Below are positions 1 through 64,000 of a stretch of 64,000 nucleotides of DNA, one piece after another. The stretch comes from Bdellovibrio bacteriovorus. GTDB lineage: Bacteria; Bdellovibrionota; Bdellovibrionia; Bdellovibrionales; Bdellovibrionaceae. Position 1 is the first letter of the stretch; every line of letters starts with the position of its first letter. Under the pieces are notes generated by a model. That model did not search any database. It was not told where the DNA came from and saw only the letters and a list, made by a program, of their open reading frames with translations. The position numbers were made by a program, and so were the translations under genes. The stretch lies in the NCBI RefSeq assembly GCF_001592735.1, contig NZ_LUKE01000003.1, forward strand, positions 434,001-498,000, given 5' to 3'.

Positions 1-1
1 G

Positions 2-436
2 GAAGTTCTGGCAAACACGATCATCGAAGACCCCAAAGTTTCATTAGCGCAAGGGAGTGCTTTAACCCGCCGTCAAATTCGTTTACTCGCAGGAAGATAC
101 ACAGGGGCGGTCAAGTTTTTAGATCGCAAACGCGGCGACCTTTCGGTGGTATGGGAACTATCCCCTGATTATTCTAAACGTGATTTTTCGGGCACTTTTT
201 TCTTAAGCATCCACGGCCCTGGGGTAAACAGTGACTCTCGCGGACGGGGCAACATCGACAATATTGCGACCCTCGCGGACGACAAAGAGGGATTTTTAGT
301 AAGCGCTTGTGGCGATCGCTGCTATTTACAGCTTTATTACAATTCCCCGTCGGACCAGTTTTACGGAAACTATTATGAAACGGCTGAAGGCACTAAAAAA
401 TCTGTGCGCTCAGGCACCGTGGAGCTCAGAAAATAA
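2..436 (+). CDS. 3' part of an unknown protein gene
   Basis: The reading frame is open from the first base of the window and ends in TAA at 434-436, so this is the last 144 codons of a gene that begins upstream. The protein is rich in aromatic and charged residues, has two Cys close together near its end (SACGDRCYLQ) and no membrane segment. I do not recognise a family. An apparent ATG start at 146 is internal, since the frame continues upstream with similar composition. A hairpin follows directly after the stop codon. The frame is well supported; function is unknown. Confidence 0.7.
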   Translation, partial: EVLANTIIEDPKVSLAQGSALTRRQIRLLAGRYTGAVKFLDRKRGDLSVVWELSPDYSKRDFSGTFFLSIHGPGVNSDSRGRGNIDNIATLADDKEGFLVSACGDRCYLQLYYNSPSDQFYGNYYETAEGTKKSVRSGTVELRK

Positions 437-440
437 CTTA

Positions 441-468
441 AAGAACCAAGAGGAAGCTTGGTTCTTTT
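441..468. terminator. Bidirectional hairpin terminator between convergent genes
   Basis: AAGAACCAAG and CTTGGTTCTT form a perfect 10-bp stem around a short loop, followed by TT on the plus strand. It sits between the stop of the unknown gene at 436 and the stop of the convergent emrB-like gene at 472, so it can serve both. The U-tracts on both sides are short. Confidence 0.7.
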
Positions 469-471
469 CAT

Positions 472-2031
472 CTAGTGCGAATCCACCACCACATTGGTTT
501 TTTCTTTGTACTTTAAGAAGTATAAAGGAATGAACGAAATCGCAAAAATGATCATCATCGTCCACATCAACTGCTGAAAGCTGAGCATAAAAACCTGATT
601 TTGAATGCGCCCGTAAAGACTTCTTAAGGCGACATCCTGGCCACTGGCCATACCAATCGCATCACTCATTTTCATCCCCATGCCCGCAGCCCCCGAAGAA
701 AACTGACTTTGCACGTTCGGATTTAACAACGAAATATTGCCACTCAGATCCAAATAATTCTGATGGGATTTTTTTGTTAGCAAAGTCCCAATCAACGCAA
801 TCCCAATACTGCCCCCGATTTGCCGAGCCAGGTTTAATAAACCTGATACTTGGCCCATCTCGATTCCATGGAATTGACTTAAAATGGATGAATTGATTGG
901 CACAAATAAGAAGGCCATTCCCAAACCCCTTACAAAGAGCATGCGCAAGACCTCACCCTCCGCCGACAAGGGTGAAAGCAACGTCATCAGATACAAACAC
1001 ACTTCTAACGACATCAGTCCCACAAAGATGAGCCATTTCGGATTCACCCCTTTGTACATCATATTCCCCACAAAAGGCATCAGGGCCGCAGTTAGAAGCG
1101 ATCCGGGAATAAAGAGCATCCCCGTCTGGGTCGCATCAAAATGCAAGGTGCGGGCAACATAGATCGGCAAAATAAATACGACCCCGTAAAGGAAGAATCC
1201 TACCATCCCCATCAACAACACACCATTACTGACCAAAGGCTTTAAGAACAGGCGCACATTGATGATCGGATTTTTCACCCGCAATTCCCACCACACAAAA
1301 AGTGGCAGACTGACGGCCGAGATCATAGAAAGAAACAAAATCGTGCGCGAAGCAAACCAGTCATCCGCCTCACCGCGCTCAAGCACGTATTGCAGACACC
1401 CAATGCCCATCACCAAGAAGGTCAGACCCCAAATATCTAAGGGCGGTTTTCCATCAGTTTCTGCCGTTTCTTTCGGACGATCAAAAATCACCATCATCCC
1501 GATAAAAAGCGCAATCAAACCTAGCGGAAGATTGATATTAAAAATCGAGCGCCAGCCAAAGTTATCCGTCAGATAACCACCCATCACCGGCCCGAGTGTT
1601 GGTCCAATCATCACACTCATCCCAAAAATCGCGCCCGCAATGCCGGCTTTTTCTTTAGGGAATTGCTCGTAAATCAACGTCTGTGAGGTTGGCAAAAGAG
1701 CCCCGCCCATCAAACCTTGTAAAACCCGAAAGACAATCAAGCTTTCTAAGTTGGGTGCAAGGCCGCAGGCCACCGAAGTCAGGGTAAATAAAAGAATACA
1801 ACCCAAAAAATAAACTCGACGACCAATGCGCTCCCCCAGCCATGCCGACACGGGTAAGACCACCGCGTTGGCAATGGCGTAACCGGTGATCACCATACTG
1901 ATGTCTTCTAACGTGGCGCCCAGATTTCCCATCATCGTGGGTAAGGCCACATTGACAATGGAAGTATCAATGATCTCTAGCAGCGATGCCATGACCGCCA
2001 CCACAATGATCAGGACGGATTCCTTTTTCAT
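472..2031 (-). CDS. emrB: EmrB/QacA-type (DHA2) MFS drug efflux transporter
   Basis: This 519-residue inner-membrane protein is a proton-driven multidrug exporter of the 14-helix DHA2 branch of the major facilitator superfamily. The sequence shows an MFS motif A (LGERIGRR near residue 65), the drug-antiporter motif C (GPTLGPVMGG near 150) and hydrophobic segments over the whole length. Length matches E. coli EmrB (about 512). It is the last gene of a minus-strand operon in the order outer-membrane factor, EmrA-like adaptor, EmrB-like pump, with 9 nt between it and the adaptor. A divergent MarR gene probably controls it. The family call is firm; the substrate is not known from sequence. Confidence 0.93.
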   Translation of the reverse strand: MKKESVLIIVVAVMASLLEIIDTSIVNVALPTMMGNLGATLEDISMVITGYAIANAVVLPVSAWLGERIGRRVYFLGCILLFTLTSVACGLAPNLESLIVFRVLQGLMGGALLPTSQTLIYEQFPKEKAGIAGAIFGMSVMIGPTLGPVMGGYLTDNFGWRSIFNINLPLGLIALFIGMMVIFDRPKETAETDGKPPLDIWGLTFLVMGIGCLQYVLERGEADDWFASRTILFLSMISAVSLPLFVWWELRVKNPIINVRLFLKPLVSNGVLLMGMVGFFLYGVVFILPIYVARTLHFDATQTGMLFIPGSLLTAALMPFVGNMMYKGVNPKWLIFVGLMSLEVCLYLMTLLSPLSAEGEVLRMLFVRGLGMAFLFVPINSSILSQFHGIEMGQVSGLLNLARQIGGSIGIALIGTLLTKKSHQNYLDLSGNISLLNPNVQSQFSSGAAGMGMKMSDAIGMASGQDVALRSLYGRIQNQVFMLSFQQLMWTMMIIFAISFIPLYFLKYKEKTNVVVDSH

Positions 2032-2040
2032 AAAACTTCC

Positions 2041-2889
2041 TTAGTGCTTATGAACTTTCACATAAGCAGACAAGCCCGCCTTAAGCACATTCACTTCTTC
2101 CGGAGACACATTCAAGATTTTGATTTTAACCGGAACCCGCTGAACAACTTTGGTAAAATTGCCCGTGGCGTTGTCAGGGGGTAAAAGAGTGAAGGTCGCC
2201 CCTGTTGCGGAACTCACAGATTCCACTTCGCCTTTAAAATTTTTTCCGGAAAAAGCATCAATAGAAATATCAACGGCCTTCCCGGGTTGAACACCTTCAA
2301 TTTCTGTTTCTTTAAAGTTCGCCGTGACCCAGCGTTCTCCGCTGTCGACAAATCCCACCATCGGCACCCCTGGCGCCGCGAGTTGCCCCACTTCCACCGA
2401 GCGCTTGGCGATATAACCATCCGAAGGGGCACGCACTTTGGTGTTTTCCAAATTCAATTCGGCTTGCGCGACCTGGGCTGAAATCGCTTCATATTTGGCT
2501 CTAGCCCCGGCAAAGGCCGTTGAAGAAGCATCAAATTGCTGTTGTGATACCACTCCTTTAGAGTAAAGCTCTGACAAGCGCTTCGCGTTTCGGTCTAAAT
2601 CTTTTTTCTGCGCTTCTAAAGACGACAATTCACCTTTGATTTGTCTTAAGGTGTTTTGATAATCGCGATCATCAATTTCAAAAAGAATATCGTCTTTTTT
2701 TACTTTCATGCCTTCGCTGATGTGGACTTCCTTGATGTAACCGCCCACCTTAGACGCGATCAGCACGGAATGAGCCTCCACTTGCGCGTTGTCCGTGGTG
2801 ACATACATAAAGTGTTCGTAAATAAAATAGATAATGCCTAAAGCAGCGACAGCCCCAAGGCCTGAAAAGATTTTTTGTTTTTTAGTCAT
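2041..2889 (-). CDS. emrA: EmrA/HlyD-family periplasmic adaptor of efflux pump
   Basis: A membrane-fusion (periplasmic adaptor) protein of 282 residues. It has one N-terminal membrane helix (about residues 8-26), a split biotinyl-lipoyl-like domain flanking a coiled-coil hairpin (about 80-150), and a beta-barrel segment. It would bridge the EmrB-type pump to the outer-membrane channel. I place the start at ATG 2889 (MTKKQK), preceded by AAGG; an in-frame TTG three codons upstream is less likely. It is shorter than E. coli EmrA (390), mainly in the hairpin. It lies 11 nt after the channel gene stop and 9 nt before emrB, consistent with one transcript. Confidence 0.9.
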   Translation of the reverse strand: MTKKQKIFSGLGAVAALGIIYFIYEHFMYVTTDNAQVEAHSVLIASKVGGYIKEVHISEGMKVKKDDILFEIDDRDYQNTLRQIKGELSSLEAQKKDLDRNAKRLSELYSKGVVSQQQFDASSTAFAGARAKYEAISAQVAQAELNLENTKVRAPSDGYIAKRSVEVGQLAAPGVPMVGFVDSGERWVTANFKETEIEGVQPGKAVDISIDAFSGKNFKGEVESVSSATGATFTLLPPDNATGNFTKVVQRVPVKIKILNVSPEEVNVLKAGLSAYVKVHKH

Positions 2890-2900
2890 AAATACCAACC

Positions 2901-4226
2901 TTAATTAAATTGAACTAATTTTTCACCGGTGCTGAGCTCTAAATTGACGATGGCTTCAATAGCCCCGACTTGAGCGTTCACAGCACCTGCTTTGGCGCGA
3001 TACAATTCAGCTTCTGCATCCAGAACATCTGTATTGGTTCTTGCCCCGACTTTTTGTCCTTCACGCGAAAGGCGCACACTTTCTTCGGCTTTCACGATAT
3101 CATTTTTACGAGACTCATAAACCGAGCAGAAATACACAAACTTACGCTTCCAAAAATCAAAATCGCGTTGGGCTTTAAGCTCGGACTGACGTAAGGTTTT
3201 TTCGGCTTGATACTTTTGTTCAATACTTTGTTTGGATTTTGAAATCGAGCTCATTCCGTCAAATAAATTCCAGGTCAACATAACCCCGTACTGATAAGCA
3301 TCCCGGAATTTATCATAGTCATCAAAACGATCATCGCGGTTATTGTAGTACTGATACTGGCCAAACAAAGACACTTGCGGTACTAAAAAGCGCTCTGCCG
3401 CATCTTCTTGATGACGAAATCCCTCCGCCCGTGCTTGCAAAGCTTTTAAGTCTTTACGTCCTTCGTGATTCATTTTTTCTAATTTAGAAACAAGATCCGA
3501 CTTTAACTGCGGCAGTGCTCCGTCCACAGAAGCGATATCCTTATCTTCACCTAAAGCCTCGCTGAGGCGCGCTTTGGTCGAGTCCACATTGTCTGTGGCA
3601 TTTAAAAGCTCAGACTGAGCTTCACTCATTTGCACTTCGATGCGTAGCACGTCTAAGTTTGTCGCAGATCCGACCTTTTTATAAAGACGGACATCTTTTA
3701 AATGATCCTCTAAGGCGCGCACATTTTGTTCGGCGACGGCTTTTAACTCTTTTGCCGCCAGGGCTTTATAAAATAGCACAACGACTTCGCGCTCGACTTG
3801 AAACCGCGTCCAGTCGAAATCATCTTTTGCAGACTCCTCAAAAGACTCGGCACTCCAGTATCTATTCATACTGCGCAAACCATCAAAGACACTCCACTGA
3901 GCCGTTAACAGAAAATTAGTCGTGGGCACGATTTGTGGGATCGTCAGCGGACCATTGCCAATATTTACATCTGTCAGGGCATATTTTTTATCAAATAGAT
4001 AACTGCCCGAGGCGGTCAGCGTAGGCAAAAAACCCGCATAGCTTTCCGTTTTCTTCCAGCCGGTTTCACGAAAAACGGACTCCGACTTTTGCACCTTGGG
4101 CGAATGCCCCAGGGCTTCATCCACCGCTTTTTGCAGTGTCAGAGTCTCGCTTTGCGCCAGAGCCTGGAGATTTATATTGAGACAAAGGATTAGAATTACG
4201 AGAGGGGTCAAAGTATTTAACTTCAT
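2901..4226 (-). CDS. TolC-family outer membrane efflux channel
   Basis: This 441-residue protein is an outer-membrane factor of the TolC family. It has a signal peptide (cleavage likely after LQALAQ, about residue 25) followed by two repeated alpha-helical/beta-strand halves rich in long Gln/Glu/Ala helices, including the typical VFDGL and NLFDGMS strand motifs. It is the first gene of the three-gene export operon and would form the exit duct for the EmrAB-like pump. The length is usual for the family. The start at 4226 gives a clean signal peptide; the 85-bp gap to the divergent marR gene holds the shared control region. Confidence 0.92.
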   Translation of the reverse strand: MKLNTLTPLVILILCLNINLQALAQSETLTLQKAVDEALGHSPKVQKSESVFRETGWKKTESYAGFLPTLTASGSYLFDKKYALTDVNIGNGPLTIPQIVPTTNFLLTAQWSVFDGLRSMNRYWSAESFEESAKDDFDWTRFQVEREVVVLFYKALAAKELKAVAEQNVRALEDHLKDVRLYKKVGSATNLDVLRIEVQMSEAQSELLNATDNVDSTKARLSEALGEDKDIASVDGALPQLKSDLVSKLEKMNHEGRKDLKALQARAEGFRHQEDAAERFLVPQVSLFGQYQYYNNRDDRFDDYDKFRDAYQYGVMLTWNLFDGMSSISKSKQSIEQKYQAEKTLRQSELKAQRDFDFWKRKFVYFCSVYESRKNDIVKAEESVRLSREGQKVGARTNTDVLDAEAELYRAKAGAVNAQVGAIEAIVNLELSTGEKLVQFN

Positions 4227-4259
4227 GGAATCACCTTTATGGAATAGTTTTACTACAAA

Positions 4260-4285
4260 ACCGTTTGCAACACAAACGATTTGCG
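4260..4285. promoter_or_regulatory. Candidate MarR operator (dyad)
   Basis: In the 85-bp divergent region, CGTTTG (4262-4267) and CAAACG (4273-4278) form a perfect inverted repeat with a 5-nt spacer. Weaker outer symmetry (ACCG and CGGT) surrounds it. Position between the efflux operon and its marR gene is what is expected for an autoregulated MarR operator. Binding is inferred, not shown. Confidence 0.5.
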
Positions 4286-4311
4286 GTACGATCTAAAAAG
4301 GAGGTCCCAAA

Positions 4312-4794
4312 ATGAAAACCAAAAAGAAACCTACTGATAATGAGACTTCCGCATGTTCGGTGGAGGGTCGCTATAATGGGGTCCACCCGGTCTTAAAAGC
4401 TTACTTCGGATATTGCTTTAACAAGGCGGCTTTAAAATATAAAAGCCTGTTGATGACCGAACTTGAACCCTTAGGCCTGGTCAGCCCACAACTTGGAATC
4501 TTAAAGCTTCTCCATGTCTTAGGCCCGGTCAGCCAGATTGCCCTGGGTCAAGATATGGGTATTGATAAAGCCTCCATGGTCAAATTCATTGATGGTCTTG
4601 AAAAGAAAAAATGGGTGCAACGCCTGCCCGACCCCAACGATCGCCGTATCAAATTGGTCGGCATTACCGCCAAAGGTAAAGACGCGGTCAGCAAACTTTC
4701 AGAACTACACGTCAAGGTCGCCGAAGAGTTCCTAAGCCCTTTGACAAAGGCCGAACAAGCCCAGCTTAAAAAGCTCGTCTCACGTTTAACCTAA
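4312..4794 (+). CDS. MarR-family transcriptional regulator
   Basis: A 160-residue winged-helix regulator. Residues about 35-140 carry the MarR fold, including the recognition helix region (GIDKASMVKFIDGLEKK) and the wing signature DPNDRRIKLV with the conserved D/R pair. The first 25 residues are polar and probably flexible. A strong AAGGAGG ribosome binding site precedes ATG 4312. It is divergent from the efflux operon and very likely represses it, with release by a small-molecule ligand, as known for MarR/EmrR. It is less likely to control the downstream kdp operon, which carries its own two-component system. Confidence 0.9.
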   Translation: MKTKKKPTDNETSACSVEGRYNGVHPVLKAYFGYCFNKAALKYKSLLMTELEPLGLVSPQLGILKLLHVLGPVSQIALGQDMGIDKASMVKFIDGLEKKKWVQRLPDPNDRRIKLVGITAKGKDAVSKLSELHVKVAEEFLSPLTKAEQAQLKKLVSRLT

Positions 4795-4863
4795 CACGCC
4801 CCGTTTTTATATCGTTTTTACGCCCCTTAAAACTAGTCTGTAAAAGCACAACATGGAGCTTTT

Positions 4864-4947
4864 ATGGAACTATATCTACTTTTAGGCATTAGCGTCGGCA
4901 TCCTGATCTATTTAACTTACGCCCTCCTTCACCCTGAGAAATTTTAA
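4864..4947 (+). CDS. kdpF: KdpF, small membrane subunit of the K+-ATPase
   Basis: A 27-codon gene starting MELYLLLGISVGILIYLTY and ending with a short charged tail (HPEKF). It is one hydrophobic helix, and both length and sequence fit KdpF, which stabilises the KdpABC complex in the inner membrane. It is preceded by a GGAG ribosome binding site and lies 12 nt upstream of kdpA, the usual place. The call rests on size, helix and gene order, all of which agree. Confidence 0.92.
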   Translation: MELYLLLGISVGILIYLTYALLHPEKF

Positions 4948-4959
4948 AGGGAGGCGCCC

Positions 4960-6651
4960 ATGAACACCTTCGACTCTCTGCAGTTTCTATTCTTTATTGC
5001 GGTTCTTATCACCCTGACTCCGCCACTCGGGGCCTATATGGCCAAAGTGTTTCAAGGGGAACACACTTTCATGCATCCTGTCTTAGGATGGATGGAACGC
5101 CTGATTTATCGCATGGCGGGAGCCCCTGAAAACGAAATGACCTGGAAACAATACGCCGTCAGCCTGATGGGGTTTAATTTTTTAGGCATCATGATTTTAT
5201 TTCTCATCCAGATGCTACAGGGGTTTTTACCTCTAAATCCCCAAGGTCTTTCGGCGCCCTCTTGGCATTCGGCTTTAAACACGGCAGTAAGCTTTGTGAC
5301 CAACACCAACTGGCAAGGTTATTCCGGCGAAATCACCATGAGTTACTTCACCCAAATGCTGGCCTTAGCCGTGCAAAACTTTGTCAGCGCAGCCGTAGGC
5401 ATTGCGGTGGCAGTGGCCCTCATCCGCGGGATTTCTCGTCGGTCTTCAAAATCCATCGGGAACTATTGGGTCGATATGACCCGCGCCATCGTTTATGTTC
5501 TTTTGCCTTTGTCTTTGCTCGGGGCTTTTTTCTTAGTGTCTGACGGAGTTGTCCAGACATTGAACTCTTACGCCGAAGCCGTCACCTTAGAGGGAGCAAA
5601 ACAAATTCTTCCGTTAGGTCCTGCGGCTTCACAAGTATCAATTAAAATGCTCGGCACAAATGGCGGCGGTTTTTTTAATGCCAACGCGGCTCATCCTTTT
5701 GAAAATCCCACAGCGCTCTCTAACTTTATTCAAATGCTGATGATCTTCCTTATCCCTGCCGCTCTGACCTACACCTTTGGCTCCATGACCAAAGCTCGTC
5801 GTCACGGATGGGTGGTGTTTGGCGTGATGCTGGCTCTTTTTGTATCTTTAACAAGCTTGTCTTTGTTTTCAGAATATCACCGCAACCTCGCCTTAGGAAT
5901 CCAAGGACCTTCTATGGAGGGAAAGGAAACTCGATTTGGAGTTTTTAATTCCGTTCTTTTTTCTAGCATCACGACAGCCGCTTCTTGTGGCGCTGTCAAT
6001 ATGATGCATTCTTCTCTCACCCCCCTTTCCGGCGGCATATCCATGTTGAATATGATGCTCGGGGAAATTGTGTTTGGCGGTGTGGGCGCGGGTCTTTATG
6101 GAATGCTGCTTTTTATCCTGCTCACCGTTTTTATTGCCGGTCTGATGGTAGGCCGAACACCCGAATACTTAGGTAAAAAAATTGAGGCGCGCGAGATTCA
6201 GATGGTGATCTTAGCTATTCTTGCTCCGTGCGCGATGATTCTTTTAGGCACGGCTTTGGCAACACTCACTCCGTCGGCTTTAAGCAGCCTTGCGCACAAA
6301 GGTCCGCATGGTTTTTCGGAAATTCTTTATGCCTTCACATCGGCGGCCGCCAATAATGGCAGTGCGTTTGCGGGACTTAACGCCAACGTCCCATTTTATA
6401 ACTTGGCACTTTCTATCGCCATGCTTGTTGGGCGCTTTGCCATCATTTTACCTTTATTGGCCGTGGCGGGAAGTCTTGCCGCAAAAAAATACTCTCCCGC
6501 TTCGTCCGGAACTTTTGAAGTCGACACTCCCCTTTTTGGAGTTCTTCTTACGGGTATTATTTTAATCATCGGCGCACTGACCTTCTTACCCGCATTAGCT
6601 CTTGGGCCTATTGTTGAACATTTCTTAATGATGCAAGGTCTGACATTTTAA
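4960..6651 (+). CDS. kdpA: Potassium-transporting ATPase subunit A (KdpA)
   Basis: KdpA is the K+-selective channel-like subunit of the KdpFABC pump. The 563-residue protein has about ten membrane helices and the four selectivity-filter loops: [41 protein letters not shown] and NNGSAFAGL, each with the expected Gly/Asn/Ser residues. Length matches E. coli KdpA (557). A GGGAGG ribosome binding site precedes the ATG. It is the second gene of a tight kdpFABCDE operon used for high-affinity K+ uptake at low external K+. Confidence 0.97.
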
Positions 6652-6662
6652 GGATCAAACGT

Positions 6663-8738
6663 ATGAATACGCAAAATAGTTTTTTAAATAAAGATCTTCT
6701 TATTCCGGCCCTCAAAGATTCGTTCCGCAAGCTGAACCCCCGAGTGCAAATAAAAAACCCGGTGATGTTTGTCACTTTGATTGGCGCCGTCTTGACCACC
6801 TTTTACGTGATTTTCCACATCGGAAGTGGTTCAAAATCTTTTGAATTGCAAATCGCCTTGTGGCTTTGGTTCACGGTTTTATTTGCAAACTTTGCCGAAG
6901 CTTTAGCCGAAGGCCGAGGCAAAGCCCAAGCCAGTGCTTTAAGAAAAACACGCACCACTGCCATGGCGCGTCTGTTACGTAATAACATAGAGACAAAAAT
7001 AGCCGCCGCGGAACTTAAAAAAGGCGACACCGTTATTTGTGAAACCGGCGATCTGATCCCCGGTGACGGCGAAGTGATTTCGGGCATTGCCAGTGTTGAT
7101 GAATCGGCGATCACGGGGGAATCTGCTCCGGTGATTCGCGAATCTGGTGGCGACCGCAGTGCGGTGACTGGGGGTACGAAAGTCATCAGTGATCGTATTG
7201 TCATAAAAATCACCGCCGAAAGTGGGAACAGCTTTTTAGACCGCATGATCGCTTTAGTAGAAGGCGCACAAAGACAAAAAACTCCCAATGAAATTGCCTT
7301 AAGCATCGTGCTTTCGGGCTTAACGATCATCTTTGTTTTAGCCGTGGTGACGCTTAAAGCGTTTATCAATTATGGCGCTGGACCTGATTCTGCGACTCAT
7401 GAAATTGTCACCGTGCCGGTATTGATTGCATTGCTCGTGTGTTTAATTCCGACCACCATTGGGGGACTTTTAAGTGCCATTGGAATTAGCGGTATGGATC
7501 GTTTGATCCGTAAAAATGTGATTGCCACGAGCGGCCGAGCCGTCGAAGCCGCCGGCGATATTGATGTTCTGCTTTTAGATAAAACAGGCACCATCACTTT
7601 AGGGAACCGCATGGCCAGCCAGTTTATTTCTGTATCCGGAGTTAAAGAAGAGCATCTCGCTTTATGCGCGCAGCTTGCTTCTTTGGCAGACGAAACTCCC
7701 GAAGGCCGCTCGGTGGTCGTTTTAGCCAAAGAAAAATACGGCCTTCGCGCAGAAAGTTTAAAGACTGCGCAAAGTCACTTCATTCCTTTCACCGCGCAGA
7801 CTCGGATGAGTGGTGTGGATATCACGGATAACGGAAACACCCGCCAGATTCGCAAAGGGGCGGCAGACTCTGTGAAGAATTATGTTTCAAGCCTTAAAGG
7901 CAATATCCCCCGCGATTTAGATGCGATTGTGGATATGATTTCAAAACAGGGTGGCACACCTTTAGTGGTGACAGAAAATGAAAACATCTTAGGTGTGATT
8001 CACTTAAAAGACGTCGTGAAAGGCGGCATTAAAGAACGCTTTGCCGAGCTTCGTAAAATGGGTATTCGCACCGTGATGATTACCGGTGACAATCCCCTCA
8101 CCGCGGCGGCCATTGCGGCCGAAGCTGGCGTGGATGATTTTATGGCACAGGCCACTCCGGAAACAAAATTAAAACGCATTCGCGATGAACAAGCTGAAGG
8201 CCACCTGGTTGCGATGACCGGCGATGGCACGAACGACGCGCCGGCCTTAGCGCAATCCGATGTGGGTGTTGCGATGAACACGGGAACTCAAGCGGCGCGT
8301 GAAGCCGGCAATATGGTGGATCTTGATAGCAATCCGACAAAGCTCATTGAAATTGTTGAAATCGGAAAGCAATTATTAATGACCCGCGGATCATTGACCA
8401 CTTTTAGTATCGCCAATGACGTCGCGAAATATTTTGCGATCTTACCAGCACTTTTTGCGACATTGTATATGACCTCGGGCACTCCGGGGCCCTTGGCAAA
8501 ATTAAATATTATGAATTTGGCATCGCCGGAAAGTGCGATCTTAAGTGCAGTGATTTTTAATGCCTTGATCATTGTGGCGTTGATTCCACTGGCCTTAAGA
8601 GGTGTTCCCTATCGCCCATTAAGCGCGGCGAAAATTTTAAGACGAAATTTATTAGTTTATGGCGTGGGTGGATTACTCATCCCGTTTGTGGGAATTAAAA
8701 TCATCGACATCCTGATCACAAGCTTTCATTTTATTTAG
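6663..8738 (+). CDS. kdpB: Potassium-transporting P-type ATPase subunit B (KdpB)
   Basis: This 691-residue P-type ATPase is the energising subunit of the Kdp pump. It shows the phosphorylation motif DKTGTIT with the acceptor Asp near residue 306, the actuator motif TGES (about 155), and the hinge motif [10 protein letters not shown] (about 520). Membrane helices lie at about 38-85, 215-275 and near the C terminus. Size and motif order match E. coli KdpB (682). It lies 11 nt after kdpA. No key residue appears altered. Confidence 0.97.
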
Positions 8739-8747
8739 AGGTGACTT

Positions 8748-9272
8748 ATGAAAACTCTTTGGATTGCATTTAGAATTACCTTAGCTTTCACCCTTATTTG
8801 CGGCGTTGTTTATCCCCTGATGGTTACCGGTTTTGCCCAGGTTTTTTATAAAGAAAAAGCCGAAGGTCAGCTTGTCGTGAAAGACGGCGTGGTCGTAGGC
8901 TCCTTGCTCATTGCCCAGAAATTCCAACGTCCCGAATATTTTTGGCCGCGCCCGTCGGCCGTGGATTACAATCCTTTGCCTTCGGGAGGTTCTAATTTAG
9001 GCCCCACCTCAAAAGCCTTGAAAGAAGCCATCGCCTCCCGTCCCAAAGAATTGGCTTTCGCGTCAGGAAGCGGTTTAGATCCTCATATTAGTCCCGAATC
9101 AGCTGCGGCGCAAACCGCTCGCATTGCTCAAGCACGAGGTGTGGATGAAGCTTTGGTGCAAAAGCTGCTTTTAGAACATACAAATGGCAGACAATGGGGA
9201 CTGTTGGGTGAACCCACTGTAAATGTGTTGGCTTTGAATTTGGCTCTTGATAAAGTCAGTGGCAGTCACTAG
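8748..9272 (+). CDS. kdpC: Potassium-transporting ATPase subunit C (KdpC)
   Basis: KdpC is the single-span subunit that stabilises the Kdp complex and is thought to raise ATP affinity. The 174-residue protein has one N-terminal helix (about 8-30) and conserved family stretches FWPRPSAVDYNPLPSGGSN and NGRQWGLLGEPTVNVLALN. It is slightly shorter than E. coli KdpC (190). It follows kdpB by 9 nt and precedes kdpD by 13 nt. Confidence 0.96.
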   Translation: MKTLWIAFRITLAFTLICGVVYPLMVTGFAQVFYKEKAEGQLVVKDGVVVGSLLIAQKFQRPEYFWPRPSAVDYNPLPSGGSNLGPTSKALKEAIASRPKELAFASGSGLDPHISPESAAAQTARIAQARGVDEALVQKLLLEHTNGRQWGLLGEPTVNVLALNLALDKVSGSH

Positions 9273-9285
9273 GAGCTGACGACCC

Positions 9286-11958
9286 GTGGATCAAGACAAG
9301 CGTCCCAACCCAGAAGATCTTTTAAATCAACTCAAACACGAAGAAGCTAAAAATCACCGTGGCCAGTTGCGGGTTTTTTTAGGCATGTCAGCCGGAGTAG
9401 GAAAAACCTATGCCATGCTGACAGCGGCCCATCAAAAAGTTCGTGAAGCTCGCAATGTAGTTATTGGTATTGTTGAAACTCACGGGCGAAGCGATACAGC
9501 CCGTTTGCTAGAAGGATTGAAAGTACTTCCTCGAAAAAAACTTATTCATCGCAACTCTTCATTTGAAGAACTAGATATCGATGCCATCTTAGCCTTAAAG
9601 CCGGAACTCGTGATCGTGGACGAATTGGCCCACACTAACATCCCAGGATCCCGCCATAAAAAACGCCATCAAGATGTCCAAGAAATCTTAGATGCCGGCA
9701 TTGATGTTTACACGGCTTTAAACGTTCAACACTTAGAAAGCCGTAAGGATGCCGTTGAAAGCATCACCGGGATCACGATTCAAGAAACCGTCCCTGATTC
9801 TATTTTAGAGCAAGCCACGCAAATCGAACTTGTTGATATTGCCCCGAATGAACTTTTAAAGCGCTTAAAAGAAGGAAAAGTTTATCTCGGCGACAAAGCC
9901 GGAAGAGCCGCAGAAAACTTTTTTAAAGAAAACAAGCTCACCGCTTTGCGCGAGATCGCCTTAAGAATCACCGCTGAGCGAGTCGATCAAGATTTACAGC
10001 GCTTTAATACTGGCAAAAGCACGCCCTGGCAGACGAACGAGCGTCTGCTGGTCGCTATTTCACACAGCCCGTCTTCAGAAAAACTCATTCGGGCGACTCG
10101 CCGCTTGGCTTACAACCTGGAAGCACCTTGGATTGCCGTGCATGTTGATACCGGAATTCATCTTAATGACGAAGATCAGCTGCAATTGCAAAAAAATATT
10201 CAGCTCGCACAAGAACTTAAAGCCGAGGTCATCAATATTACAGAAACAGATTTACCGCGAGCCCTGGAAAAATTAGCTCGCGAAAAAAATGTCACGCAAA
10301 TCATCGTGGGACGCCCGACCCGCCGTTGGTTTAGACATGTGCTTGAAGGGGGATCTCTTTTAAACAAACTTGTTCGTGATCATCACGAGGTCGACGTGCA
10401 CGTGTTGCGGCAAGATAAAGTCGTCGTTCCGCCAAGCTTGATGACGGAAATATTGATGTTACGGTCGCAAACCGGTTTTGCCAAATATTGGTACACGTTG
10501 TGTTTCCTTGTCGCTTTAAGCATTGCGGGCGTCGTCCTTGTTCCCGCCGTGGGCTATCGCTCGGTGGGATTTTTATTTCTTTTAGGCGTGATGATCGTGG
10601 GATTTTTTGGCGGTATGGGCTCCGTGATGTTGGCCGCCAGTTTAAGCGCCTTAATTTGGAATTTTGGTTTTATTCCCCCGATTTTTACGTTTGCGATTTT
10701 TCAACCTGAAGATGTGATTTTATGTTTTTCATATTTCGTCGTGGCCCTAGTCACAGGATTTTTAACGCAAAGGATTCGTTTTCATGAACGTCTAATGCGT
10801 GAACGTGAAGAACGCACCAATGTTTTATATCAAACGTTAAAAGATATTTCCGAAAGTCCTAGCTCCAAAGAATACATCCCCAAAGTCACCGAACGCGTGG
10901 GTGAACTTTTACAAGCCCACTGTGCCGTCGTTTTAAGAACTCTGGATGGGGATCTTGAAAGACACACTCCGCAAGGACGATTAGAGGAAAAAGAATTCGC
11001 CGTGGCCCAGTGGGCTTACCAGAACCAAAAAATGGCCGGCTGGTCCACGGACACCTTAAGCCAGTCTAATTCCCTCTACATTCCTTTAACCGGAACGTCT
11101 GAAAAGATCGGGGTTTTTATATATAAACCTGAACGTCGCATTCGTCGTTTAAGTCCCGACCAAGGCCATCTTCTTTATTCTATCACGGGCCAATTGGCTT
11201 TAGCTCTTGAACGTGAAGTTTTTAAAGAACGTGCCCAAGAAACTTTGCGCTTAAAAGACTCTGAACGCTTGCATCAGACACTTTTAAACTCCATCTCTCA
11301 TGAAATTCGCACGCCTTTGACCGTTATCAGGGGACTTGGCACGGGACTCAGAGCACAAAGCCCATCGAATGCAGATTTAGAAAAACTATCCCAGGACTTA
11401 GATGAAGCCAGCGATCGCTTAAATCGCGTGATCGAAAATCTTTTAGATATGAGTCGTTTAAACTCGGGCGCTTTCGCATTAAAATTAGAATGGCAAGATC
11501 TTAGCGACATCTTAAGCGTGACATTACGAAAATTGCAAAAACCCCTAGATGGCCACCCGGTCCATTTAGATATCAATGCGCAGCAAGGACTCTTGCACGC
11601 GGACTTCCGCCTTTTAGAACATGCACTTTCAAATATTATTTTAAACTCCACGCAGTATGCGGGCGAAGGCTCTCAAATATGGATTCGCGCTGAAAATCAA
11701 GCCGGCTTTGTTCAGGTTGTGATTGAAGACGACGGCAAAGGCATTCCCGCCGAATTGCGAAATCATGTTTTTGAAAAATTCTATCGCGTCCCGGGAACGG
11801 CCCCCGGGGGGACGGGTCTTGGACTGTCGATCGTGAAAGGTATTATTGAACTTCACGGCGGAAGCATTGTCTGCACGGAGAGGCCGCCCCAAGGCACCCG
11901 CTTTGTAATCACGCTTCCCTTAAAACCCCAACCCTCTTTACCGCAGGAAGCCCCATGA
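9286..11958 (+). CDS. kdpD: Osmosensitive K+ channel sensor histidine kinase KdpD
   Basis: KdpD is the membrane sensor kinase for K+ limitation. The 890-residue protein has the cytoplasmic KdpD domain with a P-loop (GMSAGVGKTYAML, about residue 33-45) and VDELAHTNIPGSRH, a universal-stress-like domain (about 245-380), four membrane helices (about 400-500, DUF4118), a GAF-like segment, then a kinase core with SHEIRTPL (phospho-His near 672) and ATP-binding boxes (DDGKGIP, GTGLGLSIVKG). It starts with GTG at 9286 behind an AGGAGC ribosome binding site. Its stop overlaps the kdpE start (ATGA), implying coupled translation. Confidence 0.96.
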   Translation: MDQDKRPNPEDLLNQLKHEEAKNHRGQLRVFLGMSAGVGKTYAMLTAAHQKVREARNVVIGIVETHGRSDTARLLEGLKVLPRKKLIHRNSSFEELDIDAILALKPELVIVDELAHTNIPGSRHKKRHQDVQEILDAGIDVYTALNVQHLESRKDAVESITGITIQETVPDSILEQATQIELVDIAPNELLKRLKEGKVYLGDKAGRAAENFFKENKLTALREIALRITAERVDQDLQRFNTGKSTPWQTNERLLVAISHSPSSEKLIRATRRLAYNLEAPWIAVHVDTGIHLNDEDQLQLQKNIQLAQELKAEVINITETDLPRALEKLAREKNVTQIIVGRPTRRWFRHVLEGGSLLNKLVRDHHEVDVHVLRQDKVVVPPSLMTEILMLRSQTGFAKYWYTLCFLVALSIAGVVLVPAVGYRSVGFLFLLGVMIVGFFGGMGSVMLAASLSALIWNFGFIPPIFTFAIFQPEDVILCFSYFVVALVTGFLTQRIRFHERLMREREERTNVLYQTLKDISESPSSKEYIPKVTERVGELLQAHCAVVLRTLDGDLERHTPQGRLEEKEFAVAQWAYQNQKMAGWSTDTLSQSNSLYIPLTGTSEKIGVFIYKPERRIRRLSPDQGHLLYSITGQLALALEREVFKERAQETLRLKDSERLHQTLLNSISHEIRTPLTVIRGLGTGLRAQSPSNADLEKLSQDLDEASDRLNRVIENLLDMSRLNSGAFALKLEWQDLSDILSVTLRKLQKPLDGHPVHLDINAQQGLLHADFRLLEHALSNIILNSTQYAGEGSQIWIRAENQAGFVQVVIEDDGKGIPAELRNHVFEKFYRVPGTAPGGTGLGLSIVKGIIELHGGSIVCTERPPQGTRFVITLPLKPQPSLPQEAP

Positions 11959-12635
11959 ACGAAGGCGTTCGCATATTAATCGTTGATGATGAAGCCCCTA
12001 TCCGCAATGTTTTGCGCCTGCACCTTTCTGAAAAAGGATACAAACTTTCAGAGGCTAAGACCGCGGCGGAAGCTTTGGAGCAAGCCTCTGGCTTTCATCC
12101 TCATTTAGTGATTTTGGATTTGGGCCTTCCTGATAAAGATGGCTATGAAGTTTTAAAAGAACTTCGTGCATGGACCACCGTGCCCGTCTTAGTTCTGACC
12201 GCAACCGATGATGAATCCACAAAGATTCGATTGCTAGATAAGGGAGCAGACGACTATCTGACAAAGCCCTTTAGCCCGGGAGAGCTTCTGGCTCGCGTGC
12301 GTGTGTGTCTTCGTCACAGTGGGACGGTGGAAGCCACCCCGATTTTCGAGTCCGGTGATTTGCGCATCGATTTAAATGCCCGCCTGGTGACCGTCGATGG
12401 CGTGCCTATCAAACTCACCTCCACGGAATATGAAGTCCTCGCACGCCTGGCACGTGAACCGGGCAAGGTGGTCGCACAAAACACCTTGCTGCGACAAATT
12501 TGGGGAGTGACGGCCGAAGATCAGACTCATTATTTACGCATTTATATTAAACAACTGCGCAAGAAAATTGAAAAAATCCCCTCGGAACCCGTGCATATTC
12601 TGACAGAGCCGGGTGTGGGTTACCGCCTGATTTAA
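11955..12635 (+). CDS. kdpE: KDP operon response regulator KdpE
   Basis: An OmpR/PhoB-class response regulator of 226 residues. The receiver domain (1-120) has the acidic pocket DDE near residue 11-13, the phosphoacceptor Asp near 55 (VILDLGLPD) and the conserved Lys (TKPF) near 105. The C-terminal winged helix (about 130-226) includes LTSTEYEVLARLAREPGKVV. It is the partner of KdpD and is expected to activate kdpFABC. The ATG overlaps the kdpD stop by 4 nt. No clear terminator follows. Confidence 0.96.
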   Translation: MNEGVRILIVDDEAPIRNVLRLHLSEKGYKLSEAKTAAEALEQASGFHPHLVILDLGLPDKDGYEVLKELRAWTTVPVLVLTATDDESTKIRLLDKGADDYLTKPFSPGELLARVRVCLRHSGTVEATPIFESGDLRIDLNARLVTVDGVPIKLTSTEYEVLARLAREPGKVVAQNTLLRQIWGVTAEDQTHYLRIYIKQLRKKIEKIPSEPVHILTEPGVGYRLI

Positions 12636-12727
12636 TTATTCTAAAACTGCATATTTATTTACTGCAATTCACTTTTACTGAATAGATCATCTCGAATATA
12701 AGAAGCCCATTCAAAAGGGAGTCTTAA

Positions 12728-13105
12728 ATGAAAGCATTGATTTTTACGGTATTGGGTCTTTTGATAGGAACTCAAAGCATGGCGGCAGAGCCGACGTTGA
12801 CCTGCAAGCTTGTCAGCGGCAAAGACGTCCACAGCGTTTCTTTGGAATTAAAAGAAGGATACACATATCAAGATGAATACACGACCACCGGAGAAGACTT
12901 CGATTTGGGCCTCGTCCTAGATAGTGACTGTGCAGGCCGGGAATGCCAAGCAAGCCTGGTGATTACCTCTCAGATCGTCGAAGACGAAGTCGGCAGCACG
13001 GGTTTTAAATTTCAAAAATCGGCAGAAGGTGTGGTCTATAAAGAAAAATTGGAAAACGTCCCAGATAAACGTAAATACACGCTTATCTGCACTATCGTCC
13101 CATAA
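12728..13105 (+). CDS. Small secreted protein of unknown function
   Basis: A 125-residue protein with a signal peptide (cleavage probably after QSMAA, about residue 20) and four Cys in the mature part (TCKL, DCAGREC and LICTIV), which suggests two disulphides in the periplasm or outside. An AAGGGAG ribosome binding site precedes the ATG. I do not recognise a family. The 3' end overlaps the convergent next gene by 14 bp, so transcripts of the two are partly complementary. Confidence 0.75.
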   Translation: MKALIFTVLGLLIGTQSMAAEPTLTCKLVSGKDVHSVSLELKEGYTYQDEYTTTGEDFDLGLVLDSDCAGRECQASLVITSQIVEDEVGSTGFKFQKSAEGVVYKEKLENVPDKRKYTLICTIVP

Positions 13106-13379
13106 CCTGCACGCGCACTCCAGAGGTCTCTTCCACCGAGGCCTCTTTGGCCACCTTGGCCGCTTCATCGCTTTTGCGCAGATAAAGAGCGCTTACAAAA
13201 TAACGGGCTTCTTTTAATTTACAAATTTTTTGAGAGTCTTCGGTCTGGCAGCTTTCAACGGTGAACGGACCTAATTTGGGGCTCATGGTTAAACGGACTT
13301 TATCCCCTTTGACGAAGGCCAACGCCGATTGTGAAACCAGAAAAATCAAAATAACCGCACTTGTGATAGCCAAGGCCAT
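13092..13379 (-). CDS. Small exported protein of unknown function
   Basis: A protein of about 95 residues with an N-terminal hydrophobic signal (MALAITSAVILIFLVSQSALA) and a short mature domain with two Cys (SCQTEDSQKIC). I chose ATG 13379 because GGGGG lies six bases upstream; an ATG two codons earlier (13385) abuts that run. The middle (KGDKVRLTMSPKLGPFTVESC) has a beta-strand look, but no family is recognised. It is convergent with, and overlaps by 14 bp, the secreted-protein gene before it. Confidence 0.65.
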   Translation of the reverse strand: MALAITSAVILIFLVSQSALAFVKGDKVRLTMSPKLGPFTVESCQTEDSQKICKLKEARYFVSALYLRKSDEAAKVAKEASVEETSGVRVQVMGR

Positions 13380-13513
13380 GCACATCCCCCCATTTTATTT
13401 ATGTCTTTAGGAATTTTTTAATGCCTTCTCTAAGATGTTGTAAAGATACGACGCATTCACCGGGGTCCTAGGTAGTTCTTGAACCTCCAGCGCCCTCGAA
13501 TCTGCCGAATGAT

Positions 13514-13560
13514 ATTTACCCATGTAAAATCCAGAATTTAGGAGCTAAGAGATGTAAAAT
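13514..13560. promoter_or_regulatory. Repeated ATGTAAAAT sites upstream of the XRE gene
   Basis: ATGTAAAAT occurs twice as a direct repeat (13522-13530 and 13552-13560), 30 bp apart, which is about three helical turns. The first copy is half of an inverted repeat TTTAC-CCAT-GTAAA (13515-13528). The sites lie 75-120 bp upstream of an XRE-family regulator and could be its operator. Closer to the gene, CCTCA-CTTC-TGAGG (13618-13631) is a small hairpin overlapping the ribosome binding site. The rest of the 250-bp gap shows nothing I can name. Confidence 0.35.
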
Positions 13561-13635
13561 TTGCCTCTATTTATAGCTTTTCATGCGTTTTCATCACAAA
13601 TGGGCTATGTCCTCAAGCCTCACTTCTGAGGGGCC

Positions 13636-14025
13636 ATGAGTAAAAAAAGTATCGCTAGAAAAACCAGCACTTTGCACTTAGGACCCACAATTGCGCGGTT
13701 CATGGCGCGCCATGGGATTCGCCAAGTTGAACTCTGTGAAGAGGTCGGCATGACCCCGGCGCAAATGAGCAATTTCTTACGCGGCCGCAAGGATGTGACT
13801 TCTTCAAATCTAATGTTGATCCTCGAAGCACTGGGGATTGATATTACGACCCTTATTCGTCGGCAACTAGGAGAAACTGAAAACCTCCATGACACCGTGA
13901 GATCACAGCTTATTACTTTACCTGATTGTGAACGTGGCACTTTAATGATGTTTCTGCAGTCTTTCCAAAGTCGCTTTCAAACTGATCATCGCCGGCAAAA
14001 ACGTGCGGCTTTGGATACTCCATGA
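13636..14025 (+). CDS. XRE-family helix-turn-helix regulator
   Basis: A 129-residue DNA-binding protein. Residues about 14-72 form a Cro/CI-type helix-turn-helix: IARFMARHGIRQVELCEEVG, then MTPAQMSNFLRGRKDV as the recognition region. The C-terminal 50 residues are charged and unassigned. A GAGGGG ribosome binding site precedes the ATG. Its stop overlaps the start of the next gene (ATGA at 14022-14025), so both are made together. The pair may act as the two halves of a TIGR02147-like regulator. Confidence 0.85.
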   Translation: MSKKSIARKTSTLHLGPTIARFMARHGIRQVELCEEVGMTPAQMSNFLRGRKDVTSSNLMLILEALGIDITTLIRRQLGETENLHDTVRSQLITLPDCERGTLMMFLQSFQSRFQTDHRRQKRAALDTP

Positions 14026-14549
14026 GTTCAATTTTAGTTCAACCTCACATCAATCAAAGAGAGATCGACAGTCTTTTAAAAAAAGATCTTCGCTATTTGA
14101 TGGTTTTTGCGATGGCCGGAATATCCCCGCGCCGTCATATTGATGAAATCGAAGATCTTTTTACGGCAAGCATCATCAGCAAAAACGAATTCCGCGCTCT
14201 TCGCAATGCATTGCTCAAATTCGGATATTGGCAACTGGATCCCTTGGGCTATGTCATAGTAACAAAACAACATGTGGACTTAGGCGATCTGACGTTGCAT
14301 GAATTCACCAACATGACTTTAAACCTTTTAAGTCGTGCCAGTGAAAACGGCCCTTGTTATTTAGAAAATCTTTTTATCGTGACTAACGAGTCCTTAAAAA
14401 AAGAATTTTATCTGACCATTAATAAGACTTTAAAAACATTTTTGCAGAAATCTCAAGAGGTTGAAGGAGATCGCCTGGTCGCTTGGAACCATATCGCTAT
14501 AGATTGTGGTTCGCCGACAATGATCATCCCGCCACCTCTTTTTAGTTAG
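14022..14549 (+). CDS. DUF4423/TIGR02147-like partner of the XRE regulator
   Basis: A 175-residue soluble protein. The stretch EIEDLFTASIISKNEFRALRNALLKFGYW followed by a tract with LTLHEFTNMTLNLLSRA resembles the C-terminal part of TIGR02147-type proteins (DUF4423), which in Bdellovibrio and Fibrobacter relatives are normally fused to an N-terminal helix-turn-helix. Here the DNA-binding half is the separate, overlapping upstream gene. The assignment comes from pattern and context, not an alignment. It is the second gene in a likely four-gene operon. Confidence 0.55.
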   Translation: MSSILVQPHINQREIDSLLKKDLRYLMVFAMAGISPRRHIDEIEDLFTASIISKNEFRALRNALLKFGYWQLDPLGYVIVTKQHVDLGDLTLHEFTNMTLNLLSRASENGPCYLENLFIVTNESLKKEFYLTINKTLKTFLQKSQEVEGDRLVAWNHIAIDCGSPTMIIPPPLFS

Positions 14550-14557
14550 GAATTGCT

Positions 14558-14908
14558 ATGGGCTTAGTGATGTCTATTATCACCGTGATGCTAGTTTTTT
14601 GTTCGAGTGTCTTCGCCCAATCTATTGGTGGGGGTTTAGGTGGAGATCGCCCTAAGACGATGCGGTCACTTACGATTCGACCCATGGTGATTCAACCCGC
14701 CGCAATGGGTTGTAATGAAGTGCAAGACTTTATCATTAAACACGATAAAGCTCGCGTGAACTTCAGATACAAAAAGGTTCCTGGATATCAGGTCATTTTC
14801 TCTCGTTATGCGATTGCTTGCGGCAATGTGCGTATGCAAACGCCTATTGCCGTACGGACTAAGGACCGCGAAAGCTGTTATGTCGGCTTTGTGTGCGGGG
14901 GCGGATAA
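14558..14908 (+). CDS. Small secreted protein of unknown function
   Basis: A 116-residue protein with a signal peptide ending near VFAQS (residue 21), a Gly-rich start of the mature chain, and four Cys (GCNEV, ACGN, SCYVGFVC). It lies 9 nt after the regulator pair with a TAGGA ribosome binding site, and 62 nt before a secreted HExxH protein, so it is probably co-transcribed with both. No family recognised. Confidence 0.7.
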   Translation: MGLVMSIITVMLVFCSSVFAQSIGGGLGGDRPKTMRSLTIRPMVIQPAAMGCNEVQDFIIKHDKARVNFRYKKVPGYQVIFSRYAIACGNVRMQTPIAVRTKDRESCYVGFVCGGG

Positions 14909-14970
14909 GTAGAGGAATTTATAAAATTCTCGATTTAAGACGAATCGCCTTTTTGCCGATAAGATCTATA

Positions 14971-15864
14971 ATGAGGGTGATGACTAAAACTCTGCATTTC
15001 ATTTATACTCTGACCTTTATCGTCGGATGCATTTTTCCAAATATCGTCTTGGCAAATGCCGCTGAGCTTACCGCTTTGGGCAAAAAATCTTTCATGAGCG
15101 ATTTAGGCGAAAAGATCTTTTATCGCACAGATCCCGAACTGATGGATAAAGTCGCCTTCACCAAAGCTTGCAATAAACACGAAGGCAGCACGGCCCTGGG
15201 GTGCTTTAATGGTCGCAAGATATTTCTATTTAAAATCCCGGAGCCGCAACTTGAATACATGATCAGCGTCACGGCCGCCCACGAGATGTTGCATGCCGCC
15301 TATGATCGTCTTGATAAAGAGGAGCGCGAAAAAACCGATAAATTACTTTTGGCCGTCCAAAAAGGTATCACGGACGCAGATATTTTAGAAAAAATCGAAG
15401 ACTATCGCAAAAGGGATGCCTCCATTCTGCCAAGCGAGCTGCATTCCATTATTGGCACAGAGATTCTTAATTTACCTTCTGAACTTGAGGCTCATTACTT
15501 AAAGTACTTCTTAAACCGCAAAGCCTTGGTACGTCTTTCTGAAAATTACTATCAGGATCTACAGGCTCGCAAAGTGTCGTTAAAGAACACGGATTCACGC
15601 CTTGATGAATTAAAAAAAGACATTGAACTGCGCGCAAAAATTCTGCGCACCAAACAAAGTCATCTCAACGTTTTAAAGCGGGAGATCGACGAAGAAGCCA
15701 GCCGTGAACGCATTGAAAACTTCAATACTTTGGCGACCCAGTTTAATCGTGAGCTTAAAATCTATGAACAGATGATCGCCAATTATAATGCCTTAGCCAA
15801 AGAACGAAATTCTCGGGCTAAGGAAAATAAAATCCTCTATCAGGCCTTGGATTCAAAGATTTAA
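14971..15864 (+). CDS. Exported HEMLH metallopeptidase-like protein with coiled coil
   Basis: A protein of about 297 residues with an N-terminal signal or anchor (about 1-28, ending IVLANA). Near residues 103-113 is AAHEMLHAAYDRL, a gluzincin-type HExxH site with an Ala-His context; a downstream Glu in the helix SELEAHYLKYF (about 175) could be the third zinc ligand. Residues about 195-290 form a charged coiled coil. The start is uncertain: ATG 14971 and 14980 both give a good signal, while a start at 14893 would overlap the previous gene. Zinc binding and peptidase activity are inferred from the motif only. Confidence 0.7.
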   Translation: MRVMTKTLHFIYTLTFIVGCIFPNIVLANAAELTALGKKSFMSDLGEKIFYRTDPELMDKVAFTKACNKHEGSTALGCFNGRKIFLFKIPEPQLEYMISVTAAHEMLHAAYDRLDKEEREKTDKLLLAVQKGITDADILEKIEDYRKRDASILPSELHSIIGTEILNLPSELEAHYLKYFLNRKALVRLSENYYQDLQARKVSLKNTDSRLDELKKDIELRAKILRTKQSHLNVLKREIDEEASRERIENFNTLATQFNRELKIYEQMIANYNALAKERNSRAKENKILYQALDSKI

Positions 15865-15902
15865 TTACAACTAAAAATCCCGCAACAAAACGTCGCACAA
15901 CC

Positions 15903-16832
15903 TCAAGACGCAGCTTGAGCCCAAATTAAGGCTTGAGGCTTTTCTATAAACGTCCGCATTTGCATGATTTTTCCATTTTTAAAAACAAACCCATCGGCAA
16001 TATGCGCATCAATCCATTTCGTTTCGTTCTTTACCCTCACGTGCACATGCACCGGAACAACGACTTTATCACCGTAGAAAATAAAATCTTCTGGAGTGCA
16101 ACTGCCTTCAGCCCAAGTGCCTCGCCCTTGAGCAAAGTGCGGCAACAATTCAGCGTAACCACGATATGTTCCCGATGTAGGGAATCCTTCGGGCTCGATT
16201 CTTTCACCTTGTGGATCAAAAAAGTAAACAGCCGTTGGCGTATCGCCGCGGTTAAGGGCCGCGTAGAGCTCCTTTAAGATTTCCTTTTCAGAATGCATAT
16301 CGGCCCCCAGATGTTCTTTAAAATATTCCGCGGTGATCTCAAAGACGACATGTTTTTTGCCATCAAGATCTGCGGTTCCGATAAGTCTGCCCCCGATTTT
16401 TTCCATTGCCATGCGGGAACGCGTGTTCGTCTCGCCCACTTCAAAATGAACCACGTCTACAAAACGAAAGGCGTGAGCCAGCATGGTCTTTTTTAAATCT
16501 CGATTATAAGACCCGCCCCAGTATTCTTTCCGCAAGAAGGTGTAACCAATAAGAACGAGGTTTTTATTTAAATCTAGGCCGTAATAGCGCGAACTACCGA
16601 CGACTTCTTGCGTTTGGGGGTCCATGATCGCAAAGGCTCCGCCAGATTTAATGGCGCCATCGAAGTATTTTTGAAAAACATCTTTTTGATAGCGCGTGGA
16701 TTGAGGATGTTGCTCCCAGATTTGGGGATCCGAAGCGGCCTTATAAAGCGATTCAAAATCTGCAGGACTCAAGGGCCGAAGCTCTAATAAAGAGCCTTTT
16801 AGAAAGGGTTGAAGCTCAAATGCGCCGTTCAT
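15903..16832 (-). CDS. GNAT N-acetyltransferase fused to SnoaL/NTF2-like domain
   Basis: A 309-residue two-domain protein. Residues about 10-175 are a RimJ/RimL-type GNAT fold: LRPLSPADFESLY, VVGSSRYYGLD, then IGYTFLRKEYWGGSYN and NTRSRMAMEKIGGRLIG, covering the acetyl-CoA site. Residues about 183-300 look like a SnoaL/NTF2-like cone (EILKELYAALNRGDTPTAVYFF near the start, VHVHVRVKNETKWIDAHIADGFVFKNGKI near the end). The fusion is unusual. Its ATG follows directly on the stop codon of a 50-residue membrane protein gene (TAAATG), so translation is coupled. Substrate unknown. Confidence 0.82.
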   Translation of the reverse strand: MNGAFELQPFLKGSLLELRPLSPADFESLYKAASDPQIWEQHPQSTRYQKDVFQKYFDGAIKSGGAFAIMDPQTQEVVGSSRYYGLDLNKNLVLIGYTFLRKEYWGGSYNRDLKKTMLAHAFRFVDVVHFEVGETNTRSRMAMEKIGGRLIGTADLDGKKHVVFEITAEYFKEHLGADMHSEKEILKELYAALNRGDTPTAVYFFDPQGERIEPEGFPTSGTYRGYAELLPHFAQGRGTWAEGSCTPEDFIFYGDKVVVPVHVHVRVKNETKWIDAHIADGFVFKNGKIMQMRTFIEKPQALIWAQAAS

Positions 16833-16985
16833 TTACTTTGTTGCCGGCGCTGAAACCGAGGCCGGTTCGCGGCCAGGAATAGTTTGGTTACGAATTCCCC
16901 AAACATAGCCCACAAAATAAGCAATGCACCCTATGGCGGCAAAAAACATCCATTTTTTAAGTCGTCCGACTAAAACTGTCTTCAT
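16833..16985 (-). CDS. 50-residue single-span membrane protein
   Basis: Reading the minus strand from ATG 16985 gives 50 codons (MKTVLVGRLKKWMFFAAIGC at the start) ending in TAA at 16833. A basic N terminus is followed by one membrane helix (about 12-30) and a Pro/Ala-rich tail, so the tail probably faces the periplasm. The stop codon is directly followed by the ATG of the GNAT-NTF2 fusion gene. The coupling and the clear helix support a real gene. Function unknown. Confidence 0.65.
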   Translation of the reverse strand: MKTVLVGRLKKWMFFAAIGCIAYFVGYVWGIRNQTIPGREPASVSAPATK

Positions 16986-17002
16986 TTTTTAATTTTTACC
17001 CG

Positions 17003-17031
17003 TTGACAAGAACCTGTGGCAACTGTAATTT
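17003..17031 (+). promoter_or_regulatory. Sigma-70-type promoter of tRNA-Gly
   Basis: TTGACA (17003-17008), a 17-bp spacer and TAATTT (17026-17031) place a start site about 10 nt before the mature tRNA 5' end at 17048. The -35 box is a perfect consensus match. Confidence 0.75.
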
Positions 17032-17047
17032 TGGTTTCTCTTTGAGC

Positions 17048-17123
17048 GCGGGAGTAGCTCAGTTGATAGAGCGATGCCTTGCCAAGGCATAGGTCGCGGG
17101 TTTGAGCCCCGTCTCCCGCTCCA
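17048..17123 (+). tRNA. tRNA-Gly (anticodon GCC)
   Basis: The 76-nt cloverleaf folds without gaps: acceptor GCGGGAG/CTCCCGC with discriminator T and encoded CCA, D stem GCTC/GAGC, anticodon stem ATGCC/GGCAT with loop TTGCCAA, and T stem GCGGG/CCCGT. Anticodon GCC reads GGC/GGU Gly codons. The D loop is AGTTGATA and the T loop TTTGAGC: the near-universal G19 and C56 are A and T here, a change that would keep a Watson-Crick tertiary pair. It has its own promoter upstream and a terminator downstream. Confidence 0.97.
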
Positions 17124-17182
17124 ATTTCTTAAGTTTCCGAACTTATGACACTGGAAGTTGAAGAGTTAGGTTAAAAATAAAG

Positions 17183-17219
17183 AACCCCTGAAGAGCGATC
17201 TTCGGGGGTTTTGTTTTTT
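17183..17219 (+). terminator. Rho-independent terminator after tRNA-Gly
   Basis: AACCCCTGAAGA, loop GCGA, then TCTTCGGGGGTT form a 12-bp stem with one G-T pair, followed by TTTTGTTTTTT. It ends the tRNA transcript and lies 60 nt past the CCA end; it also stands downstream of the convergent gene that stops at 17236. Confidence 0.88.
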
Positions 17220-17235
17220 AAGCCCAGCCTTGAAG

Positions 17236-18132
17236 TTATAATCCGCCGGAAAGAATAAAACGACTTTTAGAATCCTTCTTCACCGACGAGATTTCCTTGT
17301 AGAGCGTTTTTAACTTTAATCTGAAAAGCTCCAACTTTGGATTCTGACGAAGAACCTCAGATTCAACCCCGTAAGACAAATGCCAGTCCACCGATGCCCA
17401 AGAGGACAGATAGTAAATCGAGCACTCATCACCCGGCTTAAGCTCGTCCATATCTTTCATCAACACATTAAGATCGCTCATTACTTTTAACAATAGGGCA
17501 TCAATGTCGCGGTCTCTATTAAACGAAATTTCCTGAAGCTGAGCTTGAACTGATTTCAAATTTTTAGTCAACACCGAGGCTTTGCAGGCCGAACCTAAAC
17601 TTAAAGAATTATTTTTGTCGATACGACACGAAAAGTTACGACAGTTCACAGGATCTTCCGCACAGATCGCGGCGTAATCTGACTCTGCATAAGCCCGACG
17701 GGAATAAAAAGTGTTTTTCAACTCGCGCTGAAGATTTGTCGGGTAAGCGCCACTTAAAACGCTTGAGTACAAACCTGTAGAAGCACCCTTCTCAAAAATT
17801 TCTGTATCGCCCAACTGAACGACGGCATGGGCGAATGACGTTGCGAAGGGCTCATTGGGGACACCGATCACCAGGATGTCCCCTGTTTTTGGCGTTCCCT
17901 TATTTTCTTCACAGTACTCAGAAAGATAATATTTTAATTCCATCGAGCTTGTCTGATAAAGAAAGTCCGTAAAACCACTGACGTAAGAAACGGAATTATA
18001 ACAGTTCGGTCCGCTGTGATAGACCTGCTTTCCCGCTAGATCATTCACCCTATCAGAAGCACCCGAAGACAATTCCGCTAAAGCGGGCTGCGCTAGAAAG
18101 AATAAAAAAACCACAAAAAACCTTATGATCAT
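17236..18132 (-). CDS. Secreted protein with NlpC/P60-like Cys-His arrangement
   Basis: A protein of about 298 residues with a strong signal peptide ending at AQPALA (about residue 20). Residues about 40-125 carry GPNCYNSVSYVSGF, then GDILVIG, then FAHAVVQLGDTEIFEKG. A Cys followed about 60 residues later by a His before a beta-strand is the order seen in NlpC/P60 and other papain-like cell-wall peptidases. The rest is helical and unassigned, with several Cys. I prefer ATG 18132 because it gives the cleanest signal; TTG codons upstream are possible. The peptidase call is tentative. Confidence 0.6.
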   Translation of the reverse strand: MIIRFFVVFLFFLAQPALAELSSGASDRVNDLAGKQVYHSGPNCYNSVSYVSGFTDFLYQTSSMELKYYLSEYCEENKGTPKTGDILVIGVPNEPFATSFAHAVVQLGDTEIFEKGASTGLYSSVLSGAYPTNLQRELKNTFYSRRAYAESDYAAICAEDPVNCRNFSCRIDKNNSLSLGSACKASVLTKNLKSVQAQLQEISFNRDRDIDALLLKVMSDLNVLMKDMDELKPGDECSIYYLSSWASVDWHLSYGVESEVLRQNPKLELFRLKLKTLYKEISSVKKDSKSRFILSGGL

Positions 18133-18360
18133 CCTGCTAAACAAAAGCAACTCGTGTGCCGCCTCAGAGCAAATTTAGACAAGTTTAGCCCCTAAAAAAA
18201 CATATTTTGTCACCAGCACCGACGAAACTTCGACATCAGCGAGCGACTGCCTCACCTTGAGACGAGTCACTCAATGCAGCATATCTAAATTTCTACTTGC
18301 GCTCATAAAAATGTTGAGCAAAATTTAAAAGCAACAGAAACGCCGATTTGAATGCAGCTT
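18133..18360. other. Intergenic region upstream of the metB leader
   Basis: This AT-rich stretch lies between the start of the secreted Cys-His protein gene and the structured metB leader. It contains an imperfect inverted repeat near 18239-18272 (GAGCGACT and AGTCACTC). No open reading frame with a ribosome binding site is visible. It presumably holds the two divergent promoters, which I cannot place. Confidence 0.4.
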
Positions 18361-18490
18361 GCGGGCGAAAAACAGCTAAAGCGCTAGGGAAAATTTCATC
18401 CTTTATTAATTTCCCTCCAGCACTTCCCTAAGCCCGCTTAAATCATTCCGTCGACCTTTTGTTAAATAAACAGTCCATCTTGAGAGGTCG
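18361..18490 (+). promoter_or_regulatory. Structured metB leader with sequestered ribosome binding site
   Basis: GCGGGC (18361-18366) can pair with GCCCGC (18432-18437), enclosing a hairpin AGGGAAA (18386-18392)/TTTCCCT (18410-18416). Directly downstream CGACCTTTT (18452-18460) pairs over nine positions (two G-U) with GAGAGGTCG (18482-18490), which contains the Shine-Dalgarno of the start I chose for metB at 18495. The layout, a branched upstream domain plus a hairpin masking the ribosome binding site, resembles a translational riboswitch. It matches no SAM riboswitch consensus I know. Confidence 0.45.
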
Positions 18491-18494
18491 AACT

Positions 18495-19712
18495 ATGTCT
18501 TCGAAAAGCTTTCAAACTCTTGCTGCCACCCTTGGTATGACGTCTGACACCCAATTTGGAGCCGTGACTCCCCCGCTTCACCTCTCGACAAATTTTACCT
18601 TTGATGGATTAGGTCGCCGCAGAGAATACGACAACTCAAGATCTGGAAACCCCACGCGGGACCTCTTAGCCGATGCCATCGCCAAATTAGAAAATGGGTA
18701 TGGTGCCATTGTCACCTCCTCAGGCATGTCGGCCTTAACTCTTCTCACTCACATCCTCCCACCTCAAGCCCACGTCCTAGCTCCCCACGATTGTTTTGGC
18801 GGGACTCATCGCCTGCTGACGGCCTTGGAAAAAAAAGGCGTCTTAAGCGTTTCGTTTATTGATTTTTCAGATTTAAAAGAGCTTGAAAGAGACCTGATTC
18901 AAGGGGCGGATCTGGTGCTTGTCGAATCGCCCAGCAATCCACTTTTAAGAATTGTCGACTTAAAAAAAATTGGTGATCTGTGTAAAGAACATGACACGCT
19001 TTACGCCGTCGATAACACCTTTTTATCTCCGGCCTTGCAAAGACCTATCGAACTGGGCGCAAACTTAGTGATTCACTCCACTACAAAATATTTAAATGGC
19101 CATAGCGACGTCGTGGGCGGCGCCATTGTTGCCGATACGCAAGATCTGCATTCACAGCTTACGTGGTGGGCTAATTGCACAGGACTGACGGGAACTCCTT
19201 TTGACTCTTATCTGACGTTGCGAGGGATTCGCACTTTGTTTGCGCGCATGCGCACTCATTTAGAAAACTCCGCAAAACTGGTGAATCTCTTAACTCAACA
19301 TCCGGCGGTTAAAAAAGTGTACTACCCAGGCCTTGAAAGCCATCCCGGACATCACCTAGCAAAAGAACAGCAGTCCGGATTCGGCGCCGTGATTAGCTTT
19401 GAAGTTCAAGGCGGCATTGATCAAGTTAAAGTTTTACTTGAGCATTTAAAACTTTTTACCTTGGCGGAATCTTTAGGTGGTGTCGAAAGCCTTGTGGCCC
19501 ATCCCGCAACGATGACTCATGCCTCTATGACCGCAGAGGCTCGCAAAAGAGCCGGCATCTCGGATCAGCTTCTTCGGCTGTCCGTGGGCATCGAAGATGG
19601 CGACGATCTTTTGCGAGATCTAAAAAAATCTTTGGATGAGGTTCAAAATTCTAGAATTAAACTGAATCAAGCCGCGGCTAAAGACGGCTTGTTACCGATG
19701 GGGCTTATTTAA
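18495..19712 (+). CDS. metB: Cystathionine gamma-synthase (MetB-like)
   Basis: A PLP-dependent trans-sulphuration enzyme of about 405 residues, very close in pattern to E. coli MetB: SRSGNPTRDLL, VTSSGMSALTLLTHILPP, APHDCFGGTHRL, LVESPSNPLLRIVD, the PLP-lysine motif HSTTKYLNGHSDVVGG (Lys near 199), and FTLAESLGGVESLVAHPATMTHASM. It would join an activated homoserine with cysteine in methionine synthesis; O-acetylhomoserine or cystathionine lyase activity cannot be excluded. I place the start at ATG 18495 (MSSKSF) behind GAGAGG; an upstream ATG at 18459 lacks a site. It appears monocistronic. Confidence 0.9.
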   Translation: MSSKSFQTLAATLGMTSDTQFGAVTPPLHLSTNFTFDGLGRRREYDNSRSGNPTRDLLADAIAKLENGYGAIVTSSGMSALTLLTHILPPQAHVLAPHDCFGGTHRLLTALEKKGVLSVSFIDFSDLKELERDLIQGADLVLVESPSNPLLRIVDLKKIGDLCKEHDTLYAVDNTFLSPALQRPIELGANLVIHSTTKYLNGHSDVVGGAIVADTQDLHSQLTWWANCTGLTGTPFDSYLTLRGIRTLFARMRTHLENSAKLVNLLTQHPAVKKVYYPGLESHPGHHLAKEQQSGFGAVISFEVQGGIDQVKVLLEHLKLFTLAESLGGVESLVAHPATMTHASMTAEARKRAGISDQLLRLSVGIEDGDDLLRDLKKSLDEVQNSRIKLNQAAAKDGLLPMGLI

Positions 19713-19731
19713 AGCCGGGGCCAGTCCGCCC

Positions 19732-20139
19732 CTAGCGGCACACTAAAGCATTATGTTTCAAAAGAATTTTGCAGTCAGCATCAGCACAGCGTTCAGGTTC
19801 TCCGGACGTGATGGCTTTGCAATTTTTTGAATCACAAAGACTGGGGTCACGTTGAATCAAGCCTCGGCAGTCCCCCGACATGCAATAGCTGGGATTTAAT
19901 TGCGTGATTGCGCGACAATCCCAAGTTTCACATGTGGAAGCATTATCAAACACCAAAGCTTTACAGTCCCCGGAGAAACAATCTAACCAGTCGCCGCGCT
20001 CAATGCCGGAACAATCCCTAGCGGTTATCTTAGATTTTACAGTGCCGGTGAGACTTAAAAGATAAGCCGCTCTATCAATGAAACTGGCATAAGACTGAAC
20101 AGAGAAAAGTAGCACAACGGTCAAAATCGTTTTTTTCAT
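19732..20139 (-). CDS. Secreted protein with five 16-residue CX4C repeats
   Basis: A 135-residue protein with a signal peptide (ending QSYAS, about 19). Residues about 54-134 consist of five consecutive units of exactly 16 residues with the pattern C-x4-C-[KR]-x-[ILV], beginning CFSGDCKAL, CETWDCRAI, CMSGDCRGL, CDSKNCKAI and CADADCKIL. The regular spacing suggests a disulphide-stapled helical solenoid. GAGGG precedes the ATG. I know no named family with this repeat. The gene is convergent with metB, 19 nt apart. Confidence 0.75.
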   Translation of the reverse strand: MKKTILTVVLLFSVQSYASFIDRAAYLLSLTGTVKSKITARDCSGIERGDWLDCFSGDCKALVFDNASTCETWDCRAITQLNPSYCMSGDCRGLIQRDPSLCDSKNCKAITSGEPERCADADCKILLKHNALVCR

Positions 20140-20210
20140 TGTTCCCTCGAGGTTTTAGATATTCTAAACAACCTCTCAGAGAAACGGAAACGACCTGAGT
20201 AAAACTTCAC

Positions 20211-20582
20211 TTAAGTCTGCGGCGGGGACTCAATCCCATCCATCATTTCTTGCAAGATCTGCGGACCAAAACCAAACAACAAAGCCATCAATAAAAAAGC
20301 GATCGCCACACACATCACAGCAAGCATTTGGCGCTTATAAATCCACAATAAGACAGCCCACCAGATCAGCGCAGGCCCCAGTCCCAGAAGAACACAAATG
20401 CCGGCGGTGGAAAAAAGTGTCGCTGAATCTAAACCCAAAATTAGCAAAGGAGCAAAAATCAGAGCCAAACCAAGAACAAAACTCGCCACCCATCCCCGGC
20501 GTCTTTTAAAGCCAAAGGCCGAGTGTCCTAAAAAAATGACCCCCAAACTTGAAGTCACTAACAAAAGCCAGGGAAAATCCAT
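20211..20582 (-). CDS. Small polytopic membrane protein, unknown
   Basis: A 123-residue protein with four hydrophobic segments (about 4-22, 30-52, 56-78, 86-110), separated by a basic loop (FKRRRGW) and a short Lys/Arg turn. AAGGAA precedes the ATG at a long spacing. No family recognised. It lies 71 nt upstream of the cysteine-repeat gene on the same strand and may share its transcript. Confidence 0.65.
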   Translation of the reverse strand: MDFPWLLLVTSSLGVIFLGHSAFGFKRRRGWVASFVLGLALIFAPLLILGLDSATLFSTAGICVLLGLGPALIWWAVLLWIYKRQMLAVMCVAIAFLLMALLFGFGPQILQEMMDGIESPPQT

Positions 20583-20745
20583 CGTCGTTGTTCCTTATAA
20601 GGCCCATCATATCCAAAATAACAGATTGTTCAATCCATGTTCTAACAACCGCTGCCAATAGCCAAAAATGCAAAACGCCTGAGGCGTATTTCAATCAGTT
20701 CCAATTTTCTTATAAAGGCAGCTGCGATAAAAGGAAATTCCCCAG
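20583..20745 (+). other. Intergenic region leading into two terminators
   Basis: No convincing coding frame lies here on either strand. On the plus strand the region leads directly into two consecutive terminator hairpins although no plus-strand gene ends nearby. This suggests a short non-coding transcript or a leader that begins somewhere in this interval. I could not place its promoter with confidence. Confidence 0.35.
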
Positions 20746-20772
20746 GGCTCACTCTCCGAGTGGGCCTTTTTT
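20746..20772 (+). terminator. Rho-independent terminator without an upstream gene
   Basis: GGCTCACTC, loop TCC, GAGTGGGCC form a 9-bp stem (one G-T) followed by six T. There is no plus-strand gene between it and metB, 1 kb upstream. It lies about 138 bp before the beta-helix gene, so it is either the end of a small RNA or an attenuator. Confidence 0.75.
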
Positions 20773-20789
20773 ACTGCCCAGGGGCGTCA

Positions 20790-20824
20790 GGCTGTCGAAG
20801 GTTTAGACAGCCCTTTCCTTTTTA
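20790..20824 (+). terminator. Second terminator-like hairpin in the leader of the beta-helix gene
   Basis: GGCTGTC (20790-20796) and GACAGCC (20806-20812) form a perfect 7-bp stem with a 9-nt loop, followed by CTTTCCTTTTT. It lies 17 nt after the T-run of the previous terminator. Two in a row upstream of one gene is unusual. Confidence 0.6.
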
Positions 20825-20910
20825 CCTGGATTTTAGGGCCTCTCCAAGGTGGCGCCTTCATTGCTTTAAAACCCGTGAAACTAAAAACACCCTTTTAGAT
20901 GAGGTTTTTC

Positions 20911-21948
20911 ATGCGCCCAACATTTCGTATGCTTTTGTCTGCTTTAGCTTTCAGCACAGCTTTTATACCCGCTTTATCGGAAGCAATTCCCTTTCCGCAA
21001 CCGCGTATTAATGACGAGTGCCAATTCATTCGCGATAAAATCGATTCCCTTTCTAAATCCGGGGGAGTCGTAAAAATTCCGGCAGGAACATATACATGTA
21101 AAGCGCCGATCATCATCGCGCGTGATAATGTCATGCTTAAAGGTGCGGAAAGAACAAAGACCATCCTTCGTTTGGCGGACTATATTCACGTGCCCCTTTT
21201 AGTCGTAGGCCATCCTCACACCATCGTTCGTGAGGGCACATTGGTAACACCTTGGCGTGTAAAGAACATCGTCGTTAAGGACATGACCTTTGATGGTAAC
21301 CGCGCCAAACACTATGTGAGCCGAGAGTGTGGAGAAACTCATTGTGATGGCGACGTCACATCCATCCGTAATAATGCCATTTCAATCCGTGGCGCTAGCC
21401 ATGTCACGATCCAAGATGTGACCGCTCACAGCTCTATTTCGGGTGGCCTTGTGACCGAGAAATTCTGCGACAACTTAAAAATTATCAATTTTGAATCTCA
21501 TAGCAATTTCTTTGATGGCTTTGCGGGCTATGAAACTGAAAACAGTGAATTTATCAACGTCAACCTTCACAACAACCGTGGTGCAGGCGTTTCTATCGAC
21601 ATCCGTTTTAATAATAATGTCTTTAAGGGCGGCCAACTTTATATGAATAATGACGTCGGTATCTTTGCCCGCGATCTGCATGGCAATCGCTTTGAGGATT
21701 TAAAAATCATCAATAGCGGAAGCTTTGGGGTGTTCTTGGCTTCAACTTTTGCCGGAAAACCTGAGTTGTGTGCTCGCGATAATACCTTCAGCGGAGTTAA
21801 AATCATCGGTTCTGGGAAACAGGCCATTCGCGTGAATGACCTGTGTGCAGGAAATCGAATTGAAAACAAATCCTTCTTCCGCGGAAACCTTGGTTGCGTG
21901 AGTGATGACGGGCAAACATCTGTAGCCGCTGACACTCAATGTGACTAA
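20911..21948 (+). CDS. Secreted right-handed beta-helix (pectate-lyase-like) protein
   Basis: A protein of about 345 residues with a signal peptide (ending ALSEA). The start of the mature chain, GGVVKIPAGTYTCKAPIIIARDNVMLKGA, is typical of pectin-lyase-like parallel beta-helices, and repeated N-x-[IV] turns follow (NIVVKDMTFDGN, HVTIQDVTAHSS, NLKIINFESHSN, NRFEDLKIINSGS). Six or more Cys occur in the mature part. It could be a polysaccharide lyase or a binding protein; no catalytic triad can be assigned. I prefer ATG 20911 because GATGAGG is seven bases upstream; an ATG at 20899 lacks a site. Confidence 0.8.
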   Translation: MRPTFRMLLSALAFSTAFIPALSEAIPFPQPRINDECQFIRDKIDSLSKSGGVVKIPAGTYTCKAPIIIARDNVMLKGAERTKTILRLADYIHVPLLVVGHPHTIVREGTLVTPWRVKNIVVKDMTFDGNRAKHYVSRECGETHCDGDVTSIRNNAISIRGASHVTIQDVTAHSSISGGLVTEKFCDNLKIINFESHSNFFDGFAGYETENSEFINVNLHNNRGAGVSIDIRFNNNVFKGGQLYMNNDVGIFARDLHGNRFEDLKIINSGSFGVFLASTFAGKPELCARDNTFSGVKIIGSGKQAIRVNDLCAGNRIENKSFFRGNLGCVSDDGQTSVAADTQCD

Positions 21949-21971
21949 TTATTTAGCCAATACTTTATGCA

Positions 21972-22008
21972 AAGCCACCGAGTACGCACTTGGTGGCTTA
22001 TTTATTTT
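21972..22008. terminator. Bidirectional terminator
   Basis: AAGCCACCGAGT, loop ACGC, ACTTGGTGGCTT form a 12-bp stem with one G-T pair, followed by ATTTATTTT. It sits between the convergent beta-helix gene and ChaN-like gene and overlaps the last codons of the latter. Confidence 0.85.
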
Positions 22009-22874
22009 GAGACAAACACTACGCCATGCACGGCTGAATCCGCCACCGGTGTCGGCAAGAAATAATCACCACTCGTGCTTGGTGCAAGTTTGTTGCTTTT
22101 TAGCTCTTCGATAAAAGCTTGGATTAAATTTTTGGGAGCAAATTCTTCAGTGGATTCTATATCATAAGTCAGATTTGAAATGCCATGCGCTTCTAAGATC
22201 TGAGGAATCGTGGCAATCCCCGTTTCTTCCGAAACTAAGGCTGAATGCAGCTTACCCGTCAAAACCACGATTCGCCCGGCATCAGGGTGACTTAAAACGG
22301 ACTCGAGTTGCATGGACATGTGATCGTTACGACGTTGAATGTCGTTTCCATAACCCGCTCGATCCAACTCATTGCGATTATCAATAGCCACGACTTTTAA
22401 ACCTGCAGCAAGAATAGTATCAATCATTTTCACATGTTCTTCGGGGATCCAACCCCAATCAGCGGCCACCAGGCTCACCAGTTGCGCGCGCGATACGGAG
22501 CCTTTGCCGTATCCGTCCAAAATATTTTGCGACTCTGAGTTCAAGGCTTCTAAAGCGACATGAGTAAAACCCATCGCTTTCATTTCAGAGAGATTTCGTG
22601 AAAGCCATTTTTTGATAAGAACGTTAGGATGAGTATCTCCTAACAAAATCACCTGCGCCTCAGCAAAAATCTGGCTCGGCGCACGAAGTGGCACTAGCTT
22701 AGGTTGGATATAGCGAAGGGTTTCACAAAAGGTGCCTTCAAATTTAGCCTGTCCACGAAAAGCGTCGCAGTTTTTCGTATCTGCAACGGCGCGAATAGCC
22801 CCCTGCTTTTTTCCGGCCCAAGCCACAGAAAAAATAAGACTTATAGATATGATGGAGCCGACGATCTTCTTCAC
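22002..22874 (-). CDS. ChaN/EreA-like (Tiki superfamily) exported protein
   Basis: A protein of about 290 residues with a signal peptide (MKKIVGSIISISLIFSVAWA if started at GTG 22874, which I prefer to a TTG at 22910 with no ribosome binding site). The domain has the EreA/ChaN/TraB pattern: VILLGDTHPN (the G-[ED]-x-H motif), HVALEALNSE, VAIDNRNE and VVLTGKLHS with a late His. Members include haem-binding lipoproteins, erythromycin esterase and Wnt-cleaving Tiki peptidases, so function cannot be fixed. It probably acts in the periplasm. Confidence 0.75.
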   Translation of the reverse strand: MKKIVGSIISISLIFSVAWAGKKQGAIRAVADTKNCDAFRGQAKFEGTFCETLRYIQPKLVPLRAPSQIFAEAQVILLGDTHPNVLIKKWLSRNLSEMKAMGFTHVALEALNSESQNILDGYGKGSVSRAQLVSLVAADWGWIPEEHVKMIDTILAAGLKVVAIDNRNELDRAGYGNDIQRRNDHMSMQLESVLSHPDAGRIVVLTGKLHSALVSEETGIATIPQILEAHGISNLTYDIESTEEFAPKNLIQAFIEELKSNKLAPSTSGDYFLPTPVADSAVHGVVFVSK

Positions 22875-23195
22875 GGACCAGGTTCTACTTAAAGCCCAGA
22901 GTCTTATCAAAGGGTTCTAAGGATGAGAGGTAAAATTTTCCCTCTCTAAGATCGCTTTGAGATCGGTGGGTCTTTCCTGGATTCGCGATTGTGCCACGAA
23001 ATAATTCAAAAAATGTAGCAATACTCTGAAGACTCCGTGAACTCCTAGACTTAAAAAAAAGCAACGACTTTATTTTTTAATTCGGAGAGCTATCCCATTG
23101 AAACCAGGTTCGGCATTAAAAATATATCTATTTTCTCTTCATATAAAATTGATAGCATTTTAAGGAGGAAACACTGGCGCGTCTTGGAGGTTTTT
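22875..23195. other. Intergenic region with one dyad
   Basis: The region lies between the start of the ChaN-like gene and a 38-codon small gene. It is AT-rich, particularly from 23048 to 23165. Besides the inverted repeat at 22925-22946 I see no gene-like frame and no promoter I can place with confidence. Confidence 0.4.
22925..22946. promoter_or_regulatory. 22-bp inverted repeat upstream of the ChaN-like gene
   Basis: GAGAGGTAAAATTTTCCCTCTC is symmetrical except for one position pair. It lies 50 bp upstream of the preferred GTG start of the ChaN-like gene. With a self-complementary AT centre it suits a dimeric repressor better than a terminator, as no T-run follows on either strand. Confidence 0.4.
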
Positions 23196-23312
23196 ATGCT
23201 CGACCACTCACAAAAAAGGAAAGTCCTTACTGAAAGAATTATTATTTTCGTTTTACTTCTTTCGATTGGGATTACGTACCACGTCTTAGGATTGGTAAGC
23301 CCAAACCCGTAA
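23196..23312 (+). CDS. 38-residue single-span membrane peptide
   Basis: ATG 23196 opens 38 codons (MLDHSQKRKVLTERIIIFVL at the start) ending in TAA at 23310-23312. A GGAGG ribosome binding site sits five bases upstream, and one hydrophobic helix (about 15-34) follows a basic N terminus. Its last 41 bp overlap the 3' end of the convergent Cys-repeat gene. The strong ribosome binding site and helix argue for a real small protein; there is no homology evidence. Confidence 0.5.
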   Translation: MLDHSQKRKVLTERIIIFVLLLSIGITYHVLGLVSPNP

Positions 23313-23700
23313 TTATTGTTTCCGGACGATATGAGTTTTTAATGCATTGAAGTTCGTTATTTGTTCCCGCTTCGCGAGACACGCAATAGCGGACTACTTC
23401 AGGGCTGGGAGCATAACGAATGCAGATCAACTCATTGTTTGTTCCCACGAACTCATCAATGCAAGTTTGCACCACCGCACCGCTACGGGCCCAATCAATA
23501 CAAGATAATTCGTTCTGAGTGCCCACAAAACCATTTACACAATTCCGCACCACTTCCACACTGCGCGCTCGGGAAATACATCTTTGTTCCTCATTGCGAC
23601 CGACAAAGGCCGACTCGCAAGCGCTGACGATATCTTCAAATTGATCCCACGCGCCTTCAGACGCCACACAGATTGAAATCATAAAAATAATCAGCTTCAT
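23272..23700 (-). CDS. Secreted protein with four 26-residue Cx12C repeats
   Basis: A 142-residue protein with a signal peptide (about 1-17). Residues about 27-130 are four tandem units of 26 residues with the spacing C-x12-C-x12 and the core G-x-x-N-E-x-x-C-I: CESAFVGRNEEQRCI, CVNGFVGTQNELSCI, CIDEFVGTNNELICI, CVSREAGTNNELQCI. GAGGAG precedes the ATG. The adjacent metallopeptidase contains one similar unit. No family name is known to me. The gene follows the metallopeptidase on the same strand, with a terminator between. Confidence 0.75.
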   Translation of the reverse strand: MKLIIFMISICVASEGAWDQFEDIVSACESAFVGRNEEQRCISRARSVEVVRNCVNGFVGTQNELSCIDWARSGAVVQTCIDEFVGTNNELICIRYAPSPEVVRYCVSREAGTNNELQCIKNSYRPETIITGLGLPILRRGT

Positions 23701-23745
23701 GAATATCTCCTCATCCTTCGCATTTATTTGATGATCGTCAGAAAC

Positions 23746-23775
23746 AAAAAGCCAAGGTTTTCGCCTTGGCTTTTT
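23746..23775 (-). terminator. Rho-independent terminator of the metallopeptidase gene
   Basis: GCCAAGG and CCTTGGC form a perfect stem with flanking A and T runs on both sides (AAAAAGCCAAGG, TTTTCG, CCTTGGCTTTTT). On the minus strand it lies 24 nt after the metallopeptidase stop and ends in TTTTT. The stem also works on the plus strand. Confidence 0.88.
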
Positions 23776-23798
23776 ATCGATTCATAAATCAGTAAGGC

Positions 23799-24698
23799 TT
23801 ATTTACCTGGGAAGAACCAGCAACGTGGGCGAGTGCCCACAGCGTCGCGTGGAGCGTAGCAAGATCCGACTTTGTAGTCTTCATTGGCAACTGCTTCAGA
23901 TTCTTTAGCCACACAAAGGCTGCCTTGGAAGTAGGTATCCAAACGGCATTGTGTATCCGGGTGAGCATCATTCATACGAGACACTTCACGTTTATCCGGA
24001 GTTCCAAAAGTGGGAGCTGTTGTTTCTTTACGTAGATCTTGGAAAAGATTTGCAACAGATTGTCCCGCCATTGAAATACGAAGGCAGATCAAACGGTCAT
24101 TTTCCTCTGGGAACTGAGCAGTACAAGCCGCTTCAGCCACTGGATCTAATTGAGTTGTTGCAAGGATTGCTGCATTGTCGTCTTCAGCAAAGAAACGACG
24201 AAGGCATTTTAGACCTGCATAATAGTCAGCGCCACCTTCATTCGTTGCCCAAGAGTTTCCAAACCAGCCGCCACCTTTAGGTGCGCCACCGTTGTGATGT
24301 CCGTACTCATGACAAGCAACAAGTGCAAAACCTTCTACATTGGTTGCTTTGTGACGAGCCAAACCACCGTACATATTAAGAACTTGAGTGCGGCCCATGC
24401 GTTGAGCTGAAGCATTCACCGTTCCATCATTCCAAAGACGTTTGATTTGCAAGTTGTCGCCTAATTTTTGAACATCTGCAGAATACAGACGCTCTAAACG
24501 GTCTAGGACATCGTTGAACTGCTGTTCAGTAATGCCGCCCCCAGTCCAAGTACCAGCAGGAATATTCATGCTGTTTTCTGGAACAAAGCCCGCGCAAAGT
24601 GTTTTTGAATGATCTGTGCTGTGTGCGAATCCTACGGTTGCGGCCAAAGCGATAACAGTAAGTGCGCGTTTAAGTGACTTTTGTGTCAAATGTGTCAT
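23799..24698 (-). CDS. Secreted zinc metallopeptidase (HEYGH) with one Cx12C module
   Basis: A 299-residue protein with a signal peptide (about 1-27, ending GFAHS). ACHEYGHHNGG (about 128-138) is a zinc-binding HExxH site, and NEGGADYYAG about 20 residues later supplies a Glu typical of gluzincins. Further on, CTAQFPEENDRLICLR has the same C-x12-C spacing and Asn-acidic core as the repeats of the neighbouring gene. The C-terminal 60 residues hold several Cys. A strong GGAGGGG precedes the ATG. It probably acts outside the cell or in the periplasm of the prey; that role is inference. Confidence 0.82.
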   Translation of the reverse strand: MTHLTQKSLKRALTVIALAATVGFAHSTDHSKTLCAGFVPENSMNIPAGTWTGGGITEQQFNDVLDRLERLYSADVQKLGDNLQIKRLWNDGTVNASAQRMGRTQVLNMYGGLARHKATNVEGFALVACHEYGHHNGGAPKGGGWFGNSWATNEGGADYYAGLKCLRRFFAEDDNAAILATTQLDPVAEAACTAQFPEENDRLICLRISMAGQSVANLFQDLRKETTAPTFGTPDKREVSRMNDAHPDTQCRLDTYFQGSLCVAKESEAVANEDYKVGSCYAPRDAVGTRPRCWFFPGK

Positions 24699-24817
24699 GG
24701 ACTACCCCTCCTTGAGTCTAGACTGGAAAAAAGAGTACCAATTTGGAACCAGCAATCAATGAAATATCCGTAATATTATACGAAGCGTCGCATTTTTATT
24801 TTTAACGGCTTTGTAAC

Positions 24818-24845
24818 TCAAGTCCGCCGCAAGTTGAGACGATTA
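24818..24845 (+). promoter_or_regulatory. Weak candidate sigma-28 (FliA) promoter
   Basis: TCAAGTCC, 12 nt, GACGATTA resembles the flagellar sigma-28 consensus (TAAAGTTT, 11 nt, GCCGATAA) at 11 of 16 positions and lies 52 bp upstream of a chemoreceptor gene, a normal FliA target. The match is imperfect. Confidence 0.3.
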
Positions 24846-24896
24846 AAGAAAGACTATTAAGTTTCAGACAAAAATTTTATCAGGGAGATTTAAAAA

Positions 24897-26543
24897 ATGA
24901 AGCAGTGGCTGACCGGATTACGTGGAAAATTATTGATGTCTGCTGTTTTGCCTGTCTTCGCTTTTGCAATCTTAACAGCGATGTCGATTCACTCCATGAA
25001 TAAATTGGGTGCCATGCTTACAGATGCTTACACGGCGGTGATCCCTGACCTCGATGGCCTAGGACAAATGGGTATGCAACGTGCACGTATTGGATATTTT
25101 ATTTGGGCTTCTTTGGCGAATAAAGAAAACGAAAAAGCACGCGCTAATTTTATCAAAAAAGCTAAAGAGGCATTTGAAGAATTCAAAAAAGGTCAGGCTT
25201 ACTATGAAGCCACTCAATTTGACGAAGAAGAAGAGAAAAATTACGGACCGGCTCGCGAGGTTCGTCCTCAGTTTTATGCTCTAACCGAAAGCATGATCGC
25301 TGGCTTAGAAAAAAATGACCCCGAAGAAGAAAAACGCGTCTACACCGCGATGAATGGCGGCGAGTGGCACGTACTGGCAATCAAAACTCAAGATGCCATT
25401 GCGGCGAACATGAAACTTTATAATGCTCGTTCAATTGAAGGAAATAAAATTCAAAAAGAAGAACGTACTCGTGAAACTCAATTACTTTTACTTATTTCAG
25501 CGGTTTGTGCGCTTTCAATTTTCGCTATCTTAATGATGATCGCTTACAAAGTTTCTAAAACCGTTTCTGGCATCGCGGCGGGCCTGACAGATTCTGGAAA
25601 CCAAGTTTCAAGCGCGATCACACAGTTGTCAGCCGCAGGACAAACTCTTTCAGAATCGGCCACAGAGGCCGCAGCTTCACTGGAAGAAACGGTTGCTTCC
25701 TTAGAAGAAATGTCTTCGATGGTTAAGCTAAACTCTGACAACGCAAAACAAGCTGCCGCGCTTTCACAATCTTCTAAAGATTCTGCCGAACAAGGCCAAA
25801 GAGAAATCAACCAGTTGATCGAATCTATGCGCGATATTTCCACGTCTTCTAAAAAGATCGAAGAAATTATCAGCGTCATTGATGATATCGCTTTCCAAAC
25901 AAACTTATTGGCTCTGAATGCTTCCGTTGAAGCCGCGCGAGCCGGTGAACACGGAAAAGGTTTCGCCGTTGTTGCCGAAGCCGTTCGCACCTTGGCCCAA
26001 CGCTCCGCAGTAGCTGCCAAAGATATCAACTCTCTTATTAAAGAGAGTGTTGAGAAGGTGGAAAAAGGATCTACGGTTGCGGACCGCTCTGGGGAAGTTC
26101 TGGCGAACATCGTAAACTCAGTTAAAAAAGTATCTGATTTAAACAACGAGATTTCTGCGGCCAGCGGTGAACAAACCACAGGTATTCAGCAAATCAGCAA
26201 AGCTATGAACCAGTTAGATCAAGGTTCCCAAGCCAATGCTGCTGGCGCCGAAGAGGTCGCGGCTTCCAGTGAAGAAATCAGCGCCCAGGCTGAACAAATG
26301 AAACATATGGTGGCAAATCTTAATCAGGTGATCTTAGGTGCCGTTCCGGCCCACGACCCTGTGGAGAAAATGACTCCTAAAAAGTCAGCTCCCCCTGCCG
26401 CCGCTCCTAAATCCACCAATGTAGTTCCAATGGCTAAAAAGCCCGCTCCAAAACATGAGAGTAAACCTCACACCGCATCGAACGTCATCCCTTTTGACGA
26501 TGACGAAAGTCCTCGTAAAGTCGGAACAACGGACGGATTTTAA
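24897..26543 (+). CDS. Methyl-accepting chemotaxis protein
   Basis: A 548-residue membrane chemoreceptor. Helices at about 12-32 and 197-217 frame a helical periplasmic sensing domain of roughly 165 residues (four-helix-bundle type, rich in Lys/Glu). The cytoplasmic part has the hairpin tip IDDIAFQTNLLALNASVEAA and GEHGKGFAVVAEAVRTLAQR, which contacts CheA/CheW. Methylation-site-like Gln/Glu pairs flank it. A Pro/Ala/Lys-rich tail (about 480-548) ends without an NWETF-type CheR/CheB pentapeptide. The ligand is not predictable. AGGGAG precedes the ATG. Confidence 0.95.
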   Translation: MKQWLTGLRGKLLMSAVLPVFAFAILTAMSIHSMNKLGAMLTDAYTAVIPDLDGLGQMGMQRARIGYFIWASLANKENEKARANFIKKAKEAFEEFKKGQAYYEATQFDEEEEKNYGPAREVRPQFYALTESMIAGLEKNDPEEEKRVYTAMNGGEWHVLAIKTQDAIAANMKLYNARSIEGNKIQKEERTRETQLLLLISAVCALSIFAILMMIAYKVSKTVSGIAAGLTDSGNQVSSAITQLSAAGQTLSESATEAAASLEETVASLEEMSSMVKLNSDNAKQAAALSQSSKDSAEQGQREINQLIESMRDISTSSKKIEEIISVIDDIAFQTNLLALNASVEAARAGEHGKGFAVVAEAVRTLAQRSAVAAKDINSLIKESVEKVEKGSTVADRSGEVLANIVNSVKKVSDLNNEISAASGEQTTGIQQISKAMNQLDQGSQANAAGAEEVAASSEEISAQAEQMKHMVANLNQVILGAVPAHDPVEKMTPKKSAPPAAAPKSTNVVPMAKKPAPKHESKPHTASNVIPFDDDESPRKVGTTDGF

Positions 26544-26545
26544 TC

Positions 26546-26587
26546 CATTGCCCCGCCATAACCCATAGGCTACGATATGGGGCAATG
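26546..26587 (+). promoter_or_regulatory. Inverted repeat covering the wecE start codon
   Basis: CATTGCCCC (26546-26554) is perfectly complementary to GGGGCAATG (26579-26587), whose last three bases are the wecE start codon. Inner segments CCCATA and TATGGG can form alternative stems. It follows the chemoreceptor stop by 3 nt but has no T-run after it, so it does not look like a terminator. It may hide the start codon of wecE. Confidence 0.5.
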
Positions 26588-27718
26588 AAAATTCCGTTTA
26601 ATTTACCGCCCAAAAGTTCTCATGAAGAGCAATATATCGCCCAAGCGATTTCTAATCGCAAACTCAGTGGCGAAGGCTCGTTTAATAAAAAATGCACCGA
26701 GTGGTTTAATAAAAATCTTCCGACTCTAATGACCGTGATCACCCCGTCTTGCACCTCCGCTTTAGAAATGGCCATGGTTCTTGCCGATATCGGTCCTGGC
26801 GACGAAGTCATTTTACCTTCTTTTACATTTACATCGACCGCGAACGTCGTGGCCCTTTATGGGGCCGTGCCCGTGTTTGTAGATATTGATCCGCGAACTT
26901 TGAATATCGATCCTATCGCCATTGAAAAAGCCATCACTCCGCGCACGCGTGTGATTATGCCAGTTCACTACGCCGGCGTCGGCTGCGAAATGGATCGTAT
27001 CATGGCCTTGGCGGAACCTAAGAATATTTGGGTGGTGGAAGACGCCGCTCAAGGAATCTTTGCTTCTTACAAAGGCAAAGCTTTAGGCAGCTGGGGTCAC
27101 ATGGCAGCCTTTAGCTTTCACGAAACTAAAAATATTGTCTGCGGTGAAGGTGGAGCTTTAACCATTAACGACAAACGTTTGCTTGCACGTGCCGAAATCG
27201 TGCGCGACAAAGGCACAAATCGTCAGCAGTTTTTAAACGGACAGGTGGACAAATACACCTGGCAAGACAAGGGCAGCTCTTACTTACTTTCTGAGCTTTC
27301 AGCAGCCTTTTTACTTTCTCAACTTGAAGAAGGTCCGCAAATCACTGAGCGTCGCCTGAAGATTTGGAATGAGTACAATCAAGGACTAGCCGAGCTCGAA
27401 AAGCAAGGTCACCTCACACGCATGACCGTACCTTCTGAGGCCAAAGCCAATGCGCATATTTATTATATTCTTTTAAATTCAGCAGATGTTCGTGCTGCTC
27501 TTTGGCAGTTCTTACGAGATCGCGATATTCAATCTACGACCCACTATGTTCCCTTGCACTCCGCCCCCGCGGGAGTGAAGTACGGCCGAATTTCAGGATC
27601 ATTGAAGGTCACCGACGATCTTGCCAATCGAATGCTCCGCTTGCCGATGTTTGCCGATCTTTCCACAGATGAAGTTGCTTACGTCGTTGATAGCATCGAC
27701 GCATTTTTTAAGAGGTAA
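26585..27718 (+). CDS. wecE: dTDP-4-amino-4,6-dideoxygalactose transaminase (WecE/RffA)
   Basis: A 377-residue PLP aminotransferase that closely follows E. coli WecE: IPFNLPP, ITPSCTSALEMA, GDEVILPSFTFTSTAN, MPVHYAGVGCEMDRIMALA, VVEDAAQG, the PLP-lysine motif FSFHETKNI (Lys near 182), GEGGAL, DKGTNRQQFLNGQVDKYTW and HYVPLHSAPAG. It converts dTDP-4-keto-6-deoxyglucose plus Glu to dTDP-Fuc4N. rmlA and rmlB, which make its substrate, follow in the same operon. The start ATG lies inside a hairpin, and only a weak GGGG precedes it. Confidence 0.93.
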   Translation: MKIPFNLPPKSSHEEQYIAQAISNRKLSGEGSFNKKCTEWFNKNLPTLMTVITPSCTSALEMAMVLADIGPGDEVILPSFTFTSTANVVALYGAVPVFVDIDPRTLNIDPIAIEKAITPRTRVIMPVHYAGVGCEMDRIMALAEPKNIWVVEDAAQGIFASYKGKALGSWGHMAAFSFHETKNIVCGEGGALTINDKRLLARAEIVRDKGTNRQQFLNGQVDKYTWQDKGSSYLLSELSAAFLLSQLEEGPQITERRLKIWNEYNQGLAELEKQGHLTRMTVPSEAKANAHIYYILLNSADVRAALWQFLRDRDIQSTTHYVPLHSAPAGVKYGRISGSLKVTDDLANRMLRLPMFADLSTDEVAYVVDSIDAFFKR

Positions 27719-27721
27719 TTA

Positions 27722-28609
27722 ATGAAGGGTATCATTCTTGCTGGCGGAGCTGGCTCTCGCCTTTATCCCATGACCCGGGTCATGACCAAACAGCTTCAGT
27801 CAGTTTATGACAAACCGATGATCTACTACCCTTTAAGCATTCTTATGTTGGGTGGTATTCGCGATATCCTTTTAATCACAACCCCTGATGATAAACCTCT
27901 TTTTGAAAAGCTTTTAGGTGATGGCTCTCAGTTCGGCGTGAGGCTCTCTTACAAGATTCAAGAAAAACCCAACGGACTTCCTGAAGCCTTTGTCTTAGGA
28001 GAAGACTTTATCGGTGACGATTCTGTGTGTCTTATTTTAGGCGACAACCTTTTTTACGGCGATTTGGACTTTTTCCGCAAAGCTATTGTGTCTCAAACCG
28101 CTAAAGAAAATGGAATGAGCGGCCGCGTTTTTGCGTATTACGTGGCGGATCCTCGCGCCTATGGTGTGGTCGAATTTAATAAAGAAACAAAAAAGGTTAA
28201 ATCGATAGAAGAAAAGCCTGCAAATCCAAAATCGAATTACGCAATCCCGGGGCTTTATCTTTTTGATAGCACTGTCTCTCAAAGAGCGAAAGCCTTAAAG
28301 CCTTCCCCACGAGGAGAAACCGAGATCGTTGATTTGATTTTATCTTATCACAATGAAGGCAAACTGGGCGTTGAGATGATGTATAGGGGTCTAGCATGGC
28401 TTGACACCGGCACCCCTCGCCAGCTTCTGGATGCAGCTTCTTTTATCGGCGCCATCGAAGAGCGCCAAGGAATGAAGGTCGCTTGCTTAGAGGAAGTGGC
28501 TTACCGTATGAAATTTATCAATATTGCGGAGTTAGAAAAAATCACGGCGCAATTGCCAAAATGTTCTTACCGCTCTTATTTAGAAAAAATCATCCTCGAG
28601 GAAAAATGA
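27722..28609 (+). CDS. rmlA: Glucose-1-phosphate thymidylyltransferase (RmlA)
   Basis: A 295-residue nucleotidyltransferase making dTDP-glucose from dTTP and glucose-1-phosphate. It shows the signature MKGIILAGGAGSRLYPMT, then KQLQSVYDKPMIYYPLS, GDNLFYG, VEFN with EEKPANPKSNYAIPGLY, and AWLDTGTP. Length equals E. coli RmlA (293). It lies 3 nt after wecE and overlaps rmlB by 4 nt (ATGA). Confidence 0.96.
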   Translation: MKGIILAGGAGSRLYPMTRVMTKQLQSVYDKPMIYYPLSILMLGGIRDILLITTPDDKPLFEKLLGDGSQFGVRLSYKIQEKPNGLPEAFVLGEDFIGDDSVCLILGDNLFYGDLDFFRKAIVSQTAKENGMSGRVFAYYVADPRAYGVVEFNKETKKVKSIEEKPANPKSNYAIPGLYLFDSTVSQRAKALKPSPRGETEIVDLILSYHNEGKLGVEMMYRGLAWLDTGTPRQLLDAASFIGAIEERQGMKVACLEEVAYRMKFINIAELEKITAQLPKCSYRSYLEKIILEEK

Positions 28610-29592
28610 AACAAACTGTTTTACTCACTGGCTGCGCCGGTTTCATCGGATCAAACTTTGTAAAAACCGTCGCTTGCCGTGCGGACATAAAAGCCCTCTA
28701 TGACTTCGTCATCGTCGATGCCCTCACCTATGCGGGAAATCTTGAAAATATCAAGCCCGAACTCGATGCCCATTCGCATTTAAAATTTCATCAGATCGAT
28801 ATCCGGGACTCTCAAAAGATCCACGACCTCTTTAAGAAATATGCTTTTAGCGGGGTTATTAATTTCGCAGCAGAATCTCACGTCGATCGTTCCATCGAAA
28901 GTCCTAATATTTTTGTCGAAACAAATGTTTTAGGGACATTGAATTTACTTAAAGAAAGCTTGGCACTTTTTGAAGCCAAAGGAAACTTTAAGTACTTACA
29001 AATTAGCACCGACGAAGTTTATGGGACCTTACAAATGGAAGACGCTCCATTTACCGAAACCACACCGCTCGCCCCTAACAGCCCTTACAGCGCCTCTAAA
29101 GCAAGTGCGGATCTTATATGCCGATCTTTTTTTGAAACCTTCAAACTTCCCGTCGTTATCACTCGTTGCTCTAACAACTATGGCCCGCTGCAAGTCGAAG
29201 AAAAGTTTATTCCGTTGATGATCAAACGCGCCTTAGCCAATGAGCCTTTGCCGATTTACGGAACCGGCATGAACATTCGCGACTGGATTTATGTTGATGA
29301 TCATAACGAAGGTGTATGGAAAGTGTTTACGAACGGCACGGCCGGGGAAGTTTACAATCTAGGTGGGGCGTCTGAAAGGCAAAACCTGGATGTAGCCAAG
29401 ATGATTCTAAAAGCTTTAGGCAAGCCTGAATCCTTGTTAAAGTTTGTAACCGATCGTAAAGGACATGACTTCCGTTACGCCATCAACTTTTCAAAAACCC
29501 AAAAGGAATTGGGCTGGTCACCGAAGGTCCGTTTTGAAGAGGAAGGTTTAAACCGCACTATCGAGCACTATAAAAAACTATGGGCCAAGTAA
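28606..29592 (+). CDS. rmlB: dTDP-glucose 4,6-dehydratase (RmlB)
   Basis: A 328-residue short-chain dehydrogenase-type enzyme that makes dTDP-4-keto-6-deoxyglucose, the substrate of WecE. It has the NAD motif TGCAGFIGSNF near the N terminus, AAESHVDRS, ISTDEVYG, and the catalytic YSASKASAD (Tyr near 162), followed by RCSNNYGP. I use ATG 28606, overlapping the rmlA stop and preceded by GAGG; an upstream start at 28483 would lie deep inside rmlA. Its 3' end overlaps the next gene by 13 bp. Confidence 0.95.
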   Translation: MKQTVLLTGCAGFIGSNFVKTVACRADIKALYDFVIVDALTYAGNLENIKPELDAHSHLKFHQIDIRDSQKIHDLFKKYAFSGVINFAAESHVDRSIESPNIFVETNVLGTLNLLKESLALFEAKGNFKYLQISTDEVYGTLQMEDAPFTETTPLAPNSPYSASKASADLICRSFFETFKLPVVITRCSNNYGPLQVEEKFIPLMIKRALANEPLPIYGTGMNIRDWIYVDDHNEGVWKVFTNGTAGEVYNLGGASERQNLDVAKMILKALGKPESLLKFVTDRKGHDFRYAINFSKTQKELGWSPKVRFEEEGLNRTIEHYKKLWAK

Positions 29593-30734
29593 AAGTTCTG
29601 CATTGCTTGCATTCACTTTCATGGGGAGGTCTTGAGATCTACTCCGTGGAACTGATTGAAAAGCTTTCGGAGCTGGGTATTGAGCAATATGTTTTGTGTG
29701 CGGGTTCTTCTAAAGCCTATGAAGAGCTCAAAAAAAAGAAAAATCTGACTCTTTTGCCTTTTCCGGAAGCTAAACTTTCAAAATTGGCGACAGCCCGCCT
29801 GATCCGCCGCCATGTTCGGCAATACGGGATTACGCATCTTCATTCCCACACCCGCTTAGATATGTGGGCGTGCGCTTTGGCGCGTTGGAACTGGCCGCAG
29901 ATTAAACATTTTTATAACTTGTATATGAATGCGACGCCGAAAAAGGATTTCATTCATCGCTGGCTTTTTTCTAAAGTAGATGCACTTTGCAGTTCTTCTG
30001 AAAACATCTTGCATGATGTGCGCAAGAACTTCCCTATCGCCAAGGAAAAACTAAAACTCATCCGCTATGGTCGCAAAACCGAAGACTTTGTTCACAACGA
30101 AGCTTTAAGAGAAAAACTGCGAATACAGTATGGAGTAAAAAAAGAACAGATCGTTATTGGATCTTTGTGTCGGATAGATCCAGGGAAGGGCGTTCGTGAG
30201 TTGGTCAGCGCTTTAGATTATCTCAATGACCAGGAACTGGCGCAAGTTCAGTTGTGGATCGTGGGAGACCCAACAACAATTGGAAAAAATAGCGATGGCT
30301 CCCCGATTTACGAGCCTCCGTCGGCGGAGTTAAATGCTTGGGTTTCGGAAAAAACGAAAAGTCCTCGATTGATGGATCATATACGCCGCATTTCATTCCA
30401 GCGCGATTATGTTTCTTATATTGATGCTTTGGATGTTTTCACCTTGGCTTCTTACAACGAAACCTACTCGTTGAGTGTCATAGATGCTATGCTCATGGGG
30501 AAGCCCGTGGTAGGTACAAATGCGGGAGGCACCCCAGAGCAAGTGGGCGCCAACGAACGAGGTCTGTTAGCTGAACCTAAGGATGCTGAAAGTCTGGCTT
30601 TAGCCTTTCGACATTATTTGAAACACCCCGCTGATCGCGCGGCTCAAGGGAAAAAAGCTCAAGAATGGGCTTTTAAAAACCATAGCTGGCAGGAAGTTTT
30701 AAAACAATACCAAGCGCTTTATTTTAAAGAATAA
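29580..30734 (+). CDS. GT4-family glycosyltransferase
   Basis: A 384-residue GT-B glycosyltransferase. The N-terminal LHSLSWGGLEIYSVELIEKL and C-terminal nucleotide-sugar domain (IGSLCRIDPGKGVRELVSAL, then ASYNETYSLSVIDAM, GKPVVGTNAGG) are typical of family GT4. In the usual E-x7-E motif the second Glu is Asp here (ETYSLSVID). It overlaps rmlB, so it is the last gene of the wecE-rmlA-rmlB operon and could transfer a sugar such as Fuc4N; donor and acceptor are not known. It meets the next gene tail to tail with an 11-bp overlap. Confidence 0.87.
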   Translation: MGQVKVLHCLHSLSWGGLEIYSVELIEKLSELGIEQYVLCAGSSKAYEELKKKKNLTLLPFPEAKLSKLATARLIRRHVRQYGITHLHSHTRLDMWACALARWNWPQIKHFYNLYMNATPKKDFIHRWLFSKVDALCSSSENILHDVRKNFPIAKEKLKLIRYGRKTEDFVHNEALREKLRIQYGVKKEQIVIGSLCRIDPGKGVRELVSALDYLNDQELAQVQLWIVGDPTTIGKNSDGSPIYEPPSAELNAWVSEKTKSPRLMDHIRRISFQRDYVSYIDALDVFTLASYNETYSLSVIDAMLMGKPVVGTNAGGTPEQVGANERGLLAEPKDAESLALAFRHYLKHPADRAAQGKKAQEWAFKNHSWQEVLKQYQALYFKE

Positions 30735-31548
30735 GATGCTTTAATTGCTCTTGATGAGTTTGCACGAAACGCGGGAACTCAGAATCAATCATCACGAATT
30801 CAGAATCAATATCCTGACCGTAAAGGCTGCCGCCTTTGCGAATGATTTCTTCGACCTTTTTAGGATCTTTGAAGTCTTCTTTATTGTGCTCTTTGTGTGC
30901 GTAAGCTTCGATTTTTTCAATCACCTTTTGCGCGCCACCGAGGTAACTGAAATGCCAACCCCCATTAGGAATGACAGTGATATCGCCTTTGCTTTCGCGA
31001 TTTTCACGATACAGACGGGTTTTCTTAATCGTTTTAATATCACTATAATTAAGCATCACCGTCCCGTACCATGGCATATACCCGTCGACCAAAGGGATGG
31101 GCTCTGGATATCTTTTTACAAAGCAGTTGAGGTAATAATAATAAAGCTTTTGCTGAAAAACTTTGATCCCCGGCTTATGCGCATATTGCCTCACCAATTC
31201 CGGACGAGGAATTTCATCCACATCAGAAACAATAATCACATCATCAGGTTTCGCATTTTTTAAACCCACCAAAATTTGTTCTTTTTGATGATCATCATAA
31301 TCCCAAGTTTTTGGAACCCGGAATTTCGAAAAGAAGTTGGGATAGTAGTCCACAATCACGTGCTCTATCTTCGGCAAGAACTTTTCAAAACGTTTTTTGT
31401 TTTGCTCAAAAATCAAAGGCTTTTCTTTTTTTTGGAATGTCCGTGTCGCCTCAACCAAGACAAAGCGATCCACGACTTCGTCGAGCGCATTTAAGCGAAT
31501 TTCTAAAAGATCCAGTTCATTGAAAAAAGCAAAACAGTCGTAAATCAT
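30724..31548 (-). CDS. GT17-family glycosyltransferase
   Basis: A 274-residue protein with the GT17 pattern (bacterial relatives of beta-1,4-mannosyl-glycoprotein GlcNAc-transferase): MIYDCFAFFNELDLLEIRL, FVLVEATRTFQ, then HQKEQILVGL, the metal-binding SDVDEIPRPE near residue 107, and GGWHFSYLGG. It probably modifies an envelope glycan. Its ATG overlaps the stop of the upstream GT4 gene (31545-31548), and its end overlaps the convergent GT4 gene by 11 bp. Confidence 0.85.
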   Translation of the reverse strand: MIYDCFAFFNELDLLEIRLNALDEVVDRFVLVEATRTFQKKEKPLIFEQNKKRFEKFLPKIEHVIVDYYPNFFSKFRVPKTWDYDDHQKEQILVGLKNAKPDDVIIVSDVDEIPRPELVRQYAHKPGIKVFQQKLYYYYLNCFVKRYPEPIPLVDGYMPWYGTVMLNYSDIKTIKKTRLYRENRESKGDITVIPNGGWHFSYLGGAQKVIEKIEAYAHKEHNKEDFKDPKKVEEIIRKGGSLYGQDIDSEFVMIDSEFPRFVQTHQEQLKHLIL

Positions 31549-32606
31549 GTCTTCCCCAAAAGATCTTTATACACTTTCGCGGTTTCTTGTGCACACTTTT
31601 CCCACGTAAAGTGAGTGGAACGATTGAAAGCTTTTTTGATGAGTTCCGTGCGAACTTGAGAATCCTCAACAAGGGTTTTAAGGTGCTGAGCTAAACCGTC
31701 CGTATCTTCAGGCTTTGCCAACAAAGCCGCGTCAGCACAAATCTCTTCTAAAGCGCCTCCTAAGCTAGCAACCACCGGACAACCTAACGCCATCGCTTCG
31801 AGCACCGGAATACCGAAACCCTCATAGAACGAAGGGAACAAAAGTGCTTCAGCTCGTGAGTACAATTCATGTATATGCGCGTCAGATACATAATATAATT
31901 TTAAAATATCTGCTTTAAATTCGGAACTCTCGATAGCGCGCAAAATTTCATCGGCCCCATAACCATGACCTCCAGCAAGAACAAGCTTGTGTTCAGCTCC
32001 GGTCATTTTTTTAAATTTATTAAAAGCCTCAATCACCCCGACGACGTTTTTACGTTTCTCTAAAGTTCCTAAGAATAAAATATATTTTTCGGGCAATTCT
32101 AATGAGTTCACGTGATGAGCAGGTTTTTCTCGCTGGCACCCCAGATAGGTCACGTGAATTTTTTCTTTAAGATGGGGAAAATGTTTTAACACTTCGGATT
32201 TTGTGAACTCAGAATTGACTAGCACCGCTTCTAAACGTTCGGCGGTTAAAGTTTTTGTCAGATCCACCATCCCTTTATGGTAAAAGTCCGGCGCATTGTA
32301 CTTCTTTTCAAACACAACCATATCGTGAACCGTCACCACACGCTTAAAACGCCCTTGAGTAGAAAGTTTAAAGTCGGGGCCATGATAAAGGTCGCTCGAT
32401 TGATAAAAGCTCCACGGAAGAAGATAGCGAACCTTTTTTTGAGGAAGGATTTTTTCGATGACGTCTTTCTTTTTAAGACGTGACAACTTTAAAACCGGCT
32501 GAACCGCAAGACCTTGAACATGAAAATGCTTAAGGAGTTGGAGCATGTAAACGCCAACTCCAGTGATTTTTTCGGGATTTAAAGTGCTAACATCAAAATA
32601 AATCAT
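31545..32606 (-). CDS. GT4-family glycosyltransferase
   Basis: A 353-residue GT-B enzyme. It begins with IYFDVSTLNPEKITGVGVYM, has the domain linker YILFLGTLEKRKNVVGVIEAF, and the intact E-x7-E motif in FPSFYEGFGIPVLEAMALG (Glu residues near 268 and 276), followed by CPVVAS. Family members are mannosyl-, rhamnosyl- or glucosyltransferases of surface glycans. The start overlaps the feoB stop by 4 nt, and the end overlaps the GT17 gene by 4 nt, so feoA-feoB-GT4-GT17 may form one transcript, an odd mix of functions. Confidence 0.88.
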   Translation of the reverse strand: MIYFDVSTLNPEKITGVGVYMLQLLKHFHVQGLAVQPVLKLSRLKKKDVIEKILPQKKVRYLLPWSFYQSSDLYHGPDFKLSTQGRFKRVVTVHDMVVFEKKYNAPDFYHKGMVDLTKTLTAERLEAVLVNSEFTKSEVLKHFPHLKEKIHVTYLGCQREKPAHHVNSLELPEKYILFLGTLEKRKNVVGVIEAFNKFKKMTGAEHKLVLAGGHGYGADEILRAIESSEFKADILKLYYVSDAHIHELYSRAEALLFPSFYEGFGIPVLEAMALGCPVVASLGGALEEICADAALLAKPEDTDGLAQHLKTLVEDSQVRTELIKKAFNRSTHFTWEKCAQETAKVYKDLLGKT

Positions 32607-34528
32607 GGTACGCCCATTAATCTTAAACCTTGTACAAGTACTACGACAAGCACATAGGCAAAAAGATTAAAGGCTACTAATTGTGTCAGCGCAAAGGTCC
32701 AAGAACCACTTTCACGGACCTGCACGCCCACGGTGGACATACATTGCAGAGCAATTAAGAAAAATACCATCAACCCGATAACAGAACTGACGGTAAAGAT
32801 TTTTTCGCCGGACGAATTCACCGCACTTTCCATCTGAGTCAACAAGGACGCTTGCTGAGAGTCTTCATCGGTGTCGGTGATATTAAATGTTAAAGCCATG
32901 GACGAAACGAACACTTCCCGTGCCGCAAAAGCAGAAATCAATCCCACCCCCACACGCCAATCAACACCCATCGGCGCCATGACCGGTTCAATCACTTTCC
33001 CCATGCGGCCGATATAGCTTTCTTCTAATTTTTGATGCGCATCTTCCATTTCATAATGAGGGAAGGTCGATCCCGCCCACACAATCACCGCAAAAACAAA
33101 GATGATCGGCCCGGCGCGCTTAACGTAAGAAAGCGTTCTGGTCCAAGCTTGGCGAACTAACACCCGAACTTTAGGTCGACGATAAATCGGCAGCTCCATC
33201 ATAAACAGTGTGGCTTCTCGGGCCGGGATAAATTTACTAACCACGCCTGCGGCAAAAGCGCCGACGATCATGGAGCCGATGTACAAGGCCGCTAACGCGA
33301 GGCCCGCCTTTAAAGGCTCGCCACGGAATAAAAAGGCCAAACACAAAGCATAGACCGGCAAACGCGCTGAACAGCTCATGAGCGGAATCACGAAGTTTGT
33401 GATCATGCGATCTTTGGTTGATGGAATATTGCGAGTCGCAATAATGGCCGGCACCGCACACGCAAACCCCGATAAAAGCGGAACAAACGAACGACCACTC
33501 ATGCCCAAGGCCGAAAAAGGTCGATCAATAAGGGTTGCCGCCCGCGCTAAATACCCGGTACTTTCAAGAATACCTATTCCTAAAAATAAAATAAAAATTT
33601 GCGGTGCAAACACCAAGAAAGCCGCAAAGCTTGCGACAATCCCGTTGGCTAAAAAGTCCGCCCATAAAGTGCCCGGACCTAGTGACGCCACCCATTCATT
33701 CAAACTGGTGAAGCTGCCGTCGATAAAATCCATAAATGGGGTCGCCACCCAGAAGACACTGGCAAATAAAAGGCTCATGATGACAATAAACAAAACCGAG
33801 CCAAACAACGGATGCAATAAAACCTTATCGATTTGTTCCGTGCGCGCCACAATTCGGTGTAAACGCTCTTGCGCATGATCGGTTTTATGGGTCAGCGCTT
33901 CGTCGGCGATTTTCGCGCATTCTTGCAAACGCTTTTCTTGAGTTTCAAAATTCCAAGGCTGTGGCTTTTGCGTGAAGATCTCTTGATCCGAAGACAATGT
34001 ATGCGCTTGGGCCACGATTTCTTTGATACCGCCCGCGAGCAGTCCATCAAAAAGAAGAACCGGACATCCCAATTCCTTTTTCAGGTAATCAATATCTAAA
34101 TTCAAACCCTCTTTACGCAAAAGATCTTCCATGGTGATCACCACCATGAAAGGAAATCCAGTTTCCTTCACTTGCATCGCTAATTGTAAATGACGTGCCA
34201 GTTGCGTTCCATCCACGACCACAATCAAACCATCGACACTCGGGACGCGAGGATTTTCGTAAATAGAGCGAAAGGTCACCCATTCATCCGCTGATTTGGG
34301 ATGAAGACTGTACGTACCGGGAGTATCCATCACTTGCAGATCTTGAGGCCCCCAGTGACCGGCAAGCTTTCCTAAGGAAAACTCCACCGTGGCGCCGGGA
34401 TAGTTCACGGTTTTAAAACGCGATCCCGTGAGCCAGTTATACAGCGTCGTCTTTCCCGAGTTAGGAGTTCCTAAAAGAGCGATGGTCTTGAACTGAGTTT
34501 CCGTTACAACGCCTTCACTTGTGCGCAT
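32603..34528 (-). CDS. feoB: Ferrous iron transporter FeoB, divergent G4/G5 motifs
   Basis: A 641-residue inner-membrane Fe2+ transporter with N-terminal G domain. G1 is GTPNSGKT (20-27) and G3 is DTPG (68-71). At the G4 position, where FeoB normally has N-x-x-D, the sequence is TMED (132-135), and the following G5 segment is also unlike family (LLFDGLLAGG). The membrane part has both Gate motifs (VPLLSGFACAVPAIIATRNI, PLMSCSARLPVYA). It is shorter than E. coli FeoB (773). GAGGAGG precedes the ATG, which overlaps feoA by 25 bp. Confidence 0.93.
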   Translation of the reverse strand: MRTSEGVVTETQFKTIALLGTPNSGKTTLYNWLTGSRFKTVNYPGATVEFSLGKLAGHWGPQDLQVMDTPGTYSLHPKSADEWVTFRSIYENPRVPSVDGLIVVVDGTQLARHLQLAMQVKETGFPFMVVITMEDLLRKEGLNLDIDYLKKELGCPVLLFDGLLAGGIKEIVAQAHTLSSDQEIFTQKPQPWNFETQEKRLQECAKIADEALTHKTDHAQERLHRIVARTEQIDKVLLHPLFGSVLFIVIMSLLFASVFWVATPFMDFIDGSFTSLNEWVASLGPGTLWADFLANGIVASFAAFLVFAPQIFILFLGIGILESTGYLARAATLIDRPFSALGMSGRSFVPLLSGFACAVPAIIATRNIPSTKDRMITNFVIPLMSCSARLPVYALCLAFLFRGEPLKAGLALAALYIGSMIVGAFAAGVVSKFIPAREATLFMMELPIYRRPKVRVLVRQAWTRTLSYVKRAGPIIFVFAVIVWAGSTFPHYEMEDAHQKLEESYIGRMGKVIEPVMAPMGVDWRVGVGLISAFAAREVFVSSMALTFNITDTDEDSQQASLLTQMESAVNSSGEKIFTVSSVIGLMVFFLIALQCMSTVGVQVRESGSWTFALTQLVAFNLFAYVLVVVLVQGLRLMGVP

Positions 34529-34734
34529 GCCGCCTCCTCATTTCTTAATGCTAAGAAGCTGGTATTGAATCGAACCAACAAGGGACCGCGGAAGGGAGCA
34601 CGTCCAAGCACGGTCACCTTTGTCCCCACGCGCAGCCCCATCTCATGCAGGCGTTCGCGGTATACTTGATCGCCGGTAAAACCGGTGATTTCAAACTGGT
34701 GCCCTGGGCGCGGCTTAGAATCAAGTAAAGTCAT
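34504..34734 (-). CDS. feoA: FeoA, SH3-like partner of FeoB
   Basis: A 76-residue cytoplasmic protein of the FeoA family, a small SH3-like beta-barrel needed for FeoB activity. It has the typical GHQFEITGFTGDQVYRERLHEMGLRVG core, ending in the RFNTSFLALRNEEA strand pair. It is the first gene of the feo operon and overlaps feoB by 25 bp. A perfect 20-bp dyad lies 30 bp upstream of its start. Confidence 0.93.
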   Translation of the reverse strand: MTLLDSKPRPGHQFEITGFTGDQVYRERLHEMGLRVGTKVTVLGRAPFRGPLLVRFNTSFLALRNEEAACAQVKAL

Positions 34735-34764
34735 GATATTCCTTAGGAAGTTTGCAGTTTCTAG

Positions 34765-34784
34765 TTAAAGTCTGCCGACTTTAA
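34765..34784. promoter_or_regulatory. Perfect 20-bp dyad upstream of feoA
   Basis: TTAAAGTC (34765-34772), spacer TGCC, GACTTTAA (34777-34784) is a perfect inverted repeat 30 bp upstream of feoA. It differs from the E. coli Fur box but has the size of a DtxR/MntR- or Fur-type operator. It is the best candidate for iron control of the operon. Confidence 0.5.
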
Positions 34785-34900
34785 AGGCCAGCTCTTTAAG
34801 GCCTAATACATAAGTTGAAAGCTTACTGAGAACTGACCCTTAGTCTTGTTTTCGCGACGCAACGTTAAGTCTTACCAGGCAAGACCGATCTGAAGTCTGT

Positions 34901-35956
34901 ATGGATTTTGGTATTAAGACTTTCATCAGTACGGCAGCCGCAACATTGCTCTTAAGTCTTCCCGCGTGGAGCTCTGAAATCTTTTACGTTCCAGCTTTTT
35001 GCGAAACTTCTCTTTTAAAAATTCACGTTCAAAACCCTTCAAGTTCCCCACAAAGACTGTGGACCCAAGTCCGCGGAAGCACCGAGCTTCAAGAACTGCA
35101 TTTCGATTTTGACCCAAAAGAAAAACGCAGTATTTCGGGTTCTGAATTTCTAGGCAGCGCCCAAGGCTTTTCGATTAAAACATGGCAGCCAGGAGCTTTA
35201 AAAATCACTGCGCAATGTGATCAGGAAAATATCATTCCCTTAAATCAGACCACGTCACCGGAGGTCACCCACTTCTTCCCTCCCGGAATAAAAAGTGTGA
35301 AGTTCAATATTCAAAATCTAGGATGGCAATCGCACCCTGTTTTGCTGACAGCATTTTCGGCCAATGGCTCTGTTATCGGCAGCAAGAACATCGACATCAA
35401 AGATTATGATACATCGGCGATGAAGTGGACTTTAGAAGAAAACATCGCGAAAGTTGAAGTTCGCTCTGAGGGCCGCGTGCATTCGTGGGGGTTTTTCCCC
35501 AACGGAATTTCGGAAAGTTTTTCCCCAGGAGTGTCCTTAAAACCAGTGCTCTTAAAACCGGATACTTCTAAAACATATTTCTTAATTTCTACGCGTGATG
35601 CTCGCCCCAACGAATCTTACGTGGTGGGTTTTTCCGACCCGGAGCAAATTAAAACCGCGCGTGCGCAAATCAACACCACGGGTTTTGAAAAGATCTTAGT
35701 AGCTCGTTTGCAAATGGGTCACGGTGGATTTAATCGAAATTATTTTAGCAAAGACCACGCGCCCTATTCGTGGTCCGTGAGCGAAGTCGATGCCTTTGCC
35801 GACTTTGCGCACATTTCTTGCGATGGCAGCCCAGATATTGTTGAAGAAAGACTTCTGCAATACACTAATGACGGCGGGCGCATTTGTTTTTGGCGTTATC
35901 GCGTGGTGCGCGAGCTTACTAACCACGAAGTCTCTGTCGGCGCTCTTAATCCGTAA
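34901..35956 (+). CDS. Exported protein of unknown function
   Basis: A 351-residue protein with a signal peptide (MDFGIKTFISTAAATLLLSL, cleavage after PAWSS). The mature part is rich in beta-prone Ser/Thr stretches, with few Cys, and looks like two or three beta-sandwich domains. I do not recognise a family. No clear ribosome binding site is visible before the ATG. Its 3' end is 2 nt from the stop of the convergent PTPS gene. Confidence 0.7.
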   Translation: MDFGIKTFISTAAATLLLSLPAWSSEIFYVPAFCETSLLKIHVQNPSSSPQRLWTQVRGSTELQELHFDFDPKEKRSISGSEFLGSAQGFSIKTWQPGALKITAQCDQENIIPLNQTTSPEVTHFFPPGIKSVKFNIQNLGWQSHPVLLTAFSANGSVIGSKNIDIKDYDTSAMKWTLEENIAKVEVRSEGRVHSWGFFPNGISESFSPGVSLKPVLLKPDTSKTYFLISTRDARPNESYVVGFSDPEQIKTARAQINTTGFEKILVARLQMGHGGFNRNYFSKDHAPYSWSVSEVDAFADFAHISCDGSPDIVEERLLQYTNDGGRICFWRYRVVRELTNHEVSVGALNP

Positions 35957-35958
35957 AG

Positions 35959-36447
35959 CTATTTAGGAACTGAGGTCGAAGCCCCTTGGCCGGGAGTTTC
36001 TTCGACATAGACCTGCACCTTTGAAACCCCGTGAGTTTTAAATTCTTTATAAAACGACTCCGCTAAAAGCCGAGAGAACTGCTCTACACTGGTGTTGGAA
36101 ACGGGCAAGAGCAAAACTTCATTGAATGGAAAAACATAAAAGCGATCACGGAAAGTCACTTCCAGGGATTTTTCGGTTTTTTTGAATTTCATGTCAGGAT
36201 GTTTTTCCGGCAAAAGCACCATTTCATCCCAACCATCCAACGTCGCCTTGATAAATTTTTTAAAAACATTGAAGTCCACAAAATAGCCACTGTCTTCGAA
36301 TTTATCGGCTGACGGGGTCTCTAAATCCACGCGGACTTGATAATTATGACCATGCAGGCGTTCAGCTGAGTTTTCGTCGAAAATCAGGAAGTGGGCGGCT
36401 GAGAATTTAAAGTTCTGCTTAGCCAAATGCAATGTGGTCGTGGACAT
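35959..36447 (-). CDS. PTPS-III-type 6-pyruvoyltetrahydropterin synthase paralogue
   Basis: A 162-residue member of the PTPS/QueD family. Zinc ligands are present (FSAAHF and the HGH in ERLHGHNYQVRV), as is YFVDFNVFKKF and the late EET. The usual catalytic Cys four residues before HGH is Ala, while Glu stands three before it (E-x-x-HGH), the mark of PTPS-III enzymes. These are known to make 6-hydroxymethyl-dihydropterin and replace FolB in folate synthesis in some bacteria. The insert at about 75-115 is longer than usual. I use ATG 36447 behind GAGG. Confidence 0.82.
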   Translation of the reverse strand: MSTTTLHLAKQNFKFSAAHFLIFDENSAERLHGHNYQVRVDLETPSADKFEDSGYFVDFNVFKKFIKATLDGWDEMVLLPEKHPDMKFKKTEKSLEVTFRDRFYVFPFNEVLLLPVSNTSVEQFSRLLAESFYKEFKTHGVSKVQVYVEETPGQGASTSVPK

Positions 36448-36470
36448 AGTCACCTCAATGTGGGTATAAC
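36441..36470 (+). promoter_or_regulatory. Candidate promoter giving a leaderless queD mRNA
   Basis: TGGACA (36441-36446), 18 bp, TATAAC (36465-36470) would start transcription at about 36477, which is the A of the queD ATG. No Shine-Dalgarno is visible before that ATG. The -35 box lies inside the divergent gene's start. Confidence 0.4.
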
Positions 36471-36476
36471 CCTAGC

Positions 36477-36839
36477 ATGAAATTCGAATTGAAGCAGCAC
36501 TTTCAAATTGAGTCCGCCCGTTTTCTGCCCCATCTGCCGGCAAACCACCCCTGCTCGCGTATGCATGGCCACAGTTTTAAGATTGTTCTGACATTGGTGG
36601 GCGATCTGGATCCTAAAATCGGTTGGGTGATTGATTATAACGACATCAGTGATCGGATGAAGCCGCTTTTACAAATGATTGATCACCGCGTTTTAAATGA
36701 GGTCGAAGGCCTTGAAAATCCCACCTCAGAGCTTTTGGCAAAATGGCTTTATGAGCGGGCGCTTAAAGATTTACCTCAGCTTAAACGCGTGACCATCGCC
36801 GAAACTCCACTGACAGAGTGCACTTACCCCGCACCCTAA
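36477..36839 (+). CDS. queD: 6-carboxytetrahydropterin synthase QueD
   Basis: A 120-residue enzyme of queuosine synthesis that turns dihydroneopterin triphosphate into 6-carboxytetrahydropterin. It has CSRMHGHSFKI, with the catalytic Cys four residues before the zinc-binding HGH (C-x3-HGH, the QueD mark), GWVIDYNDISDRMKPLL, the conserved DHRVLNEV and the late Glu in IAETPLTECTY. Length equals E. coli QueD (121). It is divergent from the PTPS-III gene with only 29 bp between start codons. Confidence 0.93.
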   Translation: MKFELKQHFQIESARFLPHLPANHPCSRMHGHSFKIVLTLVGDLDPKIGWVIDYNDISDRMKPLLQMIDHRVLNEVEGLENPTSELLAKWLYERALKDLPQLKRVTIAETPLTECTYPAP

Positions 36840-36850
36840 CCTAAACAGTC

Positions 36851-37696
36851 TTATAAACCTGAAGACTTTCCTTGGATAAGAGCCGCATTCACTCGAACAC
36901 TCGGGCCTTTGTGAAGTGAATTCTCAAAGGCTTGTCGGAATGACGGCGGATAAAGCATGACCACGGTCGAACCCATACGGAACATTCCAAGCTCGGACCC
37001 CTTATGCACCGGAATAGGTGGCGTGTAGCGCTTATGCTGAAAGATATGGGGGCCTTTTTGATTGCCGCGAACTTTGTCATCAAAACTCAAAACAATGTGA
37101 CCCACGTTGGTCGCACCCACGAACACCACGCCCACCGGGCCGAGATCGGTTTCAATTTCGACAAGCACTCGCTCATTCACGGTGAATAGATCTTTGATAT
37201 GGGTGGTGCTCCACTCATTCACCGGCCACAATTGCCCGGGCATATAGCGAACATCTGTGATTTCCCCATCTACCGGAGAATGCACCCGGTGATAGTCCGT
37301 CGGGCAAAGGTAATAGGTCAGAAAAAATCCCCCGGCCCATTTCTTTTTTGCCTCAGGATCTTGAGTGAAATCTTCAAGCTTATAGGTGATCCCTTTTGCT
37401 TGAATCATCGTGCCCCCGTCAATGGGTGCGGCTTGAGTGATCACGCTGTCGGCGGGGTGAACGGCCCAGGACTCTCCCACCGGGCGAATGCCGGTTTTAA
37501 GGCGACGAACAAAGAAGTCCCCGATGGATTTATATTGGTTATAAGGCTTTTCAGCCTCATCCAGATCAATCTTATAAAAGCTCGCAAATGCTTTAATCAT
37601 AAGCGATGCCAAAAAAGCCGGCGGCTCCCAGTGCATCAGGTGACCTATCCAACGGCTCATTCTTCTTTTCGGTAAAACACGTGTGATAACAGACAT
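36851..37696 (-). CDS. psd: Phosphatidylserine decarboxylase proenzyme
   Basis: A 281-residue membrane-associated enzyme that makes phosphatidylethanolamine from phosphatidylserine. It shows YKSIGDFFVRRLK, HPADSVI, the HRVHSPVDGEI segment with the conserved His, and the self-cleavage site GST in FRMGSTVVMLYPP near residue 250. The family consensus LGST is MGST here. Cleavage between Gly and Ser gives the pyruvoyl cofactor. Length is usual. It is convergent with queD, 11 nt apart. Confidence 0.92.
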   Translation of the reverse strand: MSVITRVLPKRRMSRWIGHLMHWEPPAFLASLMIKAFASFYKIDLDEAEKPYNQYKSIGDFFVRRLKTGIRPVGESWAVHPADSVITQAAPIDGGTMIQAKGITYKLEDFTQDPEAKKKWAGGFFLTYYLCPTDYHRVHSPVDGEITDVRYMPGQLWPVNEWSTTHIKDLFTVNERVLVEIETDLGPVGVVFVGATNVGHIVLSFDDKVRGNQKGPHIFQHKRYTPPIPVHKGSELGMFRMGSTVVMLYPPSFRQAFENSLHKGPSVRVNAALIQGKSSGL

Positions 37697-37807
37697 AGAA
37701 ATCTTTATACCAAAACGGCCTCCCCTTTGTCACCGCAATTGAAATGCTTTAATATCCCTTCATCCCATTTCATTGGCGTTTAACAGGCGCCCGGAAAAGA
37801 GTCCTGC

Positions 37808-39352
37808 ATGAGCAAAATTATCCCGAATTTAGAGATCCCTATTGACCAGGATCTTGAAGAAAAATTGCAATGGATGATGCCCGAACACGGGCCCTACCGC
37901 ATCTTACGCCAAAGTGTCGATGCCAGACGCTCTCACTCTCCCCACTTTGTTTACACCGTAGAGATCGCCGAAAAAGGCGAAACTCTGAATTTACCGACAT
38001 TTGAATTTGAAAAGATCAAGACACCTTCTGAAAAACCTTTGATTGTCGGCACCGGACCCGCCGGCCTTTTTGCCGCCCTTCGCTTTGTCGAAAGAGGTGT
38101 GCCGTGTGTGCTTTTTGAGCGCGGCTCTGACAGTGCACAGCGCATTAAAGGCATCAATCAATACTGGCGTTACGGCAAACTGGATCCTCGCAATAACGTC
38201 TGCTTTGGTGAAGGTGGCGCCGGACTTTATTCTGATGGGAAACTGATCACGCGCATTAAATCCGACCATATTCCTTACGTCATGAATCGCTTAGTGCAGT
38301 TCGGAGCCCCTGCTGAAATTCAGTGGCTTTCTAATCCCCACGTAGGTTCTGATCGTATTCGTCGCGTGATTCCGAAAATGCGTGAATTTTTAAAAGCCAA
38401 TGGCTGCGAAATTCACTTTAACACACAAATCACGGAAGTGCTTTTTGAAGGCAAACAGGTCACCGGCGTGCGCACCGAACACGGTACGGAATTTAAATCT
38501 CCGCATGTGATTTTAGCCACCGGCCATTCCGCTGAAGACATGATTCAACACTTGCGCGACAGTGGTGTTCATTTAGACGGAAAATCTTTTGCCATGGGTT
38601 TGCGGGTTGAGCACTCGCAAAGTGAGATCAATAAAATTCAATACCGTCAGTTTTCAGAGCATCCCAAACTGGGTGCAGCGAACTATAAACTCGCCCACCA
38701 TGATAATAACACCGGCGTTGGAGTTTACTCCTTTTGCATGTGCCCGGGGGGATATGTTCTTTCTTCCGGCACGGAAGCTGATGGTATTGTCTGTAACGGC
38801 ATGAGTAACTACAATCGCAATTCTCCCTTTGCTAATGCGGCGATCGTGGTCAGTATCGATCACACGAAAAACTTTGGTGCGGATATCTGGGGCGGCATGA
38901 AAATGCGGCGTGATCTTGAAACCCGCGCTTATAATTCTGTTTTAGAGGCGGGCGGAACGCGCGAATTGCCGGCGCAAAATTTGATGGATTTCTTAAAAGG
39001 ACCTTCTAAATCGGGGCCGCGCGCTTTAAGAGCCGGCTCCTCGCCTTCGGGCGCAATCAATGTACGTTTAGATGAGTTGTTACCGGCAAATATGCGAGAC
39101 CGTATTCGCCAAGGGTTTGAAAACTTTCAGCGCAGCATGAAGGGCTTCATCACCGAAGAAGCGCAAGTGTATGGGGTGGAGTCACGCACCAGTTGTCCGG
39201 TTCGTATCACGCGCGATAGTGAAACATTACAAAGTATTTCACATCCCGGTCTTTATCCGGCCGGGGAAGGTGCGGGCTACGCCGGTGGCATCACTTCCGC
39301 GGCTTGTGATGGTGTGCGTATCGCCGATAAGATTACAGAACTTTTAAAGTGA
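37808..39352 (+). CDS. COG2509-type FAD-dependent dehydrogenase
   Basis: A 514-residue flavoprotein. A small N-terminal domain (about 1-75) precedes the FAD-binding fold PLIVGTGPAGLFAALRFVER (about 77-95). The stretch FGEGGAGLYSDGKLITRIKS and the C-terminal GLYPAGEGAGYAGGITSAACDG are typical of uncharacterised COG2509 proteins. The substrate is unknown. No membrane segment is evident. The start at 37808 is reasonable but lacks a strong ribosome binding site. It appears monocistronic. Confidence 0.85.
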   Translation: MSKIIPNLEIPIDQDLEEKLQWMMPEHGPYRILRQSVDARRSHSPHFVYTVEIAEKGETLNLPTFEFEKIKTPSEKPLIVGTGPAGLFAALRFVERGVPCVLFERGSDSAQRIKGINQYWRYGKLDPRNNVCFGEGGAGLYSDGKLITRIKSDHIPYVMNRLVQFGAPAEIQWLSNPHVGSDRIRRVIPKMREFLKANGCEIHFNTQITEVLFEGKQVTGVRTEHGTEFKSPHVILATGHSAEDMIQHLRDSGVHLDGKSFAMGLRVEHSQSEINKIQYRQFSEHPKLGAANYKLAHHDNNTGVGVYSFCMCPGGYVLSSGTEADGIVCNGMSNYNRNSPFANAAIVVSIDHTKNFGADIWGGMKMRRDLETRAYNSVLEAGGTRELPAQNLMDFLKGPSKSGPRALRAGSSPSGAINVRLDELLPANMRDRIRQGFENFQRSMKGFITEEAQVYGVESRTSCPVRITRDSETLQSISHPGLYPAGEGAGYAGGITSAACDGVRIADKITELLK

Positions 39353-39446
39353 GTTGTTAGTTATCAATTCTTAAAACTCTTCATCGCCTCCCTGAAAGAT
39401 CTCTTGTTAACTGGGCATTCAAGAAATCAAACAGGAGAAAACCTTC

Positions 39447-40178
39447 ATGAAGAAGATGTTACTAACAGGTTTATTAGTTGTACTAGGAATCGCCGCCACG
39501 GGTTGCACTCGTGGTGAAGTCAGCGATGGTTCAAATGGCGTGGGCGTAGGAATCGGCATTGGTTATCCAGATCCTTGGCATCCAGGATATCCGGGAGATC
39601 GCTATCCCAACGATCCGTACCCAAATGATCCGTGGCCTTCAGAGCCCACGGAACCTTATCCGGCACCTCCCGCACGAGGCCCGGTCCGTCCTCCAGGATC
39701 TAACTGTGACCGCTTGGGCTGCTGGGATCCAAACAGTCCTAACTTTGTCAATTTCGCCGCATCAAGCTCATCAAACTTGTCTAAAAATACGGCGAAGCTA
39801 GAAGCCAAATACGGATTGCCAAGATCGGCAGCGGCAAGAATCGCCAACGCGTTTAACAACGTGCGCGCGCAAGGCATGGAGTCTTTTTTATCCATTGGTC
39901 TGACAGAAAAAGATTTTAAAGCGATGATGAAGCGTCAACTTCCATCCGATGAAGCTGTCCAAAGAGCGGCCGGCAAATTGGGGCTTTCTGAAAAACAAAG
40001 TCGCCAAGTTTTAACGGCCATGATGCGTTCGTTCTGGGCCCAAGCTGCCAATGTGAACAGTCCTTATTGGAAGTATTGCCAAATGGGCGGCCACTGGAAA
40101 ACAGATCAAAATCGCTCTTGCTCAAAACTTCACTGGCCGGGCTGCAGCCCGCAAACAGGGGCTCAGCTTTGCTACTAA
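39447..40178 (+). CDS. Lipoprotein with Pro-rich low-complexity linker
   Basis: A 243-residue lipoprotein: signal MKKMLLTGLLVVLGIAATGC gives a lipid-anchored Cys at 20. Residues about 40-85 are a Tyr-Pro-Asp/Asn-rich linker (repeats like YPNDP, DPWP). The folded part (about 95-243) is helical, with EAKYGLPRSAAARIANAF and LPSDEAVQRAAGKLGLSEKQ, and ends in a Cys/Trp-rich tail. AGGAG precedes the ATG. It stands 56 nt before a sensor kinase gene whose start lies in a hairpin, so the two may be co-transcribed. No family recognised. Confidence 0.78.
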   Translation: MKKMLLTGLLVVLGIAATGCTRGEVSDGSNGVGVGIGIGYPDPWHPGYPGDRYPNDPYPNDPWPSEPTEPYPAPPARGPVRPPGSNCDRLGCWDPNSPNFVNFAASSSSNLSKNTAKLEAKYGLPRSAAARIANAFNNVRAQGMESFLSIGLTEKDFKAMMKRQLPSDEAVQRAAGKLGLSEKQSRQVLTAMMRSFWAQAANVNSPYWKYCQMGGHWKTDQNRSCSKLHWPGCSPQTGAQLCY

Positions 40179-40215
40179 GCGTTTCACATTGAGAATTCCA
40201 TAAAGTCTCAACAGT

Positions 40216-40246
40216 TTTCCGGTTCAATGAAGACATGAACCGGAAA
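40216..40246 (+). promoter_or_regulatory. 11-bp hairpin covering the sensor kinase start codon
   Basis: TTTCCGGTTCA (40216-40226) and TGAACCGGAAA (40236-40246) are perfectly complementary with a 9-nt loop. The start codon ATG is 40235-40237, at the loop-stem junction, so codons 1-4 are in the stem. No T-run follows, so a terminator is unlikely. It may repress translation or be a DNA operator. Confidence 0.5.
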
Positions 40247-41764
40247 GCTCTTCTTAAGATATCTCTATTTGCTATCGCCTTTGCTTTCGTGCTTAGCTTT
40301 TGCAGCTTGGTATTTTTAAATAACTTCGCCCTTCGTCAAAGTGCTCGTTTTCGTGATGAGTTTCTTTTATTTTTTTCTTCTTCCATTGAGAGACAGATTC
40401 AAGACAAATCCTTCGATGAAGTTCGTGCGATGGGAAGCCGTCTTCTTCAAGAAGACCGCTTTCGTCCCCCACGCGGGATGAGGCCTCCTCCACCGATGAT
40501 GGGATTTAACGGCGGCCCACCGCCACCACCTCCCGACGGAGAATTCCGACCTGGAGGACCTGGCGGTCCCGGCGGCAGACCTGGCGAGGGTCCTCGTGGT
40601 CCCATGATGATGCCGCAGATTTGGATCGTTTCAGAAATTGGCAACATCATTGCCGAACGCCGAGAAGGCCAAGACGTTTTACCTTGGAAATCATTGCCAC
40701 GTCCCTCCGTTGCCGGCGTTGTTGAATCTGACGACAAATGGCTGGGCTTTGGCTCTTCGTTTGCCGTGATTAAGTTAAACACCAAACAAAATATTTATGT
40801 GGTTTTAAAAGAGCCTAAAAAATCTTTTTTAGGCCCCCTCTTTCTAACTCAAGCTGTTTTAACGGCTGGAATGATTGCGGTCGCGATCATCGGATCCTTG
40901 GGCTTTTTGTTTTTCTATTTACGTCGCAAATCCGAGGAGGCCCGTTCGGTTTTACGCCGATTGGAATCAGGCGACCTTAAAGCTCGTTTTGAAATCAAAC
41001 GCTTTGATGAATTCGGCGAACTGCTTTTAGATTTTAATCGTATGGCAGAGGAAATTGAAACCTTGGTGGGTCGCATCCACTTGACCGAAAGAAAAAGAAA
41101 GACCCTATTACAAGAACTGGGGCATGACTTACGCACGCCTTTAACCAGCTTAAAAACGAATTTTGAAATCTTACAGCAGCATCAAGATCGTTTAAGTTCG
41201 TCAGATAAAGCCAATCTGTTTGGCGTATTGGCCGGCGAAATTGATTATTTTAAAGACTTAATCGAAAAATTGATCACGATTGCGTCGTTAGATGAGCCTC
41301 ACTATAAAGCGACCACCGAAAAAATCGATATGCATGCTTTGATTGCCCAAGAAGTGCAGCTTCGCCAGAAGTCGCATGAAAATAAAATCATGTGGAAATA
41401 TGACCCCGCAAGCTCGCCACCTCTTTTGGGAGACAGTCATTTGATCTTAAGACTGCTTCGTAACGGGTTTGACAATGCCGCCCGCTATGCGGAAAACGAG
41501 ATCCGTGTGGTTTTAGAGCACGCCGGAAAAAATATTTTAGTACACATCTATGACGACGGCCCCGGCCTTGATGAAGAGGCTTTAAAGAGCTTTGGCGAGC
41601 GCCATGAGTTCCGCGGGCGCCGCCTTACCAAGGGTGGGCATTTTTCATTAGGATTAGGCTCAGTGATTATGAAGACCATTGCGGAGCTTCATCATGGAAA
41701 GTTGAGTATATCGAACTCTTCTGCTGGAGGAGCTCATTTAAAAATTGAGCTGCCGGGAACTTAA
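40235..41764 (+). CDS. Sensor histidine kinase with Pro/Gly-rich periplasmic loop
   Basis: A 509-residue membrane kinase. Helices at about 9-30 and 208-230 frame a periplasmic domain whose middle (about 75-130) is a low-complexity tract of RPPRGMRPPPP and GGPGGPGGRPG type. Then come a HAMP-like linker, the H box LGHDLRTPLTS (His near 296), the N box LLRNGFDNAARY and the G boxes YDDGPGLDEE and FSLGLGSVIMK. No response regulator gene is adjacent, so it is an orphan here. The start codon lies in a strong hairpin. A terminator overlaps the stop. Confidence 0.9.
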   Translation: MNRKALLKISLFAIAFAFVLSFCSLVFLNNFALRQSARFRDEFLLFFSSSIERQIQDKSFDEVRAMGSRLLQEDRFRPPRGMRPPPPMMGFNGGPPPPPPDGEFRPGGPGGPGGRPGEGPRGPMMMPQIWIVSEIGNIIAERREGQDVLPWKSLPRPSVAGVVESDDKWLGFGSSFAVIKLNTKQNIYVVLKEPKKSFLGPLFLTQAVLTAGMIAVAIIGSLGFLFFYLRRKSEEARSVLRRLESGDLKARFEIKRFDEFGELLLDFNRMAEEIETLVGRIHLTERKRKTLLQELGHDLRTPLTSLKTNFEILQQHQDRLSSSDKANLFGVLAGEIDYFKDLIEKLITIASLDEPHYKATTEKIDMHALIAQEVQLRQKSHENKIMWKYDPASSPPLLGDSHLILRLLRNGFDNAARYAENEIRVVLEHAGKNILVHIYDDGPGLDEEALKSFGERHEFRGRRLTKGGHFSLGLGSVIMKTIAELHHGKLSISNSSAGGAHLKIELPGT

Positions 41765-41792
41765 AAAAGGCGGGTTTCCCCGCCTTTTTTTT
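41763..41792. terminator. Strong bidirectional terminator
   Basis: AAAAAAGGCGGG, loop TTTC, CCCGCCTTTTTTTT. It overlaps the last base pairs of the kinase stop region and lies 2 nt from the icmF stop, serving both convergent genes. Confidence 0.92.
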
Positions 41793-41793
41793 A

Positions 41794-44700
41794 TTACAGA
41801 TTACGACGGTACTGTCCGCCCACTTCATAAAGGGCTTCCGTCATTTGATACAGACTGCAATGACGAGCGGCCACCATCAGAGCCGCAAAGATATTGCCAC
41901 CGCTCAGAACCGTGTCCTTAAGTGACTGCAAGGCCTTCGCGGCCTCTGTCTTATGCTCCTCTTGGAACTTGTGCACGTTATTGAGCTGCGCATTTTTTTC
42001 GTCATAAGACGCACGCGCCAGTTCAATTTTCGGTGGCACATAGTCTTGCGCCAAAGTTTTCGGATTAATAAATGTATTGACCCCAATAATCGGCAAGGTG
42101 CCATTGTGTTTAAGGTGTTCATAATACATCGACTCTTCTTGGATCTTCGAGCGTTGATATTGAGTTTCCATCGCCCCTAAAACCCCGCCGCGCTCGTTGA
42201 TCTTTTTAAATTCCGCCAAAACGGCTTCTTCGACCAGGTCTGTCAGCTCATCAATAAAATAAGCTCCTTGAGTTGGGTTTTCGTTTTTTGACATCCCGAA
42301 CTCACGGTTGATAATCATTTGAATCGCCATCGCACGACGCACGGATTCTTCGGTCGGTGTGGTGATCGCTTCGTCATAAGCATTGGTGTGCAGGCTATTA
42401 CAATTGTCATAGATCGCAATCAGGGCCTGCAAGGTCGTGCGGATGTCATTAAAGTCAATTTCTTGCGCATGTAAAGAACGACCTGATGTTTGAATGTGGT
42501 ATTTCAATTTTTGCGAACGATCATTGCCCTTATAAAGATCCCGCATAGCCACCGCCCAAATACGCCGAGCCACGCGGCCCAAGACCGCATATTCAGGATC
42601 TAGACCATTACTAAAAAAGAAACTTAAATTCGGCGCAAAGTCGTCGATTTTAAGTCCCCGCGATAAGTAGTACTCCACAAACGTAAAACCATTTGAAAGA
42701 GTAAATGCCAATTGCGAAATCGGATTCGCGCCCGCTTCGGCGATATGATAACCCGAGATACTAACGGAATAGAAGTTTCTCACTTTGCTATTCACAAAGT
42801 ATTCTTGAATATCGCCCATCATCTTAAGGGCAAAATTGATAGAGAAAATGCAAGTATTCTGTCCTTGATCTTCTTTTAAGATGTCCGCTTGAACCGTGCC
42901 ACGCACTTGTTGCAAAGTCCATTCGGCAAGCTTACTCCATTCGTCTTGAGTCAACTTACGACCCAACTCTTTTTCTTTCTTTTCAACCTGCTGATCAATC
43001 GCGGTGTTAAAATAAAAAGCCAAGATCATCGGTGCGGGACCGTTGATTGTCATACTGACCGAGGTATTTGGGTTGATAAGATCAAAGCCCGCATACAGCT
43101 TTTTCATATCATTCAACGTACAAATGCTGACACCTGACTCCCCGACTTTACCAAAGATATCCGGACGCTTATCAGGATCTTGTCCATACAAGGTGACCGA
43201 ATCAAAAGCCGTCGACAGGCGATGAGCCGTTTCACCTTCTGTCAGATAGTGAAAGCGACGATTTGTTCTTTCAGGTGTGCCTTCACCGGCAAACATACGT
43301 TTGGGATCTTCATCGGCACGCTTTAATGGGAAAACGCCTGCGGTGAATGGAAACTCTCCCGGAACGTTTTCAAGTTTTATGTAACGGAAGCGATCGCCCC
43401 AATCTTTCATCTTCGGAACGACGACTTTACGGATTTTTGTGCCCGATAAGGATTCCCGCACAAGCTCTTGGCGAATTTCTTTATCACGGACTTTAAAGAC
43501 CAGCTGATCACCAGAGTAGGTTTCAATCAACTTTTCAAAGTTTTTAAGCTGATCTAATTCTTCACCCGTAAATTCGGCGCTTAAATCTGATTCGACTTTT
43601 TTTACTGCCTCAGGCGAGGCCCCCACTAAAGGAGCTACTTTTTTAAGGCTGCCCAAGGTTGATGCTTTTTCGGCCAAATCTTCGGTGCGTTTTTTATATT
43701 TATGTACGGTGGAAACAATTTCCGCTAAATAGTTCTGACGATCTGCCGGGATGATCGCGTGCTCTTCCGCAGATAAGATATTGGCCTTGAACTTAGCGTC
43801 CACATTCCATTTGCCAGCTTGTTTGTTTTCTAAGGTGTCTGCCAAGGCAAAGAAAAGTTTATTCACGCCGCCATCATTAAACTGAGACGCTTGAGTTAAA
43901 AACACAGGCACGGTGATTTTATCATCAAAGATTTTGCGTGAACGTTTATATTGTTTCGTTACATCCCGAAGCGCATCCAAAGCCCCTCGACGATCGGCTT
44001 TATTCACGGCCACAAGGTCGGCAAAGTCGATCATGTCGATTTTTTCTAACTGCGATTGCGCGCCAAAATCAGAGGTCATCACGTACATGGAAAAATCACT
44101 GACTTCAGTGATCGCCATATTCCCCTGACCAATTCCGGAGGTCTCTGCAATCACAAAATCAAAGTCCAATTGCCGCACGAATTTTAAAATCTCTGGCAAC
44201 GAGGACGCAATCTCTCGTCCCGAACCACGTGAAGCCACCGAGCGCATATACACGTGATTTCGCGAAAGGGAGTTCATACGGATACGGTCCCCTAAAAGCG
44301 ATCCCCCCGTTTTGCGTTTAGAAGGATCGACACAGACCACGGCGATTTTTTTGTTAGGATAAGCATTTAAAAAACGCTGAACCAATTCATCAATCAAAGA
44401 GGACTTTCCTGCCCCGCCCGTCCCCGTGATGCCTAATACCAACGGAGCCGTTTTCGCTTTAAAGCCCGCAAGGCCAAAACCTTCTAAAGAAAAATCTTTG
44501 TGATTGTTTTCAATAGCGGTTAACGCCACCCCCAATTCCACCGAAGGAATGCTGTCACCCGGGAAGATGTTCTTTTTAGTTTTGAATTCTTTTTGTTTTT
44601 CTAAAATATCAAAGTCGCAGCCGCGCACGATCATTTCGATCATGCCTTCTAGCCCCAACTTACGCCCGTCATCTGGGTGAAAGATTTGGGCGATACCATA

Positions 44701-45033
44701 GGCTTCAAGTTCACGCTTTTCATCGTGAACAATCACGCCTCCGCCACCACCGTAAATTTTTACGTAACCTGCACCGGCTTCATCCAGTAAGTCCTTCATG
44801 TATTTGAAGTACTCCATATGTCCGCCCTGATAAGAGCTGATACAAACACCTTGGGCACCTTCTTGAAGAACCGCTTTCACCACGTCGCTCACAGACCGAT
44901 TGTGACCTAAGTGAATGACCTCCGCCCCCATATCTTGCAAGATTCTACGCATGATATTGATGCTGGCGTCGTGTCCATCAAAAAGAGCCGCGGCAGTGAC
45001 GATACGAACTGGATTTTTTAAAGTGTAGGCCAT
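41794..45033 (-). CDS. icmF: Fused isobutyryl-CoA mutase IcmF
   Basis: A 1079-residue adenosylcobalamin enzyme interconverting isobutyryl-CoA and n-butyryl-CoA; some family members also act on isovaleryl/pivalyl-CoA. Residues 9-140 are the B12 domain with DGHDAS (19-24, the His that ligates cobalt), and [11 protein letters not shown]. Residues about 198-415 are the MeaB-like G-protein chaperone with P-loop GTGGAGKSS (204-212) and VNKAD. Residues about 530-1060 are the mutase barrel ([20 protein letters not shown]). All three parts are intact. It is the third gene of an operon with hbd and a crotonase. Confidence 0.95.
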
Positions 45034-45039
45034 GAAAAA

Positions 45040-45840
45040 TTAAATCCCTTTGAATTGCGCTTTACGTTTTTCAATGAATGCCGAAGTGCCTTCTTTGACA
45101 TCCTCGGAGTTAAAGAGTTCGGCAAAAATACCGGCCTCATTTTTTTGAGCGGCTTCCACATCCATATCCCAAGCTTGGTTGATGGATTTTTTCGAAGCGC
45201 CAACGGCAATTGGAGCTTTCGCTAAGATTGTCTCGACGGTTTTCAGAACCGCCGGCATAAGTTCTGCTGCTGGGAGCACCTTGTTGACCAAGCCCATGGT
45301 GTGCGCCTCTTGAGCCGTGATCATATTGCCGGTGTAAGTTAATTCACGAGCACGACGTTGGCCCACGGCCCGCGCCAAACGCACGGTTCCGCCAAAGCCC
45401 GGGATCAAACCAAGACTGACTTCGGGTAAACCAAATTTCGCATTTTCAGCGGCATAAATAAAATCACACCCCAGGGCCAACTCACATCCACCACCTAAAG
45501 CAAAGCCGTTCACGGCCGCGATCACGGGGATTTTAAGCAATGTCAGCTCATGAAAGATACTTTGCCCCCGTTGCGCAAATGAATGAGCTTTGTCTTCATC
45601 AAGCGCGTTGATTTCCTTGATGTCTGCACCCGCCACAAAAGCTTTTTCACCGGCACCGGTGATGATAAGCGCACGCGCTTCATCAAAAGGAAGCTCCCCC
45701 ATTTGACGAAGGGCTTCGCCCATTTCTTCTAGTACGGTGGAATTTAAAGCATTCAAAGCCTCAGGGCGGTTGATGGTCAACACCCACACGCCTTGCGATT
45801 TATTTTCTAAAAGAATCGTTTTGTATGAAGATACAATCAT
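45040..45840 (-). CDS. Enoyl-CoA hydratase (crotonase family)
   Basis: A 266-residue hydratase, adding water to crotonyl-CoA-type enoyl-CoAs. It has the oxyanion-hole motifs AFVAGADIKEI and GFALGGGCELALGCDF and the catalytic Glu regions in FGLPEVSLGLIPGFGGT (one Glu near 119, a second near 139 by family position). Length is typical (about 260). It lies 8 nt after hbd and 6 nt before icmF. With both neighbours it covers the butyryl/crotonyl to acetoacetyl-CoA arm. Confidence 0.93.
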   Translation of the reverse strand: MIVSSYKTILLENKSQGVWVLTINRPEALNALNSTVLEEMGEALRQMGELPFDEARALIITGAGEKAFVAGADIKEINALDEDKAHSFAQRGQSIFHELTLLKIPVIAAVNGFALGGGCELALGCDFIYAAENAKFGLPEVSLGLIPGFGGTVRLARAVGQRRARELTYTGNMITAQEAHTMGLVNKVLPAAELMPAVLKTVETILAKAPIAVGASKKSINQAWDMDVEAAQKNEAGIFAELFNSEDVKEGTSAFIEKRKAQFKGI

Positions 45841-45848
45841 CTTAGTTC

Positions 45849-46706
45849 CTATTTTGCGTAGTTATAAAATCCACGACCCGATTTACGTCCCAACCATCCG
45901 GCCTCAACGTATTTCATAAGCAATGGGCATGGGCGGTACTTAGAATCACCCAAGCCATCATGAAGTACGTTCATGATCGCAAGACACGTGTCCAAACCAA
46001 TAAAATCCGCCAACGTCAAAGGACCCATGGGTTGGTTGGTCCCTAACTTCATCGCATTGTCGATAGCTTCCACATTCGCGATACCCTCGTGAAGAGTGTA
46101 AACGGCTTCATTGATCATCGGCATAAGAATACGATTCACGATAAAGCCTGGCATGTCTTTTACGGACTCAACAAAAACTTTATCCATTTTTTCGGCCAAG
46201 GCTTTAACCGCCGCGAAAGTTTCATCGGAGGTCTGCAAGCCACGAATGCCTTCCACAAGTTTCATCAAAGGAACAGGATTCATAAAGTGCATTCCCGCCA
46301 CTTGCGTCGGACGCTTGGTCACGCCCGCGATTTTCGTGATCGAGATGGACGATGTATTAGAAACCAAAAGAGCTTCTGGTTTTACGGCCGCATCCAGGTC
46401 TTTAAAAATTTTAAGTTTCAAATCAATGTTTTCGGTCGCCGCTTCAATGACGATATCACAATCTTTCAGCGCGGCGGTTTCTTGAGCGGTTTTAATACGA
46501 CCCAAAAGAGCGGCTTTATCCGCTTCAGTCATGGTGCCTTTTTTGATCAGGCGATCACAGCTGCCCGTGATAGTGGCCATGCCTTTTTCTAAGGCTGAAC
46601 CATTCACGTCCAACATGATCACGTTATAGCCAAACTGAGCCGCCACTTGAGCAATCCCATTCCCCATTTGACCCGCGCCTACAACACCAATACTTTGAAT
46701 TTTCAT
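45849..46706 (-). CDS. hbd: 3-hydroxybutyryl-CoA dehydrogenase
   Basis: A 285-residue NAD(H)-dependent dehydrogenase of short-chain 3-hydroxyacyl-CoA. It shows the Rossmann motif GVVGAGQMGNGIAQVAAQFG, VIEAATENIDLK, the catalytic His segment GMHFMNPVPLMKLVE (His near 139) and DMPGFIVNRILMPMINEAV. I use ATG 46706 (MKIQSI) because GGAG is eight bases upstream; a GTG three codons earlier is possible. It is the first gene of the hbd-crotonase-icmF operon, with a candidate promoter 44 bp upstream. Confidence 0.94.
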   Translation of the reverse strand: MKIQSIGVVGAGQMGNGIAQVAAQFGYNVIMLDVNGSALEKGMATITGSCDRLIKKGTMTEADKAALLGRIKTAQETAALKDCDIVIEAATENIDLKLKIFKDLDAAVKPEALLVSNTSSISITKIAGVTKRPTQVAGMHFMNPVPLMKLVEGIRGLQTSDETFAAVKALAEKMDKVFVESVKDMPGFIVNRILMPMINEAVYTLHEGIANVEAIDNAMKLGTNQPMGPLTLADFIGLDTCLAIMNVLHDGLGDSKYRPCPLLMKYVEAGWLGRKSGRGFYNYAK

Positions 46707-46749
46707 TACTACCACTCCGCGTTAATTTAACTTGTATTAAGCCCCATAA

Positions 46750-46778
46750 TGACTACTAAACTTTAGACTAGACGTCAA
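46750..46778 (-). promoter_or_regulatory. Candidate promoter of the hbd operon with internal dyad
   Basis: On the minus strand TTGACG (46778-46773), 17 bp, TAGTCA (46755-46750). The spacer holds the palindrome CTAAACTTTAG (46756-46766). The -35 is good, the -10 weak. A repressor site inside the spacer would fit acyl-CoA-responsive control. Confidence 0.4.
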
Positions 46779-46824
46779 AACTTCTGGTCTTGAGTGAGTC
46801 CGCTTCGCCCTTGAAACTTAATAA

Positions 46825-48183
46825 ATGCGGTCTGCGTTTTTATTCAGTTTAGCGTTAGTTCTGGGCACATCTTCGTCGTGGGCCGCTTTATCGTCGGATG
46901 CCGGTTCGGCCGTCTCTTTTTATCGCAGTCGCTTAAGCCCCTTTCCGTCTGGCCAGGCGAGTCGAACCGCTCTTGAAAACTCTCTTCAACGCAGTGAAAA
47001 CGAACTGAGCTTCCGCGCGCGCTGGAATCACAAAGAGTATGGATTAGAAAGCAATCAAGTTCTGCGCAGTATTCAAGTGGCTCGTTTTGTCGATGCCAAG
47101 ATGGCGACGGCGATTTTGAATTCCGCGAATACGGGTGCCCTCAGACTCAAAGAAATTCCAGCAAATACCACTCTTGAAATCACCGAAACCGATGATATGT
47201 GGGCGAAGGTAAAGCTCGGCGCCCTCACCGGATGGATTCCTTTGCATCATCTTAAAAACCGTCACGATGATACGGGGGTATTTTTAAATCTCGTGGAAAC
47301 GGCTTTGCGCCCAAAACCAGAAGCCACCACGCAAGCGCTTCTCACCATCCCCCGCTTGCAAAGGATTGTTCCATTAGAAATCACCAAAAGCTTTTTAAAA
47401 ATTCAGTATCAAGGACAAATCGGATACGCCGACATCACTCAATTTGTTTCACGCGCTGATTTTGCAAGCCTTGCTTATCATCCCAAAAAGAACTGGTTTA
47501 CCGTCATTTACCGCAATAACGATATGATGATCGGACAAAAAGGCGAGGTGATTCCGTTAAAGGAAATCCAAGGTTTCGTCACCCCGATGAATAAAGGTAT
47601 TGTTATCAGCAGTCGTGACTTCAACGGCCCGCAAATTCGTTCACGCGTAGAAATCATCAAACCTGAAGCCTACGCCTGGGGCGTCAGCAAGGTCGATGGT
47701 CACGGTGAAGTCTTCTGGAAAAGAAAGAATCTTCTTTTAGAAGAAAAACCCTCAAGCCCGAACACTCTGACAACAGACGAACTTTTAAAACGAGAAATTT
47801 ACTCTGTCGCTTTTGAAAGTAAAAGTTCGGTGCGCGGTGTGGTTTCCAGCGAAGGTGTTTATCGCACTGATGATGGCCTGACGTGGACTCAAGTTCCCCT
47901 TTTCGGCAAACAGAATCTGCCGGTCAGCATCCACCCTAATGGAGCTTGGTTTGTCGGAGCTTACAAGAGCTTAGATAAAGGTAAAACTTTTGATCCGTTC
48001 ATCCGCTGGGATAAACTGGCTCTAGCTATTGAACAAGCGTATCATCGAAATCCTAAAATCTTGCGCTTAACACAAATCGAAGCTTTACCCAACTCGCAAG
48101 TTCAAATCTCTGTCGACACCGGTGGCAACAAAGTAAAACTTAAAAGTCTGATCGGTGATATTCGTTGGAGCGTCGTACGCTAA
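46825..48183 (+). CDS. Exported protein with SH3-like segments
   Basis: A 452-residue protein with a signal peptide (ending SSSWAA, about 21). Residues about 100-215 hold two bacterial SH3-like segments: LRLKEIPANTTLEITETDDMWAKVKLGALTGWIPLHHL is a standard SH3_3 pattern, and the next (LLTIPRLQRIVPLEITKSF then KIQYQGQIGYADIT) looks like a second. Residues about 310-400 contain VVSSEGVYRTDDGLTWTQV, similar to BNR/sialidase-type propeller strands. A role at the cell wall is plausible but not shown. A 60-residue membrane protein follows 6 nt downstream. Confidence 0.75.
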   Translation: MRSAFLFSLALVLGTSSSWAALSSDAGSAVSFYRSRLSPFPSGQASRTALENSLQRSENELSFRARWNHKEYGLESNQVLRSIQVARFVDAKMATAILNSANTGALRLKEIPANTTLEITETDDMWAKVKLGALTGWIPLHHLKNRHDDTGVFLNLVETALRPKPEATTQALLTIPRLQRIVPLEITKSFLKIQYQGQIGYADITQFVSRADFASLAYHPKKNWFTVIYRNNDMMIGQKGEVIPLKEIQGFVTPMNKGIVISSRDFNGPQIRSRVEIIKPEAYAWGVSKVDGHGEVFWKRKNLLLEEKPSSPNTLTTDELLKREIYSVAFESKSSVRGVVSSEGVYRTDDGLTWTQVPLFGKQNLPVSIHPNGAWFVGAYKSLDKGKTFDPFIRWDKLALAIEQAYHRNPKILRLTQIEALPNSQVQISVDTGGNKVKLKSLIGDIRWSVVR

Positions 48184-48189
48184 ACTCAT

Positions 48190-48372
48190 ATGATACCAAG
48201 ATCTGTCGCAGGAACACTCATTGTCGTTATCGTTGGAATTGGAATCGTCACCGGGACCCTTGCAGGACGTGGACGTACTAACCGCGAACCTAGCGATTAT
48301 GCCCTCACCTTCGTCATTCTAGCAGTTTTAGGCACGATCCTTTATTTAGCAAAAGATCGCGGTGAAAAATAA
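48190..48372 (+). CDS. 60-residue two-helix membrane protein
   Basis: A small protein with hydrophobic helices at about 7-25 and 38-54, separated by a polar loop (GRGRTNREPSD). It starts 6 nt after the stop of the SH3-like exported protein and lacks its own clear ribosome binding site, so it depends on coupling. No family recognised. Confidence 0.6.
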   Translation: MIPRSVAGTLIVVIVGIGIVTGTLAGRGRTNREPSDYALTFVILAVLGTILYLAKDRGEK

Positions 48373-48381
48373 GTAAACTTA

Positions 48382-50376
48382 CTAGTACTGCACCTGTCTA
48401 AGTCGTAAATAAGTATTCCCGTGCCATCTTACTCGAAACTCCACTGCCGAATAATTTCTATCCAATTGAACCGAGAGACGCTGATCCACGTATTTGTAAT
48501 CACCTGCCGCCACGAAATCCTGTCTTTTTAAAATGCGCTGCCCAAGAATCCTTGCGCCTGAATCAGCGGTGACTTCAATGGTGGCAACTTCTTCTTGAAG
48601 ATTTCTAGTTGTTACATCCAACATTAAACGGAAATCCACATCATATTTTCCTGCCGACAAAGTAAGATAAGGACCAAAACTGAAAATGGCACCAGCACCG
48701 ATGCCTAACGCCGTATGTATCGCTTGCCCCTCGGGCTGATTGCGAGAGGCATCGACATAGCCCCCGGCATATGAAAAGCGATTGTAAAGATAAACGACTT
48801 TGGTAGGCACCACGACCACCGGCGATGGAACCACCGTCGGCACCGGTGTTGGTGTTGGTGTTGGTGTTGGTGTTGGCGTCGGCACAGGTGATGGCGATGG
48901 CGTCAAACTTATCGGTGGTGATAAGACATTTGTAATAAACGGCGTCACGTAAACATCGTCGACGTTATATTCAACACCGGCTTTATCAAGATAAATTTGC
49001 ATTCTTATTTTTGTGACGGGGCGATCCTTAAAATTCCAGCTCACCATAGAACCGAAATTCTGCCAAGTTCCCATCACTTGTGCGGAGGCCGTTTTTACCA
49101 GAACAGACCCTTGAGCCGTATCAAACCAAAGTGACAAAGTAGCTCTGGCAGATTCTTGGGGCAAAGTCATTTTTAAAACTGCACCAAACGCTATCATATA
49201 GTTTCCAGAATTCAAACCCGCAATATCCTGATAAATGGAGGCACCGACACAGTTACTCTGCCAACAAGCCGTTTTTAAATATCCATTGCCACTATCAATC
49301 TGGCGCCCCACACCCGCTTGCCATTCGGTATTTTGCCAACGTTGCCAACCCTTAGATTCTCCGGCAGGAAAATCACCTTGCGTCAGCAAATTTTTACTTA
49401 ATACTTCATCCCGACCTTGAGGACTGGATAATGGATTAAGCCATGACTCCGTCAATGCCAACCCATGACTGGAATCCCCACAAGACCAGCGATAACGAGT
49501 TTTACCATCATGAAAAACTTGGCGCGTGGGCCCCGGACAAGTATCGGAATTTTCAAGGGCTGGATCTAAAACCCAGGACTGCCACATGGTCATTCCATAC
49601 TCTTTAGTGTAATAGAAGGCCTCCAGATTTCCCAAATTATTAGCCGTCCCCGCGAAATGATAAGAGACAAGCGTGTCTAATTTTTTCCCGGAGCTGTATT
49701 GATAAGGACCTAAGAAATTCCACCGCGCATACCAACGACATGCATCTTCTTTAAATTGCCACTCAGATGAAAGATTGAAATTAGTAGGAAAAGAAATCCA
49801 CCCTTTATCGGGGTTACTGCACTCGCTTAATTTCCCCGCAAAAGGTTGATATCCGCCGCCTTGATCTTGCGTCGTTGTGATTGAAAAAAAGTCCCCTTTA
49901 GTTTGATACAAATCAAAACCACTGGCGACAAACTCTCCATAATAATCTCCGATGGCTCCCCCTTTTCGCGAGGACCAAAATCGGCCATTCATAATCATCA
50001 GCGATCCGTCTTTGGCTTGAACCGGATAATTGTAAGAAGCCCCCGGCCACCCTGTAGAAAGTAAGTACGGCAGGTTTTCACCAAAGCGGACATTGCGATG
50101 TTTTAAACAGGTGGCGGGATCCCCAGTTATAACGACGTCATTTTCATTAACACAGACATCTTGGATCAACCAATCCGTCAATGCAGATTGATAAGAGGAC
50201 GCCATGAGCTCCTGCGGATAAGCTCGCTCGGCTAAAGACAGATTGTCAGAATTTGTTTGCGAAGAAAGAGACAGACTTTGAAATGAGTTTAATCCAGAAC
50301 AATTTTGAAACAAAAAACCCAAAGAGCAAAAAACCAAAATTCCCGCAGCCATGCGAAATGGTGACGTACCTTGCAT
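48382..50376 (-). CDS. Large lipoprotein with PT-rich linker and C-terminal beta domain
   Basis: A 664-residue lipoprotein; the signal ends LGFLFQNC, giving lipid-Cys near 26, a form common in Bdellovibrio. Residues about 50-320 are a Trp/Tyr/Gly-rich domain with several Cys. Residues about 325-490 (EWQAGVGRQ, MIAFGAVLKMTL, VYVTPF) look like a carbohydrate-binding-module-type beta-sandwich. A Pro-Thr linker (about 492-525, encoded by a hexanucleotide repeat) leads to a second beta-sandwich (about 530-664). Surface sugar binding is inferred. A 14-bp dyad precedes the gene. Confidence 0.75.
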   Translation of the reverse strand: MQGTSPFRMAAGILVFCSLGFLFQNCSGLNSFQSLSLSSQTNSDNLSLAERAYPQELMASSYQSALTDWLIQDVCVNENDVVITGDPATCLKHRNVRFGENLPYLLSTGWPGASYNYPVQAKDGSLMIMNGRFWSSRKGGAIGDYYGEFVASGFDLYQTKGDFFSITTTQDQGGGYQPFAGKLSECSNPDKGWISFPTNFNLSSEWQFKEDACRWYARWNFLGPYQYSSGKKLDTLVSYHFAGTANNLGNLEAFYYTKEYGMTMWQSWVLDPALENSDTCPGPTRQVFHDGKTRYRWSCGDSSHGLALTESWLNPLSSPQGRDEVLSKNLLTQGDFPAGESKGWQRWQNTEWQAGVGRQIDSGNGYLKTACWQSNCVGASIYQDIAGLNSGNYMIAFGAVLKMTLPQESARATLSLWFDTAQGSVLVKTASAQVMGTWQNFGSMVSWNFKDRPVTKIRMQIYLDKAGVEYNVDDVYVTPFITNVLSPPISLTPSPSPVPTPTPTPTPTPTPVPTVVPSPVVVVPTKVVYLYNRFSYAGGYVDASRNQPEGQAIHTALGIGAGAIFSFGPYLTLSAGKYDVDFRLMLDVTTRNLQEEVATIEVTADSGARILGQRILKRQDFVAAGDYKYVDQRLSVQLDRNYSAVEFRVRWHGNTYLRLRQVQY
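48845..48874. repeat. Hexanucleotide tandem repeat (GGTGTT)x5
   Basis: Five perfect copies of GGTGTT, followed by the variant GGCGTC, encode the Pro-Thr linker of the lipoprotein on the minus strand. Copy-number change would alter linker length by two residues at a time without a frameshift. Confidence 0.9.
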
Positions 50377-50387
50377 CTTTTCCCCCT

Positions 50388-50401
50388 GTTATCACGATAA
50401 C
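50388..50401. promoter_or_regulatory. 14-bp dyad next to the lipoprotein ribosome binding site
   Basis: GTTATC-AC-GATAAC has perfect 6-bp arms. It ends one base before the CCCCC that is the ribosome binding site (GGGGG) of the lipoprotein gene on the minus strand. It may be an operator or a small mRNA hairpin. Confidence 0.35.
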
Positions 50402-50477
50402 GTATGTCGAGGAAAACTTGCGATCAATCTAATCCCATTTATCACTAAGATACAAACACGTCCCAGATTGAAACGAC

Positions 50478-51206
50478 TTAAAGAAAATACGGCTCCATCA
50501 AGCGACGAACGGCTTCTTGAAACTTGGGACGATCGGCCGTCGTAAACGACTCACTATCCACGGCCGGTAAGACATGCAAGGTAATCGTGCTTGTCCAACG
50601 TCCCCAATTCGGAACAAAGTGCCCTTTTGGCATGACATCCGCCGCCCCTTTAACCACCACCGGAACGAGGGGCGCATGCGCATTGATCGCAAAAACAAAA
50701 GGTCCCGCTTTAAATGGCGCCAGAACTTTGTCGTTATCTTGTCTTGTGCCTTCAGGTGATAAAGCAAAACGTTCCCCGGCTTTGATGCGCGTTTCTGCTT
50801 CTTTGTACACGCGGAAAACTTCTTCGCGCTTTTCACGGGCAATCGGCAAAATGCCCGCCCGGCGCATCGCCCACCCAAACACGGGAATTTTAAAAAGTTC
50901 AATTTTTGCCCCAAAACGGAAACTTCCTAAGTACGCGGCCATCGCAAAAATATCAAAGAAGCTTGAGTGGTTAAAAACATAGATAAAACCACCTTTAGGG
51001 CGATTCTCAAGTCCCACGACTTGAACCTTCACCCCAAACATCCAACAAATCACGCGGGTCCAGTAATAGACAATCTGATCCTCTAAAGGACGGTTGTTTA
51101 AAAGCAACGTCGCGATAATCATCAACAGCGAACAAAACGCCGTGTGAATAGGCAGCAAGATGGTAGCAAGAATAGATCGCGGATAAGAAAGTAATTTAAG
51201 AATCAT
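50478..51206 (-). CDS. plsC: 1-acyl-sn-glycerol-3-phosphate acyltransferase (PlsC)
   Basis: A 242-residue membrane acyltransferase that makes phosphatidic acid. It has an N-terminal hydrophobic segment, the catalytic HX4D motif in FNHSSFFDIF (His near 75), the substrate-binding FSPEGTR-type motif (LSPEGTRQDN near 148) and a VPVVVKG strand. Length matches the family (about 240). It is 9 nt downstream of the RelA/SpoT-like gene on the same strand, so the two are probably co-transcribed. Confidence 0.93.
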   Translation of the reverse strand: MILKLLSYPRSILATILLPIHTAFCSLLMIIATLLLNNRPLEDQIVYYWTRVICWMFGVKVQVVGLENRPKGGFIYVFNHSSFFDIFAMAAYLGSFRFGAKIELFKIPVFGWAMRRAGILPIAREKREEVFRVYKEAETRIKAGERFALSPEGTRQDNDKVLAPFKAGPFVFAINAHAPLVPVVVKGAADVMPKGHFVPNWGRWTSTITLHVLPAVDSESFTTADRPKFQEAVRRLMEPYFL

Positions 51207-51215
51207 GCTTTAACT

Positions 51216-52307
51216 CTAAACCTCGGGGAACAAACGCTTGCGAGCCGCCGTCCGTTGGCGCTCTTTATATGCTTGATGTTCTGATGGACCGGAAAGAATT
51301 TTCTGATGGGCCGAATGATCCATGATCTGCACTTCAAAAGGATAAAAGAAACTGAACTCTTCTTTCCCACCAAAAGGCTTAACATGAATCAGCTTGCGGC
51401 TGATAAATTTAATAAAACGATAATCTTCGCCAGAAAAGAAATTCTCTTTACGCAAGAACTTTACGTTATCCCCTTGTTCCGCCAACTTTTGATCAAAGGC
51501 CGCTTGAATGTTTTTCTCATCCAAAGTGTCTAAGCGATGCGCTAAATCATCACAAACCTGCATGAAAAGCTCCACCGGATAAAGATTGTTTGAGCTTTGA
51601 TCCGGCATAATATGCGGGAAACTAATAACGTTCTGGCGAATTAAAAACCGCACCACTTGAAAAGTATCAAAAAGATTTCGCGTCACAAAACGCACACCTA
51701 GCTTATCAAAAATCTTCATTGCCAAGGCATCGGGCTTTGCTAAAAGTTTGATCACGGTGCTGGAAGAAGTCTTAAAAGGCTTTACTTCAAAGCCTAGAAG
51801 TTCAATAGACTCTTTACTTTCTTCATTTTGCAAAAACGTTCTATGAGTATTGCCATCATGACGAATGCAATCTTGAAATGGAGTGAGGATCTGGGATTGG
51901 ATTTCTTCAGAAAAAGAACTGAACAGGTCATTCTCTGCATGAACAAAAACGTGCATGCAACGGATGATCGCACACGCCCATTTTTGCATTTCTTGCTCCT
52001 CAGGATTGTGTGAGCTAGCAAAAAGCAAAAGCTGACGAATATCCCCTAAATGGCGACGATCACGGAACATCTCGGGGATTTCTGAATCCACAAAACCCAG
52101 TTTTTCGACCATCAACACAAGAGCGCGGCGATGATAATACCAAAGTTTTTCTAAATCGGATTCGCGAGTGATATCAAAACCATAATTCAAAATGAAAGAA
52201 CTCGCGGCCTCGAGCGTAAGAATATTGAGCTTAGGGATCTCAATCGCGGAATGTCCACCGACAACGGAATTTAAAATGGAAGAGTCGAAAATGAACCTTT
52301 GAGGCAT
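51216..52307 (-). CDS. Divergent RelA/SpoT-synthetase-like protein
   Basis: A 363-residue soluble protein without a standard annotation that I can give. The middle and end follow the order of (p)ppGpp synthetase domains: TVIKLLAKPDALAMKIFDKLGVRFV (184-208, compare the Dx(1-2)GxR strand), a later EDYRFIKFISRKLIHVK (294-310, compare the DYI...K...H segment), and FEVQIMDHSAHQKI plus SEHQAYKERQ (324-351, compare E-x-QIRT...M...AE...H...YK). The Glu and Gln of ExQ and the H..YK end are kept. The N-terminal 160 residues are helical and unassigned. Its ribosome binding site lies in a hairpin, and plsC follows. The fold is inferred by eye. Confidence 0.6.
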   Translation of the reverse strand: MPQRFIFDSSILNSVVGGHSAIEIPKLNILTLEAASSFILNYGFDITRESDLEKLWYYHRRALVLMVEKLGFVDSEIPEMFRDRRHLGDIRQLLLFASSHNPEEQEMQKWACAIIRCMHVFVHAENDLFSSFSEEIQSQILTPFQDCIRHDGNTHRTFLQNEESKESIELLGFEVKPFKTSSSTVIKLLAKPDALAMKIFDKLGVRFVTRNLFDTFQVVRFLIRQNVISFPHIMPDQSSNNLYPVELFMQVCDDLAHRLDTLDEKNIQAAFDQKLAEQGDNVKFLRKENFFSGEDYRFIKFISRKLIHVKPFGGKEEFSFFYPFEVQIMDHSAHQKILSGPSEHQAYKERQRTAARKRLFPEV

Positions 52308-52335
52308 GCCCCCATCTTCGAACTCGAGTGGGGGC
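52308..52335 (-). promoter_or_regulatory. Hairpin masking the ribosome binding site of the RelA/SpoT-like gene
   Basis: On the minus strand GCCCCCA (52335-52329), a 14-nt loop, then TGGGGGC (52314-52308) directly followed by the ATG at 52307. The GGGGG strand is the only ribosome binding site candidate. No T-run follows. Confidence 0.55.
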
Positions 52336-52355
52336 GAAGCAAGACGCAGCGCTTA

Positions 52356-53009
52356 TTAGTGGATCATAGCGCATTGATAGATTCTAAAGTCACCTAACTG
52401 GCCGGATTGAGGGCTGCCCTTCAACGCCTTGTAGTTGTTGAAGCTGACTTTACCATTCACCATAGAACCATCATAGGTCCCCGTCAAAGTGATGCTGCCG
52501 AATTCGTCTTCAAAAACCACATTGATTTGACGCGTGTTGCGATTAATCGTGCCTGATTTAGCTTGGCTAAACGCCACCTCATAAGGTGGGACCACTTGGC
52601 CATTATAAGTTGTTTTTGCGTAAGAATCGAAAATCTTAATCGAAATACTCGCTTGAGCAGCAATCAACTGATTATTGCTATCAAACGGAAACGAGGCGGT
52701 GAAATCAATCCCGGTGGCATCATTGATATTACCACTGATCGTTCCTAAAGCCTCTGGGTCCAATGTGGCAGAAACAAACGCCTTCACCTGTTCTTCAAAA
52801 CGCGATCCATAAGATTGGCTATCAAAGATTTTCCCAACAGCTTGGGCTTGAGCCGCGTTCCCGCACGTGTTTTGAGTGACAATCCCACTGCCGCCGCGAG
52901 TGACCACCCGGCCCGAGGCTGAGTCATCTTTCTTTGCACAGGCCGAAAGAGTGAGTGCCGCTAGCACCAACACGCCCATTACTGATTTTGATAAGAAAGA
53001 TGTTTTCAT
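52356..53009 (-). CDS. Lipoprotein of unknown function
   Basis: A 217-residue lipoprotein; MKTSFLSKSVMGVLVLAALT leads into the lipobox LSAC, lipid-Cys near 24. The start at 53009 is set by AGGAGG six bases upstream; a frame start at 53072 lacks one. The mature protein is beta-rich (GKIFDSQSYGSRFEEQVKAF, then INVVFEDEFGSITLTGTYDGS) and has two further Cys, one near each end. No family recognised. Confidence 0.78.
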   Translation of the reverse strand: MKTSFLSKSVMGVLVLAALTLSACAKKDDSASGRVVTRGGSGIVTQNTCGNAAQAQAVGKIFDSQSYGSRFEEQVKAFVSATLDPEALGTISGNINDATGIDFTASFPFDSNNQLIAAQASISIKIFDSYAKTTYNGQVVPPYEVAFSQAKSGTINRNTRQINVVFEDEFGSITLTGTYDGSMVNGKVSFNNYKALKGSPQSGQLGDFRIYQCAMIH

Positions 53010-53169
53010 AAAAAGCCTCCTGCCAAGAGATAAGGCAAGAGGTGGACCACACGAATCTTTCCACAGTCGCATTAAAGTGGATTTGGCATCTCAATGCGAG
53101 ACACTTAAAAACAAAGTGCCCCTTTCGGAGCACAGCTGTTTAGATTTTAGCCAGAATTATGATAGCTGA

Positions 53170-55821
53170 TTACTGAAGGCCTTTAAGAGCCTTCCACACC
53201 GTGATTTCCTGGGTTAACCACAAGGAGGCTTCTTCATCAATCAGATCGGCATTTTCAAGGCGCTCCACCAACGCTGCGGGATCGGCCGCCACCGCTAACG
53301 GATCGACCGTAGGGTCGGCCTCTTTTAACACCACCGTAATAGCGTCAGTTAAATGTTGTAAAATCAGGGCGCGCTTTAATTCTAAATCAAAACCCATCGC
53401 ACGAGATCTTAATAAACCTGCCCACTGAGTGCGTTCCGCACTCGAAAAATACTTCACCGGCAGAGTCAGGGTTTTCGCCAGCCCCGGTCCGACCTTCACT
53501 TCGACAACCCCACTTTGCGCATCTAATAAATCTAAATAAAGATCGGCCAATTGAGCTGCTTGAGCCTCATCCAAAATTTGATTCGCTAATAAAGTTGTAG
53601 TCCCGTTCGGCAACAAGGTCGCAAGGCCCGTAGTTAATGCTGTTTTATTTACCGCCACCAACGACTCAAAGAACGCGATAATAAGTTTTTGTTCACTCTC
53701 GGAGAACTGATACTCTCGTCCCCCCAAAGTTTTACCGGAAGCCAGATAAGGACTGTTTTTAAGCTCGTTGATTTGATCTTCGAGCCAGCTTAAAGCCAAA
53801 GAACCATCGTCATTACGCCATAAAAGATTTAATAATCCCGCATAGCCTTGCGCTTCTTTTAAAGAAGCCGCTCGAGCTTTGTCGAGCTCGGGATCTGCAC
53901 CCACCTTTGATTGCAAGACTTGACCTGATTTTGCCGCCTGAATAGACATAAATGTCGGAGCCGGAGAGCCTTCTTTGGTTTTGTTGATAAGAACGGCTTG
54001 GCTCACAAACTTAAGATCCGCCACATTGAGCTGACCCCACTTCATGGTGTCAGCTAAAACAGTTTTTAAATCATTCACCACTTGGGGATCCGCCGCCGGA
54101 TATCGACGACCGAGGATCGAAGCAAAAAGCACGCGCACAAAACCTGTGCGATCATCCTTGCTATCTAAGGCTTTTCTTAAAAGCGGATTATTACCGGCAT
54201 CAAAGCGCTCACATCCATAAATTTGCAAAGACTGACTGGCCGCTAACGAAATATCGTCATCCGTACAGAATAATGAAATTTTAGAATCTAACGCCTTGTC
54301 GTCCTTAGCATACGCCCAATCCATCGCCATTTTATCGTAAGAAAGAGCCGCCGTTTTTAAGCGTGCCGACATCAAGATATTATCAATACCCGAAACGTAA
54401 TCCATGATGGTGGTGGATGTTTCGACACCAGGATGTTGGGGATTTTTTAAATAGCTGCGCGCAGAATCTCGGATGTCTTTCGCCGAAGCCTTCGCCGAAA
54501 AAGACCCAGCAAAGTTATGTCTTAATCCCAAAGCGTGACCCAATTCATGCGCCACGGTCGAGCGCACTCCGTCTTGCGCTAAACGCAGACGCTGAGAATC
54601 CGAAGCTTCTCGCGACATCTCAGCCAGGGCTTCTAAAGCGGGTTTTAAATCACAGGCGATAGCTCCATAAGCCACCGGGCTGCCTTCGTTAAGATCCACA
54701 AGATCCGCCGAACCGACGCTAGTAAAAACCGAAGGCATAAATACTTGCGCCCGCAAAACTTCACCTGTCAAAGGATCTGATTGCCCAATAGCGTAAGCCG
54801 CGCCTGAGTCAAGCCACGGAATCCAACGGATAAAGATGCTGCGATCTTCCGGACCGGCTTGGGGATCAACACCCGTTTTTACCGTAATAACATCCTGACC
54901 AAAAACCTTATTCCAGTACAACGCCCCTTCACTCACGGCTTGCACATACTCTGCGGGAACCGCACTTGAAATACGAACCACGATCGGGCCTTTTTCGGGC
55001 GAAAGATCCCATTTCGTCACAAGGTTAATAGGCTCGCGACTAAATCCAGGTTTAGAGATCTTGGTGACAAAAAATCCAACTTGGCGGGTTTTATCGGCCG
55101 CTTTCGGAGAAAAATTCTTGCCCGGTTCATAAGCGCGAATTTGAATATTCATGGCCAAAGTTTCTTCTTTGGTTTCTAGTTGAATATTTTTGCCGTCACC
55201 CTTAATGCCATCCGCACGGATTTTGGAGATCTGCTCTAACTCGATATTTTTATCATCAAACTTAATCCCACGAACAAAGGAATCAATCACGGCCAAAGAG
55301 TTGAGTGACGCGTCCGTTAAGTCCGTTTGCCCCCCACGAACGTTATCAACGTCATAAGAACGTTGATGCACCAAGGTTTTAAGCCCCCCACCCCAATCAA
55401 AGGTGACCGAGTTTTCATCTTCGGAAATCACATCGAAAGTTTGAATTAAATTAACGGTTTTAATTTCTTCATAAATGCTGGTGTAATTTTCAGCTAAAAG
55501 GGCGAGCTTACCGCCAGACTTTTCAAAACTGACAACCAAGGGCTTTAAGTCATACCATTGCGGAGTTGAACCCGCGGTTTTTCCTGAAGCTATTAATAAA
55601 AAAATCTTCCCTAAAGATTTTTTTTGAATCGTGATGCAAGACGCTTTCTCGCAAGTGTCCACGGAGGCTTTTGAAAAAGACTGTTTGATTTCAGGAGGAG
55701 CTTTTTTTACTTCGGGAACTTCGCTTAAAACGGGCGCCGATTTAAGAGCAGCGAATTCATTGGTACAAGCCGATAACACCAAACCCAATGAGGCGACAAA
55801 AAGAAGATTGGTCATACGCAT
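53170..55821 (-). CDS. Large zinc-dependent metzincin lipoprotein
   Basis: An 883-residue lipoprotein (signal ends LVLSAC, lipid-Cys near 19). STVAHELGHALGLRHNFAGSF (about 422-442) is a full metzincin zinc motif HExxHxxGxxH, and IMDYVSGID about 40 residues later has the Met-turn-like sequence. The layout fits the EcxA-like DUF5117/DUF4953 zinc-dependent metalloproteases, including IFIRWIPWLDSGAAYAIG before the active site. The C-terminal 300 residues are helical. It should sit in the outer membrane or periplasm and may act on prey or envelope proteins. GGGGG precedes the ATG. Confidence 0.85.
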   Translation of the reverse strand: MRMTNLLFVASLGLVLSACTNEFAALKSAPVLSEVPEVKKAPPEIKQSFSKASVDTCEKASCITIQKKSLGKIFLLIASGKTAGSTPQWYDLKPLVVSFEKSGGKLALLAENYTSIYEEIKTVNLIQTFDVISEDENSVTFDWGGGLKTLVHQRSYDVDNVRGGQTDLTDASLNSLAVIDSFVRGIKFDDKNIELEQISKIRADGIKGDGKNIQLETKEETLAMNIQIRAYEPGKNFSPKAADKTRQVGFFVTKISKPGFSREPINLVTKWDLSPEKGPIVVRISSAVPAEYVQAVSEGALYWNKVFGQDVITVKTGVDPQAGPEDRSIFIRWIPWLDSGAAYAIGQSDPLTGEVLRAQVFMPSVFTSVGSADLVDLNEGSPVAYGAIACDLKPALEALAEMSREASDSQRLRLAQDGVRSTVAHELGHALGLRHNFAGSFSAKASAKDIRDSARSYLKNPQHPGVETSTTIMDYVSGIDNILMSARLKTAALSYDKMAMDWAYAKDDKALDSKISLFCTDDDISLAASQSLQIYGCERFDAGNNPLLRKALDSKDDRTGFVRVLFASILGRRYPAADPQVVNDLKTVLADTMKWGQLNVADLKFVSQAVLINKTKEGSPAPTFMSIQAAKSGQVLQSKVGADPELDKARAASLKEAQGYAGLLNLLWRNDDGSLALSWLEDQINELKNSPYLASGKTLGGREYQFSESEQKLIIAFFESLVAVNKTALTTGLATLLPNGTTTLLANQILDEAQAAQLADLYLDLLDAQSGVVEVKVGPGLAKTLTLPVKYFSSAERTQWAGLLRSRAMGFDLELKRALILQHLTDAITVVLKEADPTVDPLAVAADPAALVERLENADLIDEEASLWLTQEITVWKALKGLQ

Positions 55822-55916
55822 CGAGAACCCCCTAAAAACAGGAACAAAAACACCCCGTATTTATGCCGGATTTCGGAGGTGAACTAAAGGTGGTATGAGA
55901 AGGCTGAATTTTTTTC

Positions 55917-55949
55917 AAAAAAAAGCCCGGCAGCTCAAAGCTCCGGGCT
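55917..55949 (-). terminator. Rho-independent terminator of the fadI-fadB operon
   Basis: On the minus strand AGCCCGG (55949-55943), a loop that can itself pair (AGCT/AGCT), CCGGGCT (55930-55924), then a run of T (55923-55917). It lies 27 nt beyond the fadB stop. Confidence 0.88.
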
Positions 55950-55975
55950 CATTATAGGATCTATGAAATTAAAAA

Positions 55976-58129
55976 TTATGAATAGAATTTTCGATTCGAT
56001 TTCGCCATGTTCGTTAACGGCGTGCTCGGTTTCAAGCGAGGGGCCTTACGGCTAGAAGCATAAAGGGCTAACTGATCAGCCACATATTGAGTGCCAATGG
56101 TGTCGGTGTACTTCAATAAACCACCACGGAACGGCGGGAAGCCCGTTCCCATGATCATCGCTAGATCGACTTCATGAGGAGTTTCCACGATGCGATCTTC
56201 AATCAACGCCAAAGAACATTCATTCACCATGGCAAAAACGCCACGCTCAATGCACTCTTTAGAATCGTAAGGATTCGTCGGAGTTCCCAAACCTAAAACG
56301 CCATAAATAGATTGATCCACGTCACCACGTTTGCCGTCTTCCGAGTACTGATAGAATCCTTTACCATTCTTACGACCCAAGCGACCGGACTCGCCCAGTT
56401 TGTCCATGAGCGGCGCCATCTCGATACGATCACCGAAGGCTTTTTTGAAGATCTTTAAAACCTTGATACAAACATCAAGGCCGACTTCGTCCATCAACTC
56501 AAACGGCCCCATCGGCATGCCGAATTCTTTGACGTAAGCTTTATCCACGAATTCAATGCTCATTCCTTCTTGCATTAAGAAAGCCGCTTCGGCCATGTAA
56601 GGCAAAAGCAAACGATTCACTAAGAAACCCGGACCATCTTTAACGACGACCGGCATTTTGCCCATTTTTTTCGTTAATTCAAAAATAGTCGCGATGGTTT
56701 CATCCGAGGTTTTTTCACCACGAATCACCTCCACCAACGGCATTTTATTTACGGGATTAAAGAAATGCATTCCCGCGAAAAATTCCGGACGAGGATGACC
56801 TTTGGACATCTCCGTGACCGACAATGAACTGGTATTCGTCGCAATGATCGCATCAGGGCGCATTTGACCGGCGCACTCACCGATCACTTTTTGCTTGATA
56901 CCCATATCTTCAACGATGGCTTCAACCACCACGTCCAAATTTTTAAAACCCGCGTAGTCCGTACCTACAGAAACCAAATCCATTTTTTGTTGGAATTGAT
57001 ATTTATCGATAGATTTACGTTTTAATAATTTCATCCACAAATCACTGGCGTGCTTAAGACCTTTACCCAAGGCGTCTGAGTTTAAGTCTTTCATGCGCAC
57101 GTGAATACCTTTGTCTGCGGCCACATAGGCGATACCACCACCCATGGTTCCTGCACCCAAAATACCCATCGCTTTGACTTCTTTGGGTTTGACGTTCACG
57201 CCTGACACGCCGGTTTGTTTTTTTACCATTTCAGTCAAATAGAAAACGTGGATCAGGTTTTTAGATGTGTCGGTGATACCAAGCTCACAGAAGCCTTCAC
57301 GCTCAATGCGCATACCGGCTTCACGATCACTGCTGCCATACGTTCTTTGAATCACTTCCAAAGCTTTCAGTGGCGCGGGGTAATGACCTTTGGTGGCCTT
57401 CATGACACCTTCACGCGCTTTCTTGAAAACAATGCCGCGACCCAAGGCACTTTCAAGAACCTTGTTCATGACACCTTGAGGTTGGAACTGCTTGCGGCGC
57501 TTTTGTCCGCCTTTAGCGATGATTTCTTTGGCCCATTTTGTCGCTTGATCCATCAACAAATTAGGATGAACCATCTTATCAACAAGCCCGATCTTAAGGG
57601 CTTTTTTCGCATTCACTGATTTTCCGGCTAAGATAATATCTAAGGCTGCTTGCAAACCAATCACGCGCGGCATGCGCTGAGTTCCGCCAAAACCAGGTAA
57701 GATGCCTAATTGAATTTCAGGCAACCCGATTTTTGTCGAAGAGTCTTCAGAAGCGATACGATAATCACAAGAAAGGATGAATTCACACCCTCCCCCCATG
57801 CAAGCGCCGTTCACGGCCGCTATCGTAGGCATAGGAAGATCTTCCACTTGATTCATGATGTCCTGACCACCTTTCACCGCAGCTTCAAACTGCTCTTTGG
57901 TGGTCATGCTTTTGATTTCTTCAATATCAGCGCCGGCAATAAATATCTTTGCCTTGTTAGATTTAAAGATCACCGCTTTGTAAGAAGAGCGTTTGAGCTC
58001 TCCTAAAACTTCCTGCAATCTCATCATCACCGGAGTTGAGAACTTATTAACTTTCTCTCCGACAAGGTCAAATTCAACAACGGCGATATCACCTTGAGGT
58101 ACAATCTTGATGCTTTCCTGGATGCTCAT
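55976..58129 (-). CDS. fadJ: Fatty-acid oxidation multifunctional enzyme (FadB/FadJ)
   Basis: A 717-residue bifunctional enzyme of beta-oxidation. Residues about 1-190 are the enoyl-CoA hydratase part (FIAGADIEEI, GGGCEFILSCDYRIA, GLPEIQLGILPGFGGTQRMP). Residues about 325-620 are the 3-hydroxyacyl-CoA dehydrogenase part (GAGTMGGGIAYVAADKG, VVEAIVEDM, AGMHFFNPVNKMPLVEV, DGPGFLVNRLLLPYMAEA). The C-terminal domain follows. Length matches FadJ (714) and FadB (729). It lies 6 nt after the thiolase gene in the same operon. FadB and FadJ cannot be told apart by eye. Confidence 0.94.
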   Translation of the reverse strand: MSIQESIKIVPQGDIAVVEFDLVGEKVNKFSTPVMMRLQEVLGELKRSSYKAVIFKSNKAKIFIAGADIEEIKSMTTKEQFEAAVKGGQDIMNQVEDLPMPTIAAVNGACMGGGCEFILSCDYRIASEDSSTKIGLPEIQLGILPGFGGTQRMPRVIGLQAALDIILAGKSVNAKKALKIGLVDKMVHPNLLMDQATKWAKEIIAKGGQKRRKQFQPQGVMNKVLESALGRGIVFKKAREGVMKATKGHYPAPLKALEVIQRTYGSSDREAGMRIEREGFCELGITDTSKNLIHVFYLTEMVKKQTGVSGVNVKPKEVKAMGILGAGTMGGGIAYVAADKGIHVRMKDLNSDALGKGLKHASDLWMKLLKRKSIDKYQFQQKMDLVSVGTDYAGFKNLDVVVEAIVEDMGIKQKVIGECAGQMRPDAIIATNTSSLSVTEMSKGHPRPEFFAGMHFFNPVNKMPLVEVIRGEKTSDETIATIFELTKKMGKMPVVVKDGPGFLVNRLLLPYMAEAAFLMQEGMSIEFVDKAYVKEFGMPMGPFELMDEVGLDVCIKVLKIFKKAFGDRIEMAPLMDKLGESGRLGRKNGKGFYQYSEDGKRGDVDQSIYGVLGLGTPTNPYDSKECIERGVFAMVNECSLALIEDRIVETPHEVDLAMIMGTGFPPFRGGLLKYTDTIGTQYVADQLALYASSRKAPRLKPSTPLTNMAKSNRKFYS

Positions 58130-58135
58130 TTTATC

Positions 58136-59479
58136 TTAACCCTCATTCTCTAAAATCATTGCTCCGCCTTGACCGCCACCGATACACAGTGTGGCCAAAC
58201 CGAATTGCGTATTTCTTCTTTTCATTTCTTTAGCCAATGTCAGTACGATGCGAGTGCCCGTTGCACCGACCGGATGGCCGAAAGCAATAGCGCCGCCGTT
58301 GACGTTTAAGATGTCATCACGGATTTCTCCGACCTTGGATGACAGACCTAATTTTTCTTGCGCAAATTGATCTGAATCCATCGCGCGTTGGCAAGCCATC
58401 ACTTGCGCGGCAAAAGCTTCATTGAGCTCCACTAAACCAATATCTTTCATTGAAAGACCGGCCCGTTTTAAGGCCAATGGCGTTGAGTAAGCCGGGCCCA
58501 ACCCCATGCGCTCGGGCTCCAACCCTGCAAAACCGTAAGAGCGAATTGTCGCCAAAGGCTTGTAGCCTTGCGCTTCGGCTTTTTCTCGAGACATTAAAAG
58601 CACCATCGCCGCCCCATCCGTGATCGGGCAAGAGTTCCCCGCCGTGATCGACCCGGTCGCTTTATCAAAAAAGGGTTTTAATTTACTTAAAGCTTCCATC
58701 GTTTGATTGTCGCGAGGACCGATGTCATCGGCAACGACTTCTTTGTACTCGGGGGCAAGATACACAGGCGTGATCTCTTGACGCAAAAGCCCTGCTTTTG
58801 TGGCCTGGGATGCTCTTTGGTGTGAACGCAAAGCGAACTGATCTTGCATCTCGCGAGTTAATCCCCACTCTTTTGCTAAGATCTCAGCGGTTTGTCCCAT
58901 GTTAATGCCGACGAAAGGATCTGTAAGCCCCAACATCACTGCAATCTGTGGGAAATATTCATCGCGCATATTTCCTTGGAGAAGCGCTTTGATTTGTTTC
59001 ATGTCGGCTTTAAAAAGCGCCCACAAAAGTGGAAGAGCTTGTTTAGGGCCTTTAGCCGCAAAAAGTTTTTCGTAAATCTCTTGGAATTTTTTGGGCGGAA
59101 GAGTGGGCATTTGCGACATGCTCTCCGTCCCCCCGGCTAAAACCACGTCCATCGTTCCCGATTTGATTTTTTCATAACCGTTAGAGATAGACTCGAGTGC
59201 GGAAGCACAGTTGCGATGAACCGTGTACGCCGATGTTTTCAAAGGGATGCCGGCATTCAAAGCCACAACCCGAGAGATATTGACGGCATCAGGAGGATTG
59301 CCCGTGTTACCGATGATGACTTCATCAACAGAATTCACATCTAGATTTGTTTGCGCGATCAATTGTTTTAAAGCCGTTTTTCCCAGATCGGCAGGATGAA
59401 CTTTTTTAATTTTTGTCCCTGCCTTTGCAAACGGGGTACGAACACCTTCCACCAGAACGACATCGCGTGGTGACTTCAT
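58136..59479 (-). CDS. fadI: Acetyl-CoA acyltransferase (3-ketoacyl-CoA thiolase)
   Basis: A 447-residue thiolase that releases acetyl-CoA in the last step of beta-oxidation. It has the nucleophile Cys in VHRNCASALESISNGY (near 98), NEAFAAQVMACQ, GGAIAFGHPVGATGTR with the catalytic His, and CIGGGQGGAMILE with the second Cys. Length fits FadI (436) better than FadA (387). I use ATG 59479 (MKSPRD) because AAGGAG lies 7 bases upstream; ATG codons further upstream lack one. It is the first gene of the operon. Confidence 0.93.
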   Translation of the reverse strand: MKSPRDVVLVEGVRTPFAKAGTKIKKVHPADLGKTALKQLIAQTNLDVNSVDEVIIGNTGNPPDAVNISRVVALNAGIPLKTSAYTVHRNCASALESISNGYEKIKSGTMDVVLAGGTESMSQMPTLPPKKFQEIYEKLFAAKGPKQALPLLWALFKADMKQIKALLQGNMRDEYFPQIAVMLGLTDPFVGINMGQTAEILAKEWGLTREMQDQFALRSHQRASQATKAGLLRQEITPVYLAPEYKEVVADDIGPRDNQTMEALSKLKPFFDKATGSITAGNSCPITDGAAMVLLMSREKAEAQGYKPLATIRSYGFAGLEPERMGLGPAYSTPLALKRAGLSMKDIGLVELNEAFAAQVMACQRAMDSDQFAQEKLGLSSKVGEIRDDILNVNGGAIAFGHPVGATGTRIVLTLAKEMKRRNTQFGLATLCIGGGQGGAMILENEG

Positions 59480-59540
59480 GAGCAGCTCCTTCATTTGTCT
59501 GCACTCCGTGACTCGCCGGAGTAACTTATAAGCCATTAAA

Positions 59541-59568
59541 ATCATATGTCTTTTCGGACAAACGTCAA
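59541..59568 (-). promoter_or_regulatory. Sigma-70 promoter of fadI-fadB with operator-like dyad
   Basis: On the minus strand TTGACG (59568-59563), 16 bp, TATGAT (59546-59541), about 60 bp upstream of the fadI ATG. The spacer contains TGTC-6-GACA (59547-59560), a dyad placed where a repressor would block RNA polymerase. Confidence 0.6.
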
Positions 59569-59994
59569 AGATCTATAAAGGAAATTTAAGTATCTTATTT
59601 TTGACGATGCCTCGCGTTGGCTCAAGACTCTTACAGGAAATGCTTGTCTATAGAGGAAGAAAAGGATTTATTAGAGCAAATAATCTATTTCTCGAGGGGA
59701 TTTCTTATATCCTCAAGGTCAAGAAACCTCGACTTCGGCATCTGATTCATCGGTGGACGAAGAAAGTCGAACTCACAGTTTTGCCTCGAATCAAGGCAGT
59801 TTGTTTACTTATGCAAAAGCGTTGTTTTTCTGCGACATTTTCATTCGAGAAATCGGCATTGGCTGAGCCGCGACAAAGTCCCCATTGATTGACCCTCTCT
59901 TGCGCCTTTTGTAGAGTAACGACTTCAACTCTGAGCTGTGTTTTTTATTTCTCCCGCCGGCCGGATTTTTGAGAACTTTAATGAAGGAGCATCC
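59569..59994. other. Intergenic region between fadI and maeB
   Basis: About 425 bp with no gene I can support. One plus-strand frame (59601-59888, 95 codons) is open but very basic in composition and has no ribosome binding site. The region must contain the maeB promoter, which I cannot place. The last 15 bases hold the AAGGAG site for maeB. Confidence 0.45.
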
Positions 59995-62337
59995 TTGGAA
60001 ACAAAAACCGAAAAACCAACGCAAGCAAACTTTGATCAAGAGGCCCTGAACTATCATGCTCAAGGTAAGCCCGGTAAAATTGAAGTTATCTCTTCTAAGC
60101 CTTGTGTGACCGAAAAAGATCTGGCGTTGGCTTACTCTCCAGGCGTTGCAGCCCCTTGTAAAGAAATCGCCAAGGATCCCGCCAAAGTTTACGACTACAC
60201 CGCCAAGGGAAATCTTGTCGCCGTGATCTCTAACGGCACCGCGGTTTTAGGTTTAGGCAATATCGGACCCGCCGCGGGAAAACCGGTGATGGAAGGTAAA
60301 GGGATTTTATTTAAACAGTTTGCGGGCATTGATGTTTTTGACATTGAAGTTGCCGCCACAGACGTGGATGTTTTCTGTAACGCCGTTCGCGTTTTAGAAC
60401 CTACTTTTGGCGGAATCAATCTTGAGGACATCAAAGCACCCGAGTGTTTTGAAATCGAAGAGCGACTAAAAAAAGAAATGAAGATCCCGGTTTTCCATGA
60501 TGACCAGCACGGAACGGCGATCGTTTCTGGTGCGGCTTTGTTGAATGCGGCTTCAATCACCAATCGCAAAATGGAAAATGTGCGCATCGTCGTGAATGGT
60601 GCAGGCGCTTCGGCAAATTCTTGTGCGAAAATCTTTATCGCGTTGGGCGCACGCCGTGAAAACATCATCATGTGTGATTCTCAAGGGGTGATTTACAAAG
60701 GCCGCACGGTGGGCATGAATAAATACAAAGAATTCTTTGCTGCCGAAACGGAAGCCCGCACTTTAACTCAAGCCCTTCAAGGTGCGGATGTTTTTGTGGG
60801 CCTTTCGGTGGCTGGCGCTTTAACTCCAGAAATGCTTAAAGACATGGCGAAAGATCCCATTATTTTTGCCATGGCAAATCCAGAGCCAGAAATCACTCCC
60901 GACAAAGCCCGCGCCGCTCGTCCGGATGCGATCATCGCTACGGGCCGCTCTGATTACCCTAATCAAGTTAATAACGTCTTGGGCTTCCCGTCTATTTTCC
61001 GTGGTGCTTTGGACACGCGATCCACTCAAATCAATGAAGAAATGAAATTAGCCGCGGTTCACGCCTTGGCACAATTGGCGCGCGAAGATGTTCCAGACAA
61101 CGTCTCTTCTTCTTACGGTGGTAAGAGCTTTAAATTTGGTCGTGAATACCTCATTCCCAAACCTTTTGATACGCGCGTTTTAATGCGTGTTGCTCCTGCC
61201 GTGGCGAAAGCCGCGATGGATTCAGGTGTTGCCACTCGCCATATCGAAGATTGGCATCAATATCGCGAAACTTTAGAGGCGCTTCAAGGTCCTTCCAAAG
61301 TATTTATTCGTTCCGCAATCAACCGCGTTCATCAAAATGCGGCCGCCAACGGAGGCAAATTACCTAAAATCGTTTTCCCTGAGGGCACCAGCACGAAAGT
61401 TCTGAAGGCGCTGGCCACTTTGGTTGATGAAAAAATCTGCGAGCCGATTTTATTGGGTTACCCTGAGCGCGTGAAAGAAAAAATCGCAACCCTAGACATC
61501 CCGGCTTTAAAAGATGTCCCGGTGATTCACCCTTCGAGCTATCCGAAATATTTCTCTTACGTCGAAAAACTTTACGCCAATCGCCAACGCAAAGGCATAA
61601 ACATGCGCGAAGCCGAGCGCTTGATGGCCGATCCGAATTACTTTGCCGCGATGATGGTCCATATGGGCGAAGCGGACGGGATGGTCTCTGGATCTTCGAT
61701 CAATTATGCGGATGCCGTAAAGCCTGTATTACAAACGGTGGGCGTTTACAAAAATGCGGTGCCGGCCGGCTTAAATATTGTTTTGCTTGAGGATAAATTT
61801 TTATTGCTGGCGGATACCACGGTGAATTTCAATCCAACAGCAGAACAATGTGCCCAGATTGCTTTGCAAGCAGCAAAGATTGTTGAATACTTCGGCATCC
61901 AACCACGTATTGCGATGTTAAGTTATTCAAATTTCAGCGGTGCTGATGGCACGCCAAAGAAAATGAAACGGGCAGCAGAAATCGTAAAATCAATGCGTCC
62001 AGGCCTGATGGTCGATGGTGATATGCAAGCCGATGCCGCCGTCAATGCCGAGATCACCGAGCGCTTATTCCCCTTCTCAGACCTTAAAGGCGGCGCCAAC
62101 ATTTTAGTTTTCCCGAACTTAGAGTCCGCCAACATCACTTACAAACTGATTCAACAAGTGGGCAAAGTCGAAGTGATTGGACCTTTCTTAACGGGGGTTC
62201 GTCGTTCCGCAAATATCTTGCAACGAACTACAACGGTGGATGGCATCGTGAACTCGGTTGTGTTCACGGCCCTTGAAGCTCAGTTTATTAAAGGTGTTCT
62301 TAAAGCGCGGGAAGCAAGCAATCAAGCGGTTCAATAG
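59995..62337 (+). CDS. maeB: NADP-type malic enzyme with phosphotransacetylase-like domain (MaeB)
   Basis: A 780-residue enzyme converting malate to pyruvate and CO2. Residues about 1-430 are the malic enzyme (LALAYSPGVAAPCKEIA, GTAVLGLGNIGPAAGKPVMEGK, FHDDQHGTAIV, VVNGAGASANSC, ANPEPEITP, RSDYPNQVNNVLGFP). Residues about 445-780 are the phosphotransacetylase-like domain of the large malic enzymes, thought to be regulatory (acetyl-CoA sensing). Length is that of E. coli MaeB (759). I place the start at TTG 59995 because AAGGAG is five bases upstream; the frame is open further up without a site. Confidence 0.94.
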   Translation: METKTEKPTQANFDQEALNYHAQGKPGKIEVISSKPCVTEKDLALAYSPGVAAPCKEIAKDPAKVYDYTAKGNLVAVISNGTAVLGLGNIGPAAGKPVMEGKGILFKQFAGIDVFDIEVAATDVDVFCNAVRVLEPTFGGINLEDIKAPECFEIEERLKKEMKIPVFHDDQHGTAIVSGAALLNAASITNRKMENVRIVVNGAGASANSCAKIFIALGARRENIIMCDSQGVIYKGRTVGMNKYKEFFAAETEARTLTQALQGADVFVGLSVAGALTPEMLKDMAKDPIIFAMANPEPEITPDKARAARPDAIIATGRSDYPNQVNNVLGFPSIFRGALDTRSTQINEEMKLAAVHALAQLAREDVPDNVSSSYGGKSFKFGREYLIPKPFDTRVLMRVAPAVAKAAMDSGVATRHIEDWHQYRETLEALQGPSKVFIRSAINRVHQNAAANGGKLPKIVFPEGTSTKVLKALATLVDEKICEPILLGYPERVKEKIATLDIPALKDVPVIHPSSYPKYFSYVEKLYANRQRKGINMREAERLMADPNYFAAMMVHMGEADGMVSGSSINYADAVKPVLQTVGVYKNAVPAGLNIVLLEDKFLLLADTTVNFNPTAEQCAQIALQAAKIVEYFGIQPRIAMLSYSNFSGADGTPKKMKRAAEIVKSMRPGLMVDGDMQADAAVNAEITERLFPFSDLKGGANILVFPNLESANITYKLIQQVGKVEVIGPFLTGVRRSANILQRTTTVDGIVNSVVFTALEAQFIKGVLKAREASNQAVQ

Positions 62338-62386
62338 AACCGCTTGATGCGATAACGCGGTAGCACTACCTACGTAGGTAGCACTA
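62321..62386. repeat. Hairpin and palindrome between maeB and the GrpB-family gene
   Basis: ATCAAGCGGTTC and GAACCGCTTGAT (62321-62332, 62337-62348) form a perfect 12-bp stem that includes the maeB stop codon in the loop. Next comes the 16-bp perfect palindrome CTACCTACGTAGGTAG (62366-62381), flanked by two direct copies of GGTAGCACTA (62359-62368, 62377-62386). Neither has a T-run. They lie between convergent genes. Confidence 0.75.
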
Positions 62387-62971
62387 GCGCGTCAACTCCG
62401 CGCGAGCTTCAATCAATGTCTTTTTGATAAACTCACTTTTCATTTCTGAATACTCTGAGCGCTTAAACTTCAAAGACAGATCTTTCTTAAGATTTTCATA
62501 GGCTTTAGCCACGTCAGGAAAAGTCCTTAAATAATCACGAAACAACAAATGCTTTTGAATTTCTTTATCACCAAACTCAAATGCGTGAAGATGCACGAAG
62601 CCTTTTGTTTTATCCGTATTATAAAGAACGCAGTAACGACGACCGGGAATTCCATACTCCCCTTTATATTCATATCCAAGCGCCTCTAACACGCTCTGTG
62701 CCTTATCCATTTTCTCTATAGAAGAAACTTCCGCTAGGATATCCAAAATGGGTTTCGCACTTATCGTCGAGATGGATGTAGAGCCCATGTGGTGCAAAGA
62801 CATAGGGAAGTCAGAAATCGCCTTCTGAATACGCTCGGATTCAAAAATAAAGGCCCGATCCCATTCAGCCTGATGAACTTTCAACTCCACTCGACCGTCG
62901 CGAGCGAGCCCCAGGCCAAAGTCTTCCATTATTTTATCTATACTGGTAATCATGGGGCTTAATGTTCTCAA
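62384..62971 (-). CDS. GrpB family protein (UPF0157)
   Basis: A protein of about 195 residues of the GrpB/UPF0157 family, with a nucleotidyltransferase-like fold: LHHMGSTSISTISAKPILDI (the GS..AKP.iD pattern), YEYKGEYGIPGRRY, and HLHAFEFGDKEIQKHLLFRDYLR. Function in bacteria is unclear; some homologues are fused to dephospho-CoA kinase. A TTG at 62971 has AAAGG six bases upstream and is preferred to ATG 62953. It is convergent with maeB. Confidence 0.85.
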   Translation of the reverse strand: MRTLSPMITSIDKIMEDFGLGLARDGRVELKVHQAEWDRAFIFESERIQKAISDFPMSLHHMGSTSISTISAKPILDILAEVSSIEKMDKAQSVLEALGYEYKGEYGIPGRRYCVLYNTDKTKGFVHLHAFEFGDKEIQKHLLFRDYLRTFPDVAKAYENLKKDLSLKFKRSEYSEMKSEFIKKTLIEARAELTR

Positions 62972-63007
62972 TCTAGACCTTTATCCGTCAATATTTTACA
63001 CTGAAAT

Positions 63008-63023
63008 TCACTGATTGCAGTGA
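63008..63023. promoter_or_regulatory. Dyad upstream of hflX
   Basis: TCACTG-ATTG-CAGTGA is a perfect inverted repeat in the 123-bp gap between the divergent GrpB-family gene and hflX. No T-run follows, so an operator is more likely than a terminator. Confidence 0.35.
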
Positions 63024-63094
63024 CAGAAAAATAACTTTGTCCCTAGACCACCTTATGCTAGCCTATTATCAGTACCAAGGGAGGGTCGAACTCT

Positions 63095-64000
63095 TTGACT
63101 AATCAAGCTTTCCTCAACTCAAAGGTCACTGCGCAAGATCGCGCTATCGTCATCGGTGTAGGTTTAAAATCCGAACCACTTACCGAAATCAAAGAAAACT
63201 TACTTGAACTCGAAGAACTCGTGGCCGCCGCGGGCGGTGAAGTCGTGGGCTCATTGATTCAAGTCTTGCCTTCTTGGAATCCAGCCACCCTGATCGGGAC
63301 CGGCAAGGTCGAAGACGTCGCCGAGATGGTTCGCGATAGCGGTGCTAACATCGTCATCATGGATCACCAGCTTTCCGGCGTTCAACAGCGGAACTTAGCC
63401 CAAACGGTGAAGGTTCGCGTGATCGACCGCAATCAGCTGATTTTAGATATCTTTGCCCAACGAGCACAGACTTTTGAAGGAAAACTTCAAGTAGAACTTG
63501 CACAATTACTTGATCAAATGCCGCGCATGATTGGCGCTTGGATGGAATCGCTTTCTCGTCAAGGCGGTGGTATCGGAACACGGGGCCCGGGTGAAACAGC
63601 CCTGGAGAATGATCGTCGTCGTATCCGTGAACGCGTGGCCATTATTAAAGATAAACTTGAAGGTGTGCGCAAAAATCGCGCGCAACACAGGCAATCCCGT
63701 CGTCGCCACGAGATCCCGTCTTTTGCTTTGATTGGTTATACAAACTCCGGCAAAAGCTCGCTTTTAAATCGTCTGACCGGATCTGAAGTTTTAGCCAAGA
63801 ACCAAGTGTTTGCGACCTTGGATCCCACAACACGTAAGATCTTTTTACCCGATGGCCCTCCGTCGGTTGTGACCGACACCGTAGGATTTATCCGGAAGCT
63901 TCCTACACAATTAATTGAAGCCTTTAAAGCAACGCTTGAAGAATCTTCAGAGGCCGATGTTCTTATTCACGTCGTGGATTTGTCTTCACCCAATATGGAA
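63095..64000 (+). CDS. hflX: GTPase HflX (5' part, cut by window end)
   Basis: The frame runs from TTG 63095 to the window end, 302 codons without a stop. GGGAGGG precedes the TTG. The HflX N-terminal domain is clear: SWNPATLIGTGKVEDVAEM, FAQRAQTFEGKLQVELAQL, GGGIGTRGPGETALENDRRR. Then comes the G domain: G1 in IGYTNSGKSSLLNRLTG (about 212-228) and G3 DTVGF. HflX is a ribosome-binding GTPase that rescues stalled or heat-damaged 70S ribosomes. The C-terminal part lies outside the window. Confidence 0.93.
   Translation, partial: MTNQAFLNSKVTAQDRAIVIGVGLKSEPLTEIKENLLELEELVAAAGGEVVGSLIQVLPSWNPATLIGTGKVEDVAEMVRDSGANIVIMDHQLSGVQQRNLAQTVKVRVIDRNQLILDIFAQRAQTFEGKLQVELAQLLDQMPRMIGAWMESLSRQGGGIGTRGPGETALENDRRRIRERVAIIKDKLEGVRKNRAQHRQSRRRHEIPSFALIGYTNSGKSSLLNRLTGSEVLAKNQVFATLDPTTRKIFLPDGPPSVVTDTVGFIRKLPTQLIEAFKATLEESSEADVLIHVVDLSSPNME

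Follow-up and report, generated by a model that had tools for sequence, protein, structure and literature searches.

Enzymes of the RelA/SpoT superfamily differ in the acceptor that they use, and among the toxSAS proteins FaRel2 and CapRel act on tRNA CCA ends while Tas1 acts on adenosine nucleotides. The nucleotide contacts are known from crystal structures of the stand-alone synthetase SaRelP, in which R78 and R112 stack on the adenine, K80, S84, K88 and R91 bind the phosphates, D107 and E174 hold the magnesium, H190 contacts the ATP ribose, and Y151 of the G-loop binds the guanosine nucleotide (PMC5794853); the scheme in FaRel2 is similar (PMC11782079). A 2011 survey recognized 30 RelA/SpoT subgroups using entry cut-offs of E 1e-2 and 1e-5 (PMC3153485). 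With regard to membrane lipids, the activity of PlsB in E. coli is reduced by ppGpp, and how this effect is transmitted has yet to be settled (PMC7439487).

The window analyzed here is a 64,000-nucleotide stretch of a Bdellovibrio bacteriovorus contig (NZ_LUKE01000003.1), and contains an open reading frame at 51216-52307 coding for a protein of 363 residues. The preliminary description of this DNA gave these coordinates exactly but no strand; the frame is on the minus strand, and the plus strand of the interval is full of stops. The predicted product belongs to NCBIfam TIGR04552/TIGR04562 by the curated cut-offs, scoring 400.7 bits against TIGR04552 (residues 5-360; cut-off 125 bits; E~1e-120) and 398.7 bits against TIGR04562 (residues 8-360; cut-off 140 bits). 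Neither record has a functional name and the NCBIfam record does not include the RelA/SpoT relationship; in the literature that we found, TIGR04552 appears only as a table entry of an experimental-evolution study. When compared by description in the freely readable literature, the subgroup table of the 2011 survey contains none with a matching architecture and phylum-wide distribution (PMC3153485), and the thresholds of that survey would leave out the window protein.

The window protein alone matches the Pfam RelA_SpoT profile PF04607 with 14.8 bits (E 0.035), under the gathering threshold of 27, and PDB sequence searches with single TIGR04552 members found nothing. To place the family we used 107 relatives of full or almost full length, nearly all of them members of Bdellovibrionota, giving an alignment of 108 sequences to which the counts below refer. 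PF04607 matches 70 of 84 relatives at E<=1 (best E 1.1e-8), and each of the other Pfam families matches seven or fewer of the same 84. Several loci score above the PF04607 cut-off of 27: L009 with 35.8 bits in one stretch covering profile positions 4-111, nearly its full length, L132 with 33.8 bits and L031 with 32.0 bits. Whole-genome scans with PF04607 also independently pick out the TIGR04552 gene in many genomes, and TIGR00691 (spoT_relA) matches 17 of 84 relatives (best 2.4e-8). Compared profile to profile, the family and the RelA/SpoT enzymes of its own phylum fall into a single colinear alignment, with E values, calculated for one pair, of 7e-5 to 4e-4. When these same-phylum enzymes were used to build a local HMM, it picked up 28 of the 108 family members at E<1, compared with 2 of 1080 shuffles and 0 of 1022 open reading frames from the neighbourhood; a variant with small synthetases added was noisier, with one shuffle at E 0.007, and was not relied on. 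Judged from sequence profiles, the evidence for RelA/SpoT ancestry is thus thin for the window protein alone but strong for the family, which appears to be a new and divergent branch of this known superfamily.

TIGR04552 is a core gene across the phylum, being present in 126 of 144 sampled Bdellovibrionota genomes and 82 of 97 genera, nearly always in one copy (as a genome search shows for the genome of the window), and the 14 control genomes have no copy. The topology of the gene tree agrees for the most part with the families, suggesting vertical inheritance, and searches of plasmids and of viral contigs for TIGR04552 returned no match. A full-length homologue is present in a 274-kb GenBank entry titled 'Microcystis phage MaAM05, complete genome' (MW495066.1, 115546-132610), where its neighbours are mtgA, glyS, gatD, secDF and acpS; we considered this entry as evidence of mobility and rejected it, as it looks like mislabelled bacterial chromosomal DNA. 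A Bdellovibrionales-type copy with plsC also lies on a contig (JABDFK010000015.1) assigned to Myxococcota by the tree tool, reflecting either a binning error or transfer. The genome of the window also codes for one ordinary long Rel (a 739-aa open frame), the sole alarmone enzyme that Pfam recognises there. An additional small RelA/SpoT synthetase (about 350 aa), separate from TIGR04552, is encoded in some genomes of the order, one of them from the genus of the window (loci L164, G048:C1:3624500-3627800, and L165, G053:C108).

The life cycle of Bdellovibrio-type predators alternates between an attack phase, in which the cells starve, and fast growth within the prey. During experimental evolution of Bdellovibrio sp. 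NC01 on Pseudomonas, a one-base deletion affecting the TIGR04552 gene (DOE51_RS08710) rose above 75% in one line (PMC9888234), suggesting that predation in that setting does not strictly require the gene; the deletion may have been selected or may have hitchhiked. Because the family is core across the phylum and a frameshift is tolerated in an evolved predatory population, a predator-specific story provides only a frame. Transcription of dksA in Bdellovibrio drops on exit from the attack phase (PMC2797640).

An AlphaFold2 model built from 19 sequences is of moderate confidence, with a mean pLDDT of 72 and a pTM of 0.69. The Foldseek comparison proposed in the preliminary description places RelA/SpoT synthetases (RelP, RelQ, Rel, RelA and relatives) at all of ranks 1-42 of the PDB, with a best E of 1.7e-3 and none below 1e-3. 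Ranks 1-26 in the VIA structural aligner are also all RelA/SpoT synthetases, the best match being B. subtilis Rel (Z 8.5, 135 residues, 3.3 Å). A Z near 8 is not decisive alone, and it is the uniform identity of the top matches that is reasonably persuasive that the protein has the RelA/SpoT synthetase fold, a prediction that we hold with moderate confidence. Residues 127-350 of the model align to BsRel, RelQ, RelP, RelA and CapRel and so occupy the synthetase core, the placement by which the preliminary description proposed to test its reading (for residues 184-351). The distant homology proposed in the preliminary description is thereby upheld by the sequence profiles, the profile-profile comparison and the predicted fold.

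From this alignment and the PF04607 matches in relatives we assign residues 127-363 (51219-51929, minus strand) to a RelA/SpoT synthetase-like domain. The preceding 126 residues (51930-52307, minus strand) form an all-helical N-terminal domain with no recognisable fold; its core is modelled with pLDDT above 80, and its best matches, with a Foldseek E of 2.0 and a VIA Z of 4.1, are noise. Within the 108 sequences H119 is invariant and H123 and D127 are nearly so, but a putative HxxxHxxxD metal site at these positions is not taken to define the family, since in the outlier MaAM05 only the first histidine is retained. HD, TGS and ACT domains were not detected in the window protein by Pfam and NCBIfam scans.

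The catalytic residues are kept throughout the family. The four strings quoted in the preliminary description occur in the order given, with IFDKLGVRFV at residues 199-208, EDYRFIKFISRKLIHV at 294-309, FEVQIMDHSAHQKI at 324-337 and SEHQAYKERQ at 342-351. Its reading of the D-x-x-G-x-R, ExQ and H..YK motifs stands, whereas its DYI..K..H stretch was off register: the tyrosine of 'EDYRFIKF' was rejected as part of a DYI motif since it matches the guanosine-loop tyrosine of 'NGYxSLH' in the profile alignment and in MaAM05. All of the following elements are on the minus strand. D201-x-x-G-x-R206 (51690-51707), assigned from conservation, would supply a magnesium ligand and an adenine-stacking arginine by the roles established for SaRelP (PMC5794853). 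The putative catalytic ExQ motif, E325-V-Q327 (51327-51335), and H344-x-x-Y347-K348 (51264-51278) are assigned from conservation and alignment with RelSeq, in which D264 and E323 correspond to D201 and E325, and the spacing of 19 residues from the catalytic glutamate to H344 is the same. No substitution occurs at D201, G204, R206, E325 or Q327 in the 108 members, and the residues H344, Y347 and K348 are shared by 101-107 of them (H344 by 107). The predicted ATP triphosphate-binding motif, K176-P-x-K179-xxx-S183-xxx-K187 (51747-51782), is assigned from conservation and alignment with RVKSFESIVNK of YwaC, with roles from SaRelP (PMC5794853); K179 and K187 are present in all 108 sequences, K176 in 107 and S183 in 101. 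The acceptor loop or G-loop extends from N289, which is invariant, to Y296 (51420-51443), as judged from conservation and profile alignment, and position 296 is tyrosine in 87 members and phenylalanine in 19 (106/108 together). Thus K179, S183, K187, D201, R206, Y296, E325 and H344 are the aligned equivalents of residues with defined roles in SaRelP. That these identities are kept although members fall to 26-33% identity places the quoted motifs beyond chance.

The acceptor side departs from the classical pattern. In the R-x-K-xxx-S-xxx-K motif the leading arginine, equivalent to the first adenine-stacking arginine R78 of SaRelP, is replaced by P/S/A177 next to the essentially invariant K176. 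The K-D-Y-I motif is replaced by P-S/D-R/Q-S-x-N, and the histidine of YxSLH is mostly lost, with glutamine or lysine at position 300. About 48 residues (241-288; 51444-51587, minus strand) are inserted before the G-loop as compared to RelA/SpoT profiles, and form two helices in the model. The register of the G-loop, in which Y296 is the tyrosine of the YxSLH context, comes from the profile alignment and is fixed by the MaAM05 outlier, which at 27-29% identity is full-length, keeps the active-site residues and has a classical QYRSLH at the G-loop. The replacement of the R78 equivalent and the loss of K-D-Y-I and, mostly, of the YxSLH histidine suggest that the acceptor pocket differs, and the lost arginine and K-D-Y-I together with the insertion and the helical N-domain make the acceptor uncertain.

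The start of plsC (50478-51206, minus strand; 242 aa; PF01553 E 2e-26), coding for a 1-acylglycerol-3-phosphate acyltransferase-like protein, is 9 bp downstream of the TIGR04552 gene on the same strand, and the two are probably co-transcribed. A gene for a putative lipoprotein (52356-53072, minus strand; lipobox LSAC; likely start near 53009) is 48 bp upstream on the same strand; within the order this gene recurs beside TIGR04552, directly upstream in 38 of 107 loci, is weakly conserved, and has no family match above noise in Pfam and NCBIfam scans. Fatty-acid and acyl-CoA degradation genes flank the locus on both sides (41794-46715 and 55976-59545), with a methylmalonyl-CoA mutase/MeaB fusion, enoyl-CoA hydratase and hydroxyacyl-CoA dehydrogenase on one flank and a FadJ-like protein and thiolase on the other.

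The partnership with an acyltransferase gene suggested in the preliminary description is real, and other clades have plsB and pgpA nearby. In the Bdellovibrionales clade the gene is accompanied by a plsC homologue, usually immediately downstream in the same orientation, and this homologue lies within the fetched flank at 14 of 14 family f1 loci, 18 of 18 genome_contigs loci, and part of f2, f3, f4 and f6. In f9 and f20 it is plsB, with GPAT_C and acyltransferase domains, that is located 1.5-3.9 kb downstream on the same strand, at all nine loci with enough flank. In f13, f14, f17 and f21-f24, pgpA is divergently upstream in most loci, and in a number of those scanned it is near recA or cinA, as a pgpA-cinA-recA cluster. 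These three types of loci are separate clades on the tree. None of 31 RelA/SpoT control loci with similar flanks has plsC, plsB or pgpA. The linkage fails in half of f2 and in f5, f7, f11, f12, f15 and f19, and in several families all three genes are missing over about 7 kb. The genome of the window has six PF01553 genes and one PgpA, and the chance of any given neighbour being a plsC-type or pgpA gene is estimated at about 0.2% (7 in about 3,700 genes), which makes three partners from one pathway suggestive. At a group of loci (L143:9609-12646, L145:9331-12467, L155:5412-8587 and similar loci in f13, f17, f19, f22 and f23) a gene pair is located downstream of TIGR04552; the first protein, whose gene often overlaps the TIGR04552 stop, is about 370-430 aa long, begins in a Rossmann-like manner and is not confidently matched by any Pfam family, and the second is about 650 aa with Fe-S ferredoxin domains where scanned.

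We consider it probable that the TIGR04552 protein is an active ATP:nucleotide 3'-pyrophosphokinase, presumably an alarmone synthetase and likely one tied to phospholipid synthesis. As a small, apparently hydrolase-less member of the RelA/SpoT superfamily it would bind ATP-Mg in the domain at 127-363 through K179, S183, K187, D201, R206 and H344, and E325 would assist transfer of the ATP beta,gamma-pyrophosphate onto the 3'-OH of an acceptor nucleotide, which the G-loop tyrosine or phenylalanine (Y296) and the family-specific insertion would keep in place. The likeliest product would be a (p)ppGpp-type alarmone or close analogue, and the helical N-domain of 126 residues probably regulates the activity. 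The enzyme would act alongside Rel, and the presence of that full-length RelA/SpoT enzyme in the same genome counts against our favored explanation. The plsC, plsB or pgpA neighbours in three clades suggest that the signal would most likely adjust glycerophospholipid synthesis to growth state. As the linkage was noticed after the fact, is missing in several families, and involves pgpA in a housekeeping cluster, we regard the tie to phospholipid synthesis itself as about evenly balanced.

The linkage could instead reflect genomic hitchhiking of an ordinary accessory alarmone synthetase unrelated to lipids, an explanation with an appreciable chance of being correct, if somewhat short of even. 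The families that lack all three genes over about 7 kb, the divergent transcription of pgpA as part of its cluster, and the post hoc nature of the observation all agree with it, but it must also account for the presence, beside the gene in separate clades, of three different enzymes of one pathway, two of which follow it on the same strand, when the genome has so few PF01553 and PgpA genes and the RelA/SpoT control loci have none of the three. The altered acceptor side raises the alternative that this is a RelA/SpoT-type pyrophosphokinase with an acceptor other than guanosine, such as tRNA CCA ends, adenosine nucleotides, or a cytidine or lipid-pathway nucleotide. The large loss of K-D-Y-I and of the YxSLH histidine and the inserted residues before the acceptor loop would fit, VIA also matches CapRel (Z 5.7) and Tas1 (Z 5.1), though lower than the top entries, and the tRNA-modifying FaRel2 likewise has a reduced positive patch at its acceptor site (PMC11782079). 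Against this, the gene behaves as core, vertically inherited and mostly single-copy, with neither an antitoxin-like partner nor, in the three members scanned, a defence-model match, and the G-loop tyrosine or phenylalanine is kept, with a classical YRSLH in MaAM05; we therefore see a non-guanosine acceptor as possible but on balance unlikely. Decidedly unlikely is a bolder proposal in which this phylum-wide pyrophosphokinase would serve glycerophospholipid synthesis specifically and, with an acceptor other than guanosine, would make a signal distinct from classical (p)ppGpp that couples growth phase to membrane synthesis in the predatory bacteria.

The preliminary description also allowed for a degenerate ligand sensor, and a catalytically dead protein of RelA/SpoT fold could bind a nucleotide such as (p)ppGpp and regulate neighbours such as PlsC. 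The change of the first adenine-stacking arginine to proline or serine at 177 and the degenerate acceptor motif would fit such a protein, but D201, E325, Q327, K179, K187 and R206 are identical in 108 members diverged to 26% identity, and with the ATP- and Mg-binding residues and catalytic glutamate essentially invariant we consider loss of activity very improbable. Membership of another nucleotidyltransferase fold, such as that of DNA polymerase X, has a negligible chance: Pol lambda, Pol mu and TdT do appear in the VIA matches at Z 4-5, but below 26 RelA/SpoT entries, and only RelA_SpoT profiles match the family consistently. An active pyrophosphokinase thus remains our preferred reading. 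It would give the Bdellovibrionota a second near-universal candidate synthetase, missed by profile searches at the usual cut-offs and hidden by database names, and the pairing of its gene with plsC provides a testable handle on a long-standing problem, the coordination of nucleotide alarmones with membrane lipid synthesis.

In comparison with known systems, the TIGR04552 protein resembles the toxSAS enzymes FaRel2, CapRel and Tas1 in its predicted synthetase fold and apparently altered acceptor side, but differs from them in being the product of a core gene without an antitoxin-like partner; PADLOC defence models gave no match for three TIGR04552 members, and the genes identified as recurring beside it have lipid or housekeeping functions. 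With the long Rel/RelA/SpoT enzymes it shares the order of the catalytic core and the 19-residue Glu-to-His spacing, and B. subtilis Rel is its best VIA match, but it has no detected HD, TGS or ACT domain and coexists with the long Rel of its own genome. The stand-alone synthetases, which are the top Foldseek matches, differ from it in that the TIGR04552 protein has the 126-aa helical N-domain and the insertion of about 48 aa before the G-loop, and lacks the R78 equivalent and K-D-Y-I. With about 9-16% identity over the aligned core, the two nonetheless have in common a synthetase domain standing alone, with HD, TGS and ACT domains not detected in the TIGR04552 protein, and the presence of KxxxSxxxK, DxxGxR, the G-loop tyrosine, ExQ and the ribose-contacting histidine.
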